From Planctomycetia bacterium (GTDB lineage: Bacteria > Planctomycetota > Planctomycetia > Pirellulales > JALHLM01): a stretch of 53,076 bases of DNA. This document shows positions 1 through 53,076 of the stretch, piece after piece (position 1 is the stretch's first letter; every line of letters starts with the position of its first letter). The notes below the pieces were generated by a model. That model worked only from the letters and a program-made list of their open reading frames with translations. It did no database searches and was not told where the DNA came from. A program made the translations under genes and the position numbers. The DNA is taken from NCBI GenBank assembly GCA_034440135.1, contig JAWXBP010000379.1, forward strand, positions 1 through 53,076, in the 5' to 3' direction.

Positions 1-79
1 ATTCCCCCTCCAGCGTCCCTAAACTAAACCCCGTTCACCCCCGAGCGCCACACTTTTCAACCGCCAAGCGCTGCACAAT

Positions 80-925
80 TCAAGCGCCGTTTACACGCCA
101 GTAGCCGAAAAGGAATTCGCTGGTTTCGGCCCGAATGAACCCACTGGGGTCCTGATGAACGCTCCAGACTTCCACCGGCCGCGTTTCATCGTCAATGGCG
201 TTCCACGGGATTTCGTTGGCCAAGCGAGCACGGGTGAGCAGATCCACCAAATCGTTGTAGGACTTTTTGTCATTGACGTATCGTGAGCCAGGTTTGCGGG
301 CGTGACGGAGGGGAGGATCGTTTAGAAGCCCATAGTGAATCTGGCGATCCGACAGCGGCCAGAAGTCCTGCAAGTCGTTCAGCACCCGTTTGATCGCAGC
401 CAGGAATGGCTGCTTGGCCGCCGAAATCTCAGAGCGAGTCTTTGCTCCCAGGATCGCCATCGGAGCCATCTCGATCTTCGACCGCTTGTGTCGATGGGAC
501 AGCAGCCGGTTGTAGGCATCGTCCGGGTCGATGTTCACCAACTCTTCCCGGACTCGTTCATCATGGGTTTTCACCCGCTGCTTGTTGTGACTGACGAGCA
601 ACTGCAGGAAGGCCTCGGGATCATCGTCATGCCGGATCGGCTCGACAACACACGGGACGGTAATCAACCCAGCCAGTTGGGCAGCTACATGTCGACGGTG
701 CCCAGAGATGATGAAGCCATCCTCGGAGATCACCAGCGGCTGCAGCACTCCGCGTTCCTTGATGTTTGCCGAGAGGTCTTGAATCTCTGGATCGTCGGGC
801 AGCACCGGTCGATAGACACGGTTGTTCTCTGGCGATGGACGAATCGCCGTGATTTGCCATTCAGCCTGTTTTGCCGGAATCCAGGTATGCCTGGGTTTTG
901 AATTGGCTTCCCTGCCTTTAGTCAT
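80..925 (-). CDS. ParB/Srx-fold N-terminal domain protein (partition or element maintenance)
   Basis: A 281-residue protein whose N-terminal third is a ParB/RepB/Spo0J-type domain. Visible pieces are the ITAIRPSPENNR entry segment (about residues 25-36), IKERGVLQPLVI (about 55-66) and the GFIISGHRRHVAAQL box (about 70-84) that lines the CTP/nuclease pocket in this family. The rest is basic and helical with no domain I recognise. I place the start at the ATG at 925, not further upstream, because a strong GGGAGGA ribosome site precedes it and it overlaps the stop of the primase gene by 8 bases, which suggests translational coupling. ParB-fold proteins act in plasmid or chromosome segregation or as sequence-specific nucleases. 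Next to a primase, a role in element maintenance is likely but inferred. Bases 1-79 downstream hold nothing I can identify. Confidence 0.8.
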   Translation of the reverse strand: MTKGREANSKPRHTWIPAKQAEWQITAIRPSPENNRVYRPVLPDDPEIQDLSANIKERGVLQPLVISEDGFIISGHRRHVAAQLAGLITVPCVVEPIRHDDDPEAFLQLLVSHNKQRVKTHDERVREELVNIDPDDAYNRLLSHRHKRSKIEMAPMAILGAKTRSEISAAKQPFLAAIKRVLNDLQDFWPLSDRQIHYGLLNDPPLRHARKPGSRYVNDKKSYNDLVDLLTRARLANEIPWNAIDDETRPVEVWSVHQDPSGFIRAETSEFLFGYWRVNGA

Positions 926-2069
926 GTTGTCCTCCCAGAACGAGTTGATAAGTCTTGGCTTTGCGTCGCCACCGATCGCAACCCTTGCTGATTTCGAGCC
1001 GATCTTCTTTGACCAATTCGCGAAGGCACTTACTCGCGTAAGGTTGACTGCATCCCACGATTCCGGCGGCGGTTTCGCCAGCCAAATAAAACCTGCCTTT
1101 GTTCCATGCACCGAGGACCTGGCAGAGATGCCACACTCGTTCCGCCGCAGACGCCTCGGGAGCGGGATCGTAGGCCGCGATCAGCCGGGCCAATGCTTGA
1201 CGGTTATTGAGGCGAACGTGCTCCCACGCGAAACAGAATTGCCGCCAGTTCGACTGGTAGCTCTTGTCTTCGACATAGGCCTTCGACTGAATCCGAGCAT
1301 GCCAATCGGCGAATACATTCGACAACTGGTTCACCGTGACGGCGTCGCCAAACAGGCCACGCAGGTATCGCACGAACGCGAACAGTGCCCTGCCTCTCGT
1401 TCTCCGACCCAGGGGTTGATATCGCACGGCCGCCGCACGAGCCGCCAACCACATCGATAGAGCCACCCCCCCAGAAGCATCGTATTGATAGGATGAAATA
1501 GCCCCGCCTGTCCCCAGCAAAGCCTTGGGTAGGAGGTCGTGGGGGTGGATGGTGGGGAGTTGCGAGAGGTCGGGGAGTGGACGGACCCAGCGATACTCGC
1601 GGCGTTGGTGTGGCTTCTTGGGCGTTGGTTCTCGCCAGCTTGGGTCCAGAGTGATGTAGTTGCCATCGCCTTTAATGTGATGGACCGGTGAGCGTTCAGA
1701 ATTGCCCACGCGATACGAGTGAGTATCACGCTGACCTTCGACGCCGAGAAAGTAAAAGTGCCAGCCCCTTGGACTGATGGCGTAAGGCAGACACTTAGCC
1801 AAATTGCGATGCCGCTTTTCGAAGTCTCGATAGGCCGCATAGTTGTCCAGGTCGATGGCCATCAAGCCCCGGGATGCGGAGCCGGTAAGCAATCCGATGT
1901 TGTGGCGATCATCGGCGAAGTGAGTTCGCAACTCAGTGGCACTAAAGCCACCATTACGAACAATCGACTTGTAGCGAATGGCTGGGGTGTTGGTATCCCG
2001 ACGCAGCGGGATCACCTCGCAGCCGAGTTCCTTGTAGCGGCAGGCCGCCTCATACATTGCGTTGGACAC
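918..2069 (-). CDS. Prim-Pol family DNA primase/polymerase with C-terminal winged-helix-like region
   Basis: A 383-residue protein with the bifunctional primase/polymerase N-terminal domain found in plasmid, phage and integrative-element replication proteins. Motif I is seen as AIDLDN (residues 71-76, metal-binding acidic residues). The second motif is SPRGWHFYF (99-107) and the third is HHIKGDGNYI (130-139). No helicase Walker motif follows; residues about 305-380 look like a DNA-binding winged helix. The start is GTG at 2069, with an in-frame ATG at 2057 as an alternative. It is coupled to the downstream ParB-like gene. Chromosomal genes rarely carry this domain, so it points to a mobile replicon. 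A role in priming replication of that element is inferred from family knowledge. Confidence 0.8.
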   Translation of the reverse strand: MSNAMYEAACRYKELGCEVIPLRRDTNTPAIRYKSIVRNGGFSATELRTHFADDRHNIGLLTGSASRGLMAIDLDNYAAYRDFEKRHRNLAKCLPYAISPRGWHFYFLGVEGQRDTHSYRVGNSERSPVHHIKGDGNYITLDPSWREPTPKKPHQRREYRWVRPLPDLSQLPTIHPHDLLPKALLGTGGAISSYQYDASGGVALSMWLAARAAAVRYQPLGRRTRGRALFAFVRYLRGLFGDAVTVNQLSNVFADWHARIQSKAYVEDKSYQSNWRQFCFAWEHVRLNNRQALARLIAAYDPAPEASAAERVWHLCQVLGAWNKGRFYLAGETAAGIVGCSQPYASKCLRELVKEDRLEISKGCDRWRRKAKTYQLVLGGQHD

Positions 2070-2493
2070 TTGACGTCATCCATTCCGCCAAGCGACCGGC
2101 CACGTCTATAATGACGTTGGACTGACTGACTGAACGCTGGGCAATTTGAACTGGCCCGCACATGCCCGGGGGAAGGAGTGATGACCTTCTCCCGGGTTTC
2201 TAATCTCGCCAGCCGCCGGGCCATATCGCGGTCTGGGTTTCCTTGGGGTTTCCATAGCTGTTGCCTTTGGATTGGTGTGTGACTGCGTGAATCGTATGCG
2301 GCAACTAACCGTTAGACCGCACTGGTACAGCTTGTACATCTCCTTTGTTCAATGAGTGCAAGTAATGAGTGCCTTTGCAGACCTTTTCTTGCGTTGACGC
2401 GTGGCCAGGTCGAAAGATGACCGGAGAATAGTGGAGGTCATCGCCCGATGTTTAGGTTGCCAAGGCAACCCTGACGATGAGCCATCCTTGCCC
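2070..2493. other. Gene-free stretch between the primase gene and the cut MFS gene
   Basis: I see no convincing gene in these 424 bases. The two short minus-strand reading frames here have no recognisable motif. The stretch holds a TGACGTCA palindrome (2071-2078) just upstream of the primase start, a tetranucleotide run of ACTG units (2121-2131), a 12-base hairpin (2165-2196), two direct copies of AATGAGTGC (2351-2359 and 2364-2372), and an attachment-site-like arrangement at 2444-2505. Such a mix suits a replication or recombination control region, but no function is shown. Confidence 0.4.
2165..2196. repeat. Inverted repeat, 12-base stem with 8-base loop
   Basis: The arms 2165-2176 and 2185-2196 pair over 12 positions with one G-T mismatch. 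The loop is AGTGATGA. On the plus strand the right arm is followed by TTTCT, so it could act as a weak terminator. It could equally be an operator or origin structure upstream of the primase gene. Confidence 0.45.
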
Positions 2494-2505
2494 TTAACCC
2501 GATGT
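2444..2505. other. Attachment-site-like junction between the element and the MFS gene
   Basis: Two direct copies of CCCGATGT (2444-2451 and 2498-2505) flank a short segment containing the near-palindrome GGTTGCC-AA-GGCAACC (2455-2470). The MFS reading frame loses homology-like sequence and stops at 2494, exactly at the right-hand copy. This is the arrangement expected of a recombination junction, but the second end of the element is outside the window. Confidence 0.3.
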
Positions 2506-3558
2506 GAGGCTCGGCAGGCCAACGTTCAGGCCGACGTACCAGGACCACAACAGAAATGCGCCGGCGATCCAATAGCGATGCGCAGGCGTCGCCATGAGAA
2601 AGCACAGCGGCGCGGCGGCCACGCAAAGTTGCGACGCGATCAACACCGGACGATGTCCGAGGCGATCGCACAACACGCCGGCGGGCCGACTCAGCGCGAA
2701 CTGCCCCAGCCGCATCCCGGTCCGCAACGCGTTCATCTCGAACACGCCGAGTCCCAAGATCCAGCGCGGATACGTCTGCTGCGGCGATGCGGTCAAACCG
2801 TTAAACGTGGAGAACCAGCAACCGTAGTAAAGCAATCGCCGAAACCGCGAGTCCGCGAACGGCGCCAGGATTTCCCGCCAACGAAACGAAGTCGCGGCAC
2901 GGCGCGGAGAATTGCCGGGCCGAGGCAGCGCCAACAATGCGCCGACCGACGCAAACAGGAATAGCACGCCAATCGCCAGCGCGACGGCATAGGCGACAAG
3001 CTTCGCCTCCGGATGCGCTTTGCCCCAGGCGTCAATCAGGTAGCCGCTCAGCAGGATAACCGGAATCTCGATCGATAGTTGCCAGAACTGCCGCGCGCCA
3101 AAGTACGTGCCGCGTATCCGCCGGGGCACAAGATCGCCCAACCAGGCGTACAGCGCAACGAGTCCCAGATATTCCAGCGTCTGATGAACGCAAAGCACCC
3201 CGATCAAGCCCAACAGCGGACGCTGTAGCTGCGCCGCGCCGGCGAGATAAGCCACGGCCGGCATGCCGATCGCCACCAGATAGCTCGCCGTCATCAACGC
3301 GACGCAAGCGCGCTTGACGTCGCCGCCGGTGCGGTGGATGACCCACGGCGTCGCCAAGCGCAATAAGCCTAGTAGCGTCGGCAAGGCGAGTAGAAAGCCC
3401 ACGACAGTATTCTTCGCGCCAAACTCCATCGCCAAAAAATAAAGCGGCGTGCCCGAGGTCAGCGCGTTGCCGGCGGACCACAGCACCGCCTGCACATGCG
3501 CCGTCCGCCAAGCGCGACGTCGAGGGCTGAGCGGTCGAGTAATGCGCTGCGAAGGCAT
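2494..3558 (-). CDS. MFS-type transporter, C-terminally truncated
   Basis: A 354-residue membrane protein of the major facilitator type, with about nine to ten hydrophobic helices after a basic N-terminus rich in Arg. A typical family member has 12 helices and 400 or more residues. Here the reading frame ends in GLNVGLPSLTSG straight after a helix, and no other frame downstream continues with membrane helices. I read this as a gene cut at its 3' end by the neighbouring mobile element, not as a frameshift. It probably no longer makes a working transporter. It lies 54 bases downstream of another MFS gene on the same strand. Confidence 0.7.
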   Translation of the reverse strand: MPSQRITRPLSPRRRAWRTAHVQAVLWSAGNALTSGTPLYFLAMEFGAKNTVVGFLLALPTLLGLLRLATPWVIHRTGGDVKRACVALMTASYLVAIGMPAVAYLAGAAQLQRPLLGLIGVLCVHQTLEYLGLVALYAWLGDLVPRRIRGTYFGARQFWQLSIEIPVILLSGYLIDAWGKAHPEAKLVAYAVALAIGVLFLFASVGALLALPRPGNSPRRAATSFRWREILAPFADSRFRRLLYYGCWFSTFNGLTASPQQTYPRWILGLGVFEMNALRTGMRLGQFALSRPAGVLCDRLGHRPVLIASQLCVAAAPLCFLMATPAHRYWIAGAFLLWSWYVGLNVGLPSLTSG

Positions 3559-3612
3559 GCCGCTAAGCGTAAGTCAACGCGGATGAGCGTGCCAGTCTCA
3601 GCCGCAGTATTG

Positions 3613-4902
3613 CTACTTGCCAAAGTCCTTCCCGCTGCGGACGGCGACGGCGATCAAGGCCGCACCGACAATCATCAACCCCGTTGCCGCCCAATAAGGC
3701 AGTGTGTGCCCCCAAGGGCGATCATGCGCCCAGCCGAGCAACGAGAAGCCCGTCACCGGGCCGACGATCCGCGCCAGCGCGCCGGCGCTCTGATTGAGGC
3801 CCAGAATGCCCCCTTGCCGGGCGGGATCGCTGCGCCGCGAAATCAGCGCGTTCAACGACGGCGTAACCATCGCGAAGCCGACAATGGCGACCGTCAGCGC
3901 GCCGAGCAAACTCGGGATATGCACCTGGTAACTAGCCAGCGCGAGCAAACCAAAGCCCACGATCGACACCGTCGCGCCCATGGTGGTCAGGCGCTCGTCG
4001 CTGATCTTGCCCGCGAGACGGCGCACCAGGAACCCTTGCGCGAAGCTAAGCACAAGTCCGATGTAGCAGAATACGAGCAGCAGCTGCGCCGGAAAATGAT
4101 GCGTCCCGTGCTCCTGCACCTGCTGCGCGGCGTCGGCCTTGTAGAGCAACAGCCGTGACAACGTCGACTCGAAATTCGCAAAGGCGAAGATCGACACGAA
4201 CGACGCCAGAATCAACAGCGCCACGGACGGCATCGAGATTGCGTCGGAAAGTGCGCGCCAGTCGAGCAACTTGTGCTCCGATCGGGCGCCGCCCGGCGGC
4301 AAAGATTCCGGCAAGCGAAACACTGCCATCATGAGCGCGATTACCGACAGCCCGGCGGCCAGATAGCCCGGCCAAGGGCTCAAAGCCTCCTCGCCGGACA
4401 GCCATAGACTCAACGCGCCGAGCGCTGGCCCGAACGTAAAGCCCAGTCCGAACGCCGCGCCGATCAGCGCCATGCCCTTCGAGCGGCCTTCGAGCGTGGT
4501 TGAATCGGCGATGTACGCCTGGGTGGTGGAGATCGTCGCGCCGGCCAAACCCGCACCGATCCGCGCCACGAACAACCAGGTCAAGCTCCCCCACTGTGCG
4601 GCCAGGCCGAACAACGTATAAAACACCACGGAACCGGCCAGGCCGACCATCAACACGGGCCGCCGCCCAATCCGATCCGACAACCGTCCCCACAGCGGCG
4701 CGAACAGAAACTGCATCGCGGAAAAACTGGACATCAACAGCCCAACCGTCAACTCCTGCCGGCCGGCGGTCATTTCGCGCATCTCAGGCAACAATTTCGC
4801 GTAGATCGGCAGCAGCGGCAACACCATCCCGAAACCCAACAGGTCAATAAAGACCGTCAGGAAGATGACCAACAGAGAACCACGTCGCGGAGCGTCAGGC
4901 AT
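3613..4902 (-). CDS. MFS drug-efflux-type transporter (TetA-like)
   Basis: A 429-residue inner-membrane protein with 12 predicted helices. The first helix carries FIDLLGFGMVLPLLP, typical of TetA-type proton/drug antiporters. The loop between helices 2 and 3 has motif A as GRLSDRIGRRPVL, and helix 5 carries the proline/glycine-rich motif C region. I chose the ATG at 4902 (protein MPDAPRRG...) because AAAGGA lies about 7 bases upstream; the reading frame itself extends 49 codons further without support. The substrate cannot be told from sequence. The upstream spacer holds a 33-base inverted repeat (4993-5151). Confidence 0.8.
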   Translation of the reverse strand: MPDAPRRGSLLVIFLTVFIDLLGFGMVLPLLPIYAKLLPEMREMTAGRQELTVGLLMSSFSAMQFLFAPLWGRLSDRIGRRPVLMVGLAGSVVFYTLFGLAAQWGSLTWLFVARIGAGLAGATISTTQAYIADSTTLEGRSKGMALIGAAFGLGFTFGPALGALSLWLSGEEALSPWPGYLAAGLSVIALMMAVFRLPESLPPGGARSEHKLLDWRALSDAISMPSVALLILASFVSIFAFANFESTLSRLLLYKADAAQQVQEHGTHHFPAQLLLVFCYIGLVLSFAQGFLVRRLAGKISDERLTTMGATVSIVGFGLLALASYQVHIPSLLGALTVAIVGFAMVTPSLNALISRRSDPARQGGILGLNQSAGALARIVGPVTGFSLLGWAHDRPWGHTLPYWAATGLMIVGAALIAVAVRSGKDFGK

Positions 4903-4992
4903 CAGGCATCCTTTGGAAGAATCGACGCCCCAGTGTGCCGCACATCGCCTGTGCGGAATAGTGGCGCGCGGCTCGAACGTGTCGCCAACCAA

Positions 4993-5151
4993 CACTAGCT
5001 CGTAGCGCCAGCGAGGGAGAGTTGACCCTGCGAACATTGTCAGGATCAAACCCTCAACGACACCGCGAATGAGCCATCAAAACGTCGCTGAGAGTTCATT
5101 CGGAAGTATTTTTCCGGTGTCAACTCTCACGCGCTGGCGCGACGGGCTAGT
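4993..5151. repeat. MITE-like element with 33-base inverted ends
   Basis: The left arm 4993-5025 and right arm 5119-5151 are inverted copies matching at 29 of 33 positions, both starting ACTAGC at the outer edge. About 93 bases lie between them and contain no gene. A related single arm lies at 30856-30880 and a degenerate piece near 21551. Same-family repeats with the core GCGCCAGCGAGG are, from memory, frequent in planctomycete spacers. No flanking target duplication is obvious. Confidence 0.65.
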
Positions 5152-5198
5152 GTCAGCGGGCGCTGGCCGGGCTGTGTCGGTCCCGGTATGATAACTTG

Positions 5199-6473
5199 AT
5201 GAAAGACGCCGCCTTTTTCGAACGCCGAAAGCTGGAATCGCTGGAGCCTTGGGCATTGCGCCAGCATCAATTGGCGCGCTTGAATGCGCTGCTGGCGACC
5301 ATTCTGCCGACGAATCGCCTCTACGCGGAAAAGCTTGACGGGATTTCGCTGCCGCTGGAATCCTTCGAGCAATTCGATCGACTCCCGCATACCTTCAAGG
5401 AAGAGCTGATCGATCGTCGGCATCATGGCGATTTCGCCGCGAACTTGACCTATCCGGTAGAGCGCTACGTCCGCTATCACCAGACCTCGGGCACCAGCGG
5501 CCGGCCGATTATGGTGCTCGATACCGCCGAGGACTGGAACTGGTGGGTCAACACCTGGCAGTTCACGCTCGACGCGGCTGAGATCACGCCGGGCGATCGC
5601 GCACTGCTGGCCTTTTCCTTTGGCCCCTTCATCGGCTTTTGGAGCGCCTTCGACGCCCTCACGCGGCGCGGCGCCTTGGCTGCGCCCGGCGGTGGCATGA
5701 CGTCGTTGCAACGGCTGGAACTCATTCGCACGCTGCGCGCGAACATCCTGCTCTGCACGCCGAGTTACGCGCTGCACCTCGCGGAAGTCGCGGAGAATCA
5801 TCAACTTGATCCGCGCACCATGGGCGTAGAGAAACTGATTCTTTCCGGCGAGCCCGGCGCTTCGGCGTCAATAATTCGCGAAAAAATCGCGACCTGTTGG
5901 AACGCCCAAGTGATCGATCACAGCGGCGCGACAGAAGTCGGTCCCTGGGGCTACAGCGACAGTGAACGTCGCGGCCTGCACGTCGTGGAAAGCGAGTTCA
6001 TCGCGGAGTTCCTGTCGATCGAACACGGCGGTCCGGCCGCGGCTGGCGAACTCTCGGAATTGGTGCTGACTAGCCTGGGGCGCTACGGCGGCCCGTTGAT
6101 TCGTTACCGCACCGGCGATCTGGTCCGCCCGCAATGGCCCGCCGGGTATGCAAATCGCTTCGTGTTGCTCGAAGGAGGCGTGCTGGGGCGCACGGACGAC
6201 ATGATGATCATCCGCGGCGTCAACGTCTTCCCAAGCGCCGTGGAACAAATTCTCCGCAGCTTCCCCGAAGTGTTGGAATACCGGCTCCGCGCCTTCAAGG
6301 CCGCGCAGTTGGATCAGCTCGAGGTCGAAATCGAAGATCGCCTCGAACAGCCGGCCCGCGTGGCCGAGGAACTGCGGCTCCGGCTAGGACTGAACATCGA
6401 AGTGCGCTGCGTGACCATCGGTTCGCTCCCACGCTTCGAAGGCAAAGGCCGCCGCTTCGCCGACGACCGGTAA
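5199..6473 (+). CDS. Adenylate-forming enzyme of the phenylacetate-CoA ligase / coenzyme F390 synthetase family
   Basis: A 424-residue cytoplasmic protein of the ANL superfamily. The ATP-binding P-loop is TSGTSGRP (residues 96-103), the A8-type motif is YRTGDLV (about 302-308), and GVNVFPSAVEQIL (about 340) matches the C-terminal domain signature of PaaK-like enzymes. These enzymes activate a carboxylate as an acyl-adenylate and usually pass it to coenzyme A; the acid used here is unknown. I start at ATG 5199 (MKDAAFF); TTG 5196 is immediately before it. A TATGAT box at 5187-5192 lies so close to the start that a leaderless transcript is possible. It is the first gene of a same-strand run that includes coaX, which makes CoA itself. 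Confidence 0.8.
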   Translation: MKDAAFFERRKLESLEPWALRQHQLARLNALLATILPTNRLYAEKLDGISLPLESFEQFDRLPHTFKEELIDRRHHGDFAANLTYPVERYVRYHQTSGTSGRPIMVLDTAEDWNWWVNTWQFTLDAAEITPGDRALLAFSFGPFIGFWSAFDALTRRGALAAPGGGMTSLQRLELIRTLRANILLCTPSYALHLAEVAENHQLDPRTMGVEKLILSGEPGASASIIREKIATCWNAQVIDHSGATEVGPWGYSDSERRGLHVVESEFIAEFLSIEHGGPAAAGELSELVLTSLGRYGGPLIRYRTGDLVRPQWPAGYANRFVLLEGGVLGRTDDMMIIRGVNVFPSAVEQILRSFPEVLEYRLRAFKAAQLDQLEVEIEDRLEQPARVAEELRLRLGLNIEVRCVTIGSLPRFEGKGRRFADDR

Positions 6474-6523
6474 ATGCACGCCAAACTCGTGTCGTTCTCG
6501 TTCTTAGCGCCAACATTTCCTGC

Positions 6524-7324
6524 ATGACCGCCACCCCCACTCGGCCGCTGATCGCCGTGGACGTCGGCAATAGCCGCATCAAGCTCGGTTGGTTCGAGCA
6601 TGCGCTGGCGAGTGATTTTCCATTGCCGGATCGCACCTTACGCTTGACCTTGGATGCGCTCGACTGGACCGAACTCGACGACTGGCTCGGCGGCGTGGCG
6701 CCGGCTGAGCTGGATTGGCGATTGGGCAGCGTGAATCGCGCCGCGCAGTCGCGGCTAATCGATTTGCTGCGCGAGCGCGGCGCGATTGCCAACACGATGT
6801 TGCTGGCAGCCGGCGACTTGCCATTGCGCGTCGACTTGCCACTGCCGGACATGGTCGGCGTCGATCGCTTGCTCGACGCCGTGGCCGCGAATCGTTTGCG
6901 CCCGGCGGACCGCGCCGCCGTGGTGGTCGACCTCGGCACTGCCATCACCGTCGATCTCGTTTCCGCCGATGGCGCCTTTCAAGGAGGCGCGATTCTGCCG
7001 GGACTGATGACGTCGGCGAAAGCGTTGAATCAATTCACCGACATGCTACCGTTGCTGGCGGAGTTGGACGGCGCGCCGAACGCGCTCGGGAAATCAACCC
7101 TCGAAGCGATGCGCTCCGGTTTGTTCTGGGGCGCGGTCGGCGGCATTCGGGAATTGGTCGCGCGATATACGGAACAACTGGCGGCGCAGCCCGTGGTGAT
7201 TGTTGCCGGCGGCAGCTCGCATGTCGTGGCCGATCTCTTGGGCAACGACGCCCGGCACGAGCCGCACCTCACGCTGGCCGGCATCGCCTTAGCCGCCCGA
7301 GGCGCTGATGAACGCAGCGTGTAA
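6524..7324 (+). CDS. coaX: Type III pantothenate kinase
   Basis: A 266-residue cytoplasmic kinase catalysing ATP-dependent phosphorylation of pantothenate, the first step of CoA synthesis. The N-terminal phosphate-binding motif is DVGNSRIK (residues 13-20). The second conserved block VVVDLGTAITVDLV (about 134-147) and the GVDRLL motif (about 109-114) belong to the ASKHA-fold CoaX family, which is not feedback-inhibited by CoA and usually needs a monovalent cation. Length fits the family (240-270). The open frame extends far upstream inside the previous gene, but the ATG at 6524 gives the family's normal N-terminus. It overlaps the next gene by 17 bases. Confidence 0.92.
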   Translation: MTATPTRPLIAVDVGNSRIKLGWFEHALASDFPLPDRTLRLTLDALDWTELDDWLGGVAPAELDWRLGSVNRAAQSRLIDLLRERGAIANTMLLAAGDLPLRVDLPLPDMVGVDRLLDAVAANRLRPADRAAVVVDLGTAITVDLVSADGAFQGGAILPGLMTSAKALNQFTDMLPLLAELDGAPNALGKSTLEAMRSGLFWGAVGGIRELVARYTEQLAAQPVVIVAGGSSHVVADLLGNDARHEPHLTLAGIALAARGADERSV

Positions 7325-8483
7325 CAGCGACATTGCTCCGCTAGCGGTGCTACTGACTCCGCCCGGCCGCGGCGCAGTAGCAACGATTTCGATAACTGGG
7401 CACGGTGCCATTACATGTGTGGCGCAGTCATTTCTTCCCGCCGGCACAAGAGCACTTCAGGAAGCGCCCGTGGCGCAAATCATGTACGGCCGCTGGGGCA
7501 GCAAATCGGGAGAAGAAGTCGTCGTCTGTCGTGTCGACGAGGAAACGATCGAGGTGCATTGCCACGGCGGCGAGGCGGCGGCAGCGCGGATTCTCGCCGA
7601 CCTTGCCCAACATGGCGCGTCCGTGCAAACCTGGCGCGATAGGGCTGGCGACTCGATTCGCGCGGCGGCGTTTCGCGCGCTGACAGAAGCGACCACGAAA
7701 CCGGCCGCGGCGATTTTGTGGGATCAGTACGCCGGCGCGTTGGTACGCGCACTCGCGGACCTGAAGGTACGAATCCGCGATGACCATCTGGCGACGGCCG
7801 TGGAGGCGATCGATCGACTGTTATCGTTCGCCGAACTGGGTCTGCATTTGACCACAACTTGGCGCGTCGCGCTCGTAGGGTCGCCGAACGTCGGCAAGAG
7901 TAGTTTGTTGAATGCAGTGCTCGGCTTCGGCCGCGCCATCGTTCACGATCAGCCCGGCACGACGCGCGATCTCGTCACCGGAATCACCGCCTTTGCCGGC
8001 TGGCCGTGCTTGTTGGTCGACACAGCTGGCCTACGAGCGACGGCAGAACCGATCGAACGCGCCGGCGTCGCGCTCGCTGCGCAAGAGTTACAGCAGGCTG
8101 ATCTGTTGCTCTGGGTTCGCGACGCCACGAGCGGTTCTGATGACGAACTGCAGTTGCCAAGTCAAATTGCGCGCGAGCCTTTGGTCGTTTGGAATAAGTG
8201 CGATCTCCTCGATTCGGCAACGCCGACAATCGGCGGCGGACTGCTGGCCAGCGCCCTTACCGGGCAGGGAATCGAATCGCTGGTCGCGGCGATCGCCCAA
8301 CGCCTCGTGCCGGAGACGCCGCCGCGCGGCGCGGCCGTGCCGTTCACGCCGGCACAAGTCGCTCGTCTGAAAAACATCCAAACCGATCTGCGTTTTGGCC
8401 GTGCCCGCGAAGCGCTTGACGCGTTAGAATCGTGGCTGGGTGAACAAACCTCGGAAATCCTGCCCGGAGAGATCCGTGAATAA
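7308..8483 (+). CDS. Short MnmE/TrmE-like GTPase
   Basis: A 391-residue protein with an N-terminal formyl-THF-binding-like region, a helical part, and an inserted Era-type GTPase domain: G1 GSPNVGKSS (about 191-199), G2 within PGTTRD, G3 DTAG (about 238-241), G4 NKCD (about 295-298). True MnmE is about 450 residues, modifies the wobble uridine of tRNAs with MnmG, and ends in a conserved CIGK box. Here the protein ends in ...TSEILPGEIRE with no terminal Cys motif. The opening residues resemble MnmE but lack its usual D-T-I-A-A-I-A-T-P start. I call it a divergent paralogue or reduced MnmE. Its start overlaps coaX by 17 bases and its stop overlaps the next start (GTGAATAA). Confidence 0.8.
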   Translation: MNAACNSDIAPLAVLLTPPGRGAVATISITGHGAITCVAQSFLPAGTRALQEAPVAQIMYGRWGSKSGEEVVVCRVDEETIEVHCHGGEAAAARILADLAQHGASVQTWRDRAGDSIRAAAFRALTEATTKPAAAILWDQYAGALVRALADLKVRIRDDHLATAVEAIDRLLSFAELGLHLTTTWRVALVGSPNVGKSSLLNAVLGFGRAIVHDQPGTTRDLVTGITAFAGWPCLLVDTAGLRATAEPIERAGVALAAQELQQADLLLWVRDATSGSDDELQLPSQIAREPLVVWNKCDLLDSATPTIGGGLLASALTGQGIESLVAAIAQRLVPETPPRGAAVPFTPAQVARLKNIQTDLRFGRAREALDALESWLGEQTSEILPGEIRE

Positions 8484-9603
8484 ACCGGAAGCCGCGCCGG
8501 CCGCAACGCCCGGACGGTTGATTTCGCTCGACGCCCTGCGCGGCTTCGACATGTTCTGGATCGTGGCCGCCGAAGAGATCGTCGAGGGCCTGCACCACCT
8601 CTCGCCATCGCGCTTCATCGAGGGCGTGCAGCGGCAATTGACGCATGTCGAATGGGAAGGCTTTGTTTTCTACGATTTGATCTTCCCGCTGTTCGTCTTC
8701 ATCGCCGGCATTTCGCTCCCGCTGTCGATTTCGCGCCGTCTGGAGCAGGGTGAATCCCGTGCTACCATTGCCGGCCACCTTGCCTGGCGGGCGGCGATCC
8801 TGTTTCTACTCGGCATCATCTACAACGGCGGGATGCGTTCCGGCTGGAGTGATATCCGCGTCTTCAGCGTGCTCGGACGGATCGCCATCTCCAGCCTCGG
8901 CGCAGGCTTGATCTATTTATATTTCCGCCCGCGGGGACAGATCGCTTGGTTCGTCGCGGCGCTGTTCGGCTATTGGGCGGCGCTCACGTTCATTCCGGTG
9001 CCCGACTATGGCGCGGGCGACTACTCGCCGCTCGGCAATCTCACGCGCTATGTCGATCAACAGTTGCTCATCGGTCGGCCGCACTTCAAGGAGTGGGGCT
9101 TTGATCCCGAAGGCATCCTGAGCGCTATTCCCGCCGTAGGAACCTGTTTGCTCGGCGTTTTCTGCGGACAAATACTGCAACGCTGCGATTGGTCCAGCAG
9201 CCGCAAGGCCGGCTCGATCGCGTTGCTCGGCGTGGCGTGCCTCGCCGCGGGTTATGGCTGGGGGCAATCGTTCCCGATCATCAAGAGCATCTGGACTTCG
9301 AGCTTTGTGCTCGCAGCCGGTGGATACAGTTGCCTGCTGCTCGCGGCGTTCTACCTGCTGATCGACGTCTGGGGCTTCCGCGCCTGGGCGTTTCCGTTCG
9401 TGGTCATTGGGGCGAATCCACTGGTCATTTACCTGGCGACGAATTTCGTTCCCTTTCAGGACCTGGCCGACCGCCTGGTCGGCGGCGGCGTGGCGGAGGC
9501 CCTGGGTTCCAGCGCGATGCTGGTCAACGCCCTCGTGCAATTCGCGCTCGGATTCGCCCTCCTCTACTGGCTCTACCGGCGTAGAATTCACATCCGCATT
9601 TGA
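8476..9603 (+). CDS. HGSNAT-type transmembrane acyltransferase (DUF5009/DUF1624-like)
   Basis: A 375-residue membrane protein with about ten helices. It opens with the family signature RLISLDALRGFDMFWIV, followed by FVFYDLIFPLFVFIAGIS, both typical of bacterial relatives of heparan-alpha-glucosaminide N-acetyltransferase. These move an acetyl group from cytoplasmic acetyl-CoA to a sugar across the membrane; the acceptor here is unknown. The start is the GTG at 8476 because GGAGAGAT precedes it and it overlaps the stop of the GTPase gene; a GTG at 8440 would add 12 residues. The upstream coaX offers a loose metabolic link through CoA. Confidence 0.8.
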   Translation: MNKPEAAPAATPGRLISLDALRGFDMFWIVAAEEIVEGLHHLSPSRFIEGVQRQLTHVEWEGFVFYDLIFPLFVFIAGISLPLSISRRLEQGESRATIAGHLAWRAAILFLLGIIYNGGMRSGWSDIRVFSVLGRIAISSLGAGLIYLYFRPRGQIAWFVAALFGYWAALTFIPVPDYGAGDYSPLGNLTRYVDQQLLIGRPHFKEWGFDPEGILSAIPAVGTCLLGVFCGQILQRCDWSSSRKAGSIALLGVACLAAGYGWGQSFPIIKSIWTSSFVLAAGGYSCLLLAAFYLLIDVWGFRAWAFPFVVIGANPLVIYLATNFVPFQDLADRLVGGGVAEALGSSAMLVNALVQFALGFALLYWLYRRRIHIRI

Positions 9604-9629
9604 GTTCCTACGTCCTCCTTGGCAGCGCG

Positions 9630-10091
9630 ATGTTCGGTCGACTGTTCCTGTTGTTCACGCTGGGCCCGCTCATCGAGTTGGCGCTGTTGATCTACGTGTC
9701 CGATCTGTTCGGCTGGAAGACCACGTTGGGCGTGGTAATCAGCACCGGACTATTTGGCGCCTGGCTCGTGCGGCGCGAAGGTTGGCGGGCTTGGAACCGT
9801 TTTCACGGTGATCTGAACGCGGGCCGCATGCCGGCCGATTCCCTCGTCGACGGCCTGATGGTCTTCACCGGCGGCGTGCTGCTGATCACGCCCGGCGTGC
9901 TTTCGGATTTGATCGGCATCTCGCTGGTGTTCCCGCCGACCCGAGCACTGCTGCGCCGCTATGCCCGCACCCGCATTCAATTTCGCGCCACCGGTTTCGG
10001 CACCGGCGCAAGTACCAGTCAAGCGGCGTCCGGCCCTCACGATCAGATCATCGACGTTCGCGTCGTGGAACGAGCGAACCCGGAGGGATAG
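9630..10091 (+). CDS. fxsA: FxsA family membrane protein
   Basis: A 153-residue protein with three to four hydrophobic segments. It begins MFGRLFLLFTLGPLIELALL, the family's characteristic opening with the conserved Pro-x-x-Glu, and carries GGVLLITPGVLSDLIG, the typical TPG-x-x-(S/T)D core. FxsA in Escherichia coli suppresses phage T7 exclusion by the F plasmid; its cellular role is otherwise unknown. I take the ATG at 9630 as start; a TTG at 9600, overlapping the previous stop, is possible. The last 40 residues are a polar tail. It closes the five-gene plus-strand run. Confidence 0.88.
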   Translation: MFGRLFLLFTLGPLIELALLIYVSDLFGWKTTLGVVISTGLFGAWLVRREGWRAWNRFHGDLNAGRMPADSLVDGLMVFTGGVLLITPGVLSDLIGISLVFPPTRALLRRYARTRIQFRATGFGTGASTSQAASGPHDQIIDVRVVERANPEG

Positions 10092-10168
10092 AAAGGCCAT
10101 GAGCGATGCTGCGCCCATGTGGTACAATAGATTCGTCGCGAAGCGGTCATCGACCAGGAGCTATTAAT

Positions 10169-10423
10169 ATGGCAACGTCCACAAACCTCACGGAACTCTA
10201 TCAGGCCGCGCTCAAGCTGCCGCTCAGCGATCGCGCCGACCTGGCCGCGACGCTTATGGAAAGCGTCAAGGCCGCCGAGACGCACGACCGTAGCGATCCC
10301 TGGGCCGAGGAAATTCGCCGGCGCGTTGAAGATCTGGAGTCGGGAAAAGCGGTCTTGCTAACTTGGGAGGAAGTCGAGCGACGGCTCGCCGAGCGATATG
10401 CCAAAGCTAAGTCTGAAAGTTAA
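10169..10423 (+). CDS. Antitoxin of the putative addiction module family
   Basis: An 84-residue acidic protein. The pattern ELYQAALKLPLSDRADLAATL followed by a DPWAEEIRRR segment matches the addiction-module component family (unstable antitoxin, PF09720 type). The ATG at 10169 has AGGAG 7 bases upstream. A TACAAT box at 10123-10128 may be the promoter. The C-terminal part should wrap the toxin; autoregulation of the operon is usual in such pairs. The gene overlaps the toxin gene by 26 bases. Confidence 0.85.
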   Translation: MATSTNLTELYQAALKLPLSDRADLAATLMESVKAAETHDRSDPWAEEIRRRVEDLESGKAVLLTWEEVERRLAERYAKAKSES

Positions 10424-10694
10424 AGCAGAAGCGTACGATGAAATTGCTGAAGTGTTCGACTGGTACGCGGCGCGCAGTGAAAAAGCGGCCCAAGAGTTCC
10501 GTGCAGCACTAAGAGTTGCCCAGGACTCGGCTGTGAATCAGCCCGAGTGGGCCGAAAAATACCTGCACGACACACGGCGGATATCACTTCGTCGATTCCC
10601 GCATTCCATCATTTTCCGCCAAAAAGACGACGAAATTGTCATCATCGCCGTAGCGCACGCCAAACGCGACGAGGCGTATTGGGAGAATCGTTGA
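10398..10694 (+). CDS. RelE/ParE-type toxin
   Basis: A 98-residue basic protein with the ParE/RelE fold pattern: EAYDEIAEVFDWYAARS helix pair at the N-terminus, then RRISLRRFPHSIIFRQ and the strand EIVIIAVAHAKRDEAYW at the end. The R-R-F-P-x-S-I-x-F and V-A-H-x-x-R-x-P/E-x-Y-W features are typical of ParE-like toxins. Known members inhibit gyrase (ParE) or cleave mRNA on the ribosome (RelE); which applies is not decidable here. It overlaps the antitoxin gene and converges on the hydrolase gene that ends only 10 bases further on. Confidence 0.87.
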   Translation: MPKLSLKVKAEAYDEIAEVFDWYAARSEKAAQEFRAALRVAQDSAVNQPEWAEKYLHDTRRISLRRFPHSIIFRQKDDEIVIIAVAHAKRDEAYWENR

Positions 10695-10703
10695 CGCTCG
10701 TGT

Positions 10704-12164
10704 CTATCGCTTCGTCCGCTCCACCACCCAATCGCCGATCAACTCTAACGCCGCCGGCGAGAACGTCTCCGTCAGTTGCGCGTATTCGGACAGCGCGCCG
10801 GTCTTGCAGGTCTGAAAGAGATGATTCAGGCCCTTCATTTCTCGCAGCGTTACGTCGTCGTTCTTGGCCGCGGCAAGCGCCTTCTCCAGTTCCGGCAAGT
10901 TCTGCTTCGGGTCGACCTGTACGTCTTTTTCTCCGTTGAGCGCCAGCACCGGGCAACGCAGCTTGCTCAGCGCCGTGCGTGGATCGTGCGCAAAGAAGAA
11001 ACGAAACCACGGGGATTGCACGACTTTGATCTGCTGGTTGAGAAACTCTTGCTGCGTGTCCAGCTTCGCGCGTTCCGCCTCGGGTAACTTGGCGAAAGTT
11101 TCCTTCACGAAATCTCGTAGCTTGGCCTCCAGCTTCGCCTCGGTGGCCTGCTCGTCGAGCCCTTCGCGCAGGATGCCGAAAAACAACTCCTGCAGTAACC
11201 GATTCTGCGCGATCGCCGCGTCGTCGGCCCCCATCGCCCGGGAGATAAGTTCACTTTGCCGGTAGACGGTCTCTTCGCCGGTGACGCCTGGCGCCGCCAA
11301 CAGTACGACGAATGCCACATCTGAGTTGCCGGCCGCCACCATCGGCGCGATCAACCCGCCCTCGCTGTGCCCGATCAGCCCGATTCGCCGCGAATCGATC
11401 TCCGCGCGGCCTTGCAGGTACTTCAACTCAGCGCGCACATCGTCGGCGAAATCGAGCGTTGTGGCCTTCGCGACTTCTCCGGACGAACCGCCCACGCCAC
11501 GGTCGTCGACGCGCAACACCGCGATGCCGCGGCGCGCCAGGGCATCCGCCAGAATTAAGAAGGGCTTGTGATTGAAAACCGTCTCGTTGCGATCTTGCTG
11601 CCCGGAGCCGGAAATCAAAATCGCGGTGGCAAAGGGACCGTCGCCCGGCGGCAACGTAAGCGTGCCCGCCAGATGGATGCCGTCGCTCGCACCGTCGAAG
11701 GCGACTTCTTCTTCACGATATGGAAACGGCGGCTTCGGTTCCTGCGGGCGTTCGACTTTGGTGACTTCCTTAACGCGCTTGAGCACCAGCGGGAACGATT
11801 GCCCCGCCTGGCTCCATTCGCCGGTAAGCTGCTGGCCATCCGCATCGAGCTTACCCTTGAAACCTCCACGAATGGCCTGCATCCCACATTCGACTGCGCC
11901 GTCCTTCCAGACCACGGTATCGAGCGGCAATCCCAGCGCCCCCTGATCCGGGCTGTCCATCTTGCCGGTCCATATGCCGTCGCCATCGCGTTCGAAGTGA
12001 AACGCGAGCCGCAGCTTCGCGGCACCCACGTCGAGCGTTCCCTCCCAAATGCCGACGCCAGCCGTGGCCGATTCGCCGTCCGGTTCGGCGGCCCCGATCG
12101 GCGAGGTAATGCCGAGTGCCAGACAGAGGACGGCCAACCGGCCAACAACGGTGGAAGCGTACAT
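10704..12164 (-). CDS. Exported alpha/beta hydrolase with N-terminal beta-rich domain
   Basis: A 486-residue protein with a Sec signal peptide (about residues 1-26, cleavage after AIGAA-like GAA). Residues about 30-135 form a beta-rich domain often found ahead of this hydrolase family. The hydrolase domain follows with LISGSGQQDRNE (oxyanion region), the nucleophile elbow GHSEGG (Ser about 266), an acid at NGEKDVQVDP, and His in GLNHLFQ near the C-terminus. The catalytic triad therefore looks complete. Substrate unknown; an ester or peptide acting in the periplasm is a guess. It converges on the toxin gene. Confidence 0.85.
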   Translation of the reverse strand: MYASTVVGRLAVLCLALGITSPIGAAEPDGESATAGVGIWEGTLDVGAAKLRLAFHFERDGDGIWTGKMDSPDQGALGLPLDTVVWKDGAVECGMQAIRGGFKGKLDADGQQLTGEWSQAGQSFPLVLKRVKEVTKVERPQEPKPPFPYREEEVAFDGASDGIHLAGTLTLPPGDGPFATAILISGSGQQDRNETVFNHKPFLILADALARRGIAVLRVDDRGVGGSSGEVAKATTLDFADDVRAELKYLQGRAEIDSRRIGLIGHSEGGLIAPMVAAGNSDVAFVVLLAAPGVTGEETVYRQSELISRAMGADDAAIAQNRLLQELFFGILREGLDEQATEAKLEAKLRDFVKETFAKLPEAERAKLDTQQEFLNQQIKVVQSPWFRFFFAHDPRTALSKLRCPVLALNGEKDVQVDPKQNLPELEKALAAAKNDDVTLREMKGLNHLFQTCKTGALSEYAQLTETFSPAALELIGDWVVERTKR

Positions 12165-12334
12165 GGCTAATTCTTCAGGGAGGGGTTGTGACGATCCTCG
12201 GGACAGCTATTCGAGCGCTCGGCGGCGAAATTGTGTGGGCCCTGGAAGGAGAAGTCGCGGCCGCCTGTGATTTCCGCCGTGTGACCTATGCTTTTCCAGG
12301 TTCGGCGTGCCGTTCGATTCGGGAGAAAAAGGGT

Positions 12335-12682
12335 ATGAACCAGCCAAAATTCATCAACGACGACGCTTTTCGGGCGTTGCGAGCCGGCGACGTCGACGCG
12401 TTTCATCGGATGACCGCCGGCCGGGCCACGATCGATTTCACCGAGGGGGACCTCCGAGCCGCCGACCTGCGCAAAGCCGACCTCAGCAAGGTAATCCTCC
12501 GCGGCGCGTATCTCAAGCTCGCCGACCTGCGTGGCTGCGATTTGCGGCACATGGACCTGGAAGGCTGCTCGCTGCATCAGGCCAAGATCGGCGGCACGTA
12601 CTTCCCGCTCAATGTCGCGGCCGAGGAAATCCGCCTCTCGGTGCAAGAAGGAACGCGGATCCGCGTCGGAACTGCCAGGTAG
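12335..12682 (+). CDS. Small pentapeptide-repeat protein
   Basis: A 115-residue protein. After a short helical N-terminus with FRALRAGDVDAFHRM, residues about 35-85 run as A(D/x)LRx pentapeptides (AADLRKADLSK, GCDLRHMDLEGCSL), which would form about two turns of a right-handed beta-helix. No enzyme motif. The ATG at 12335 follows GGAGAAAAAGGG, a good ribosome site. It lies 59 bases before the CCA-adding enzyme gene on the same strand. Function unknown. Confidence 0.75.
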   Translation: MNQPKFINDDAFRALRAGDVDAFHRMTAGRATIDFTEGDLRAADLRKADLSKVILRGAYLKLADLRGCDLRHMDLEGCSLHQAKIGGTYFPLNVAAEEIRLSVQEGTRIRVGTAR

Positions 12683-12741
12683 GGTGTCGGAGCCATCCAG
12701 GAACGCGCACCCTGTTGCCGGCAGGCGTGTCGCGTATTCTG

Positions 12742-14085
12742 ATGGCACGCACGCCCCCCGGGAATCCGCCCTTGAAGACGCACGACCCTGATGCCCAGCT
12801 CGCGTTCGCGCATCGCGTGGTGCGCGAGCTGCGCGATTTCGGCTACGTGGCCTATTGGGCCGGCGGTTGCGTCCGCGATCGCTTGCTCGGGCGCACGCCC
12901 AAAGACTACGACGTCGCCACGAGCGCCCGGCCGGAACAAATCCGCCAAGTCTTCGGGCAGAAACGCACGTTGCCCCTCGGCGCCGCATTCGGCGTGATTA
13001 CGGTGCTCGGTCCCAAGGAAGCGGGACAGATCGAGGTCGCCACGTTTCGCTGCGACGCCGGTTACTCCGACGGCCGACGGCCCGACGCAGTGACCTTCAG
13101 CGACGCTCGGGAAGACGCCCTGCGCCGCGACTTCACCATCAACGGCATGTTCTTCGACCCGTTGACGGAACAAGTGATTGACTACGTGGGCGGGCGCGCC
13201 GATCTGGAAGATCAACACATTCGCGCCATCGGCGACCCCTTCGCGCGGATCGCGGAGGACAAACTGCGGATGCTCCGCGCAGTCCGCTTTGGAGCCCATT
13301 TCGGCTTTGCGATCGAGGAGCAAACACTGGCCGCAGTCCGGCAATCCGCTGCGCAAGTTCAAGTGGTCAGCGCGGAACGCATCTCGCAGGAAATGCGACG
13401 GATGTGGACGGATCCGCATCGGGTGCGCGCCTTGGAATTGCTGCTGGAGGCGGAGCTACTGCCGCAGATCCTGCCGGAAATCGCGGCGTTGATCGGGCGA
13501 CAATCGGTCGAGCTAGCCGAAGGCCCCTGCGACGTCTGGCACTATTTGTTACGCGTGGTGAGCGCCGTGGAACAACCCAAGTTCTCGCTCGTCGCGGCGG
13601 CCGTCTTGCACGTCCTGGCGATCCCGCTCAGCAACTCAGACGACGCGGCGCCGGAGCAAGAAGCGGCTCGTCAGGCGGAAGGCATCGGCCGGCGCTGGAA
13701 GCTCTCGAAACAAGAGATCGAGGAAATCCGATGGCTGGTGCGGCACCAAGTCTTGTGGCAAGGGGCGACCACCATGCCCTGGCCCAAGCTGCAACGACAA
13801 CTAGTCGCGCCGCTGGCCGCCGAGTGGCTGCAACTGGCGCATGCCATGGCGCTCACCGGTCGCGGCAGCCTGGACGACATTGCCTACTGCCAGGAAAAGC
13901 TCGAATTGCCGACTGAAACTCTGAATCCACCACCGCTGGTCAACGGGCACGATTTGGCGGAACTGGGCATGGTCGAAGGCCCCCGCGTCGCAGGAGCCCT
14001 CGTGGCAATTCGCGACGCCCAACTGCTGGGCGAGATCCGCACGCGCGGCGAAGCGCTTGAATTCGCGAGAAAAAGGCTCTCCTAG
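12742..14085 (+). CDS. cca: CCA-adding enzyme / class II tRNA nucleotidyltransferase family
   Basis: A 447-residue protein with the class II nucleotidyltransferase head: AGGCVRDRLLGR (about residues 34-45), the catalytic DYD in PKDYDVATSA (about 53-60), the RRDFTINGMFFD motif, and EDKLRMLRAVRFGAHFGF of the neck. It adds or repairs the CCA end of tRNAs with CTP and ATP. Bacterial poly(A) polymerase I shares this head, so the activity is a family-level call. A requirement for CCA addition fits the tRNA-Val at the right end of this window, which has no encoded CCA. The ATG at 12742 is preferred; an in-frame GTG at 12727 is an alternative. No clear ribosome site. Confidence 0.85.
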   Translation: MARTPPGNPPLKTHDPDAQLAFAHRVVRELRDFGYVAYWAGGCVRDRLLGRTPKDYDVATSARPEQIRQVFGQKRTLPLGAAFGVITVLGPKEAGQIEVATFRCDAGYSDGRRPDAVTFSDAREDALRRDFTINGMFFDPLTEQVIDYVGGRADLEDQHIRAIGDPFARIAEDKLRMLRAVRFGAHFGFAIEEQTLAAVRQSAAQVQVVSAERISQEMRRMWTDPHRVRALELLLEAELLPQILPEIAALIGRQSVELAEGPCDVWHYLLRVVSAVEQPKFSLVAAAVLHVLAIPLSNSDDAAPEQEAARQAEGIGRRWKLSKQEIEEIRWLVRHQVLWQGATTMPWPKLQRQLVAPLAAEWLQLAHAMALTGRGSLDDIAYCQEKLELPTETLNPPPLVNGHDLAELGMVEGPRVAGALVAIRDAQLLGEIRTRGEALEFARKRLS

Positions 14086-14116
14086 CACGCTCCCGGCTCC
14101 AAAATGGATGCCTCTG

Positions 14117-14145
14117 TTGCTTGATATGCCGATCGGCGCGATAAT
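14117..14145 (+). promoter_or_regulatory. Candidate sigma-70-type promoter for the VWA gene
   Basis: TTGCTT (14117-14122) and GATAAT (14140-14145) are spaced 17 bases. The predicted start would give a leader of about 35 bases before the GTG at 14188. Judged by eye only. Confidence 0.35.
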
Positions 14146-14187
14146 CAAACGGGCGACCGGAAGACACTACCGACCAGGAACAGAGCT

Positions 14188-16167
14188 GTGTTGGCCAGGG
14201 TGCGAAGCTACTGGAGCGCAATGTCGGGCACGACCGCGGGGTTCGGTGATTCCGAAACCTGGTCGTGGCTGATCAGTTTGGCGCTTCACATGGCGGCCCT
14301 GGTTATTCTCGCGGCCGTCTGGTTGCAATCGCCCGTACGTGAATCGACGCTGGTCATCAACTCGATCGACTACGAGCCGATCACGCCCGAGGAACTGCGG
14401 GTTGAGGCCAGCGACGTCCCTACCGAGTTCGGGGCCGCGGGCGAGTCCGGCTTGAACAGCGCCGTGGCGCTCGCGCCGAACCTGGACGACATCTCCGAAT
14501 CGCCGCGGATGACCGACCCGGTCGAGGTAATGGCCCCGACCGTCACGGTTAATCTCAGCACGGAGATCCCGACCGCGCCGCGATTGGATGAAACGCTCGT
14601 CATCAAAGGCGAGGCGGGCGAATCCGTCGCCGCGGCCACCGGGGCGATTGATCGTATCACGCAGGAAATCCTGCATTCGCTCGAACAGCGTCCGACGCTG
14701 GTCGTCTGGGTGTTCGATCAATCGGCCAGCTTGCAGCCGCAGCGCGAGGAAATTCACGCCAAGTTCGAGCGGATTTACGAAGAGCTCGGTGCGCTCAAGG
14801 CCAGCGGCAACGAGGCGTTCACCAAGCACGCGGAAACGCCGCTACTGACGTCGATCGTCGCCTTCGGCCAGGACGTGGCGTTTCTCACGCCGCAACCGAC
14901 CGCCGACGTGAAGGTCATGAAGCGGGCGATCAAGGGCATCGAGAACGATCCCACCGGCGTGGAGCACGTGTTTAATGCCGTGAAACTCAGCACCGAACGG
15001 TACCGGCGCTTCCGGCAGGGAAACGCCGCCGAGCGGCGCAACGTGATGATCGTGATCTTCACAGACGAGTGCGGCGACGATCAGGATTTAGCCGATCCCA
15101 CGACGTTGCTTTGCCAGCGATTGCAGATCCCGGTCTACATCGTCGGTGTGCCGGCGCCATTCGGGCGCGAGGAAATCCTGGTCCGCTTCCGCGATACCGA
15201 CCCGAACTTCGATCAATCGGAACGCTACCTGCCTGTGCGACAGGGGCCGGAAACCGTGCGGCCGGAAAACGTGCAGCTCGCGTTTATCGGTTCCGGCGGG
15301 CGCGACGACGAATTCGAACGACTCGACTCCGGCTTCGGCCCGTATGCCCTGACGCGACTGTGCTACGAGACCGGCGGAATCTACTTCTCTGTGCATCCCA
15401 ACAACGCGGCAGTCGGCGGCCGTGGCGGGCGCACTGACCTGATGGCCTCGAACCTGGCGTTCTTCTTCGAGCCGGATGTGATGCGAAGTTATCGGCCCGA
15501 ATACATTCCGCTGGACAAGTATCAGTCGAAACTCAATCAAAACCGCGCCTGCGTGGCGCTGGTCGACGCGGCGGAATTTTCTCTCGTCGATCCGATGCAG
15601 GATCCGCGGCTCTTCTTCCCGGTGCAAAATGAGGCCCAATTGAAGCGCGATCTGGACGTCGCCCAGCGCGCCGCGGCGATTCTCGAACCGAAGCTGCGCC
15701 AGCTTCACGAAATCCTGAAACGCGGCGAAGCGGATCGCGCGAAGCTCACCAACCTGCGCTGGCAGGCCGGGTATGATCTCGCGCTGGGTCGCGTCTTGGC
15801 CGCCCGCGCGCGGACCGAAGGCTACAACGCCATGCTCGCCAAGGCCGAACAGGGGATGACATTCCAAGAAGAACGCGACGACACTTGGGTGCTGCGGAGC
15901 GACGACGAAATCAGCGCCGGCAGCACGATCGAGAAGTTCGCCAATCAGGCCCAGGAGCTGCTGACGCGCGTGATCGAACAGCATCCGGACACGCCTTGGG
16001 CGCTGTTGGCGAAGCGCGAATTGCGCGACCCGATGGGCTGGAAATGGACCGAACGCCGCACCGGCGTCACCGATCCGCCGCCACCGCAAGGCAACGCTCC
16101 GCCTCCGCCGCCGAGCAACGATCCCCCGGCGCCGCCTCCGAAGCCGTTGCGCGATATTCGACTGTAA
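14188..16167 (+). CDS. Membrane-anchored von Willebrand factor A domain protein with Pro-rich tail
   Basis: A 659-residue protein. One membrane helix (about residues 28-47) is followed by a low-complexity linker and a VWA domain from about 170. The metal-ion-dependent adhesion site is visible as VFDQSAS (DxSxS, about 176-182), with further conserved FTDE in VMIVIFTDECGDD. The C-terminal region is helical with many Arg/Glu, and the last 30 residues are almost all Pro, Asn and Asp/Lys. The GTG start follows AGGA at a good distance. The domain order suggests an envelope scaffold with its VWA domain outside the cytoplasm; a partner is unknown. It is not the MoxR-linked BatA type, since no AAA ATPase is next to it. 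Confidence 0.8.
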   Translation: MLARVRSYWSAMSGTTAGFGDSETWSWLISLALHMAALVILAAVWLQSPVRESTLVINSIDYEPITPEELRVEASDVPTEFGAAGESGLNSAVALAPNLDDISESPRMTDPVEVMAPTVTVNLSTEIPTAPRLDETLVIKGEAGESVAAATGAIDRITQEILHSLEQRPTLVVWVFDQSASLQPQREEIHAKFERIYEELGALKASGNEAFTKHAETPLLTSIVAFGQDVAFLTPQPTADVKVMKRAIKGIENDPTGVEHVFNAVKLSTERYRRFRQGNAAERRNVMIVIFTDECGDDQDLADPTTLLCQRLQIPVYIVGVPAPFGREEILVRFRDTDPNFDQSERYLPVRQGPETVRPENVQLAFIGSGGRDDEFERLDSGFGPYALTRLCYETGGIYFSVHPNNAAVGGRGGRTDLMASNLAFFFEPDVMRSYRPEYIPLDKYQSKLNQNRACVALVDAAEFSLVDPMQDPRLFFPVQNEAQLKRDLDVAQRAAAILEPKLRQLHEILKRGEADRAKLTNLRWQAGYDLALGRVLAARARTEGYNAMLAKAEQGMTFQEERDDTWVLRSDDEISAGSTIEKFANQAQELLTRVIEQHPDTPWALLAKRELRDPMGWKWTERRTGVTDPPPPQGNAPPPPPSNDPPAPPPKPLRDIRL

Positions 16168-16183
16168 CTCGACACCAGCCCGA

Positions 16184-17536
16184 CTATACGTTTTCCGGCG
16201 TGGGATGTTTCCAATCCCCGCGATACTTTCTCGCCAGGCGATTGTTCGCCTCTTCGTCGTCGACGACGCGCCCTTTCTCAGCGTCCCATTTCAGGCTGCG
16301 GCCGAGCTCCATCGAAAGGTTTGCCAGGATGCAACAGGAGGACGAGATATACCCTTGCTCGATGTCGGCGACCGGGCGCTGACCATCGCGGCGGGCCTCC
16401 AGAAAATTCTTCATGTGCGCGCGGGTGGCCGGCGCGGCGAAGATCTCCGTCTCTTTGTGCTGCGCGTCTTCGGGATATTGCGCGGTCTCGTCGAGCCAAT
16501 CGACATGCACGGGCGCGCCGCTTCCCTTGGGGATGAAATCGTACGACCAGACGCTGAGCTTGAGCGTCCCCTTGTCGCCGTAGAGCGTCGCGCCCCAGGG
16601 ATAATCCGGCTCCGGATTCGCGCCCCAATTGCGCTGCGTCCAGACGAGTTGCGTGTCGCCGTAGTCGAACAGCGCGGTTTGCGTGTCGTGCATGTTCGAT
16701 GTCGAGTTCGGACCACGCATCAGCATCCCGCCGGTCGCGGAGATGCTCTTCGGCCAGCCGAGATCGAGGTGGTAGCGGACCACGTCGTACAGGTGGACGC
16801 AAAGATCGCCGGTTTGGCCGTTGCTGAATTCCCGGCAGGAGCGCCACGCGCGGGGATGAATGCCAGGGCTGTACTCGCGCCAATCGGCGGGCCCAACGTA
16901 CATCTCCCAATCGAGGTTCTCCGGCGGCGCTTGCGCGGCCGGGAAGTCGCCGCCGGCCCCGTAGTAGCTGTGGATATCAACGTAGGCGACCTTGCCGAGC
17001 GCGCCGCTGCGGATGTAGCGATCCCGGGCTTCCAACAAGTGCTTCGTGCTGCGGCGCTGCAAGCCAACCTGGACCGTGCGGTTGTATTTGCGCGCGGCGG
17101 CAACCATTGCCTGGCCCTCGACGACGTCATAGCTGATCGGCTTCTGCACGTAGACGTCGGCGCCAGCCTTGCAGGCCTCGACCATCGGCAGGCAATGCCA
17201 GTGATCGGGAGTGCCGATCAGCACGATCTCAGGCTTCTGGTCGGCCAGCAGTTTGCGGTAGTCGCCGTACGTCGGCGGTTTCTGCTTGGACTTTTGTCGT
17301 GTCGAGACAATTTCCGACGCTTCATCCGCGGCTTTGCTATCGACATCGCAAACGCCGACGACGTCGACCGGGGCGACTTGCATCAGATGGTTCAGATCGG
17401 TCTTCCCATACCACCCGCACCCGATCAATGCGACGCGCGGCGAGGCTTCCTCGGCCAGGGCGAACGCCCGCGTTTGAATCGCCAACAGAGACGCCGCACC
17501 GCCTAAGCCCGCCTTGAGTACATCGCGCCGTTGCAT
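16184..17536 (-). CDS. Exported Gfo/Idh/MocA family oxidoreductase
   Basis: A 450-residue protein. The N-terminus MQRRDVLKAGLGGAASLL resembles a twin-arginine signal, though the RR is followed by D-V. The Rossmann fold begins with VALIGCGWYGKTDLN (about 36-50), giving the GxGxxG nucleotide loop, and VVGVCDVD follows. The usual EKP catalytic triplet reads QKP in YVQKPISYD (about 128-136). GDLCVHLYDVVRYHL carries the conserved His pair of the C-terminal domain. Such enzymes oxidise or reduce sugars or inositols with bound NAD(P). It is divergent from the ManD-like gene, so the two may share a sugar-acid pathway. Confidence 0.87.
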   Translation of the reverse strand: MQRRDVLKAGLGGAASLLAIQTRAFALAEEASPRVALIGCGWYGKTDLNHLMQVAPVDVVGVCDVDSKAADEASEIVSTRQKSKQKPPTYGDYRKLLADQKPEIVLIGTPDHWHCLPMVEACKAGADVYVQKPISYDVVEGQAMVAAARKYNRTVQVGLQRRSTKHLLEARDRYIRSGALGKVAYVDIHSYYGAGGDFPAAQAPPENLDWEMYVGPADWREYSPGIHPRAWRSCREFSNGQTGDLCVHLYDVVRYHLDLGWPKSISATGGMLMRGPNSTSNMHDTQTALFDYGDTQLVWTQRNWGANPEPDYPWGATLYGDKGTLKLSVWSYDFIPKGSGAPVHVDWLDETAQYPEDAQHKETEIFAAPATRAHMKNFLEARRDGQRPVADIEQGYISSSCCILANLSMELGRSLKWDAEKGRVVDDEEANNRLARKYRGDWKHPTPENV

Positions 17537-17660
17537 GAGTCCGCCTCAGTGGAAGTGAATTCGAGAAGTGTCCGCGTGTGTTGGTATTGTGTCCAACCGG
17601 CCACCAGCGTGGCAAGCATCTGAGGGTACTACGTCACGAAAATAAAGCCGTCCGCCAAGG

Positions 17661-17688
17661 TGGACTAGCGTCAACGCCCAGTTATACT
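17661..17688 (+). promoter_or_regulatory. Candidate promoter for the ManD-like gene
   Basis: TGGACT (17661-17666, 4 of 6 matches to the consensus) and TATACT (17683-17688, 5 of 6) are spaced 16 bases. A transcript would start about 24 bases before the ATG at 17719. It lies in the divergent spacer shared with the oxidoreductase gene. Confidence 0.35.
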
Positions 17689-17718
17689 GCCGCCATCGCA
17701 CGCACTCTGGAGACGTCC

Positions 17719-19059
17719 ATGTCGCCCACATCCATCTTTTCACGTCGTCAACTTCTCGCGGGCTGCGCTCTCGGTGGAGCCGCCACGTTGGCCTTACGAG
17801 ACCATGCTGTCGCACAAACCGCGGAAGCCGCCACACAGGGCCTCCCGCCGCTCAAGATCAACAAGGTCCGGGCGATCACTACTGCGCCGGATCGCGTACG
17901 GCTCGTCGTCGTAAAAGTGGAAACCAACGAGCCGGGCTTATACGGCTTGGGCTGCGCCACGTTCAATCAGCGACCGCTGGCCGTGGTCGAAGCCGTGGAA
18001 AAATACCTCGATCCGTTCGCGCGCGATCGGAGCGCCGACGACATCGAAGACATGTGGCAGAACGCTTACACCAGTTCTTATTGGCGTAACGGGCCGGTGC
18101 TGAACAACGCCCTCAGCGGCCTCGATATGGCCCTCTGGGACATCAAGGGCAAGCGGGCCGGCATGCCGGTGTACCAATTGCTCGGCGGCAAATGCCGTTT
18201 CGCCGTGGACCTGTACGCGCATGCCAGCGGGCGTGAGCCGAAGGAAGTCGAAGACAGCGCGCGATCCTACATCGAGCAGGGATTCCGGCATGTGCGCATT
18301 CAGATGGGTTCGTACGGCTCCGGGCATCTCTCGGAGAATCCCGATTTTCGCGACGCCGGCTTTGGGCTGCCCGCGGACGATCACATGGATAGCGGCCCGT
18401 ACTTGAAGGCCATGCCGAAGTTGTTCGATCACATCCGACAGACGCTCGGCGACAAGATCGAACTCTTGCACGACATTCACGAGCGCGTGAATCCGATCGA
18501 GGCGATTCAACTCGTCAAGGAACTGGAAAAGTACCGGCCGTTCTTTATCGAGGATCCGTTCGCTCCGGAGCAAAACGGGTACTTTCCCATTCTGCGTCAA
18601 CAAACGGCCTGCCCGATTGCGATGGGCGAGTTGTTCAACAACCCGCACGAATGGGTCGACCTGATCACGAATCGCTGGATCGATTTCATCCGCGTGCATC
18701 TCTCGCAAATTGGCGGTCTGACGCCGGCTCGCAAGCTTGCCGTGCTGGCCGAACATTTCGCCGTGCGCTCCGCCTGGCACGGCCCGAGCGACGTCTCGCC
18801 CGTCGGGCACGCCTGCAACGCGCACCTCGATCTGGCGATCCACAACTTCGGCATCCAGGAAGGCCCGCGATTCTCCGACAAGCTCAAGGAAGTCTTCCCA
18901 GGCTGCCCGGAAATCAAGAATGGCTACCTGCACGTCAACGAGAAACCAGGTTTCGGCGTGGACCTCAACGAGGAACTCGCGGCGAAATACCCGCTCCCGG
19001 AAAACCCCGGCTTTTGGACGCCCGTACGCCGTCGCGATGGCACCGCGGTGCGACCGTAA
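17719..19059 (+). CDS. Exported enolase-superfamily enzyme, D-mannonate dehydratase/RspA-like
   Basis: A 446-residue protein with a Tat-like signal (SRRQLLAGCALGGAATLA) near the N-terminus. The barrel shows the metal ligands of the mandelate racemase/ManD group: Asp252 with His254 in HDIHERVNP, Glu278 in FIEDPFAPE, and Glu304 in MGELFNNP. The late WHGPSDVSPVGH segment matches ManD/RspA relatives. Known members dehydrate D-mannonate or D-gluconate, many with low activity. Export of such an enzyme is typical of planctomycetes but unusual elsewhere. I use the ATG at 17719, which gives the signal directly; the open frame extends 47 codons further upstream without support. Confidence 0.85.
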   Translation: MSPTSIFSRRQLLAGCALGGAATLALRDHAVAQTAEAATQGLPPLKINKVRAITTAPDRVRLVVVKVETNEPGLYGLGCATFNQRPLAVVEAVEKYLDPFARDRSADDIEDMWQNAYTSSYWRNGPVLNNALSGLDMALWDIKGKRAGMPVYQLLGGKCRFAVDLYAHASGREPKEVEDSARSYIEQGFRHVRIQMGSYGSGHLSENPDFRDAGFGLPADDHMDSGPYLKAMPKLFDHIRQTLGDKIELLHDIHERVNPIEAIQLVKELEKYRPFFIEDPFAPEQNGYFPILRQQTACPIAMGELFNNPHEWVDLITNRWIDFIRVHLSQIGGLTPARKLAVLAEHFAVRSAWHGPSDVSPVGHACNAHLDLAIHNFGIQEGPRFSDKLKEVFPGCPEIKNGYLHVNEKPGFGVDLNEELAAKYPLPENPGFWTPVRRRDGTAVRP

Positions 19060-19111
19060 CCCAGAAGTCGTCGAATCTAATTACTGAAAACTGATCACTG
19101 AAAACTTCCAA

Positions 19112-20158
19112 CTACTTCTCACACTCCCCCAGCGCCATCACCGCCATCGCTGTGCCGGCGTGGGTGAGGAAGTGTTCGTGGTCCTGGTAGAGCGAGCGCG
19201 TAAACCAGCGTCCGCTTTCGCGTTGATGCGTCTTGAGCCACTGCACGCCGTGCTGCAATGTTTCTTCGGTCGCGGGCATGCCTGAGCGGCGGAGGACGTA
19301 AATCACGAAACCTGTGCCGTAGCCGTCGCTCGATTCCAGGTCCTGGGCGAGATCATCGCCGCGCTTCCAATCGCCGAGCGTGGCCAGGCCCCAGCCGCCG
19401 TCGGCTTTTTGCAGCGACAACAACTTGGCGACCGTGGCGGCTTTTTCTTCGTCCGTCTGCAGGTCGGGCAGATAGCTCGCCGCCCAAAGCAGCATCACCT
19501 GATGGTGGAGCGTGGGCGGAGGATTGTCGCGCAAATAGCGACGGATGCCGGCCATTCCTTTTTGCGCCTCGGGCGTGTCGGCGTAGTTGCCTGGCGCCAC
19601 TCCGACGGCGATGGCGGCCAATGTCACGCCGTAGTGATCGTCCGATTCCATCGGCGGCCATTCGCACTTCAGCCAATCAAAACCGCCGTGCTCGCGCTGC
19701 ACCGTCCACATCTTGTCGAGGGCCGTCCGTGTCGTCGCGTGCAACTCGCCGGTCGTGGCGGCGTCGTTGTAGGCGAGCGCCGCGGCCGTAGCGATAATCT
19801 CCGCATCCCAGCGTGGACCTTCGCTTGGCCAGCGTGATGTCACGAGTTGCTCGGCGGCCTCGCGCACCTGGCGATGGGCGACGGCGTCCGACGACGTCGC
19901 GGGGCGCGCGTAGAGATACGCGTAATTGGTGTGGCACGTGAAGCACTTCCGCTCATTCAGCCAGGTGAGCGAGGCGGAATCCAGAAAATGCACCGCCTTG
20001 TCGAGCGAATACTCCGCCGCCAAGGGCTCGTCTGCACGATTGGCGCCAGGCGAGACCGCGTTTTCCAATTTCACCGCTTCCGCGGCCAGGCAGAGCGTGG
20101 ACGGCGCCAGCAACATCGCGCAGGCGGAAAGCAGTAGGCTGTGTGTCAATCGTTTCAT
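19112..20158 (-). CDS. Exported prenyltransferase/squalene-cyclase-repeat protein with a CxxCH motif
   Basis: A 348-residue protein with a Sec signal peptide (about 1-26, LCLAAEA cleavage). Residues 72-76 read CFTCH, a c-type haem attachment motif, within LNERKCFTCHTNYAYLY. The rest is repeated alpha-alpha barrel units of the prenyltransferase/squalene oxidase type, with HGGFDWL, KADGGWGLATLGDW and SDGYGTGFVIYVLRRSG. No DXDD cyclase motif is seen, so terpene cyclisation is unlikely. A single-haem periplasmic protein of unknown role is the best call. The start is ATG 20158; the frame extends 27 codons upstream but the signal peptide fits this Met. Confidence 0.8.
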   Translation of the reverse strand: MKRLTHSLLLSACAMLLAPSTLCLAAEAVKLENAVSPGANRADEPLAAEYSLDKAVHFLDSASLTWLNERKCFTCHTNYAYLYARPATSSDAVAHRQVREAAEQLVTSRWPSEGPRWDAEIIATAAALAYNDAATTGELHATTRTALDKMWTVQREHGGFDWLKCEWPPMESDDHYGVTLAAIAVGVAPGNYADTPEAQKGMAGIRRYLRDNPPPTLHHQVMLLWAASYLPDLQTDEEKAATVAKLLSLQKADGGWGLATLGDWKRGDDLAQDLESSDGYGTGFVIYVLRRSGMPATEETLQHGVQWLKTHQRESGRWFTRSLYQDHEHFLTHAGTAMAVMALGECEK

Positions 20159-20366
20159 GGTTGGAAGTCCCGCGTCGGCTGAGTTGGCAATGTGCGAATG
20201 CGTCGCGAACAATATACCGGACCCGCGCGGGAGACGCATCCATCCTTGCTGACTGGGCGCTGTTTTCCCGGGTTGTGGCCGACCGCGGGCGTTCCATAAT
20301 GCAGTGCTGGCGAGTCGCCGAGCGGACTCGCGTTGAGTCGGAATTCTTTGAGAAAGGCCCCACGGC

Positions 20367-21545
20367 GTGAAGATTGCTTACTTGGATTGTGCCAGCGGCA
20401 TTAGCGGCGACATGACCCTCGGGGCATTAGTCGACGCCGGCGTCGATCTGGCGGCCATCAACGACGGCGTGCAATCGCTCGGCCTGCCCGGCGTGAGCAT
20501 TACCCGCAGCGAGGTCCAGAAGCACGGCTTTCGGGCCACGCAGGTCATTGTCGAGCACCAGCCGGAACACGCCCATCGACATTTGCATCACATCGTCGAC
20601 ATGATCGACGCCGGGAAGTTGAGCGAGCGGCAGAAGGACCTCGCTAAGCGGATTTTCACCAAGCTTGGCGAGGCCGAAGCCAAGGTCCATGGATCGACGC
20701 TCCGCAAAGTGCATTTCCACGAAGTCGGCGCGGTGGATTCGATCGCCGATATCGTCGGCGCGGCGATCGGCTGGGACCTGCTCGGCGTCGATCGCATCGT
20801 CTGCTCTCCGATTCCAACAGGGCAGGGCCGCATTCAGATCGCGCACGGGCTGTGCAGCATTCCCGCTCCAGCGACGGCGGAGTTGTTGCGGGGCGTGCCG
20901 TTGTTGGATTCCAACGTCCAATCGGAATTGACCACGCCGACCGGCGCGGCGATCGTGGCTACGCTCGTGGATGAATTCGGCGGCCTGCCGGCGATGATCG
21001 TCGAGGCCATCGGCTACGGCGCGGGGCAGCGCGAATTGGCCGAGCAACCGAACGTGCTGCGACTGTTCGTGGGCACGCGCGAAGGCGAGTTCAGCGCCGA
21101 CCTCGTCTGGGTCGTGGAGACGAACCTCGACGATGTCCCCGGCGAAGTGATCGGGCACACCATCACGAAACTCTGGGAAGCCGGCGCGCTCGACGTCTAT
21201 ACGACCGCGATTCAAATGAAGAAGAATCGGCCCGGCGTAATTCTGAGCGTGATCTGCGCCGCGCCGTTGATCCCCAAGGTGGAAAAGATCCTCTTCCGCG
21301 AAACATCGACGCTCGGTGTGCGGCGCTGGCCGGTCAGTCGGCATAAGCTCGATCGCGCCGCCCATACCGTGACGACCGACTGGGGACCGATCGAAGGCAA
21401 ACTCGGCCTCATCACCGGCCAACCGCCGAGCTTCTCGCCAGAGTTCGAGTCATGCCGTCGCGTGGCGGACGAGAAGAACGTGCCGCTCAAGGAAGTCTAT
21501 GAAGCGGCCCGACAGGCGTTTGCCAGCGAAGAATCGAAGCAATAG
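20367..21545 (+). CDS. larC: Nickel-pincer cofactor biosynthesis protein LarC
   Basis: A 392-residue protein of the LarC (DUF111) family. It starts MKIAYLDCASGISGDMTLGAL, the family signature. HFHEVGAVDSIADIVG (about 114-129) and PIPTGQGRI follow, and the C-terminal part has ETNLDDVPGEVIGH and QMKKNRPG. LarC inserts nickel into the pincer nucleotide cofactor in a CTP-dependent step, for lactate racemase and relatives. In some species the gene is split by a programmed frameshift; here it is one frame. No larB, larE or larA lies in the window, so the cofactor's user is elsewhere. GTG start with AAAGG upstream; TTGTGG/CATAAT at 20273-20300 is a weak promoter candidate. Confidence 0.92.
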   Translation: MKIAYLDCASGISGDMTLGALVDAGVDLAAINDGVQSLGLPGVSITRSEVQKHGFRATQVIVEHQPEHAHRHLHHIVDMIDAGKLSERQKDLAKRIFTKLGEAEAKVHGSTLRKVHFHEVGAVDSIADIVGAAIGWDLLGVDRIVCSPIPTGQGRIQIAHGLCSIPAPATAELLRGVPLLDSNVQSELTTPTGAAIVATLVDEFGGLPAMIVEAIGYGAGQRELAEQPNVLRLFVGTREGEFSADLVWVVETNLDDVPGEVIGHTITKLWEAGALDVYTTAIQMKKNRPGVILSVICAAPLIPKVEKILFRETSTLGVRRWPVSRHKLDRAAHTVTTDWGPIEGKLGLITGQPPSFSPEFESCRRVADEKNVPLKEVYEAARQAFASEESKQ

Positions 21546-21609
21546 TGCGACATGCCAGCGAGAGAGAGCGTTCTGTCAAATATCAACTATCGAGTCAAAA
21601 ATTCAGCGT

Positions 21610-21751
21610 GGGTGCCTGGGGCTGAGGCAATTAATGAACCCCACAAAGTCGAATCGGCTGGGGCATCGTGGCGATTAGTTGACAAGTCCAACGAAGCCCC
21701 AGCAGTTGGACCATAGTAACTCCGCAATCACCGCCCCTGCCCCAGGCACCC
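21610..21751. repeat. Nested palindromic spacer element
   Basis: GGGTGCCTGGGGC (21610-21622) and its exact inverse (21739-21751) enclose about 116 bases. Inside, GCTGGGGC and GCCCCAGC form a further inverted pair. No coding sequence is seen. It sits between converging larC and cpaE genes, so it may also end transcription. Confidence 0.55.
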
Positions 21752-21812
21752 GCCATATTCGTTGCCGCGACAAGCGACGCGCGCCGAGTGACTTATGTGA
21801 TAAGCGTGGCGC

Positions 21813-23036
21813 TTACTTCGCCGCCGCCTTCTTGCCGGGGAAGAGGCCGAACAGGCCTTTCTTGCTGGATTTCCCAGGGTCGGCGTCAGCTACTTCTTCC
21901 GGTTTGGCGCCGGTGAGGCTTTCCGCTAGTGCGCTGATGGCCAGCGTGATCGCCGCGCGCGGCGCCTGGTCCAGCAATGGCACGCCGTTGTTGCGGACGT
22001 CGACCATAGTGCGGAAATCGTTCGGGAGTTGGAAGAAGATTTCGCGCCCGATCGTGTCTTGCGCTTTCTTCAAGCTGATCTGTCCGCTGTCGATGCCGAC
22101 GCGGTTGACGACGATCTTCACCTTGTCGGCGATGCCGTCCATCTCGTTGAACGACGTCATCAATCGCACGATATTTCGCAGGCACGGCAAATCGAGCTGC
22201 GTCACCATCAGGATCTGATCCGCCGATTGCAACGCCACGATATCGAGCGGGCTGTAGCCCTTCGAGAGATCGAGCACCAGGTGGCTAAACGTGGCCTTGA
22301 GCAGCCCGATCACGCGCGTCAAATCGTCGGTCGTGATATGTTGCATGTCCTCCATCTGCACGGGGCGCGGCAGCAGGAACAAGCCGGACGAATGTTTCGT
22401 GAGTGATCGCTTCAACAGTGAGAAGTCCAATCGCGTGACGTTCTGCGAGACGTCGTATAACGTGTAGTCCGGGATGATGTCCAGGAACACGTCGGCGTCG
22501 CCCAGGCAAAGGTCCAGGTCGACCAGCGCGACCGTGTTTTTCGGATCGCGAGCGATGGCGCAGCCGAGGTTCACGGCTACGCTCGTCGTGCCCACGCCGC
22601 CCGTGGCGCCCGTGACGGCGATGACGGTGCTCCCCTTCGACTTCGATTCGCCACGGCCGAAGCGGCGTTCGCGAATGCGCGTCATCGCGCCAATCAGGTC
22701 TTCGAGCTTGACCGGTTGCGTGAGGAATTCCTTCGCCCCGGACCGCATCGCACGGAGGATCAAATTGCCGTCCGTCGATGCGCTCAGCACGAGAATGCTG
22801 CAGTCGGGCGACATCTCGTTGATCTTGACGACGAGATCCAGCGCCTTGTTCGGATCGTGATCGAGCGCGACGATGCCGATGTCCGGATGCGTTTGTTGCA
22901 CGACGTCGGCGAAGAACTCGTAGCGCGAGCATTCCGCCTCGAGCCAGGCCGTGTCCATGCCCAGCAGCATCGTTTTCAGGGCTTCTCGCGTTCCGTCCTT
23001 GGGATCGACGATGGCTAAGCGAAGTACGTTGCTCAT
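21813..23036 (-). CDS. cpaE: CpaE/TadZ-like pilus-assembly protein: pseudo-receiver plus MinD/ParA-type ATPase domain
   Basis: A 407-residue cytoplasmic protein. Residues 5-120 are receiver-like: VDPKDG replaces the usual acidic pair, an Asp is kept in VALDHDP, and the conserved Lys-Pro reads QPV (FLTQPVKLEDL). Residues about 135-370 are a MinD/ParA fold. Its Walker A reads TGATGGVGTTS and so lacks both the signature and P-loop lysines of the deviant Walker motif. VDLDLCLGDADVFLD and VLDLSKG follow. TadZ/CpaE localises the Tad pilus machine at the cell pole. It is the last gene of the cluster, after the secretin gene. The tail is Lys/Gly-rich. ATG 23036 gives MSNVLRLAIVD, the natural start. 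Confidence 0.87.
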   Translation of the reverse strand: MSNVLRLAIVDPKDGTREALKTMLLGMDTAWLEAECSRYEFFADVVQQTHPDIGIVALDHDPNKALDLVVKINEMSPDCSILVLSASTDGNLILRAMRSGAKEFLTQPVKLEDLIGAMTRIRERRFGRGESKSKGSTVIAVTGATGGVGTTSVAVNLGCAIARDPKNTVALVDLDLCLGDADVFLDIIPDYTLYDVSQNVTRLDFSLLKRSLTKHSSGLFLLPRPVQMEDMQHITTDDLTRVIGLLKATFSHLVLDLSKGYSPLDIVALQSADQILMVTQLDLPCLRNIVRLMTSFNEMDGIADKVKIVVNRVGIDSGQISLKKAQDTIGREIFFQLPNDFRTMVDVRNNGVPLLDQAPRAAITLAISALAESLTGAKPEEVADADPGKSSKKGLFGLFPGKKAAAK

Positions 23037-23098
23037 GATTCGATGTAGCGCAGGAGTGAAACCAGGGGAGCGGCCACAACGCCCAACCACCAACGAAA

Positions 23099-23123
23099 GC
23101 GGCGGGCCATTGAGGCCCGCCGC
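23099..23123 (-). terminator. GC-rich hairpin between secretin and cpaE genes
   Basis: GCGGCGGGCC (23099-23108) and its exact inverse (23114-23123) form a 10-base stem with loop ATTGA. There is no strong T run on the minus strand, so it may attenuate, or protect mRNA, not fully terminate. It would separate cpaE expression from the upstream genes. Confidence 0.4.
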
Positions 23124-23155
23124 GCGTGTGTGGCACTTCGTGGCAGCCTGTGTTG

Positions 23156-24832
23156 CTACTCTACTACATCGTAGCCAATGGGGCCGACCAATCCGGGACG
23201 TTGACCCGCCGAGGCCTGCGCCGGTCGGCCGGGTTGAACTTGCACTCCCTGCGGATTGGACTGCCTGGGCCGACTTTGCTGGCGGCGAGCCACCGGAACC
23301 GTAGCTGGCACGCGGCGACGGGCGTCGCCGGAGCCCGGTTGCATCGCCGGATTTGGTTGCTGCGTGCCCGGGGCCACCGTCTCGCTCTGGATCAGGCCTT
23401 CCCCCTCGCTGCCAGCGCCAGGATACGGCGAACCGTCCGGGCAGCACTTCGGCACTTCGATGTGGTTCTTCATGTAGTACTGCCAATCGGTCGGCAGCGT
23501 CGTCATGGTGCCTGGACCGCACGGCGGGACCTCTTCGCAGTTCATTGGCTCAACGAGTTGCGGAGTGACCAGGATCAGCAACTCGATTTCATTAATTTGC
23601 TCAGTTTTGCGACTGAACGCCACGCCGACGTACGGGAGGTCGGCAAGAAAAGGAACGCCACGGTGCAGTGCTTCGCTCCGCTGCTGGATAAGCCCGGCGA
23701 TCGCGAGCGTCTGTCCAGGCCTCATTTCGACACCGGTGTCAACCTCTCGAGATTTCAGCGCAGGGACATTGGAGCCTTGCGTCACGACGCTGAGCGTCGG
23801 GTCGATTTCCGTAATCTTGGGGCGGACTTCAAGTCGGATGAGGCCATTTCCTAGCACGATCGGTACGAAGTCCATCTGGGTTCCATACTTCTTATACTCG
23901 ATCGAGACGGTCCCCAAGCTTTGTGGCACCAGGATCGGGAACTCACCGCCCGAGTTGAACGAGGCTGCGCGACCACTGACCGTGACGAGCGTCGGATCGC
24001 TGACCAATCTCGCAACGTTCTTCCTTTGCAGGGCCTCGATAACGCCGAAGAAGGCGCTGTTGCCGTCCACAACGCCGAAAGCGGCAGTTGCGCTCGGACC
24101 GGCCAGAATTGAGGCGCTACCCGACTGGCCTTGCACGATTCCGGCCGTGCCCGGTAGCGCGAATGCGGACATCAGACCGCCCACGCCGGAAGCTAAGAAG
24201 TCATCACCGTTGACCGCAGCCCAGTCAATCCCCAAGTTTCTGGCCTTCGTACGTGAGACCTCCATTACCTTGACGTGCAACATCACCTGCTGGACGCCGC
24301 CCACGCTGATGTTGTTGATGACCTGCGGATAATAGTTCTTGGCCATCTCGGTAATGTGCTCGACCTGGCCCAATTCATCCACGTAGCCGGAGATGACGAC
24401 GCTGTTGTTGGCCAGAGGGAACACCTTCAACGACGCATTCGGGAACTGCGATTGCAACAGGTATTGCAGTTCCTGCGAGTCGCCGAACACGATCAGGTCG
24501 ATCGTGTGCAGTTTGTTGTCTTCGTCCCAGAGGTTGACCTGCGTGACGCCCGCCTTCTTGGCGAACAGTTGCACCTGAGTTTCGCTCAAGGGCTCCACGC
24601 CGACCACGTCAGGGTTGTTGACCTGGACCTGGGGAATCTTCGCCCCCAAGGTCAAGATGCGGCTAGTGTTGACCACCAGTTCGAGCCGCTCGTTAGCGGC
24701 TTCGATTTTATGCACGATGCTCTGGCGTCCCAATTGCTGGGCATTCGCCAGGTCGATGTGACTGATCGTCAGGGCGACGGTCAGCAGCGCCAAGCGCGGG
24801 GCGAGGCTTCGCCCAGGGGAACGTGGGAACAT
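23156..24832 (-). CDS. cpaC: Tad pilus secretin RcpA/CpaC
   Basis: A 558-residue outer-membrane channel subunit. A Sec signal (about 1-31) precedes a pilus-formation N-terminal domain (about 45-115, VVNTSRILTLGAKIPQVQVNNP) and a BON-like domain (about 120-185, NNSVVISGYVDELGQVEHI). The secretin core runs from about 250 to 430, with SDPTLVTVSGRAASFNSGGEFPI and GVEMRPGQTLAIAGLI as hallmarks, and NEIELLILVTPQLVEP at its end. The C-terminal 120 residues are rich in Pro, Gln and Arg, longer than usual. Multimers let the Flp pilus cross the outer membrane. It follows cpaB on the same strand after a 109-base gap holding a hairpin. Confidence 0.93.
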   Translation of the reverse strand: MFPRSPGRSLAPRLALLTVALTISHIDLANAQQLGRQSIVHKIEAANERLELVVNTSRILTLGAKIPQVQVNNPDVVGVEPLSETQVQLFAKKAGVTQVNLWDEDNKLHTIDLIVFGDSQELQYLLQSQFPNASLKVFPLANNSVVISGYVDELGQVEHITEMAKNYYPQVINNISVGGVQQVMLHVKVMEVSRTKARNLGIDWAAVNGDDFLASGVGGLMSAFALPGTAGIVQGQSGSASILAGPSATAAFGVVDGNSAFFGVIEALQRKNVARLVSDPTLVTVSGRAASFNSGGEFPILVPQSLGTVSIEYKKYGTQMDFVPIVLGNGLIRLEVRPKITEIDPTLSVVTQGSNVPALKSREVDTGVEMRPGQTLAIAGLIQQRSEALHRGVPFLADLPYVGVAFSRKTEQINEIELLILVTPQLVEPMNCEEVPPCGPGTMTTLPTDWQYYMKNHIEVPKCCPDGSPYPGAGSEGEGLIQSETVAPGTQQPNPAMQPGSGDARRRVPATVPVARRQQSRPRQSNPQGVQVQPGRPAQASAGQRPGLVGPIGYDVVE

Positions 24833-24885
24833 CCGTGTAGTCCTTGCACTGTCCGTAGTGAGTAAGGTCTCTGTCCGTGACTATG

Positions 24886-24933
24886 CCCGGGGCGCGATCT
24901 GTCCATGAACCTCGCGGTTCATCGCGCCCCAGG
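24886..24933 (-). promoter_or_regulatory. Two-tier hairpin between cpaB and secretin genes
   Basis: Outer arms 24886-24897 and 24922-24933 pair over 12 positions with one G-T. An inner stem TGAACC/GGTTCA (24906-24911 and 24916-24921) has loop TCGC, with an 8-base bulge on one side. It may control relative expression of cpaB and secretin by mRNA processing or partial termination. Confidence 0.4.
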
Positions 24934-24941
24934 GTGTTCTT

Positions 24942-25991
24942 TTAGTTGATCTGGTCAAACTCCGGATCGATGTCGGCGGCCGGATCGAACGGCGGTTCGG
25001 GTTCCGGTTCGTTCTGCGGCGGATCCACGCTGGGAATCACGCCCGGATCGGCTTGAGCCGGCATCGAAGTGTCGGTTGGCGCGGCCCCGTCGAGGCGCAC
25101 ACCGTCCTGAAACTGTACTTGCCGCGGCGCTTCGCCGCCAACCAGCACCAGCATGTTCCAAATATTCGCGGGCACGACTGCCACTGGCTCAGCAGCCGGC
25201 GCCGGCTCGGTGTTGAGCAAACTCAACAACCCGCCTCCCTTGTCTTCGGTCGGCTTCTTGCCTGAACCAAAATTCAAAAGGTCCGGAATGGAGACAATGG
25301 TGTTCTCCGACTCGGTTTTATCGTCCGGCCCCCGCAAAGTCAGCCGAATCTTGCCAAGTTCCGCGGCCAGCATCACCCGCTTGGCCTGGTCAGGTTCCAC
25401 GAGCAGCGAAACCGTCTTCGCGGCGATGGTCCCTTCTTCGCCCGTGGCCTGATCGCCGTCGAAGATTTCATTCACGGCGAACACCTTGGCACTTTGCAGC
25501 ACCGTGGCGGTCATCGTCTCATTGGCGCCCAAACCGGGATTGCGGCGGATGAAGACCTGCACGTCGACGGTGTCGCCGGGCAGGACCAATTTCGAAATCC
25601 CCGTCACGTCGTCCACCTTGAGGCTGACGACTTGATACCCGGGCGGAATCTGGCGGCTCGCGCCCAGCGCCGGATCGTCCGGCGAAAAGAGCTTCGTTTC
25701 GAGGATCGGCTCGCCGGTGTAGAACTTGGTCTTCGCCGAACGTTCGGCGATTTGTTCCGGCTTGGTGACGGCGCCCTTGGGCACCTTGTCTTTGGGCCAA
25801 TCTTCGAGTTTGAGGTCCTCGATCTTCAACGTCTCACGCGAAGGAATGTCCTTCATCGCGACGTAGATGGCCTGAGTTTCGGTCGGCGCGGATTGCTGAC
25901 CGCGATTCGCCATCACTTGATTGATGCCGATCGCGGCCACAAGGCCGCAGCCCAATGCGAGCGCCAACAGCACTAACGACTTCGAACGCAT
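24942..25991 (-). CDS. cpaB: Flp pilus assembly protein CpaB/RcpC
   Basis: A 349-residue protein with one N-terminal membrane helix (about 5-27). An SAF-like domain (about 40-110, containing VAMKDIPSRETLKIEDL) follows, and the RcpC/CpaB domain (about 120-255) contains IPPGYQVVSLKVDDVTGISKLV and the PGDTVDV motif. The last 90 residues are low-complexity, Pro- and acid-rich. CpaB works in the periplasm with the secretin during Tad pilus assembly. The ATG at 25991 follows a G-rich ribosome site (AAGGGGGG). The 91-base gap to tadE has a small imperfect hairpin. Confidence 0.9.
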   Translation of the reverse strand: MRSKSLVLLALALGCGLVAAIGINQVMANRGQQSAPTETQAIYVAMKDIPSRETLKIEDLKLEDWPKDKVPKGAVTKPEQIAERSAKTKFYTGEPILETKLFSPDDPALGASRQIPPGYQVVSLKVDDVTGISKLVLPGDTVDVQVFIRRNPGLGANETMTATVLQSAKVFAVNEIFDGDQATGEEGTIAAKTVSLLVEPDQAKRVMLAAELGKIRLTLRGPDDKTESENTIVSIPDLLNFGSGKKPTEDKGGGLLSLLNTEPAPAAEPVAVVPANIWNMLVLVGGEAPRQVQFQDGVRLDGAAPTDTSMPAQADPGVIPSVDPPQNEPEPEPPFDPAADIDPEFDQIN

Positions 25992-26082
25992 GGGCCCCCC
26001 CTTGCGAAAATCTTCGTCGAGGAATCTCTCGGTAATCGAGCGGCGTCCGACTCAGGTCGGGCGCCCCCGCCAGTCATTCGTG

Positions 26083-26592
26083 TCACTGCACGCGTTCCAC
26101 GCGCATCACGGTGCTAGCGGTGAGGTCTTCTCCCCCTAAGAAAATTGGCGATGGGAGCCAACTTACTCCACTAAATGGCACGGTGACGGTAACAGTGATA
26201 CTTTCGCCATAACCAGCAGCCGCCGGATCGGGATCGCAGACGACCGTGGCGCCGTCGATGGTCGTGAGCCTTTCCGCTACAGCGGAATCGACTTCCGACG
26301 CCGACGATCCTTCCAGCACCGCGACGCGAGCTCCTTCGCGCGAAGCGTTGGTGAGCATCTGCTGCACCATCAAGGCGCGGCCGAACTCAATCATGCCAAG
26401 CACCATGGCAACGAACACCGGCGCCACGACCGCAAACTCCACCACTGCCGCGCCTCGTCGTTTTCTTCGGCATTTTCGGCAGGGTTTCTCCAGTGTGAAA
26501 TCGCCCGTTCCCCGGGCCTGGTCCGCGGTGGCTTCAACAGAGTCTAAGACAAGCCGCGGCAAGGACTTCAGTTGTTCATGGGTGTCGTTCAT
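26083..26592 (-). CDS. tadE: TadE-like minor pilin
   Basis: A 169-residue protein. A basic, Cys-containing cytoplasmic lead of about 47 residues ends RRKRRG, then AAVVEFAVVAPVF, which fits the TadE prepilin cleavage site (Gly, with Glu at +5), and one membrane helix. The remainder is periplasmic and beta-rich. The lead is longer than in most TadE proteins. The start ATG overlaps the stop of the peptidase gene by 4 bases (ATGA), indicating coupling; the longer frame that begins at 27120 is the peptidase gene's shadow. TadE is a pseudopilin-like component needed for Flp pili. Confidence 0.88.
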   Translation of the reverse strand: MNDTHEQLKSLPRLVLDSVEATADQARGTGDFTLEKPCRKCRRKRRGAAVVEFAVVAPVFVAMVLGMIEFGRALMVQQMLTNASREGARVAVLEGSSASEVDSAVAERLTTIDGATVVCDPDPAAAGYGESITVTVTVPFSGVSWLPSPIFLGGEDLTASTVMRVERVQ

Positions 26593-27170
26593 AGCAGCAT
26601 TCCAAACCAGGCGAAGTAAACAATCGTGCCGATGGCGATCGGAATGCCATACGGCAACAGCAGCATCGAACTCTTGCGATCGGCGGCGATCGTCGCCAGT
26701 TGTTCCGGATTGCGGATCGTCCACACCTCGGCGAGGATCGACCAGAACTGGGCATGGTGATGCCCCCACTTGCGGCGAACCAGCACCATCCCGACGGCGA
26801 TCACGGCGCCGATCAGGGCCGAGAGCGCAAAGGCAAAACACAGGTCTTGAATTCCCGTCTCTCCCGCGCCAATCCAGGCGCCGACGCCGGCCAGCAACTT
26901 CACGTCCCCGGCGCCCATGCCACCGATGGCATAGAGCGGCAGCAACAGTGCAAGTCCCACAACCGTGCCGACCAGGCTCCATCCGAGCCCTTCCCAGCCG
27001 TACGCCCAGGTGCAGTACACCCAGCCGGACAGAATCATAGGAAAGGTGATGTAGTTGGGCACCTTGAGTTTCCAACCGTCGATAACGGCGGCCACGATCA
27101 AGGTGATCGTCACCACCCAAATGCTCCAGTTTTCGGCGAAGGCTTCGGCGAGGAGGCGGGGCTCAAACAT
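26589..27170 (-). CDS. cpaA: Type IV prepilin peptidase CpaA/TadV
   Basis: A 193-residue membrane protein of peptidase family A24, with about six helices. Catalytic aspartates are in VAAVIDGWKLKVPN (first) and the GMGAGDVKLLA motif (second). It lacks the N-terminal methylase domain of PilD, as usual for CpaA/TadV. It should cleave the Flp pilins and TadE next to their Glu+5. It lies downstream of the two pilin genes, beyond a strong hairpin terminator, and is coupled to tadE. Confidence 0.92.
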   Translation of the reverse strand: MFEPRLLAEAFAENWSIWVVTITLIVAAVIDGWKLKVPNYITFPMILSGWVYCTWAYGWEGLGWSLVGTVVGLALLLPLYAIGGMGAGDVKLLAGVGAWIGAGETGIQDLCFAFALSALIGAVIAVGMVLVRRKWGHHHAQFWSILAEVWTIRNPEQLATIAADRKSSMLLLPYGIPIAIGTIVYFAWFGMLL

Positions 27171-27289
27171 CTCACAACCTCAAGGCATGCTTAGGGGAAT
27201 CAAACAGCGACGTTCGCAGCCGCTAGGCCGCGCCATCGGGGAAGGATGGCGTGGCGCAGTGGCTGGCGTCGTCATGGCAAGCGTATGTC

Positions 27290-27337
27290 AAAAAACCCCC
27301 CAAGGAGTCCGTTCCCTGGACTCCGTGGGGGTTTTTT
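27290..27337. terminator. Strong bidirectional-looking rho-independent terminator after the Flp genes
   Basis: An A-run, C-rich arm and AGGAGTCC are mirrored by GGACTCC, a G-rich arm and a T-run, with a short loop GTTCCCT. The stem is over 15 bases and has a T tract in either direction. It lies downstream of the second pilin gene and would limit read-through into the cpaA-tadE-cpaB genes, which fits high pilin and low machinery expression. Confidence 0.75.
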
Positions 27338-27400
27338 CTTAACCGAGCTTGCCCAGCCGGCGCCATCCCGACGACCGGCACAACGGGGCCTGGTGCGTTA

Positions 27401-27577
27401 TTACGGAGCCAACTCGGCGGCGACGCTCTCGAACGTGGTGTTCGCGTTCGTGCCGATCGAGTTAATGGCCGTCAAGCAGACGATGATAATCAGGGCCAAC
27501 ATCACGGCGTATTCAACCGCGGTCGGGCCGTCTTCCGAAACCAAAAAACGTTGAACCTTCAAGGCGAAGTTCTGCAT
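27401..27577 (-). CDS. flp: Flp/Fap major pilin (copy downstream)
   Basis: A 58-residue prepilin. The leader MQNFALKVQRFLVSEDG is followed by PTAVEYAVMLALIII, giving the Flp processing site Gly|PTAVEY with Glu at +5 and Tyr at +6. One hydrophobic helix makes up most of the mature pilin. It ends SVAAELAP. The start ATG at 27577 has GGGGAAT upstream. It differs from the neighbouring copy only at residues 2 (Gln/Lys) and 6 (Leu/Ser), both in the leader, so the mature pilins are identical. A strong terminator follows. Confidence 0.93.
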   Translation of the reverse strand: MQNFALKVQRFLVSEDGPTAVEYAVMLALIIIVCLTAINSIGTNANTTFESVAAELAP

Positions 27578-27605
27578 GGTATTCCCCGGTGTCATGTCTG
27601 TGATT

Positions 27606-27653
27606 GGCGACCCCGCGGCACGCTACGACGCGCGTCGCGAAACGTAGGTCGCC
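27606..27653 (-). promoter_or_regulatory. Leader inverted repeat of the downstream pilin gene
   Basis: GGCGACC (27606-27612) and GGTCGCC (27647-27653) can close a stem in the leader upstream of the pilin start. The same pair, at similar spacing, precedes the other pilin gene (27917-27964). Confidence 0.4.
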
Positions 27654-27719
27654 GCAGTGAGCGGCAGTCGCCGCCGCGGACCAAACGTCCGCGGCGAGCG
27701 ACGGGCCAGTATGCGACGA

Positions 27720-27896
27720 TTACGGAGCCAACTCGGCGGCGACGCTCTCGAACGTGGTGTTCGCGTTCGTACCGATCGAGTTAATGGCCGTCAAACAGAC
27801 GATGATAATCAGGGCCAACATGACCGCGTATTCAACCGCGGTGGGGCCGTCTTCCGAGACCAAGAAACGTTGCACCTTCGAAGCGAAGTTCTTCAT
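27720..27896 (-). CDS. flp: Flp/Fap major pilin (first copy)
   Basis: A 58-residue prepilin reading MKNFASKVQRFLVSEDG then PTAVEYAVMLALIII and ending SVAAELAP. The mature sequence is identical to the copy at 27401-27577. ATG at 27896 has GGAGAAT upstream. The gene is short and easily missed. Two tandem, nearly identical pilin genes suggest recent duplication or gene conversion, perhaps for dosage. It is the first gene of the Tad cluster, behind a long structured leader. Confidence 0.92.
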   Translation of the reverse strand: MKNFASKVQRFLVSEDGPTAVEYAVMLALIIIVCLTAINSIGTNANTTFESVAAELAP

Positions 27897-27916
27897 GACA
27901 TTCTCCAGTCGATTGA

Positions 27917-27964
27917 GGCGACCCCGCGGAAATCAACGATGTACACCGCGAGAAATAGGTCGCC
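27917..27964 (-). promoter_or_regulatory. Leader inverted repeat of the first pilin gene
   Basis: GGCGACC (27917-27923) and GGTCGCC (27958-27964) form a possible stem. Flanking bases GACCCCGCGG and TAGGTCGCCGC are also shared with the other pilin leader, so the leaders were duplicated along with the genes. Confidence 0.4.
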
Positions 27965-28245
27965 GCGTTGAATAGGTTGGATTGATGTCGATGCGACGTC
28001 GGCTCGCGCCGCCGTTGGCCTGCCACGCATCCACGGCCAATCCAAGAAAAGATCCAACTCCTCGCCTCACTTCGCTCGCAGCCTAACAAGAAAATTCACC
28101 AACCGTCTTGCGACAATTGATCAACATCCCTTCGGCAACCGGGCGTCCGACGTGAATCGGCCCCTGGCTTTGCGTCCCGGCCTTACGACCGGTTTGCCCT
28201 TATCGAGGACATTGAGGCGACAGGCCCCGTCGACACTGCCCTAAT

Positions 28246-28380
28246 CCCGGACTCGCTCGGCGGAGAATTCCGCCCTCAACTTTTGATTGCGAGTCCGGGC
28301 CGGCTGGCGTCAGGAACGAAGGCCGCTTTCGCAACCCCCGGTCCCTCGCGTTAGGCCACCTTGCGGGAGCCTTTCGCGGA
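28246..28380 (-). ncRNA. Candidate structured leader RNA of the Flp operon
   Basis: An 11-base perfect inverted repeat (28246-28256 with 28289-28299) encloses a second stem GGCGGA/TCCGCC (28259-28264 and 28269-28274). Just upstream on the minus strand, 28320-28380 holds further possible stems (CCGC/GCGG outer arms; AGG/CCT and GGG/CCC inner arms) and GCGAAAG repeats. Neither strand has a T-run after the stem, so it is not a plain terminator. A regulatory RNA is possible; a riboswitch is only a hypothesis. Confidence 0.3.
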
Positions 28381-28488
28381 CACTCAAAACTAGGTCGAGT
28401 CCGGACGAAGTCAAATTGCGAGCTTGAGAAAATCTTTGCGGAAGGCGGAAACTTTGCCGGCAGGGGGTCCGATTGTAACGGCACGGAA

Positions 28489-28595
28489 GGAGTTTGAAGT
28501 TTTCAGTGTTCAGTTTTCAGTGGGGAAGAAACAGTCCGCATGTTTCGGCCGAGCCGTTTGCTGACAAATACTGAAAACTGAACACTTCAAACTCC
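28489..28595. repeat. Inverted spacer repeat of the TTTTCAGTGTTCAG family
   Basis: The left arm 28489-28521 begins GGAGTTTGAAG and the right arm 28570-28595 is its inverse with a 7-base deletion. A direct copy of the left arm lies at 29401-29434, on the far side of the methyltransferase gene, and a diverged piece at about 19082-19106. Confidence 0.65.
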
Positions 28596-28606
28596 ATTCC
28601 CAAACT

Positions 28607-29395
28607 TCAAACTCTTTCCGCCACCACAATCCAGCCATTCGCGCGGATGCGGCCGCAGAGCCATGGCAGCTTCAGAGGTCGATCGCGCGTCAATGCGAGC
28701 GGGACCATCTCCTTGATCCGCAAGCCCGCGAGGCGGAGGTCGCCGGTGAGTTCGCGGTGCGTGTAGAGATGTAAGAACATGTTCGGGATGCCACGATAGT
28801 CGAAGAACCGATCGCCCAGCTCTTCGTCGCGATTCCACATCCGGCGCACCAGGCTCCGCGCGATATGCGCGCGGCCCGCCGTGTCCATCAGGTTGAACCA
28901 CCAATTGTGGACGTGCAACACTAACAACCCGCCGGGCTTGAGGATACGGCGCACCTGTTGAAGCACGCGTTGCCGGTGCATGCGACCGCGGACCATGCCG
29001 ATCGTGCTGAACAACGACAAACAATAGTCGGCCGCGCCGTCGCGCAACCAATCCATCCGAGTCATGTCGGCTTGCACGCGCCAGATATCGAGTTGGTCGA
29101 GATCCGCTTTCTCCTCCACGACGCGTAACATTGGCTCGGAAAGATCGACGGCCAGACAACGGAACCCGCGCCGCGCGAGTCGCACAATGGCTCGTCCTGT
29201 CCCGCAGCCGAGATCGACCACGAGGCCTGGCCGCGTAAAGTGACGATCGATCACCTCGGCGTCGAACTCAAACAGGCTGTTGTAGGCGAAGAAGTCATCG
29301 TAGTCGTCGGCGATATGCTCGGCCTGGGAGTATTCCCACAACCCGCGCGTCATGCCGGGAGCAAGTTGCCAATCAGGAAGTGGATGAGAAGGCAT
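28607..29395 (-). CDS. Class I SAM-dependent methyltransferase
   Basis: A 262-residue cytoplasmic protein. Motif I is VVDLGCGTGRAIVRLARRG (about 59-77), followed by the acidic LAVDLSEPML (about 81-90) and the motif IV-like DYCLSLFSTIGMV. LKPGGLLVLHVHNWW matches motif VI. The fold and motif spacing are those of Methyltransf_11/25 proteins acting on small molecules. The substrate is not evident. The gene is bracketed by two direct copies of the TTTTCAGTG repeat and has no obvious ribosome site. It is the only gene between them. Confidence 0.83.
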   Translation of the reverse strand: MPSHPLPDWQLAPGMTRGLWEYSQAEHIADDYDDFFAYNSLFEFDAEVIDRHFTRPGLVVDLGCGTGRAIVRLARRGFRCLAVDLSEPMLRVVEEKADLDQLDIWRVQADMTRMDWLRDGAADYCLSLFSTIGMVRGRMHRQRVLQQVRRILKPGGLLVLHVHNWWFNLMDTAGRAHIARSLVRRMWNRDEELGDRFFDYRGIPNMFLHLYTHRELTGDLRLAGLRIKEMVPLALTRDRPLKLPWLCGRIRANGWIVVAERV

Positions 29396-29400
29396 GCGGA

Positions 29401-29434
29401 GGAGTTTGAAGTTTTCAGTGTTCAGATTTCAGTA
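29401..29434. repeat. Copy of the TTTTCAGTG spacer repeat
   Basis: Begins GGAGTTTGAAG and matches 28489-28521 with one substitution. It lies just upstream of the methyltransferase start. Confidence 0.6.
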
Positions 29435-29476
29435 TTTGCCAACGGTCCCGCATCGCCAAAGTACTTCGCGAACTTG

Positions 29477-29971
29477 CTACGGCACAAAGTCGATCAGCAA
29501 GACGATCCGTTCCTTGTCCGTCAGGTTCCAGGCTTCGTGCTGGTAGCGGTCGTCGAAGATCATCACTTTTCCTGCACGCCAGGGCCGCGCTTCGGATTCG
29601 ATCTTCAAGGCGCAATCACCGTCCGGCACAACGAGTCCCAAGTGGCAGCGGAGGAACTCGCCTTGATATCCTTGATGTGGATGAATCCGCGTCCCCGGCG
29701 CCAGGACTGAAAAGCCCGCCGCGCCGTGACGCGGAATGTGCTCGCGCACGATCTCCGCGGTGACCGGGCAGCGCTCCGCATGATCGTCGACCGCTTCGCC
29801 CAGCGGAAAATTAAAGATCGCAAACACCTGCCAACCTTGCTCGTACAGCTTGCGCTCATGCCAAGGAACCAGGGCGTCGCGAATGCCTCCATACTCCCGC
29901 AGAATCTCCTCCCAACGCCGCTCCAACACGGCGGCAAAGGCAAAAGCGGCAGGATCGTGGAAACAAGGCAT
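29477..29971 (-). CDS. Aspartyl/asparaginyl beta-hydroxylase-like protein
   Basis: A 164-residue protein of the cupin-fold 2-oxoglutarate/iron dioxygenase family (PF05118). Visible conserved features are RIHPHQGYQGEFLRCHLGL with the first metal His, VPDGDCAL, and FDDRYQHEAWNLTDKERIVL with the second metal His and the 2-oxoglutarate-binding Arg. This catalyses hydroxylation of Asp/Asn side chains in eukaryotic relatives; bacterial substrates vary. ATG 29971 gives MPCFHDP; a TTG at 29983 is an alternative. No good ribosome site is seen. Confidence 0.83.
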   Translation of the reverse strand: MPCFHDPAAFAFAAVLERRWEEILREYGGIRDALVPWHERKLYEQGWQVFAIFNFPLGEAVDDHAERCPVTAEIVREHIPRHGAAGFSVLAPGTRIHPHQGYQGEFLRCHLGLVVPDGDCALKIESEARPWRAGKVMIFDDRYQHEAWNLTDKERIVLLIDFVP

Positions 29972-29989
29972 TGTTGAGAACAACGAATT

Positions 29990-30139
29990 TCTAAATCTGA
30001 ATGACGAATGAATGCCGAATGTCTGAATGACGAAAGGGCCCTTACAACTACAAGGTGCAAAGTGGCGAGTCGTTTGACCTATTAGACATTCGTCATGCGG
30101 GCTTGATTCGACATTCGGATTTCGAAATTCGACATTCCC
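29990..30139. repeat. AT-rich imperfect inverted spacer repeat
   Basis: Units of CTGAATGACGAATG and GACATTCG on the left are mirrored by GACATTCGTCATG and TTCGAAATTCGACATTC on the right. No gene is seen. The composition is more AT-rich than the flanking genes. Confidence 0.45.
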
Positions 30140-30145
30140 TAAGCC

Positions 30146-30805
30146 CTAGATTCTCTTCAGCCGCGTGCTCGGCACGCGCGACGGCGTGCTCGCCTGTCCG
30201 CGGTAGATCTCAAAATCCTTCGTGTCTTTCGTAATGAGCGCGCCCGCTCCGATGATGTTGCCGCGGCCGAGTTTTGACCCCGGGGCGATCGTGGCGTTCA
30301 GGCCGACGAAAGTATTGTCCCCCACGACGCAGGATTCGCCGAACAGTGCGCAGACGACCCAACAGTGATCGCCGATCTGCGTGTGAAAGCCGATCCGCGT
30401 CGTGCTCCAGATAATCGAATCGCGCCCCACGCGCACGAACGGCTGCAGCGTGGCCCGTTCCATGATCATCGTATTCGGTTGCAGTACGAAATCCGGGGCG
30501 ACGTCCGCTTTGGTGCTGACGAAGCTCACCAGTTCATAACCCGCCTGCTCGGCCGCGGCGACCTTGGCCTCGCGCTGCGAATTGAGCTGCTGATGCCCAA
30601 CGGCGACGAACATCCCGTGACCGGCAGGCGGAAACTTGTCCGCCAACTCCTCGAACGGCACCACCGGCAGGCCAGCGAAGCTCGACGATTCCACGAACTG
30701 CCCATCGACCGTGAACGCCACGACACGGTGTGGACTGTCATGTGTAAAGTAGTAATGCGCGATCTCGGCGAAATTGCGCGTGCCGAAGATCACAATTTCG
30801 GACAT
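30146..30805 (-). CDS. NeuD/LbH-type acetyltransferase-like protein
   Basis: A 219-residue protein. The N-terminal half is a Rossmann-like PglD/NeuD domain (EIVIFGTRNFAEIAHYYFTHD). The C-terminal half is a left-handed beta-helix with hexapeptide turns (VAPDFVLQPNTMIMERATLQPFV, IGDHCWVV, VVGDNTFVGLNATIAPGSKLGRGNIIGAGALI). The family transfers acetyl or acyl groups to sugars such as sialic acid or bacillosamine. The upstream GTG/TTG was not used; ATG 30805 gives the natural MSEIVIFG start. Confidence 0.84.
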   Translation of the reverse strand: MSEIVIFGTRNFAEIAHYYFTHDSPHRVVAFTVDGQFVESSSFAGLPVVPFEELADKFPPAGHGMFVAVGHQQLNSQREAKVAAAEQAGYELVSFVSTKADVAPDFVLQPNTMIMERATLQPFVRVGRDSIIWSTTRIGFHTQIGDHCWVVCALFGESCVVGDNTFVGLNATIAPGSKLGRGNIIGAGALITKDTKDFEIYRGQASTPSRVPSTRLKRI

Positions 30806-30855
30806 GGAAATACAACCAGGCAATCAGACCGGCAACTGTGCTAGACAACGCCCAT

Positions 30856-30880
30856 ACTAGCCCGACGCGCCAGCGAGGGG
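30856..30880. repeat. Solo arm of the ACTAGC spacer repeat
   Basis: The 25 bases closely match the arms of the element at 4993-5151 (core GACGCGCCAGCGAGGGG). No inverted partner is seen nearby. Confidence 0.5.
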
Positions 30881-30988
30881 GAGCCGATGCCGCTAGAAAG
30901 TTCGTGGCGTTCGACTCCAACGCTAGCGCCACGGCCCGGTATGTTCCGCGCCAGCGGCCGGGTATGGTAGGAGGCGGAGGAGGCTCGG

Positions 30989-32557
30989 ATGAAATCGAAA
31001 TGGCGGACTGTCGCGCTGCTCGGGCTTGGGCTCGTGTGGGGCTGCGCACCGGCGGCCGTGGCGCCCCAGGACGTGAACAGCCATGGCGACCAGAAAGTTG
31101 TGCCGCAAGGGAGCGGGTCACCGGAAGCCTTGGGCGTCGTCGCCGAGGACTATTGGGAAGCCGTCTACCTGCAGAAGAGCCAGATCGGTTTTGCGCACAC
31201 GCAGCGCGAACGTATCGAGGATAACGGCCAGACACTTTGGCGAACCACCACGACGACGCACATCGAATTGCTGCGATTCGGCCAGCGTTCGACGCAAGAA
31301 TCCACCATCGAGAGTGTTGAAACCGACGCCGGACAATTGCTGCGGTTCACCACCACGAGCGACCATGGCGCGGCGCTGGTGCGCAGTGAAGGCGGCGTGT
31401 CGAACCGTCAATTGACCATCAAGACGATCATTGGCGACCAGGAGACCGTGGCCTCCATCCCGTGGGCCGGTGGCAACGGCGGGTTCGACGCCGTGAACAA
31501 GAGCCTGCTGCGCGCGCCTTTGCAGGCCGGTGAGAATCGCAGCATCACCACGCTGGTGCCGGGGCTCGATCAACCCACGGGAGCGGTTGTCCAATTGATC
31601 GCCGGCGACTGGCAATCGACCGACCTGGCAGGATCCTCCGTCCAGTTATTGCGGATCGACGCCCAACACGAACTCGCCGGCGGCGCGATGATGAACGTCG
31701 TGGCCTGGATGAACGAGCGCGGCGAGATCGTGAAAACGGAGCCAGCGCCTGGCATGTTCACGGTGCGCACGTCGGCAGAATCGGCGCAGCGCATTCAACA
31801 AGGCGATACGCAGCCGGATATCGGCCGCGATCAAATGGTGCGGCTCGCAGCGCCGGCCGGCGATTTGCATCGCGCGAAACACGTGACCTATCGCGTTCGG
31901 CTCAATGATGGCGACCCGGTCGCGACGTTCCCTGCGCAGCGCTCACAACAGATCGCGGCAGCGGACGATCCCCACGTTGCGACGTTGACGGTCATCGCTT
32001 TGCGACCCGATCCGACGGCCGAGAAAGACCCGGCGCCGGCCGCGGCGTACTTGGCCGCAAATCCATTGGTGCAAAGCGACGACGCGCGCATTCGCACACT
32101 CGCGACGCAGGCCATCGGCGACGCCCGCAGCGACGTGGAGCAAGCCGCGGCGATCGAGAAATTCGTGCATGAGTACATTCAGGAAGTGAATTTCTCGCAG
32201 GCCTTCGGCACCGCAGTGGACGTCGCCGAAAGCCATCGCGGCGACTGCACGGAACACGCCGTATTATTGGCGGCATTGGCGCGGGCGTCCGGAATTCCAG
32301 CTCGCGTCGCTGTCGGCCTGGTCTACACGCACTCCGCGAAAAATGCCGGCTGCGCCTTTCACATGTGGGACGAGCTGTACGTCGCCGGGCAATGGATTCC
32401 CTACGACGCCACGCTCGGGCTGGGCGGCATCGGCGGCGGACATATTAAACTGAGCGACTCCCATCTCGCCGACGGTTCGGCGCTCGCCAGCTTCTTGCCG
32501 GTGATGCAAGTGATGGGGAGTCTGTCCATCGAAGTCGTCGCGACCGACGCACCGTAA
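30989..32557 (+). CDS. Transglutaminase-like lipoprotein
   Basis: A 522-residue exported protein. The N-terminus has a lipoprotein signal ending in the lipobox LVWGC (Cys19), so it is likely membrane-anchored outside the cytoplasm. The central part is a beta-rich domain found with planctomycete transglutaminases. The C-terminal papain-like core shows Cys in GDCTEHAVLLAAL (about 419-420), His in FHMWDELYV and Asp in YDATLG, completing the Cys-His-Asp triad. The enzyme may cross-link or cleave proteins, or act on peptidoglycan-like amides; this is family inference only. Confidence 0.84.
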   Translation: MKSKWRTVALLGLGLVWGCAPAAVAPQDVNSHGDQKVVPQGSGSPEALGVVAEDYWEAVYLQKSQIGFAHTQRERIEDNGQTLWRTTTTTHIELLRFGQRSTQESTIESVETDAGQLLRFTTTSDHGAALVRSEGGVSNRQLTIKTIIGDQETVASIPWAGGNGGFDAVNKSLLRAPLQAGENRSITTLVPGLDQPTGAVVQLIAGDWQSTDLAGSSVQLLRIDAQHELAGGAMMNVVAWMNERGEIVKTEPAPGMFTVRTSAESAQRIQQGDTQPDIGRDQMVRLAAPAGDLHRAKHVTYRVRLNDGDPVATFPAQRSQQIAAADDPHVATLTVIALRPDPTAEKDPAPAAAYLAANPLVQSDDARIRTLATQAIGDARSDVEQAAAIEKFVHEYIQEVNFSQAFGTAVDVAESHRGDCTEHAVLLAALARASGIPARVAVGLVYTHSAKNAGCAFHMWDELYVAGQWIPYDATLGLGGIGGGHIKLSDSHLADGSALASFLPVMQVMGSLSIEVVATDAP

Positions 32558-32588
32558 GCAATCTCGCGTTACTACGCTGTCACACACC

Positions 32589-33410
32589 ATGGAAATTCCC
32601 GCGCCAATCGTCGTGTTCGTGATTGGCGACGATCACCGCCCGGAATTTCGCGATATCCTGCCCACGTTGCGCGCTAACGCATTGGTGACAAACTACACGA
32701 CTTTGGAACAGGCGCGCGAGGCTAACGGCGCTCCGGAACTTTGCGTATTTCTGCAATCGGTCCCGGGAGAATACGCGCCGCGCGACTTGGAATTGCTCCT
32801 GCTAAGTTGGCCACTGGCCCGGTTCCTAACGATCGCCGGACCGTTGTGCGAAGGCGAGCCACGCACCGGCGCCCCCTGGCCGGGTCAGCTTCGCGTCTAC
32901 TGGCACGCCTTCCCCGGTTGGTGGAGGCTGCAACTCGCGCGACTCGCAGCTGGCGAATGTGCTGCCTGGCAACTTCCGCGCACCAGTCGGGAAGACGATG
33001 TGCTTCGCGGTGTAACGTCGTTCACGCCAAGCGCACTAGAGGGAACCATCGGCGTCGCTGCGGCGCACTCACGTGAGGCGGCGCGGTTGCTCGTCGATTC
33101 GCTGCGCAACGCCGGAATTGACGCCGTTCCGCTGAGTGCAGTCGACAATATCGCGGTCAGTGAGATCCTCGCCATTGTCTGGGACGACGATGCCCCCGGT
33201 GCCGCTTGGCGCGAACGATTCTCTAAACTCTGTACAGCATGGCCCGGGACGCCCACCGTCGCACTGTTAAACTTCCCTCGACCGGAGGATCGCCTTTTCG
33301 TGGAAGCAAACATGGCGAGCGGCGCAAGCGGCGCGATCATCGCCAAGCCGTTCGACTTCGACGCCGTGCTCGCCACGCTGGTCGCCGTCGCAGGAGCGCG
33401 CACTTCGTAA
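32589..33410 (+). CDS. Hypothetical protein with two degenerate receiver-like halves
   Basis: A 273-residue protein of no named family that I recognise. Residues 1-125 and 150-270 each look like a degenerate response-regulator fold. The second half is clearer: IGVAAAHSREAARLLVDSL, then AIVWDDDAP where the phosphate-accepting Asp should be, then GASGAIIAKPFDFDAVLATL, echoing the conserved Lys-Pro. The first half starts IVVFVIGDD but lacks the later motifs. Phosphorylation is doubtful. ATG start. It lies 31 bases after the transglutaminase gene on the same strand. Confidence 0.6.
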   Translation: MEIPAPIVVFVIGDDHRPEFRDILPTLRANALVTNYTTLEQAREANGAPELCVFLQSVPGEYAPRDLELLLLSWPLARFLTIAGPLCEGEPRTGAPWPGQLRVYWHAFPGWWRLQLARLAAGECAAWQLPRTSREDDVLRGVTSFTPSALEGTIGVAAAHSREAARLLVDSLRNAGIDAVPLSAVDNIAVSEILAIVWDDDAPGAAWRERFSKLCTAWPGTPTVALLNFPRPEDRLFVEANMASGASGAIIAKPFDFDAVLATLVAVAGARTS

Positions 33411-33511
33411 AGCGCATTGCGCGAATTGCTCACGAACTCGTCACAGCCGCAAGGTATATTCTGTCTACGGACTGGCTCCTTTCAGACCTCATTCCATTCG
33501 CAGGAATTCCC

Positions 33512-36235
33512 ATGCGTCGCCCTCGCACTTTCATCTGTTTGGGCTGCTTCATCGGCGGATTGCTCGCCTGGTTGATCGTCGCCTTGACACTCGCGGTGGA
33601 GCCCCGCGCCGCGGCGGATGAAGTGGACGACGCCGTTGTCGGACCGCCGGCCGCGGACGGAAGTTTCGTCGTGGCCAGCGGGCAGTACGTCCGTCCCGCG
33701 GGGCAATCCTTGGCGTTCGGCGGCCGGCCGGTCGACCTCGTACTCTCGCCGGATGGCCGCACGCTGTATGCGAAAGACAACCGCGGACTGCTGGTGCTGA
33801 ACACCGCCGACTGGACGCTGCGTCAAACACTTCCCTTTGGCGAAGCTGGCGGCTCGCTACACGGCATCGCTGTATCGCAAGATGGGAAACACGTGTATGC
33901 GACCGACGCGGCGCGGACCCTGTTCGAGGGCGCCGTCGGCGGCGACGGGCTGGTGACCTGGACGCACAGCATCGATCTGCCCGGGCCGGAACAAGATCCA
34001 GACAAGCGCGACGCGGCGGAGAACAACGCCTTCGGCTGCGGCATCGCATTGTCGACGGACGGCGCCACGGCTTACGTCTGTTTGTCCCGCAACAATACTT
34101 TGGGCGTGGTGAGCCTCGCGGAAGGCCGATTGATTCAAGAGATTCCGGTCGGCGTAGCGCCCTTCGACGTGGCGCTCAGCCCCGACGGCGCCACCGCCTA
34201 TATCTCGAACTGGGGCGGACGCCGCGCGAAAACTGGGGAACGGACCGCGAAGTCGGCCGGCACCGACACCCTGATCGACGAACGCGGCGTGGCCTCCAGC
34301 GGCACCTTGGGAAAGATCGACTTGGAGCAAGGCGCCATGACGGCCGAAGTCGAAGTCGGCCTGCATCCCAGCGACTTGGAACTTGCGCACGACGGCGCGA
34401 CGTTGTATGTGGCGAATGCGAATTCCGATACCGTGGCCTGCGTCTCCACTAACGACTTCAAGATCCTGGAAACGATCTCGACGCGACCGCTCGCGGAATT
34501 GCCGTTCGGTTCGATGCCGAACGCCATCGCACTTTCTCGCGACGGCCGGACGCTGTACGCGGCCAACGGCGGCAACAACGCCGTGGCCGTGATTCAACTT
34601 GCCGCCGCGCGCGGCGAAGCCAGCCGCTTACTCGGCTTCATCCCCACGGCCTGGTATCCCGGCGGCGTGGTCGTCGACGACACGCATCTGTACGTCGCGA
34701 ACATCAAGGGAGAAGGTTCGCGCAACGAAGAGGAGCCGAACAAAGGTTGGAACAGCCACTGGCACCGCGGCACGATCACAAAATGTCCGCTGCCGTCCGC
34801 TGAGACATTGAAACAATACACGGAACAAGTCGTCGCGGACGCCCAGATTCCCGCCGTATTGCGGGCGTTGGAAAAGTCGCAAAGCAAAGTAGACGCTGTG
34901 CCAGTGCCAGCGAAGCAGGGCGAGCCGTCGGTGTTCGAGCACGTGATCTACGTCATCAAAGAGAACCGCACCTACGACCAGGTTTTCGGCGACTTTGCCC
35001 ACACCAACGCCGATCCGTCGCTCTGCATCTTCGGTCGCGATGTCTCGCCGAATCACCACGCGATCGCCGAGCAGTTCGTGATTCTTGACAACTACTACTG
35101 CAACGGCGTCCTCTCCGCCGACGGGCACTCCTGGGCGACCGAAGGCAACGTCACCGACCATCTGGAAAAAGCCTTCGGCGGGTTCGCGCGGAGCTATACG
35201 TTCGGCGACGATCCGATCACCTATTCCTCGACAGGCTTCATCTGGGACAACGCACTGGGGCACGGGCTGTCGTTCCGCAACTATGGCGAATTCGACACCA
35301 CCGAAACCGTGCCGAAGCAGGCCACGTTCCTGGAAATCTATCGCGACTACCAAAACAAGGCTGGCAAGATTCAGTTCCGCCACACGATCGGCATCGACCG
35401 GCTCCGGCAGTACAGCCATCCGGAATTTCAAGGTTGGAACATGAACATCAGCGACGTTCAGCGAATGGACGTCTTCCTCGAGGAATTCCGCAAGTTCGAG
35501 GAATCAGGCGCATTGCCCAATCTGATCATCATGACGTTGCCGCAGGATCACGGCTCCGGCATGTCGCCCGGCTCACCGACGCCGCGCGCACACATGGCGG
35601 ACAACGACCTTGCGGTAGGGCGACTGGTCGAAGCCGTCTCGAAAAGCAAGTTCTGGCCGAAGACCTGCATCTTCATCAACGAGGATGATCCGCAGAACGG
35701 CTTCGATCACGTGGACGGACATCGTTCGATCTGCCTGGTCGTCAGCCCCTATACGAAGCGCGGCGAGGTGGTCAGCAAGTTCTACAATCAGACGTCCGTC
35801 ATTCATACGATCGAGCGGATGCTCAGCCTGCCGCCGATGAATCAGATGGACGCCCTCGCGCCGCTGATGAGCGATTGCTTCGTCGCTGCGCCGGACTTGA
35901 CTCCGTACGCTGTGCTGCCGAACAACATTCCGCTCGACGAGTTGAATCCGGCGATGGCGCAGCTCGGTCCGCAAGAAAGGCACTGGGCCGAGCTAAGCCT
36001 GAAACAGGACTTCACCAAGGTCGATCGCGCCGACGAAGATTCGCTGAACCGCATTATCTGGCACGCGGTCAAAGGAGTCGACGCGCCGTATCCGGCCGAT
36101 TGGGCGGGTCCGCACGGTAAAGGGCTCGCCTCGCTGGGACTCTCCTTCGATCCAAACGCGGAAGACGAGGAAGAGGAAGAAGAGGAACGTGAGCGCGCCG
36201 AACGTGAAGCGGAAGGCGTAGCGGACGAGGACTAA
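33512..36235 (+). CDS. Exported beta-propeller protein fused to a phosphoesterase (PF04185-type) domain
   Basis: A 907-residue protein. An N-terminal signal or anchor (about 8-32) precedes YVTN-type beta-propeller repeats (about 45-430), with repeated DGRTLYA and DGATLYVAN motifs. The phosphoesterase/acid phosphatase domain starts at FEHVIYVIKENRTYDQVFGDF (about 480-500), including the ENRTxD signature, and continues with PNHHAIAEQFVILDNYY and GGS-like LPQDHGSG. The last 25 residues are strongly acidic (runs of Glu). The family includes phospholipase C and purple acid phosphatases; the substrate is unknown. ATG 33512 follows CAGGAA. The longer frame upstream overlaps the previous gene and is ignored. 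Confidence 0.86.
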   Translation: MRRPRTFICLGCFIGGLLAWLIVALTLAVEPRAAADEVDDAVVGPPAADGSFVVASGQYVRPAGQSLAFGGRPVDLVLSPDGRTLYAKDNRGLLVLNTADWTLRQTLPFGEAGGSLHGIAVSQDGKHVYATDAARTLFEGAVGGDGLVTWTHSIDLPGPEQDPDKRDAAENNAFGCGIALSTDGATAYVCLSRNNTLGVVSLAEGRLIQEIPVGVAPFDVALSPDGATAYISNWGGRRAKTGERTAKSAGTDTLIDERGVASSGTLGKIDLEQGAMTAEVEVGLHPSDLELAHDGATLYVANANSDTVACVSTNDFKILETISTRPLAELPFGSMPNAIALSRDGRTLYAANGGNNAVAVIQLAAARGEASRLLGFIPTAWYPGGVVVDDTHLYVANIKGEGSRNEEEPNKGWNSHWHRGTITKCPLPSAETLKQYTEQVVADAQIPAVLRALEKSQSKVDAVPVPAKQGEPSVFEHVIYVIKENRTYDQVFGDFAHTNADPSLCIFGRDVSPNHHAIAEQFVILDNYYCNGVLSADGHSWATEGNVTDHLEKAFGGFARSYTFGDDPITYSSTGFIWDNALGHGLSFRNYGEFDTTETVPKQATFLEIYRDYQNKAGKIQFRHTIGIDRLRQYSHPEFQGWNMNISDVQRMDVFLEEFRKFEESGALPNLIIMTLPQDHGSGMSPGSPTPRAHMADNDLAVGRLVEAVSKSKFWPKTCIFINEDDPQNGFDHVDGHRSICLVVSPYTKRGEVVSKFYNQTSVIHTIERMLSLPPMNQMDALAPLMSDCFVAAPDLTPYAVLPNNIPLDELNPAMAQLGPQERHWAELSLKQDFTKVDRADEDSLNRIIWHAVKGVDAPYPADWAGPHGKGLASLGLSFDPNAEDEEEEEEERERAEREAEGVADED

Positions 36236-36274
36236 TTGGCCGTCCGCCGGCGGCACGATCGCTACGACCCGCGT

Positions 36275-36304
36275 TTATGCCAAGGCTTGGGAGCAAACTA
36301 TAAT
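36275..36304 (+). promoter_or_regulatory. Candidate promoter for the response-regulator gene
   Basis: A perfect TATAAT (36299-36304) lies 51 bases before the ATG at 36355, with a poor -35 candidate TTATGC at 36275-36280 spaced 18 bases. Seen by eye only. Confidence 0.35.
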
Positions 36305-36354
36305 TGTTGCGCCCCCAGGTATTTCAGATTCCTTGGCTGTCGGGAGTTGTCGCA

Positions 36355-36828
36355 ATGTCGGGGTGTCAGAGCCGGTCCGTGCGAATGCTGCTCGTGGACG
36401 ACGATCCGAGCATGCTCAAATTGATTCGGGCCATTGTCGAGCGGTCGTTTCCCGATCAGATCTCGGTCGAGGTCGCGGAAGATCTGCGCATTGCCCGGCG
36501 GATGATCGAATCGAGTCCGGTGGACATTGTGATCACCGACATGGAAATGCCGGGCGTCAACGGCCTGGAAATTGTCCGTTGTGCGAAGCGGCGCAACGCC
36601 TATACGCAAGCGCTGATGTTGACCGGCCACTCCACGGTCGACTTGCTGCTCGACGCGATGGAACTCGGGGCGACCGACTACTTGTTGAAGCCGCTCGACA
36701 AAGACGAACTGATCGTCGTCCTCACGGAGACGATCAATCGGCTGACGCGCTGGCGCAAGGCCCTCAGCAATACCTACGCGACGCGCCAAAAAGCCGCGCA
36801 AGAAACTGTCGCCCAGACCGCTACGTAG
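36355..36828 (+). CDS. Stand-alone response regulator (receiver domain only)
   Basis: A 157-residue CheY-type protein. The receiver is complete: acidic pair in LLVDDDPS, the phosphate-accepting Asp in VITDMEMPGVNG, Thr in ALMLTGHS, and Lys in YLLKPLDKDEL. There is no output domain; the C-terminal 30 residues are charged (TRWRKALSNTYATRQK). It would pass phosphate or bind a partner directly. No histidine kinase lies in the window. ATG 36355 with GGGAG upstream. It converges on an amidohydrolase gene with a terminator between. Confidence 0.9.
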   Translation: MSGCQSRSVRMLLVDDDPSMLKLIRAIVERSFPDQISVEVAEDLRIARRMIESSPVDIVITDMEMPGVNGLEIVRCAKRRNAYTQALMLTGHSTVDLLLDAMELGATDYLLKPLDKDELIVVLTETINRLTRWRKALSNTYATRQKAAQETVAQTAT

Positions 36829-36847
36829 CGTTGTTGCGTTTCCCCAT

Positions 36848-36876
36848 AGTCGCCTTTCGCGGAGCGAAAGGCGACT
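36848..36876. terminator. Perfect 13-base hairpin between converging genes
   Basis: AGTCGCCTTTCGC (36848-36860) and its exact inverse (36864-36876) with loop GGA. It lies between the response-regulator and amidohydrolase stops, so could terminate both. A related copy lies at 41913-41941. Confidence 0.6.
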
Positions 36877-36886
36877 GTGCGCCACT

Positions 36887-38092
36887 CTATTTCTCGATCG
36901 CCGGCAACCGAGTGTCGACAAGCGCTTTGACGCCGGGAATAATCCGACAGGCGTTCACATAGTACACCTTGCGCAGGACATCGTCCGGCAGGCCGAGTCC
37001 GTCGATGTTCCATAAGCCTTGCGGCGGGAACGGTTCGTTCGCGTAAGGAAAATACTCATCCCAAGTTTCCAGCATCCGCCAGTGCGGATAGAGCCGTTCG
37101 CGCGAGCGCGGGCCGTCGGTGCCGAACAGGATACGGTCCGCGTGATCCAAGAAAAACTTGCGCGACGAATACGGTTGCCGTCCCAATTCGGCGATGCGGG
37201 CGGCGATTTCGACATTCAGATTCGGATATTTCTCCAGCCACGCGCCAACCGCGCGCAAATCCTCCGCATTCCCCGCCACGTGCGCGCCAATGAACACCGT
37301 CTGCGGGTGACGTTCCACGATCGCGATAAACGCCTGAAGTAGTGCTTCGCGCCGCGGCCACTGTGGCCCGTAGAAACTCCATTCCGGATGGCGGTTCAAT
37401 TCCTCCCAGCGTTCATTGTGTTGATCGATCGGCTCGAAAAACGCGGCAGGGTCGGCGACATGAATCAAGATCGGCAGACCCAACTCACCGCACGCCCGCC
37501 AAATCGGATCGAAGCGAGGGTCGTCGATCTTGAGCAGCGAACCGTCGGCGTTGCGGTAGCCGAGCCCAAATTGCTTGAAGATCTTCACGCCGCTCGCGCC
37601 GCGCTGCTTGGCGTCACGGAGGCGTTCCACGACCCGCTGGGCGAAGTCCGGTTGATTGCAATCCCACGTCGCCGGTTCGTCGGTGCGCCCCGCGCCTTGC
37701 CAATCGATATTGGCGAACGTAACGAACCGTCCGGAATGCCGCCCGTTTAGAAAGCGGAGATGCTCGTCGATCTCCTCGCCCCAATGGCCGTCAAGACTGA
37801 CCGAAACGGCGATATTCTGCTCGTCCATGATCCGCACATAGTCGTCGAGCGCCTCGGCGGACTGCTCCAACTTGATACGCCCATGGAGATGCACGTCCAC
37901 GACCGGAAACTTGGCGCGCCGAGTTTCGTGCTGCTTCAATTGCAGCATCGACCGCGGGCGAAACTGATCGAGCGCCAAATCCCGCCCCTCGCGGCCATCC
38001 AGCTGCGGAGCCGCCGGCTGCGCAGAAGCGCCGTCCGCAAACAGCGCGAGGCAGAATACCACGCCGGAAAGTCGCACGAAAATCGATTTCAT
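36887..38092 (-). CDS. Exported amidohydrolase (TIM-barrel, PF04909-type)
   Basis: A 401-residue protein with a Sec signal peptide (about 1-25, GASAQ). The barrel's metal site is seen as VVDVHLHGR (HxH), ILIHVADP (His), FIGAHVAGN (His) and LFGTDGPRS (Asp). PYVNACRII-like YVNACRIIPGV ends the barrel. The family covers decarboxylases and hydrolases of aromatic or lactone substrates; specificity unknown. ATG 38092 gives the signal; the frame runs 45 codons further upstream without support. It is convergent with the response regulator. Confidence 0.85.
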   Translation of the reverse strand: MKSIFVRLSGVVFCLALFADGASAQPAAPQLDGREGRDLALDQFRPRSMLQLKQHETRRAKFPVVDVHLHGRIKLEQSAEALDDYVRIMDEQNIAVSVSLDGHWGEEIDEHLRFLNGRHSGRFVTFANIDWQGAGRTDEPATWDCNQPDFAQRVVERLRDAKQRGASGVKIFKQFGLGYRNADGSLLKIDDPRFDPIWRACGELGLPILIHVADPAAFFEPIDQHNERWEELNRHPEWSFYGPQWPRREALLQAFIAIVERHPQTVFIGAHVAGNAEDLRAVGAWLEKYPNLNVEIAARIAELGRQPYSSRKFFLDHADRILFGTDGPRSRERLYPHWRMLETWDEYFPYANEPFPPQGLWNIDGLGLPDDVLRKVYYVNACRIIPGVKALVDTRLPAIEK

Positions 38093-38108
38093 AGCCAAGT
38101 CCGAGTAG

Positions 38109-38195
38109 GGTGGGCCGTGCGACAACAGGACCAATTTGACCGCGTACGCGACGACAAAAGTACAACGACGCAACGCCAAAGATGTCAGGCCCACC
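38109..38195. repeat. Short inverted repeat GGTGGGCC/GGCCCACC
   Basis: GGTGGGCC (38109-38116) and GGCCCACC (38188-38195) flank 71 bases in the spacer upstream of the amidohydrolase. A GTAGGGTGGGCC motif is, from memory, common in planctomycete spacers. No gene seen. Confidence 0.35.
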
Positions 38196-38295
38196 GTCAC
38201 GGGAAAGGCGAGCCCATCCAATCCCATTCAAGGTCAGCTGCAGCAATCGTGGAATTCTTTGCGTGCATTCCGGTGCCAGATAGTGCTGGAGCGCT

Positions 38296-39390
38296 CTACG
38301 ACGCCACGGTTTGAACAGAGACGACCTCGGACCGATGTTTATGTTCTCCATCATCCGCCTGTGATCCCACGGGTTTTGCCGCGGGCATAAAGCGCCGCTC
38401 AATAAAGACGTGAAACGGCCAGGCGAGCAACAGGGAGCCTGCAACGCAGATCGGCACAACAATCAGCAATCGCTCGGCAGGTGAACTTAGCCCGTGCTCG
38501 CGCAGCCAGCGTTGCACTGGATCGCAAACGATCGTGTGCGTCAGATACAAGCTATAGCTGGCTACTCCGCAGCGGTAGAGCCAAGTCAGCGATTGCATCC
38601 CGGCGATTGACTTGTCAAAGCGATGCAGCCCGAGCATGACAGCCGAGAAAAAACAGCCCGACGCAATGCCTACCGATTCGTTCCAGATGGCGCAGCCGCC
38701 GATCACCGCCAACAGAATTCCAGCCCGGCTGGCCCATACCTCCCAGCGCGACTTGCTATGCAAAGCATGGAATACAAACACGCCGGGCGCAAAGGATAAC
38801 CACGTCCCCGCGAATACCACGCCGGTTAGGTCCACGAGTCCCACCCGATCCGCCACGATCACACCGACAGTCAGCCCGCAAAGTCCAATTACGATCGAGA
38901 GAAACGCTCGTTGCGGCAGCAGCAGTAAGAGGCCGCAGGTCAAGTAGAACTGTTCTTCGTGACAGAGCGTCCAGGCCTGTGTGAGAAACATTTGCGATTC
39001 ACTTGGGCCAACTACCAGGTAGCGCCAACTCTCGGTAAGCGTGAGATTCCCCAGCACCATCCAATGGGACGGCCAAACTTTCGGCATCCCTTGTTGTGCC
39101 AAGTGGAGGGTCAGCATCAATAGGAGCGCTGCCCAGTACGGTGGGAAGATGCGCCGAAAGCGGCGAAACATGAAATGGCCGAAACTATGTTCCTTTTTTC
39201 GCGACGAGTCGACCGCGGCGGCAATGCAGTACCCTGAGATCGCAAAAAAGATCCCCACGCCCATCCTGCCTAGCGGTGGAACAACTCCAATGGTCCCGCG
39301 CCAAACAGCCGGGCCCAACGAGTGCGAAACAACCACCATCAGGCAGGCGAGGCCTCGCCAGTGGTCGAGAGTATAGTACCGCGTGCTCAT
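38296..39390 (-). CDS. Acyltransferase 3 family membrane protein (OafA/NodX-like)
   Basis: A 364-residue membrane protein with about ten helices. It begins YYTLDHWRGLACLMVVVSHS, with the family's DxxRGxA and His; GVGIFFAISGYCIA and RRFRRIFPPYW are the next hallmarks, and the SYSLYLTHTIV segment is near the end. Such enzymes move acyl groups onto surface polysaccharides or lipids. The acceptor is unknown. It is divergent from the kinase gene, across a 275-base spacer with no recognisable element. Confidence 0.87.
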   Translation of the reverse strand: MSTRYYTLDHWRGLACLMVVVSHSLGPAVWRGTIGVVPPLGRMGVGIFFAISGYCIAAAVDSSRKKEHSFGHFMFRRFRRIFPPYWAALLLMLTLHLAQQGMPKVWPSHWMVLGNLTLTESWRYLVVGPSESQMFLTQAWTLCHEEQFYLTCGLLLLLPQRAFLSIVIGLCGLTVGVIVADRVGLVDLTGVVFAGTWLSFAPGVFVFHALHSKSRWEVWASRAGILLAVIGGCAIWNESVGIASGCFFSAVMLGLHRFDKSIAGMQSLTWLYRCGVASYSLYLTHTIVCDPVQRWLREHGLSSPAERLLIVVPICVAGSLLLAWPFHVFIERRFMPAAKPVGSQADDGEHKHRSEVVSVQTVAS

Positions 39391-39665
39391 GGTGCAATTC
39401 TCAAGTCAGGCGTTGTGCTGCCGCGCCGAGATTTTATTGAGGGAGAGCGCGGATGGCGGCGACTCGCCGAAGCAAGCCATCGGCGCCCACGCAATCGAAC
39501 TGCCTCCGGACTTGCCCGTCTCGGACCTCGAATCGCATCGTCTCGCAGTCGTTTCTTGAGCCAAACCGGGCGAAGTGCTAGTGTACACCGTGTCAGGCGG
39601 GATTTCGCGGGTGCGGAGTTTCGCTTGTTCCGCGATTTCTCCCGTTCCTTTGCGCTTAGCACCGC

Positions 39666-41879
39666 GTGACCGCGTCCACCGAACGTACCGAAGGGCAGTC
39701 TCCCGACGAACGGCGTCAGGCGATCGAATTGAGTCTGCGGCGCACCCGGCCGCCGGGGCAGGCCCCTGGTTTCGAGCCCCAGGAGTTCCTCGGCGCGGGG
39801 GCCTATGGCGAGGTTTGGGTGGCGATCGACCGCAACACCGGGCGGCGCGTGGCTATCAAGTTCTACTCGCATCATGGGGGACTCGACTGGTCGCTGCTGA
39901 CGCGCGAGGTCGAAAAGCTGCGATTCCTGTTCGCCGATCGCTACGTCGTGCAACTGATCGCCGTCGGCTGGGATGCCGATCCTCCCTACTACGTCATGGA
40001 ATACGTGGAGCGCGGCTCGCTCGCTAAACGCTTGGGCGAGGTCGGGCGGTTGCCGGTCGAAGAGGCGACGCGTGTGTTCAGGGACGTAGCCATCGGGCTA
40101 GTGCACGCCCACGGCAAGGGCGTGCTGCACTGCGATCTCAAGCCGGCCAACGTGTTATTAGATCAAGACGGTCGACCCCGGCTCGCCGATTTCGGCCAGG
40201 CACGGCTCTCGCATGAGCAAACTCCCTCGCTTGGTACGCTGTTTTATATGGCGCCGGAGCAAGCCGATCTCCAAGCGGCGCCCGACGCACGGTGGGACGT
40301 CTACGCGCTTGGGGCTTTGCTGTACACGATGCTTGTTGGCGAGCCGCCGCATCGTTCGCCCCGCACGGTCACGGCCCTGGAGCAGCCCAGCGGCCTGGCG
40401 CACCGGTTGGAACGCTATCGTGAACTGCTGCGCAATGACCCGCTTCCCGACGCCCATCGCAAAACGCCGGGCGTCGATCGGGCGCTGGCGGAAATCCTGG
40501 AACGGTGCCTGGAGATCGATCCCGACAATCGCTATCCCAACGTACAGGCGGTGCTCGATGCCTTGCGTGCGCGCGACGCCCGGCGGTCGAGACAACCGTT
40601 GATCTTGCTCGGCGCCTTGGGCCCGCTGTTGTTGATGGCGGTGATGGCATTTTTTGCCTGGCGCGGTTTCGAGGCCGCATATAAGGTCGCCGATCAGGAG
40701 CTGACGAAAAAAGCTCTGGACAGCAAGCAGTACTACGCGCGGTTCGTGGCGAACGCCGCGGCGTACGAATTGGAACGCCGCTTCGAACTGGTGGAAGACA
40801 TTGCCGCGGAGAGCGAGTTTCGTCAGCGTCTCGCTCCGTTGATCGACGACGAGGCGCTGCGGCCAACCATGGAGCGACTCAGCGCTTCGGCATTCGCCGT
40901 TCCCGACAATCAACTCACTCCAACGTTGCGGGCGGAACAGACCGCACTGCAGGAGACGTTGCTGGAGAATCAAGCCCGGTTGTATTTGGAAGATTATTTC
41001 CAGCAAAAACTCAGCAACGTCCGCGGCATCAAAGTGGCGAGCTGGTTTTTCACCGACACGCGGGGCCTTCAAATCGTCCGCGTACCGTCGAATCGAGTGA
41101 ACATCGGCTCGAACTTCGGTTGGCGCACCTATTTTCATGGCGGCCCGCTGGAGCAGCCCTCGACGTGGCGACCCGGCCCGAACGATCACGTCCAAGAGAC
41201 GCAACTCTCGGCGGTGTTTCAAAGTACCAGCTCGAATCTTTGGGTCGTCGGCATTTCCACGCCCGTCTATCGCGGCGACGAATTCTTGGGCGTGCTGGCG
41301 CTCACGGTCGAAGTCGGGCAGTTCGCCGATCTGCGAGGCAGTGGGCAGAATCGCGAGTTCGCGGTGATGGTCGACGGCCGAACGAGCAACCCGGGCGTCA
41401 TCGTCCAGCACGAGTTGTTCACGAAGCTACTGGAACAAAAGCGCGGCGAGTTCTTGCGCCGTTTCCGTGACTATCGCGTGCCGATCGAGCAGATCGGCGA
41501 TACCGAGGACCGCTATCAAGACCCGTTCGCCAAAGACCTGCTCGGCGCCGATTACCGCGGCGATTGGCTGGCGGCAAAGACACCGGTCCGCGTGCGCGAC
41601 GAGGAGACCGGGCTCTTCGTGATCGTGCAGGAACGCTACGACGAAGCGATCGGCGAGGCCCTTTCGCCTCTCAAACGGGCCGCCATTACGCGCAGCCTGC
41701 TGGGCGTGGCGGCCATGGTAATCATCGTCACAGGACTCTGGGCCTACGTGATGCGTTCTTGGAATCAATCCACCAGCGTTGACGACCTGCGCGACGAGGG
41801 CGCCTTGCGTCCGACGAAAGATGACCCCACGCTGGACTTGCGGGCACGCGAAGAAACTCGCACGGAGCGGTCGGACTAA
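39666..41879 (+). CDS. Hanks-type Ser/Thr kinase with C-terminal Cache sensor (non-RD)
   Basis: A 737-residue membrane kinase. The kinase domain (about 38-300) has LGAGAYGEVWVA, VAIK, the catalytic loop HCDLKPANVLL (Cys in place of the Arg of HRD, so a non-RD kinase) and ADFGQAR. One membrane helix (about 313-333) leads to an extracytoplasmic dCache-like sensor (about 340-670), with GIKVASWFFTDTRGLQI and DEFLGVLALTVEV, and a second helix (about 676-697) returns to the cytoplasm. This is a receptor with the kinase first and the sensor last. GTG start with no clear ribosome site. Confidence 0.87.
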   Translation: MTASTERTEGQSPDERRQAIELSLRRTRPPGQAPGFEPQEFLGAGAYGEVWVAIDRNTGRRVAIKFYSHHGGLDWSLLTREVEKLRFLFADRYVVQLIAVGWDADPPYYVMEYVERGSLAKRLGEVGRLPVEEATRVFRDVAIGLVHAHGKGVLHCDLKPANVLLDQDGRPRLADFGQARLSHEQTPSLGTLFYMAPEQADLQAAPDARWDVYALGALLYTMLVGEPPHRSPRTVTALEQPSGLAHRLERYRELLRNDPLPDAHRKTPGVDRALAEILERCLEIDPDNRYPNVQAVLDALRARDARRSRQPLILLGALGPLLLMAVMAFFAWRGFEAAYKVADQELTKKALDSKQYYARFVANAAAYELERRFELVEDIAAESEFRQRLAPLIDDEALRPTMERLSASAFAVPDNQLTPTLRAEQTALQETLLENQARLYLEDYFQQKLSNVRGIKVASWFFTDTRGLQIVRVPSNRVNIGSNFGWRTYFHGGPLEQPSTWRPGPNDHVQETQLSAVFQSTSSNLWVVGISTPVYRGDEFLGVLALTVEVGQFADLRGSGQNREFAVMVDGRTSNPGVIVQHELFTKLLEQKRGEFLRRFRDYRVPIEQIGDTEDRYQDPFAKDLLGADYRGDWLAAKTPVRVRDEETGLFVIVQERYDEAIGEALSPLKRAAITRSLLGVAAMVIIVTGLWAYVMRSWNQSTSVDDLRDEGALRPTKDDPTLDLRAREETRTERSD

Positions 41880-41912
41880 CTGCGTTCGATCCGCGCCACG
41901 TTGTCGCCCCAT

Positions 41913-41941
41913 AGTCTCCTATCGCTCCGCGAAAGGGGACT
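41913..41941. terminator. 13-base hairpin, diverged copy of the 36848 terminator
   Basis: AGTCTCCTATCGC (41913-41925) and GCGAAAGGGGACT (41929-41941) pair with two mismatches, loop TCC. It separates converging kinase and DUF1559 genes, as its relative does at 36848. Confidence 0.5.
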
Positions 41942-41956
41942 GTGGTTCACGCGATG

Positions 41957-43657
41957 CTATGGCGTCGATTCGGACGGCGTCACTTGCTCACGCGCTTGCT
42001 CGGCAGCTTCGTCCTTCGGCGCCTCTTCCGTTGTCTCGGTCGACGCTGGCGACTCGGAAGTCGCGGCTGGTTCCGCAGGCGTTGCGAACGCGTTAGCTGG
42101 CGTTGGCGGCTCCTCCGGAGTGGTCGTCGCGCTCGACTTTTCTTCAGGCCGATCGCGCGGATTGTCGATCGTGATCGCCACGCAGAACGGCGCACATTCT
42201 GTCTCGCGATAGGAAACGTAGTCGATCGTTTCGATCGGCGTCTCGGGTCGAGGATTGTCCCAACTGGTGAGGAACAGCCGAATTTGCGGTGCGCCTGGAC
42301 TCTGCTGACCAATCGCCTGGTTCGAGCCGGTCCAAACCATTCGCCCCCGATCGACGGCCTTAGTGCCATCGGCGTCCCACCAATCGCGCACGTCGACACC
42401 GTAGACGATCGGCATCATTTCGACGCCTCCGTCAGCGTAGTGAACTTCGTAGTGTCCGATGGGTACGCCGTCCTTCGGCGCCGGCCAGCCCGTGGCGTGC
42501 AAAAAGTGGAGGCGCTCACAGGTTTCGCCGATCTCAATGCCGTCAATGCGATCCGGAAAATGCGCCGCGGTGCCGTCCTTGTGGCCGAGGCAAAGCACGC
42601 GGTCCGGTACGTTGAAGTTGACGCCGCCCAAAACTTGCTCGCCCGGATTGAGCGTCCCCAGGTTGTTCCCTGCGCGGCCGCCATGTAGGTCTTCATGGAT
42701 GCCCTGGTTCGCGAGTTCCGTGAACGAAACCGGCTCAAACATGCGTGTGATGTCCATCGCGGGCGCGTAGATCGCGGCCACGCCAGCGGCGCTGCCGCCA
42801 AACGGCGATGCGTCTCGCAGCAGCAAACTTTGCACCGCGGGTTCTGACGTGGTCTGCTCCGAAAGTAGCGCGGTGCTGCCATCGACGAAGGCGACGAGGG
42901 CGCCTTCCGGTTGATCGCCCGAAAGGCTCGTTCCTTGCGAATCGTTGATCTTGAAGCTCATGCTGTCAAAGGCGAGGTCTTCTGGCGCGATCCATTCCAC
43001 TGGACTGTAGGACGACTCGACGACCAGCACGGTGCCCCCCATGCCTTTAATCGCATCGGCCCGCGAAGTGGTGGTTCCAGGGGGAAACATTGTGCGCTCG
43101 CCGATCACCACCACGAACTGCGTGCGTCCCTGGCCATCGGGCGTGCCGTTGCTGTAGACGTCCGGAATCAATCTCGCCAAGGAGCGATTGTTTGGGCTAT
43201 CCCACGGTTCGCGCAGGTTGTAGCGGACATAAAGATCGTCGCGCTCCAGATACGGGAGTAGCAACACGCGCCACGAATGGTACGGGCTTCCATCCGGCCC
43301 TAACGTCACGGCCGGCGGAAAGCTCCCCCAGACGTCGTGGTAGGCCTGCATCGCCCCGGCAATGACCTTGAGATTGGTTTCCGTCGTGCCCAGTTGAGCC
43401 TGAGTCTGCAATCGGAGCAGCGTGGGAACCACGAAAGCCGCGGCCAGCAGGCACAGCACCACGGCGATGAGGCCGCCCACGGCCAAGCCAACGGCGCCCT
43501 TGCCCGCAGGCTGCTCGTGCTTCTGCTCCTGCCACTCCGCGACACTGGGAATCGCCACTGGGCGGCCGCAACCGGCGCAAGGACCGGTCATTCCGGCGAA
43601 CTTTTCGGACACGTCCGTGTGTCGCCCGCAATGCGGGCAGATAAACGAAATCGGCAT
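41957..43657 (-). CDS. DUF1559-family protein with N-terminal zinc ribbon
   Basis: A 566-residue protein. The N-terminus is a zinc ribbon with two CxxC pairs (FICPHCGR and GPCAGCGRP). A membrane helix follows (about 57-78), then a DUF1559-type pilin-like region: TETNLKVIAGAMQAYHDVWGSFPPA and DGSPYHSWRVLLLPYLE are typical. The remaining 350 residues differ from the usual DUF1559 and hold no enzyme motif I recognise; the tail is low-complexity Glu/Ala/Pro. DUF1559 proteins abound in planctomycetes and have unknown function. The start has AGGTGAG upstream. Confidence 0.8.
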   Translation of the reverse strand: MPISFICPHCGRHTDVSEKFAGMTGPCAGCGRPVAIPSVAEWQEQKHEQPAGKGAVGLAVGGLIAVVLCLLAAAFVVPTLLRLQTQAQLGTTETNLKVIAGAMQAYHDVWGSFPPAVTLGPDGSPYHSWRVLLLPYLERDDLYVRYNLREPWDSPNNRSLARLIPDVYSNGTPDGQGRTQFVVVIGERTMFPPGTTTSRADAIKGMGGTVLVVESSYSPVEWIAPEDLAFDSMSFKINDSQGTSLSGDQPEGALVAFVDGSTALLSEQTTSEPAVQSLLLRDASPFGGSAAGVAAIYAPAMDITRMFEPVSFTELANQGIHEDLHGGRAGNNLGTLNPGEQVLGGVNFNVPDRVLCLGHKDGTAAHFPDRIDGIEIGETCERLHFLHATGWPAPKDGVPIGHYEVHYADGGVEMMPIVYGVDVRDWWDADGTKAVDRGRMVWTGSNQAIGQQSPGAPQIRLFLTSWDNPRPETPIETIDYVSYRETECAPFCVAITIDNPRDRPEEKSSATTTPEEPPTPANAFATPAEPAATSESPASTETTEEAPKDEAAEQAREQVTPSESTP

Positions 43658-43767
43658 AACTGGCTCACCTGACAGGAGTACGGCGTCGCCGGCCCAGTTT
43701 AACGGACCGACTGTTCCCCAGCCAGATTTTCGTCGCCGGCGGTGCGATCTTTGTCGGAAAGCAGATC

Positions 43768-43791
43768 GCGACCCCCAAAAACTGGGGTCGC
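43768..43791 (-). terminator. Hairpin downstream of the PhcB-like methyltransferase gene
   Basis: GCGACCCC (43768-43775) and GGGGTCGC (43784-43791) form an exact 8-base stem. It follows the stop of the gene at 43821 on the minus strand. No strong T run. Confidence 0.35.
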
Positions 43792-43820
43792 CAGCCGGAA
43801 GACAATCGCCAGTAGCCGCT

Positions 43821-44828
43821 TTAGCGCTTGCGCACTTCCAGGAAAATGATGTTCCGTTGATCCTCGGAACAGAGCCGCACGTCGTGGATTTCGGACTCGG
43901 CGATCTCCGCCGTCAGGTCGATCATGTCCTGCCGCGTGCGGTAGACAAGCTGCCAGTCCATGTAGGTTTCCATGTAACCGACGTCGCGCACGCCCGGCAG
44001 GAAATTGGCCACCATCAGCTTGCCGCGCGGCCGCAACATCTGAAACATTGTGGCCACCAGGCGCTGGGCGACGGGCTGCTCCAGGTAGTCGAACAACCCG
44101 GTCGAGTAGACCAAATGGAATTGGCCCAAATTGAGCTTGTTGGTCAACAGGCTGCGGAACTTGGCCGGCACGGTAATCGCGCCCAGATGCCCGTAGGCAC
44201 GATCGACTTCCGTCAGGCTCTTGGAGTCGGCGTCGAGGGCGACGAGCCGTCCGATCTTGCCACGGCGGATGGCCGATGAGAGATTCGCTTCGCGCAAGTG
44301 TCCGGACGCGATTGCCAGCACGTGCGGCCGGGCACAGCGATCCGCCAGGCGATCGATCATCTCGGCCACGTAGCCCCGCCGCGCGCGGACTCCTTCGGAA
44401 GCCGGCGCCCCGGTCGTGAAGTCGAAAATCAACTGTCCCAGCCGCTCCGCTTCTGGCGGAGACCAGCGTTCCTCGCGGCCATAGATGTAGTCCATCATCT
44501 GGGCGTCGCCCGCATAGCCGCGCGGCTTCGAGAACGCGCGGTATGTGAACGGGTCCTGATGCACCAGTTTCAGCAGCGCGTGCCGTCGGCTGGTTTGAAT
44601 GCACTCGGCCCATTCGTGCGGCGAGCTGCTAAGCCGCCGCGTGCGCAGGCCGAGGAACAGCTCGTCGAGCACGCGATGGACGATATCGCGATGATCGTGC
44701 GCACCAAGCAAGCGCTGATGCACGTCGTTCAAGAAATCCGTGAACAACTGATCGACCGAGACCGGCGAATGCTGCGCGTCGGAAGTGAACCGAGCCCCGG
44801 CGGGGAGCTCGAACGGAGTGGATGACAT
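43821..44828 (-). CDS. SAM-dependent methyltransferase of the extracellular-factor/PhcB-like family
   Basis: A 335-residue protein. Conserved family segments are SSPHEWAECIQTSRRHALLK, DPFTYRAFSKPRGYAGDAQM and MMDYIYG, which precede a Rossmann methyltransferase domain (VLAIASGHLREA, LVALDADSKS). LRPRGKLMVANFLPG and YMDWQLVYRT follow. Motif I is weak (ASGHLRE). Relatives include PhcB of Ralstonia, which methylates 3-hydroxy fatty acids to a quorum signal; that activity here is inferred, not shown. ATG 44828 removes an unsupported N-terminal extension. It is divergent from the aminotransferase gene. Confidence 0.72.
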   Translation of the reverse strand: MSSTPFELPAGARFTSDAQHSPVSVDQLFTDFLNDVHQRLLGAHDHRDIVHRVLDELFLGLRTRRLSSSPHEWAECIQTSRRHALLKLVHQDPFTYRAFSKPRGYAGDAQMMDYIYGREERWSPPEAERLGQLIFDFTTGAPASEGVRARRGYVAEMIDRLADRCARPHVLAIASGHLREANLSSAIRRGKIGRLVALDADSKSLTEVDRAYGHLGAITVPAKFRSLLTNKLNLGQFHLVYSTGLFDYLEQPVAQRLVATMFQMLRPRGKLMVANFLPGVRDVGYMETYMDWQLVYRTRQDMIDLTAEIAESEIHDVRLCSEDQRNIIFLEVRKR

Positions 44829-45149
44829 GTTGGATCGCCGACGATTGGGCCCCGATCCCTGGGGCGGCCGCTCGTGTCGCACCGGCGCTAGTTGAAAATG
44901 CGTTGCGCGATGCTTCGTTGCGCCTATTCAGTACGACACGCATATCAGTATTGTCAGGGAGCTTGAGCAAATCCAGTTTGAATTGATAGAATTCAACGCA
45001 TTAGTCGCACGACAGTCCCGCACAACTGGAGTAGGTGATAACCCTTACTCAGCAAACGCAATTTGCCTAATCGCAAGTGTCAGCGCGATCGTACCCTGCG
45101 ATACGTGATAGCTTTGCAACTGCATGCGACACGGATCAAAACCCAGCAC
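44829..45149. other. Divergent spacer between the PhcB-like and aminotransferase genes
   Basis: About 320 bases without a gene. The only structure I see is the 19-base palindrome at 44978-44996, with a weak promoter around it (TTGAGC 44963-44968 and TAGAAT 44987-44992, spacing 18). Confidence 0.4.
44978..44996. promoter_or_regulatory. Candidate operator palindrome
   Basis: TTGAATT and AATTCAA face each other around a 5-base centre GATAG. It overlaps the candidate -10 box of the plus-strand aminotransferase gene, where a dimeric repressor could bind. Confidence 0.35.
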
Positions 45150-46514
45150 ATGAATCAACCCACCATCCTCGATCTCTATCGCGCACGTACGTCACGCTCG
45201 GCCGAGTTGGCCGCCACGGCGCGCGAACTCTTGCCCGGCGGCGTGGTTCACGATGCGCGCTTGCTGGAGCCGCATGGCATCTATGTCGCGCGAGCCCAAG
45301 GAGCGCGTAAGTGGGACGTCGACAATAACGAATACGTCGACTATTCCGGCGGGCATGGGGCGTTGCTGCTCGGGCACAATCATCCTGCGGTAGTTTCCGC
45401 CGTGCGACAGCAGTTGGAGCGCGGCACGCACTACGGCGCGTGCCATGAACTGGAACTGCGCTGGGCGGAAACGATTCGCCACCTGATGCCGTCCGCCGAA
45501 CGAGTGCGCTTCACCAGTTCCGGCACGGAAGCCACGTTGCTCGCCCTGCGCCTCGCGCGCGCCGCCACCGGACGGACCAAGATTCTGCGCTTCGCCGGGC
45601 ACTTCCACGGCTGGCACGATCACGTCGCCTCGGCCTATGGATCGCACTTCGACGGTTCCCCTACTCCCGGCGTCTTGCCGGCCGTCGCGGAACAAATGAT
45701 CGTCGCTCCGCCGGGAGACGCGGCCGCGTTGGAGGCGACGCTCGCCGCGCACGACGATATCGCCGCCGCCATCATCGAGCCGACCGGCGCCAGTTGGGGA
45801 CAAGTGCCGCTAGATCCCGAATTTCTGTTCACGCTCCGCAAAGCGACCGCGGCGCGCGGCATCGTGTTGATTTTCGATGAAGTGATCACCGGCTTCCGCT
45901 GCGGCCCGGGCGGCGCGCAAGGGGTGCTTGGCATTCGCCCCGACCTGACAACCCTTGCCAAAATCGTGGCTGGCGGGCTGCCAGGCGCGGCAGTCGTCGG
46001 CCGCGCTGAACTGATGGAGGAGCTCGACCCAGTCGCCGCCAAAGCGCGGGGGCGAGAAAAAATTTCGCATCACGGCACGTTCAATGCGAATCCGTTGTCC
46101 GCCGCGGCCGGCATCGCCGCGCTGGAGATCATCGCCACGACCGACGCCTGCGAACGGGCCAGCGAATTCGCGGAGCAACTACGCAACGTCCTCAACGACG
46201 TGCTCGCGATGGAACAAGTCGATTGGTCGGTCTACGGCACGTTCTCCGGTTTCCATGTCTTCACGAATCCAGAGCACCTGTCGATCCGCCCGCATGAGAT
46301 CGACGCCTGTCGCTACGACTACCAAGTCTTGAAAGCCCGGCGACCGGAAGTCATCACCGCGCTGCGCCTCGGCATGTTGGCCCACGGCGTGGAGCTCTTC
46401 AGTTGGCCCGGTGGACCGACATCGATGGTCCACACCGACCGCGACCTGCAACAAACCGCGGAAGCGTTTCAGGCGACGCTGCGGTTGATGAAGCGCGAGG
46501 GATGGATCGATTGA
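45150..46514 (+). CDS. Class III aminotransferase (glutamate-1-semialdehyde aminomutase-like)
   Basis: A 454-residue PLP enzyme. Typical features are SSGTEATLLALRLARAATGR, FHGWHDHV, the PLP-contacting Asp in IFDEVITGFR, and the Schiff-base Lys in LTTLAKIVAGGLPGAA (about residue 272). HHGTFNANPLSAAAG follows. This resembles HemL, but the N-terminal MPGG(V) is kept as LLPGGVVHDA without the NSP of true HemL, so I call only the family. It may use a different amino acid or keto acid. The ATG at 45150 is chosen; upstream in-frame codons are unsupported. Confidence 0.87.
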   Translation: MNQPTILDLYRARTSRSAELAATARELLPGGVVHDARLLEPHGIYVARAQGARKWDVDNNEYVDYSGGHGALLLGHNHPAVVSAVRQQLERGTHYGACHELELRWAETIRHLMPSAERVRFTSSGTEATLLALRLARAATGRTKILRFAGHFHGWHDHVASAYGSHFDGSPTPGVLPAVAEQMIVAPPGDAAALEATLAAHDDIAAAIIEPTGASWGQVPLDPEFLFTLRKATAARGIVLIFDEVITGFRCGPGGAQGVLGIRPDLTTLAKIVAGGLPGAAVVGRAELMEELDPVAAKARGREKISHHGTFNANPLSAAAGIAALEIIATTDACERASEFAEQLRNVLNDVLAMEQVDWSVYGTFSGFHVFTNPEHLSIRPHEIDACRYDYQVLKARRPEVITALRLGMLAHGVELFSWPGGPTSMVHTDRDLQQTAEAFQATLRLMKREGWID

Positions 46515-46543
46515 ACTGCGGAGGCACTGGGAGAGTCCCCTCC

Positions 46544-48787
46544 TCACGACCGTCGCCAAGTGCCGCGGCGGATGGCGTGGCCGATGGCGTTGCTCATGAT
46601 GAATACACTGAGGCCGAGTGCGACGGCGAAGCCGAGCGCCAATTGGCTGGCAATGCCTTGCAAGCCGATCGCCTCGTCGGTCCGCTCCTGAATCACGACC
46701 CAGAACGGTGATCGCGGCACCGGCGCCAACGCCGCTAACCATTCGGCGTCGGGCGACATCGGGTCGACGTAGTCGTCCGTTGTGATCGGCTCGGTGGACA
46801 AAGTCCGCTCAACCGGTGCGGCGACATTGTCGACGCTCCTGAGATGGTCGAGGAGTTTGCCAGGCGCCATTTTCTCCGCCATCTCGCCAGCGTGCGTATA
46901 GCTGTGATGCACGATGATGCGGTGCTGCGGCACGACTTTGAGATCGGTCTTGGAGTCTGGGTCGTCGAGCGCCACGACCACCGTCTTGCGAGACTCGTCA
47001 TGCAACTCGCGCACGCCCAGATCGGCGTCGGTAGCAAATGTTCGGGCGACAATGCCGACGATCGCCCCTTCCGTTTCGGATTGGCGATCATAAATCGGCG
47101 CCACGATGGCGAACTTATGGAGCTTGCCTAGCCGACTGTGATACGGCCGGGAGATGTACGGCATCGACGGAGAAATCCAGCGGCCGTCTTTCACACAGCC
47201 GGACACATAGTCGCGCCAGCGCCAGTCGACGCCGACGAACTCCTCGGACTCCGGAACGCGCATCAGTCCCTTGCCGTTGGCGTCCAGCACAATCCACGTC
47301 GTCTCCGTCGAAGTGCCCCCCGCGGCCACGAACCCATGCGCGGGTGTCATGTACGCCTGCAACGCGGCGGAATCGCCCTCGCTGACCAATGCGGCTAGTT
47401 CCGCGCTGCGCGACGTGGCGAGCACCGGCTCGGCCAATTCATTGAGGCGATCGCGCACCGTATGCGCAACGTGCTCGGCGCTGTACACGAGACTTTGCCG
47501 CATCACGTCGCGCAGTTGGGTTTCCAGCGTCCGCGCCGTGGAGAACGCGAGGCTGCCGACGACCATCAACAACAGCAATGACGAAGCAATCAAGCCCGCC
47601 GCGACTGGGTTGCGCCGCGACCATCGCATCAAGCGCGCCGCCACATTGATCGGCCGCGCCTTGATCGGCTGACCCGTGAGGTAGCGATCCAGTTCTTCCT
47701 GCATCTCCCACGCCGCCGCGTAACGGCGCTGCGGGTCCTTCGCCAAGCACTTGAGGCAGATCGTCTCCAGGTCGCGCGGGACTTTGTTGTTCAACAGCCG
47801 CGGCGAAGCAGGCTCGGTGTCGAGCACTTGCATCAGCGTGTCCATTACCGTCGCGGCGCGGAACGGCGGGCGGCCGGTGAGCAACTCGTAAAGAATCGCG
47901 CCCAGCGAATACACATCGCTCGCCGGACCGATCTCGCCCATCCCCGGCCAGGCCTGTTCTGGCGGCATGTAGCTCGGCGTGCCAACGACCTGTCCCGTAT
48001 CGGTGAGCCCTTCCTGATGCACGCGCTTGGCCAAACCGAAGTCGGTGATCTGCGGGCGATCGTCCGCGTCGATCAGCACGTTGGACGGTTTCAAGTCGCG
48101 ATGCAGAATGCCGCGATCGTGCGCAAACTGAATCGCCATCGCCACGTCGCGCACATATTTCGCCGCGCGCTCGGCCTGCATCGGACGATCCCGCACCATC
48201 CGGCCAAGGTCGCTGCCGGGCACGTACTCCATCGAGAAATAATGATGCCCTTCGACCTCGCCGACTTCATAAATGTCGACGATGTTCTCATGGCTCAAGT
48301 TGGCCGCAGCCTCGGCCTCCTGACGAAATCGGGCCACGTCCTCCTTGGTCGCCAGTCGTCCAGTAAGAATCATCTTCACCGCGACCGTGCGGCCCAGGTT
48401 CAATTGCCGGGCCTTGAACACAATGCCCATGCCGCCTCGGGCGATTTCTTCCTGCAATTCGTATTCGCCGAAGATGGTGCCGGAGGCCGGCACTGACAAC
48501 TCGCCGGAAGTGCTGAAGGCCCCATGGACCGCATCGGCGATCTCGAATGGCTGAAAGGCCACGGTGTCCAATTGCGCGCTCTGTTCGAGCGACGGCGAAA
48601 TCGGGCCCGCCATGCGTTCGACGCAATTGGCCGTATCGAGGTAGGCGCAAAGCTCGTCGGCCAGATCCGGAAACGCGGCCCGCAACGCCTCCCGATCGAC
48701 GCGCTGCCCGGCGTCCATGCGCTCCATCAGCTCGGCCAGAATTTGGTCCGAGGCGTCATTCGGTTCGGGAGCGGCGACGGGTTTCAT
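46544..48787 (-). CDS. Hanks-type Ser/Thr kinase with C-terminal Cache sensor
   Basis: A 747-residue membrane kinase. The kinase domain (about 96-370) has IARGGMGIVFKARQ, VAVKMIL, HRDLKPSNVLI and TDFGLAK, plus PEQ in MPPEQAWPG; all key residues are present. A helix (about 393-415) leads to an extracytoplasmic Cache-like sensor (about 420-700: IVLDANGKGLMRVP, WRWRDYVSG) and a second helix (about 707-732) ends the protein. Its closest partner in this window is the kinase at 39666, which has the same layout. It converges on the aminotransferase gene, with a 29-base gap. Confidence 0.9.
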   Translation of the reverse strand: MKPVAAPEPNDASDQILAELMERMDAGQRVDREALRAAFPDLADELCAYLDTANCVERMAGPISPSLEQSAQLDTVAFQPFEIADAVHGAFSTSGELSVPASGTIFGEYELQEEIARGGMGIVFKARQLNLGRTVAVKMILTGRLATKEDVARFRQEAEAAANLSHENIVDIYEVGEVEGHHYFSMEYVPGSDLGRMVRDRPMQAERAAKYVRDVAMAIQFAHDRGILHRDLKPSNVLIDADDRPQITDFGLAKRVHQEGLTDTGQVVGTPSYMPPEQAWPGMGEIGPASDVYSLGAILYELLTGRPPFRAATVMDTLMQVLDTEPASPRLLNNKVPRDLETICLKCLAKDPQRRYAAAWEMQEELDRYLTGQPIKARPINVAARLMRWSRRNPVAAGLIASSLLLLMVVGSLAFSTARTLETQLRDVMRQSLVYSAEHVAHTVRDRLNELAEPVLATSRSAELAALVSEGDSAALQAYMTPAHGFVAAGGTSTETTWIVLDANGKGLMRVPESEEFVGVDWRWRDYVSGCVKDGRWISPSMPYISRPYHSRLGKLHKFAIVAPIYDRQSETEGAIVGIVARTFATDADLGVRELHDESRKTVVVALDDPDSKTDLKVVPQHRIIVHHSYTHAGEMAEKMAPGKLLDHLRSVDNVAAPVERTLSTEPITTDDYVDPMSPDAEWLAALAPVPRSPFWVVIQERTDEAIGLQGIASQLALGFAVALGLSVFIMSNAIGHAIRRGTWRRS

Positions 48788-48903
48788 CAGGGCATCACAA
48801 GGGCAACGGCAGATCTCGCAGCAGCGGTCTCAATATCCTAACCGTATGTCACGCACGGCACCAAGCAACCTTCGGCCAATGACGATTCGCCTTGACCCGC
48901 GCG

Positions 48904-49010
48904 CCTGTGGGAGGCGTCGCCGACGCCGATGGAATTGGCGCGGATGCTGTCATGGATGTTTTTGCGGATTCACCGCTTTCTCCATCGGCGTCGGAGACGC
49001 CTCTCACAGG
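48904..49010. repeat. MITE-like element with 30-base inverted ends
   Basis: Left arm 48904-48933 and right arm 48981-49010 are inverted copies matching at 28 of 30 positions (core GGCGTCGCCGACGCCGAT). About 47 bases lie between. Located in the divergent spacer of the second kinase and murE. Confidence 0.6.
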
Positions 49011-49071
49011 GGGCCACATTGCTCCTAAGTCGTTATTCGTATTTTGGGTTACAACCTTGCCCAAAGTTGCC

Positions 49072-49099
49072 TTGACACGTTAGTCGAATCTGCGACAAT
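49072..49099 (+). promoter_or_regulatory. Candidate sigma-70 promoter for murE
   Basis: A perfect TTGACA (49072-49077) and GACAAT (49094-49099, 4 of 6) are spaced 16 bases. The leader to the ATG at 49212 would be about 105 bases. Confidence 0.5.
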
Positions 49100-49211
49100 C
49101 CGCCCCGCAAATCAACCACCTGGGTGGTCGCCGCGAGGCAAGGATTGCCCCCGCACCGCCCCTTTTGCTCGACCTCGTTGAGTTCGTGCGTAGGCAAGGA
49201 GGCCTCACGCT

Positions 49212-50714
49212 ATGGGTGATCGGACCCCTCAGGTCCGCGGGATCAGTCTTCGCGAATTGCTGCCCCAGGCGGTGTTCCGCGGTGCGGCCGATATTCGCGT
49301 GACGAGTTGCTGCGGCGAGGCTCGCGGCTGCAAACGCGGCGATTTGTTCGTCGCGATTGCGGACGAAGCCGGCCCCAATGATCGCGCCATGCGATTGGCC
49401 CGCAAGCGCGGCGCCGTCGGCATGGTCACGGATCGCGCGATCGCCTCCGAGGAACTGCCGCTCTGCGTCGTGCCGGACTGCCGCGAAGCCTACGGACGGA
49501 TCTGCCACGCCCTCGTCGGCGATCCCAGCAAACAACTCAAAGTCATTGGCATCACGGGCACGCAAGGCAAGACAGTCACCAGCTACTTGGTCGCCGCGGT
49601 GCTGGAAGCCGGCGGCTTCTATGCCGGAGTGATGGGCACGCTCGGTTACTACGACGGCATCAAAGTCGCGCCAGCCGACAGTGCTACGCCGCAAGTGCCG
49701 GTGCTAGCCCGCTGGCTGGAGCGGATGCAATCGAACGGCTGCACGCACGCCGTGGTGGAAGTCTCGAATCGGGCCCTGGCCGAGGCTCGCCTGGCCGGCA
49801 TCACGCTCGACGCCGCCTGCATTACGAACATCACCCACGATCACCTCGATCAGCCAGGCTCCGACGAAAACTACCGTGCCGTGAAGCACCAGTTGTTTCA
49901 ACACCTGGCGCCGGAAGCGATCACCGTGCTGAACGCGGACGATCCTTCCTGCGACGCTTGCCTGCGGCTGCTAGACGGACCGATGTTGACCATCGGCATC
50001 GACCAGCCGGCCGAGGTCAGTGCGACGCCGCTGGAGCAATCGCGCGGCGAACAAACTTTCTTGCTGAGCGCCGGCAGTGAGACGATTCCCGTCCGCACGC
50101 CGCTGATCGGCACGCACAACATTTACAACTGCCTGACCGCCGCCGCGATGGGGCTGTCCTACGGCATCGACCTTCCCACCATCGTCCGCGGATTGGAAGC
50201 CTTGGACAAAATCCCTGGTCGCCTGGAACGCCTCGAATGTGGGCAGACCTTCGGCGTGTTCATTGACGACGCACGCACGGTGGAAAGCCTCGCCGGCAGT
50301 TTGGCCACATTGCGAAACGTGACGGAAGGCCGCTTGATCTGTGTCTTCGGCGCCGTCGGAGAACGCGATCGCGCCAAACGACCGCTCTTAGGCGCGGTCG
50401 TCGAGAATGCGGCCGACCTCGCGGTGTTGACCACCGACAATCCCCACGACGAGGACCCGCGCCGCATCGCCGGCGACGTCCTCTCAGGTTTCGATCATCC
50501 TGGACGCGTACACGTGGAACCGGATCGCGCGGATGCGATTTGCTGGGCGCTCAATCAAGCGCAGCCCGGCGATTGCATCTTGATCGCGGGCCGCGGCAAC
50601 AGCGCCCACCAAATCATCGCCGGCAAACGCATCCCGCTCGACGACCGAGAAGTCGCCCGCGACTGGCTCTACGAAGCCATCGCCCCGCGCGAAATGTTCC
50701 GGGCGGGAGCGTGA
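49212..50714 (+). CDS. murE: Divergent MurE-type UDP-MurNAc-dipeptide ligase
   Basis: A 500-residue Mur ligase with three domains. The ATP loop is ITGTQGKTVTSY (about 114-125; usual N is Q). The carbamylated-Lys segment reads YRAVKHQLF (about 221-229). DHLDQPGSDENY follows the family. In MurE, the DNPR motif selects diaminopimelate; here residues 409-416 read DNPHDEDP, with His for Arg. The usual SSHAL and YAHTPDAL motifs read SNRAL and DARTVESL. So it may be a true but altered MurE (third amino acid uncertain) or a paralogue. AAGGAGG lies 12 bases before the ATG. No other mur gene is adjacent. Confidence 0.8.
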   Translation: MGDRTPQVRGISLRELLPQAVFRGAADIRVTSCCGEARGCKRGDLFVAIADEAGPNDRAMRLARKRGAVGMVTDRAIASEELPLCVVPDCREAYGRICHALVGDPSKQLKVIGITGTQGKTVTSYLVAAVLEAGGFYAGVMGTLGYYDGIKVAPADSATPQVPVLARWLERMQSNGCTHAVVEVSNRALAEARLAGITLDAACITNITHDHLDQPGSDENYRAVKHQLFQHLAPEAITVLNADDPSCDACLRLLDGPMLTIGIDQPAEVSATPLEQSRGEQTFLLSAGSETIPVRTPLIGTHNIYNCLTAAAMGLSYGIDLPTIVRGLEALDKIPGRLERLECGQTFGVFIDDARTVESLAGSLATLRNVTEGRLICVFGAVGERDRAKRPLLGAVVENAADLAVLTTDNPHDEDPRRIAGDVLSGFDHPGRVHVEPDRADAICWALNQAQPGDCILIAGRGNSAHQIIAGKRIPLDDREVARDWLYEAIAPREMFRAGA

Positions 50715-50721
50715 GGTAGGA

Positions 50722-50793
50722 AGTGATGAGTGCGGAGTGATGAGTGATGAGTATTTTGAAACATTCATCACTCATCACTCCGCACTCATCACT
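50722..50793. terminator. Long near-perfect hairpin after murE
   Basis: Left arm 50722-50752 and right arm 50763-50793 pair at 30 of 31 positions, loop of 10. The arms are made of repeated AGTGATG/ATGAGTG units. It starts 8 bases after the murE stop and would end transcription or protect the mRNA. The unit is, from memory, a common planctomycete spacer repeat. Confidence 0.6.
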
Positions 50794-50984
50794 AGGCGAA
50801 TAGACGACCTCGGCAAACAAAATACACAACGCAAACAAGGAACCATTTGAAGTCCCATCGATCGGTGTAGGGTTTGCGGGAACCTGAACCGTGCCCACCC
50901 TCCTGGGTAGGAGCTCAAGCTTTTCGGGTTGGCGATTACTGGGTCGATCGCTCCGATAGGCGCTTCGCGATGGGACTTAGACTG

Positions 50985-51016
50985 CCCGTCGGGGTGACGC
51001 AAGTCACCCCGACGGG
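50985..51016. repeat. Perfect 14-base hairpin with GCAA loop
   Basis: CCCGTCGGGGTGAC (50985-50998), loop GCAA, and the exact inverse (51003-51016). The GNRA tetraloop suggests a stable RNA hairpin if transcribed. It lies in the murE-folC spacer. Confidence 0.55.
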
Positions 51017-51189
51017 TCAGGGAACACCGTTGGGTCGACCAATCAGGACGCATCCGGGAGTGCCAGCCCGCATGCGTCCTGCGGGGCAGGCGGCCTGACG
51101 CAACTCTTGGCGCTTTCTGCGCTGCACGCAAGTGTGCCCATCGCGATGAACGAGTTATCGCGTTGTGCACATCCGGCGAACTGACGACT

Positions 51190-51378
51190 AGCCCTGAAGG
51201 GGCGATAGGTAATAGCCAGGGGTGCGAACCCCTGGGGAAAAAACGTAAACAAATTCCCTGAGCCCCAACGGGGCGACACGAACCTACCAAGTATCGCCCC
51301 GTTGGGGCTTTGGTATCGCGTTGGTCAACTAACCAGCGTTTTGCACCGCTGGCTATTGTCTATCGCCCCTTCGGGGCT
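51190..51378. repeat. Nested palindrome in the murE-folC spacer
   Basis: Outer arms 51190-51220 and about 51346-51378 are imperfect inverses (AGCCCTGAAGGGGCGATA with its mirror). Inner arms 51261-51276 and 51294-51309 are exact 16-base inverses (AGCCCCAACGGGGCGA). No gene is seen in 50715-51387; the minus-strand frame across it is a by-product of the palindromes. Confidence 0.6.
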
Positions 51379-51387
51379 GTGATTCAA

Positions 51388-52794
51388 CTAGCTACTGGAC
51401 GCGACCAGCATCGCCCGCACTTCCGCCGCGATGAAGAACGATCCCGTCACGCAAATCAACGAGTCCGCGCCGGCCGCGTCGCTTGCCAACCGCCACGCCT
51501 GCTCCGGCGTCGCGCACGGCGCGAAATTCGTCGCGCCCTGTTCATTCGCTAACGCCTCCAACGTCTCGATCGGCACGCCGCGCGGATTGTTCGAATAGCG
51601 CGTGAAGTAGATGTGATCGAATTCCGGCAACAGCACGCGCAACATCCCGGCGACGTCTTTATCCAGCGTCGTCGCGAACACCAGTAATCGCCGCCGCGAT
51701 TGAAAACATTCGTTGAGTGTCGCCACGAGCGCTTCCGCCGACGCCAAATTATGCGCGGCGTCGATGATCACCGTCGGGCGATCCGACCAGACCTCCACCC
51801 GCGCCGGCCAGCGCAGCGAGGCGAGACCACGACGTTGCGCGTCGTCCAAAATATGCCAACCTTCAGACCGCAACACAGCCAGCGACGTCAGCGCCACGGC
51901 GGCGTTCGTCGCCTGGTGTTGTCCCAGTAGGCCGATCGACACATCGTCGAGCCGGTACTCGAACGGCGGCCGATCGATTTGAAAATCAATGCGCCCCAGG
52001 AGCGCCGCGCGATCGACTTCGCCGGCGCGCTGTTTTGCACCCGCGCGGTACGTAAATCGAAAATCGCGATCGACTTCCAGCAACGGGCTGCCCCGTTCCG
52101 CGGCGATCTCCTGAATCACACGGCGCGCTGCTTCAGATCGCACCCCGCTCACGGTGGGCACGCCGGGTTTAATGATGCCGGCCTTCTCGCGCGCGATGGC
52201 GTCGAGCGTTTTCCCTAGTTGTCGCGTATGATCGAAGCTGATGCTGGTGATCACCGCGACGCGCGGCTGGCAGACGTTCGTGGAATCGAGTCGGCCGCCC
52301 AGCCCCACTTCCAGCACCGCCGCGGCCGCGCCGCGCCGGACAAAAAGCAGCAGTGCGATCGCCGTCGTCAATTCAAAAAACGTCGGACCGGTTTCATCAG
52401 GATCGCCCTCGGCGGCCGCGTCCATCGCCGCCACGGCCGGCCGTAGCATGTCGACTAACTCGGCCAACTCATTCCCTTCGCAAGGCAGTCCATCGACGGT
52501 GAACCGCTCCTCAATGCGATGCAAATGCGGCGAGCAGTACAGACCAGTCCGGTAGCCCGCCGCGGTCAACATTCCCGCGATCATCGCGGCCGTGGAGCCT
52601 TTCCCCTTGCTGCCAGCCACATGCACGATCGGCAGCGTGTCCTGCGGGTTGCCGAGCCGAGCCAGTAATTCCCGCATCCGGGCCAGTTTCAGCCGCCGCT
52701 CGCTGTAAGGCGTGACGACGAAGCGCTCGAAATCGATCCGGCCGAGCAAGAATTGCAACGCCTGTTCCCGCGCGCCGTCAGAATCAGCCGCCAT
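51388..52794 (-). CDS. folC: Folylpolyglutamate synthase / dihydrofolate synthase
   Basis: A 468-residue cytoplasmic Mur-superfamily ligase. The ATP loop is VHVAGSKGKGSTAAM (about 61-75), followed by TGLYCSPHLHRIEERF and EVGLGGRLDSTNV (metal-binding Glu and Asp), then SFDHTRQLG and AREKAGIIKPG, the family's hallmark. IIDAAHNLASAEALV is the C-terminal domain signature. It adds glutamate to dihydropteroate or folates. ATG 52794. It converges on the repeat island after murE; the tRNA gene upstream is on the opposite strand. Confidence 0.93.
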   Translation of the reverse strand: MAADSDGAREQALQFLLGRIDFERFVVTPYSERRLKLARMRELLARLGNPQDTLPIVHVAGSKGKGSTAAMIAGMLTAAGYRTGLYCSPHLHRIEERFTVDGLPCEGNELAELVDMLRPAVAAMDAAAEGDPDETGPTFFELTTAIALLLFVRRGAAAAVLEVGLGGRLDSTNVCQPRVAVITSISFDHTRQLGKTLDAIAREKAGIIKPGVPTVSGVRSEAARRVIQEIAAERGSPLLEVDRDFRFTYRAGAKQRAGEVDRAALLGRIDFQIDRPPFEYRLDDVSIGLLGQHQATNAAVALTSLAVLRSEGWHILDDAQRRGLASLRWPARVEVWSDRPTVIIDAAHNLASAEALVATLNECFQSRRRLLVFATTLDKDVAGMLRVLLPEFDHIYFTRYSNNPRGVPIETLEALANEQGATNFAPCATPEQAWRLASDAAGADSLICVTGSFFIAAEVRAMLVASSS

Positions 52795-52984
52795 CGGCGC
52801 ACCAGGCTCGTTTTCGAGGAGACCGGAAAGGCCCCGATTCTAACGATTCCCGGGACAGTTGCACGTTGAGCCCGCCGGGACCGTCGCCGTGATCGCCGAC
52901 CGACCCTTGACGACCCGCGAACCATGCGTCAAATTTACAGGTCTGTCATTTGGACCGGCCAGTCGAGGCCGCCGTCCATCTCCA

Positions 52985-53058
52985 GGGCGATTAGCTCAGT
53001 TGGTTAGAGCACCAGCTCGACAAGCTGGGGGTCAAAGGTTCGAGTCCTTTATCGCCCA
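52985..53058 (+). tRNA. tRNA-Val (anticodon GAC)
   Basis: A complete cloverleaf of 74 bases. The acceptor arms GGGCGAT/ATCGCCC pair over 7 bases, the D stem is GCTC/GAGC, the anticodon stem CCAGC/GCTGG encloses loop TCGACAA (anticodon GAC), and the T arm is AAAGG-TTCGAGT-CCTTT. The discriminator is A and the 3' CCA is not encoded, so it must be added by the CCA-adding enzyme, a member of whose family is at 12742. Confidence 0.95.
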
Positions 53059-53076
53059 CTTTCGTAACCTCTGCCG

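Follow-up and report, generated by a model that had tools for sequence, protein, structure and literature searches.

In Clostridioides difficile, pilA1, which encodes a type IV pilin, is a target of c-di-GMP riboswitches; riboswitches of the pilA1 type are class II aptamers that stand before type IV pilin genes in Firmicutes. Two further RNA architectures bear on the locus described here. RNAs of the PreQ1-II type form H-type pseudoknots in which one loop contains a hairpin, and HDV-like ribozymes present their strands in the order P1, P2, P1', a P4 hairpin, and P2'. Among class I c-di-GMP aptamers, that of Vibrio cholerae Vc2 (Rfam family RF01051) contacts its ligand through G20, A47, and C92 (PMC4744006).

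How does a pilin leader from a planctomycete compare with these systems? The DNA that we analyzed (hereafter, the window) is a stretch of 53,076 nucleotides from a Planctomycetia bacterium of the order Pirellulales. On its minus strand lies a Tad/Flp pilus operon, with matches to Flp_Fap (twice), Peptidase_A24 (prepilin peptidase), TadE, RcpC/CpaB, and secretin domains; the initial annotation had put a structured leader, at 28246–28480, upstream of a surface-structure (pilin) operon, and these matches bear out the operon. Judging from sequence comparisons, we consider it probable that the leader of the first pilin gene, flp1, is a c-di-GMP class I riboswitch having an H-type pseudoknot as its platform and a strand exchange between two elements, U and R, that would set expression. 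The likeness to C. difficile pilA1 lies in the placement of a c-di-GMP riboswitch ahead of a pilin gene; unlike that system, the aptamer here is of class I, the pilin is of the Flp/Tad kind, the host belongs to the Planctomycetota, and the platform is another one. The features of the locus are as follows:

28246–28299, no strand assigned: 54-base hairpin of the initial annotation; restricted to the genus, located outside the riboswitch on the 5' side of the conserved RNA
28221–28226, minus strand: 5' strand of P0, GGCCUG, a conserved element on the 5' side of the aptamer, some 19 nt away
28213–28220, minus strand: U element, UCGCCUCA, overlapping the 5' strand of extended P1 and pairing with R
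28130–28207, minus strand: c-di-GMP class I aptamer (Rfam), with P1, P2 capped by a GUAA tetraloop, and P3
28121–28129, minus strand: 3' strand of extended P1, GGAUGUUGA, pairing with UCAAUGUCC at 28215–28207 (from the sequence)
28062–28078, minus strand: R element, CGAGCGAAGUGAGGCGA, candidate anti-P1 (duplex test and fold)
27971–28050, minus strand: H3 domain (covariance model R1 and covariation)
28045–28038 and 27984–27977, minus strand: helix H3a, UUGGAUUG with CAAUCCAA
28031–28026 and 27995–27990, minus strand: helix H3b, GAUGCG with CGCAUC
28017–28022, minus strand: 3' strand of P0, CAGGCC, inside the H3 bulge (pseudoknot), about 185 nt 3' of the first P0 strand
28014–28011 and 28003–28000, minus strand: helix H3c, CGGC with GCCG
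27917–27964, minus strand: hairpin H4, GGCGACC..GGUCGCC, between H3 and the Shine-Dalgarno sequence (repeat D2; fold)
27903–27906, minus strand: Shine-Dalgarno sequence of flp1, GGAG (from the sequence)
27720–27896, minus strand: flp1, Flp/Fap pilin of 58 aa, the putative controlled gene (PF04964, E 3.4e-9)
27401–27577, minus strand: flp2, second Flp/Fap pilin copy, without an aptamer of its own (PF04964; the genome has a single aptamer and a single R1 match)

The two pilin genes stand in tandem, and their products are near-identical. A copy of the H4 hairpin precedes each (repeat copies at 27917–27971 for flp1 and 27606–27660 for flp2); the aptamer, P0, and H3 are found ahead of flp1 only.

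The initial annotation had suspected a c-di-GMP-I riboswitch in the pilin operon leader. The idea stood, in the form of an aptamer at 28207–28130; its location did not, as this aptamer lies outside 28246–28480, 39 nt 3' of that interval (i.e., nearer the gene) and 233 nt from the flp1 start codon. Riboswitch and conserved expression platform together span 28226–27917. An Rfam scan of the window matched the aptamer at full length to RF03167 (c-di-GMP-I-GGC), the best-scoring model, with 70.0 bits and an E of 1.3e-14 against a curated cut-off of 59 bits; the score for RF01051 (c-di-GMP-I) was 68.1 bits, above that model's curated cut-off of 35 bits. It is the single copy in the 7.3-Mb genome. 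The window RNA has in common with Vc2 and RF01051 the whole aptamer, its P1-P2-P3 layout, and the equivalents of G20, A47, and C92 (Vc2 numbering). Among the 139 loci of the order described below, the A47 equivalent is A in 137 by pattern and, by eye, in the remaining two as well; the C92 equivalent is C in all 139. The consensus of RF03167 instead has G at the A47 position (GACGCGAAG); in the window, as at the other loci, this letter is A (GACGCAAAG). The "GGC" of the model's name seems, from that consensus, to denote the G-containing form. This G, taken as the hallmark of RF03167, is absent from the window and from the other loci; we therefore take the aptamer to belong to the canonical c-di-GMP-I kind, RF03167 being only by chance its top-scoring model, with c-di-GMP as the predicted ligand. 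Double changes occur at several pairs of both P2 and P3, which thus covary. Eight GGDEF domains are encoded in the genome, and c-di-GMP is therefore probably made in the host.

RF03167 matches were present in 132 of the 296 genomes of the order. From the better-scoring matches we fetched and oriented 139 loci; some genomes contribute several, and the counts ignore relatedness. The first gene after the aptamer is an Flp pilin, recognized by ...EDGPTAVEYAVMLALI..., in 91 of these 139 loci, and the other first genes encode TadG-like proteins, CheY/CheW-like proteins, and large surface proteins. Comparison of the loci thus shows a link between the predicted riboswitch aptamer and flp pilin genes across the order. 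In other Pirellulales, four aptamers (L026, L059, L077, and L089) lie ahead of genes for CheY-like response regulators or CheW-like proteins, and eight (L043, L099, L113, L115, L124, L139, L144, and L156) precede TadG-like genes with short leaders; no H3 domain was found in those eight.

What lies between the aptamer and the gene? When flp leaders were placed side by side, GGCCUG about 19 nt ahead of the aptamer and GCAGGCC downstream were both conserved, and the latter is located in the bulge of a three-part stem, H3. Across 32 leaders of group A, 84.7% of the cells in the H3 helices were paired (33–51% in controls with slid partners), with 82 double changes (25–36 in the controls) and a covariation score of 0.421 (at most 0.142 in the controls); a trimmed alignment that omitted the window's genus gave a similar result. 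P0 is near-invariant within the leaders of group A, whose percentage paired is inflated, as these sequences were picked for a visible CAGGCC motif. In an independent alignment of 18 leaders of another family, f7, RNAalifold selected P0 unprompted, and there the helix was 90.5% paired, with double changes. Moreover, alignments of 59 loci, built without using the pairing, contained the whole six-pair P0 core in 53 loci from three clades, with compensatory exchanges between clades (GC-AU, CG-UA, and UA-CG), while the spacing between the two strands varied widely. These comparisons show a predicted helix, P0, that joins the aptamer's 5' flank with the H3 bulge and leaves the aptamer in loop 1. Because its 3' strand lies inside H3, the arrangement is an H-type pseudoknot, in which the hairpin H3c occupies loop 3. 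The platform of Vc2 and RF01051 differs: in the window the aptamer is enclosed by a pseudoknot, with no terminator and no clear masking of the ribosome-binding site (RBS) found.

A covariance model of H3 (R1), constructed from 30 leaders with the window's genus left out, finds the window domain at 28050–27971 on the minus strand (37.5 bits, E 3.8e-8). This match is the only one in the genome; the runner-up in the window had an E of 0.12. R1 also matched several held-out flp loci and none of 27 aptamer loci that lack an flp gene, and nearly all of its matches across the order, as within family f17, lie beside aptamers before flp. One match (L192, E 7.5e-4) was taken as false, the surrounding sequence having no flp gene. 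Since R1 misses the f7 leaders and most of the f15 leaders, the sharing of H3 with these groups rests on separate alignments. No known RNA family accounted for the downstream domain in 18 leaders searched against Rfam with E up to 0.5.

Three flp leaders, rare cases in this set, have P0 and H3 without the aptamer. In L165, GGCCUG is followed directly by H3; in L193 a small hairpin, and in L182 a short stem, replaces the aptamer. The genomes of all three have c-di-GMP-I aptamers elsewhere. These copies suggest that the pseudoknot goes with the flp gene and that the aptamer is an optional insert; they could, alternatively, be secondary losses of the aptamer. Tentatively, and with slightly less than even confidence, we suggest that P0-H3 may be a stand-alone pseudoknot RNA confined to Flp pilin leaders, one that acquired a c-di-GMP aptamer in its loop by insertion, such that the signal would tune its folding. 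That P0-H3 would then be a switchable module of mRNA control, also working alone in some species, is a suggestion we hold just as tentatively. In topology the platform is like the PreQ1-II type, with neither sequence similarity nor an Rfam match, and it differs in having its sensor as a distinct aptamer, placed in loop 1. Its topology and strand order are also similar to those of HDV-like ribozymes. A ribozyme was considered and rejected: there is no P3/L3 and no recognizable catalytic junction, the gap between H3b and the 3' strand of P0 is only about 5 nt, and the 18 leaders searched at E up to 0.5 gave no match to such a family. Separately, at another locus (L173), upstream of an R1 match at 1501–1583 of the oriented strand, lies a c-di-GMP-I-like aptamer whose P2 contains a very long insert; an Rfam search with E up to 1 does not detect this aptamer.

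A purine-rich element, R, lies between the aptamer and H3, where its UGAGGCGA can pair with U and its CGAG with CUCG of P1. The U-R duplex of the window was stronger than 96 of 100 shuffled versions (z -1.97; 4/100), and the ligand-free minimum-free-energy fold of the window leader contains it. The mean z was -1.3 in groups A and f7, better than shuffles, and weak in f15 (-0.4). In some leaders, inspection by eye also hinted at pairing of R with a pyrimidine tract downstream, which forms no part of the proposed mechanism. Because extended P1 and U-R share bases in the window, a ligand-stabilized P1 and U-R would be mutually exclusive. We envisage that, without ligand, R pairs with the 5' strand of P1 and its flank (U-R, or "anti-P1") and that binding of c-di-GMP would stabilize P1 and release R. 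This exchange would in turn alter the assembly of the P0-H3 pseudoknot, which would set the amount of Flp pilin through translation or leader stability; candidate final steps are translation, Rho, and mRNA stability. As to the sign, we lean only somewhat toward flp expression rising at high c-di-GMP (i.e., in surface life), a guess from biology.

Might the aptamer work through an ordinary platform particular to its lineage, by Rho-dependent termination or by masking of the RBS, with P0 functionally unimportant? Platforms are varied among c-di-GMP-I riboswitches, and a terminator-like hairpin with a U-run, the sole such U-run in the window, does stand 3' of the aptamer at 28121–28098. However, in the sister genome this U-run is not continuous; an intrinsic terminator was accordingly rejected as the platform, and no conserved terminator was found in the leader, this one candidate in the window not being kept in the sister. 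RBS masking was likewise rejected: in a nested model of 86 leaders, forcing the aptamer fold left mean Shine-Dalgarno accessibility unchanged (0.41 vs. 0.39), so simple sequestration is unsupported. Moreover, P0 and H3 covary across families and persist without the aptamer. An ordinary platform is thus improbable in our estimation. It is less probable still that GGCCTG/CAGGCC and H3 are kept as an operator or as a site for an RNA-binding protein and not as an RNA pseudoknot. The near-invariance of the P0 core in group A would fit such a site, yet the compensatory exchanges between clades, the variable distance between the P0 strands, and the strand-specific helices with double changes all argue against it. 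As a separate observation on the 3' part of the leader, the f7 leaders (L011 to L151) have an extra conserved and covarying hairpin, CCGGGAGC..GCUCCCG (alignment A1, columns 326–350), then ACAACCAGUAGGG immediately before the Shine-Dalgarno sequence.

Another reading, to which we assign very little probability, is that the segment at 28246–28480 forms the regulatory RNA by itself, be it as a structured leader or as an aptamer, either a second or a degenerate one. The 54-base, two-tier hairpin at 28246–28299 is as it had been described, with an exact 11-base outer stem (CCCGGACTCGC at 28246–28256 and GCGAGTCCGGG at 28289–28299) around an inner stem of GGCGGA/TCCGCC, and the GCGAAAG repeats are present as two copies on the minus strand. 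On that strand (the coding one), folding of the 235-base segment is modestly stronger than expected by chance (z -2.29; 4/200 shuffles); the signal on the plus strand is weaker (z -1.77; 10/200). Among 57 genomes (its own and those of 56 relatives), the segment is present in two, the second being of the same genus, with 95% identity; the congener's copy keeps the outer stem and has one pair fewer in the inner. From about 28450 to 28246 the congeners are 94–98% identical, equal to the riboswitch leader, compared with 72% at third codon positions of the neighboring methyltransferase gene. This difference, which like the strength of the fold speaks for an RNA as well, indicates that the segment is probably under some constraint, as a promoter or 5' leader. 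Against an RNA stand its absence outside the genus, the lack of any Rfam match of note in 28246–28480, and the start of conserved flp leaders elsewhere at P0, 20 bases 3' of the segment. A second aptamer within it was sought and not found at E up to 5. The sequence cues that had been offered for a c-di-GMP-I aptamer, GGCCTAA and CCGGGGGTTGC, are not part of the aptamer found, the Rfam scan gave no c-di-GMP-I match within the reported segment, and full-library Rfam scans had no match to c-di-GMP-II (RF01786). Covariation among relatives, which had been proposed as a check, was seen for the aptamer and the platform; for the hairpin, there are two near-identical sequences only.

Other elements of the window were also recorded. 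A dispersed repeat, GTTTTCAGTGTTCAGTTTTCAG, occurs at 28488–28521, 28567–28596, 29400–29433, and 19084–19105, often as close inverted pairs; the genome has 144 copies at ≤1 mismatch (0 in a backwards control). Two Acido-Lenti-1 RNAs (RF01687) lie on opposite strands, at 51190–51235 (minus) and 51333–51378 (plus); this family, present here in a planctomycete, was described from Acidobacteria and Lentisphaerae.

Our literature search found no c-di-GMP riboswitch linked to Flp/Tad pili in planctomycetes and no description of a pseudoknotted c-di-GMP-I platform. The Rhodopirellula-1 motif (Weinberg 2010) is named without an Rfam accession in PMC2864571. The aptamer class is known; the P0-H3 platform is apparently undescribed, as judged against Rfam and the papers searched.

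The proposed riboswitch would constitute a direct molecular link from c-di-GMP to the main surface pilus in a widespread group of attached bacteria, about the regulation of which little is known. The order offers a natural set of leaders with and without the aptamer, well suited to studying the control of a pseudoknot by a ligand. Should P0-H3 act as a control element in its own right, it would represent a new kind of expression platform. For the Pirellulales, the riboswitch may be a means to set pilus production by a signal of surface life.

Follow-up and report, generated by a model that had tools for sequence, protein, structure and literature searches.

Mur ligases proceed through an acyl phosphate, and their fold, together with ATP-dependent formation of an amide bond, is also found in FolC, PgsB/CapB, and cyanophycin synthetase. 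In the MurE that adds meso-diaminopimelate (DAP), Asn and Arg of the DNPR motif bind the DAP carboxylate, and Asp of the same motif and Glu-468 (469 in the numbering used here) bind the side-chain amine; the L-Lys-adding MurE of the Staphylococcus aureus type departs from this motif too, with DNPA in S. aureus (excerpts of PMC3829189). For plants without MurA-MurD, MurE has been suggested either to have taken on an alternative catalytic role or to serve as a scaffold in the plastid RNA polymerase (excerpt of PMC12681378). The presence of peptidoglycan in Pirellulales is disputed. In its excerpted text, one study claims essential peptidoglycan genes in all analyzed species and describes both muramic acid and sacculi, with chemical evidence from Rhodopirellula (PMC4432640), whereas a gene survey found most of the pathway lost, with murA, C, D, F, G, J and ftsW gone and murB kept in Pirellulales, Isosphaerales, and Gemmatales (excerpts of PMC12283558). 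Moreover, murE has been called semi-conserved in Planctomycetia (excerpt of PMC10632474). The few genes said to remain, murB and to some extent murE, lend weight to the view that Pirellulales make peptidoglycan. In the excerpts that made up the searched literature, no account was found of planctomycete MurE or MurB proteins losing motifs, and the report probably nearest to this subject, Mahajan 2020 (doi 10.1093/gbe/evaa159), lay outside that search.

The window analyzed here is a stretch of 53,076 nucleotides (positions 1 to 53,076 of contig JAWXBP010000379.1, assembly GCA_034440135.1) from a Pirellulales planctomycete. It carries a MurE-type ligase gene at 49212..50714 on the forward strand, with ATG at 49212 and the stop at 50714, which encodes a complete 500-aa Mur ligase containing Mur_ligase_M and Mur_ligase_C domains. 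An AAGGAGG Shine-Dalgarno-like sequence, read directly, is located at 49196..49202 (+), 9 nt before the ATG, and a promoter-like TTGACA-16-GACAAT at 49072..49099 (+) is a consensus match only (1 found vs 0.6 expected in shuffles). The protein reached 374.2 bits against TIGR01085 (murE; cut-off 257.3), and by profile and gene tree it belongs to the same family as the DAP-adding MurE (EC 6.3.2.13). It also passes NF001126, the NCBI equivalog model of DAP-adding MurE (386.3 bits, cut-off 373); the DAP-ligase name that this model would give it is probably wrong. Against the models for FolC and cyanophycin synthetase, its scores are far under the respective cut-offs. The convergent neighbor at 51388..52794 (-) is folC, which encodes another protein of the Mur-ligase fold (TIGR01499, 375 bits) and adjoins murE in a congener metagenome-assembled genome (MAG) as well. 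The neighbors of murE in the window (kinase, aminotransferase, and folC) are not common to other orphan loci outside the genus, and these neighbors yielded no substrate clue. At 39666-41879 (+) and 46544-48787 (-), the window encodes two protein kinases (737 and 747 aa) whose C-terminal parts give weak Cache-like matches. The predicted structure of the ligase, based on three input sequences, had a pLDDT of 49.7, and all matches listed in a plasmid search were below 60% identity.

We aligned the protein with E. coli MurE and 24 MurEs of Pirellulales genomes having MurA and MurF; residue numbers are those of E. coli MurE including the initiator Met, and literature numbers are one lower. The three altered motifs reported in a preliminary description of this DNA are all present in the translation and the alignment: SNRAL (residues 185-189 of the protein; 49764..49778, +) replaces SSHAL, DARTVESL (353-360; 50268..50291, +) replaces YAHTPDAL with the preceding Asp (D352) kept, and DNPH (409-412; 50436..50447, +) replaces DNPR, Asp and Asn being retained and Arg changed to His. 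The changes extend beyond that description. GRGNS (460-464; 50589..50603, +) replaces GKGHE (H468->N and E469->S), by which a second DAP contact is lost, and T158->A, Q191->E, and D363->E were also found. The sites of S186->N, H187->R, H360->R, and R417->H are invariant in 24/24 pathway-bearing Pirellulales MurEs. The UDP end is altered as well, with DSR changed to EAR, and PNDRA where most pathway genomes read DGHDF. The ATP and carbamyl-Lys features, as already described, remain: the P-loop ITGTQGKT (114-121; 49551..49574, +) carries N118->Q and retains K120 and T121 within GTQGKT, residue scoring finds the carbamate-lysine equivalent K225 (49884..49886, +) kept, and together with E183, H211, R342, and D357 all seven residues expected of a Mur ligase are in place. 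Also kept are R390, which we take to face DAP, and S185 and R193, which presumably face the UDP-MurNAc peptide side.

In total, 63 of the 76 columns invariant among the 24 pathway-bearing MurEs and E. coli are conserved, and the 13 changed ones are N118Q, T158A, S186N, H187R, Q191E, H215P, H360R, D363E, A364S, M398L, R417H, H468N, and E469S. Sites for ATP and acyl-phosphate chemistry are retained at 9/9 positions vs 8/16 for substrate sites (Fisher p 0.022, with site lists chosen by us); against the other invariant columns, their retention in this protein alone is not significantly higher (p 0.166). The separate congener MAG (83% complete) encodes a protein with 7 differences in 500 aa, none at a changed or kept motif site, and thus the altered motifs are not sequencing errors; because folC is also the neighbor there, a binning error was rejected too. 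The DNPR and Glu contacts of a meso-DAP-adding MurE are therefore missing (DNPH and Ser). A lysine-adding enzyme is also unlikely, since the protein has Ser where lysine-adding enzymes bind the lysine amine through an acidic Glu, and it scores 239.9 bits against NF010628 (cut-off 536).

The genome containing the window is a MAG of 7.29 Mb in 534 contigs (95.99% complete and 4.86% contaminated). Profile searches detected no second murE, as the preliminary description had advised checking. Only three Mur_ligase_M proteins are present, namely the window MurE, FolC, and PgsB, the latter two being separate genes, so that neither MurC nor MurD was found with this profile in the 96% complete MAG. Profile searches of this MAG also gave 0 matches for MurG and for penicillin-binding protein (PBP) transpeptidases, and best matches below the cut-off for MurA (66.7 bits vs 392.7; probably EPSP synthase), MraY (62.5 vs 192.05), and MurF (115.6 vs 288.6, the match being the window MurE itself). 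The congener MAG gave the same picture in the searches that included it, with 0 matches for MurG and transpeptidase and none above the cut-off for MurA, MurF, and MraY. Transpeptidase and over-cut-off MraY were absent from 6/6 further pathway-less genomes, five of them single-contig, and present in 4/4 pathway genomes; assembly gaps are thus not the general cause of the missing genes. Unlike the setting of a DAP-adding MurE, the pathway is missing both before and after the MurE step, the supply of substrate by MurA, MurC, and MurD was not found in the 96% complete MAG, and UDP-MurNAc-Ala-Glu is not expected in the cell. Poly-gamma-glutamate synthase genes are present in this pathway-less genome: in the 13643 region of contig C101 (locus 1237-3142), PgsB (470.8 bits vs a cut-off of 222.7) precedes PgsC (122.3 bits vs 96.45).

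The preliminary description had proposed that a residue other than DAP is added. Its view of the pocket stands, since R417 and E469 are gone; its premise of a peptidoglycan stem is not supported, because the pathway genes were not found, and a different third peptidoglycan residue is not the best reading of these sequences. We give a probability of roughly 0.6 to the reading that the window MurE is an ATP-dependent amide ligase which was orphaned when peptidoglycan synthesis was lost and which now acts on a new substrate.

We then compared MurEs across 117 Pirellulales genomes, in which over-cut-off profile matches were obtained for MurE in 57, MurF in 28, MurA in 25, and MurG in 15. MurE-like proteins from 96 genomes were scored for residues, and 21 genomes without a usable full-length MurE were left out. 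The DAP contacts R390, N415, R417, and E469 are all intact in 23/24 genomes with MurA and MurF (counting G002, whose MurF of 254 bits is below the cut-off of 288.6) and in 2/68 with neither, one of these two being G011, which is pathway-less by this rule yet has MurA pieces (Fisher p 2.5e-18, ignoring relatedness, as do all Fisher tests here). The Arg of DNPR is kept in 24/24 vs 5/68 and the Glu of GKGHE in 24/24 vs 14/68; H187 of SSHAL is found in 24/24, and Glu and Arg are the commonest residues at this site in the pathway-less sets. All seven chemistry residues are kept in 24/24 vs 32/68, where the assignment of E. coli residues to chemistry or substrate is partly our own and the G049 protein, counted as pathway-less, may come from a different Mur-ligase family. 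Genomes with one of MurA and MurF have an intact pocket in 3/4 and intact chemistry residues in 3/4. In each of the 32 chemistry-intact orphan MurEs, two or more DAP contacts are gone. The preliminary description took altered motifs in other planctomycetes with standard DAP muropeptides as an argument against its proposal. Many planctomycetes do share such motifs, but the deviation tracks pathway loss, with a changed pocket in 66/68 genomes without MurA and MurF vs 1/24 with both, and in this respect the altered motifs are meaningful.

Pathway loss and DAP-pocket loss are therefore common to the window MurE and other Pirellulales orphan MurEs (families f15, f8, f3, f7, and others; f, g, and G numbers denote families, genera, and genomes of the present survey), and the substitutions vary by clade. 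All seven chemistry residues are kept in f1 (2/2), f8 (13/15), and f15 (11/13), and they are lost in genus g3 of f3 and in most orphan MurEs of f7. Since 36/68 pathway-less genomes have lost at least one chemistry residue while their reading frames stay open, retention of MurE does not imply catalysis. The protein might accordingly be a pseudoenzyme, a folded MurE kept for contacts with, for example, division or transcription proteins, ATP perhaps only stabilizing the fold. Such a role has a precedent in plant MurE/PAP11 of the plastid RNA polymerase, which is the second-best PDB match of the window MurE and was likewise kept after most Mur genes were lost and used otherwise; most plant proteins, however, keep DNPR or DNPK, and the seed-plant protein has a long N-terminal extension, neither of which applies to the window MurE (plant data from excerpts of PMC9434261 and PMC12681378). 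We regard a scaffold as possible but doubtful, because the window MurE keeps 9/9 chemistry sites and a pure scaffold would not need the seven residues that f1, f8, and f15 have largely conserved. An active ligase is preferred because it is the chemistry residues that have been retained, above all in f8: its far more diverged orthologues retain 37/76 invariant columns and 9/9 chemistry sites (3/3 tested; p 0.0009). The f8 pocket columns align poorly, as the murE-model matches of this family stop at about position 363 of 472.

A class-wide survey of 148 Planctomycetia genomes showed a canonical MurE in family f22, with 4-10 Mur matches per genome, and no full-length MurE-like match in family f23 among the matches listed. 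The 14 examined orphan MurEs of family f21 (loci L138-L151) mostly keep Arg417 (13) together with GKG and have lost H211 (13) and E469 (14), an opposite mode of decay. In several places (L055, L065, L066, L069-L071, and L078), the orphan MurE has beside it a second, degenerate Mur ligase that resembles MurF in its position; those at L055 and L066 scored 85.6 and 88.4 bits against the murF model. In addition, MurG-like proteins of 115-252 bits were observed in genomes without over-cut-off MurA and MurF (G006, G007, G024, G047, G057, G067, G074, G080, G085, G090, G094, G098, G102, G106, G110, and G114).

Besides MurE, the genome of the window retains MurB (contig C56:29933-30748; 204.1 bits, cut-off 144.5). 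Its residues at Ser/Cys229, the proton donor, and Glu325, which we take to be the catalytic ones, are both changed (S229->Q and E325->D). The donor (Ser or Cys at E. coli position 229) is kept in 5/5 pathway genomes vs 1/16 of the pathway-less genomes examined, and Glu325 in 5/5 vs 5/16. Thus, dcw proteins can persist without their reaction, MurB having been kept after loss of the donor in 15/16 pathway-less genomes, as would also be expected if MurE were a scaffold. Judged by their residues, MurB and MurE, the persisting peptidoglycan genes, are both altered at positions of their native function. The retention of MurB, along with S185 and R193 in MurE, is also what would be expected if work on muramyl peptides continued, either in Mpl-like salvage of imported peptidoglycan fragments or in building a minimal, hidden peptidoglycan whose third residue is unusual, and a partly hidden muramic-acid route may exist in this genome since MurB persists. 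We nevertheless consider this improbable, because MurA, C, D, F, G, MraY, and PBP transpeptidase were not found in the genome, the UDP end of MurE is changed (DSR to EAR, and the DGHDF stretch), the genome's own MurB has lost both residues, and the score against the Mpl model (TIGR01081) was 37.8 bits vs a cut-off of 388.7.

In many genomes, the orphan murE still occupies the ancestral dcw locus, with shared neighbors (a divergent HTH/PTS-IIA gene, an uncharacterized gene, and RimO-like and PgsA-like genes, named partly by our own reading along with Pfam), and some of these loci also hold MurG, MurB, or a MurF remnant. A conserved divergent pair, consisting of a gene of ~290 aa without Pfam match and an HTH/PTS-EIIA gene, flanks murE in intact and eroded dcw loci (L043-L091). 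The order MurE - MurB - FtsQ-like persists in f8 and f13 (FtsQ-like being our reading of a protein without Pfam match), which would also suit a scaffold role. The genus of the window has lost the ancestral neighborhood, and a quick gene tree gives it no settled position. In this tree, orphan MurEs of f2, f3, f13, and f17 fall within or beside canonical relatives, and the f2, f3, and f17 orphans are each placed in their own family. Because orphan MurEs lie within pathway-bearing families, orphaning arose several times. Horizontal gain or paralogy was rejected by synteny for sister lineages and by the quick gene tree for several families.

The window murE is under strong purifying selection: compared with the congener, dN is 0.007, dS is 0.252, and dN/dS is 0.027. 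Elsewhere, dN/dS was 0.05-0.21 in the canonical genera tested, 0.04-0.09 in g30 orphans, 0.10-0.43 in f8 orphans, and 0.08-0.10, where computable, in orphans of f3 genus g3, all of these values including residues upstream of the true starts. Values well below 1 in chemistry-losing clades such as g3 are again consistent with a scaffold. A decaying relic on its way out might be suspected given that the pathway is gone and that other lineages, such as f23, seem MurE-free; it is, however, hardly credible for the window murE, whose dN/dS lies below that of canonical genera, whose frame has no internal stop, and which has a good ribosome-binding site. The situation is PAP11-like, in that the genome lacks the other pathway genes searched for except MurB and the gene is under purifying selection.

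Under the preferred reading of a repurposed amide ligase, the ancestral MurE of a Pirellulales planctomycete would have been orphaned as the remaining peptidoglycan precursor pathway disappeared, and would have been retained in a different role. ATP bound at the P-loop would phosphorylate a carboxylate, the carbamate lysine and Glu/His residues would hold metals, and an amine would attack the acyl phosphate. Both substrates would have changed, one no longer being meso-DAP and the other probably not a UDP-MurNAc peptide. We infer both that the window MurE is most likely still catalytic and that its substrates are new.

The mere presence of murB or murE is poor evidence of peptidoglycan, because without the pathway both genes lose residues for their native substrate or reaction. 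We tentatively suggest, more broadly, that in pathway-less budding planctomycetes MurE may have become, on repeated occasions, the ligase of a new, non-murein pathway (for an envelope, storage, or signaling conjugate), with acyl-phosphate chemistry kept, both substrates exchanged, and MurB rewired in parallel, and that such genomes would be miscounted as peptidoglycan-gene-bearing. A conserved ligase with an open substrate would offer a direct handle on the replacement of peptidoglycan, if any, in these bacteria.
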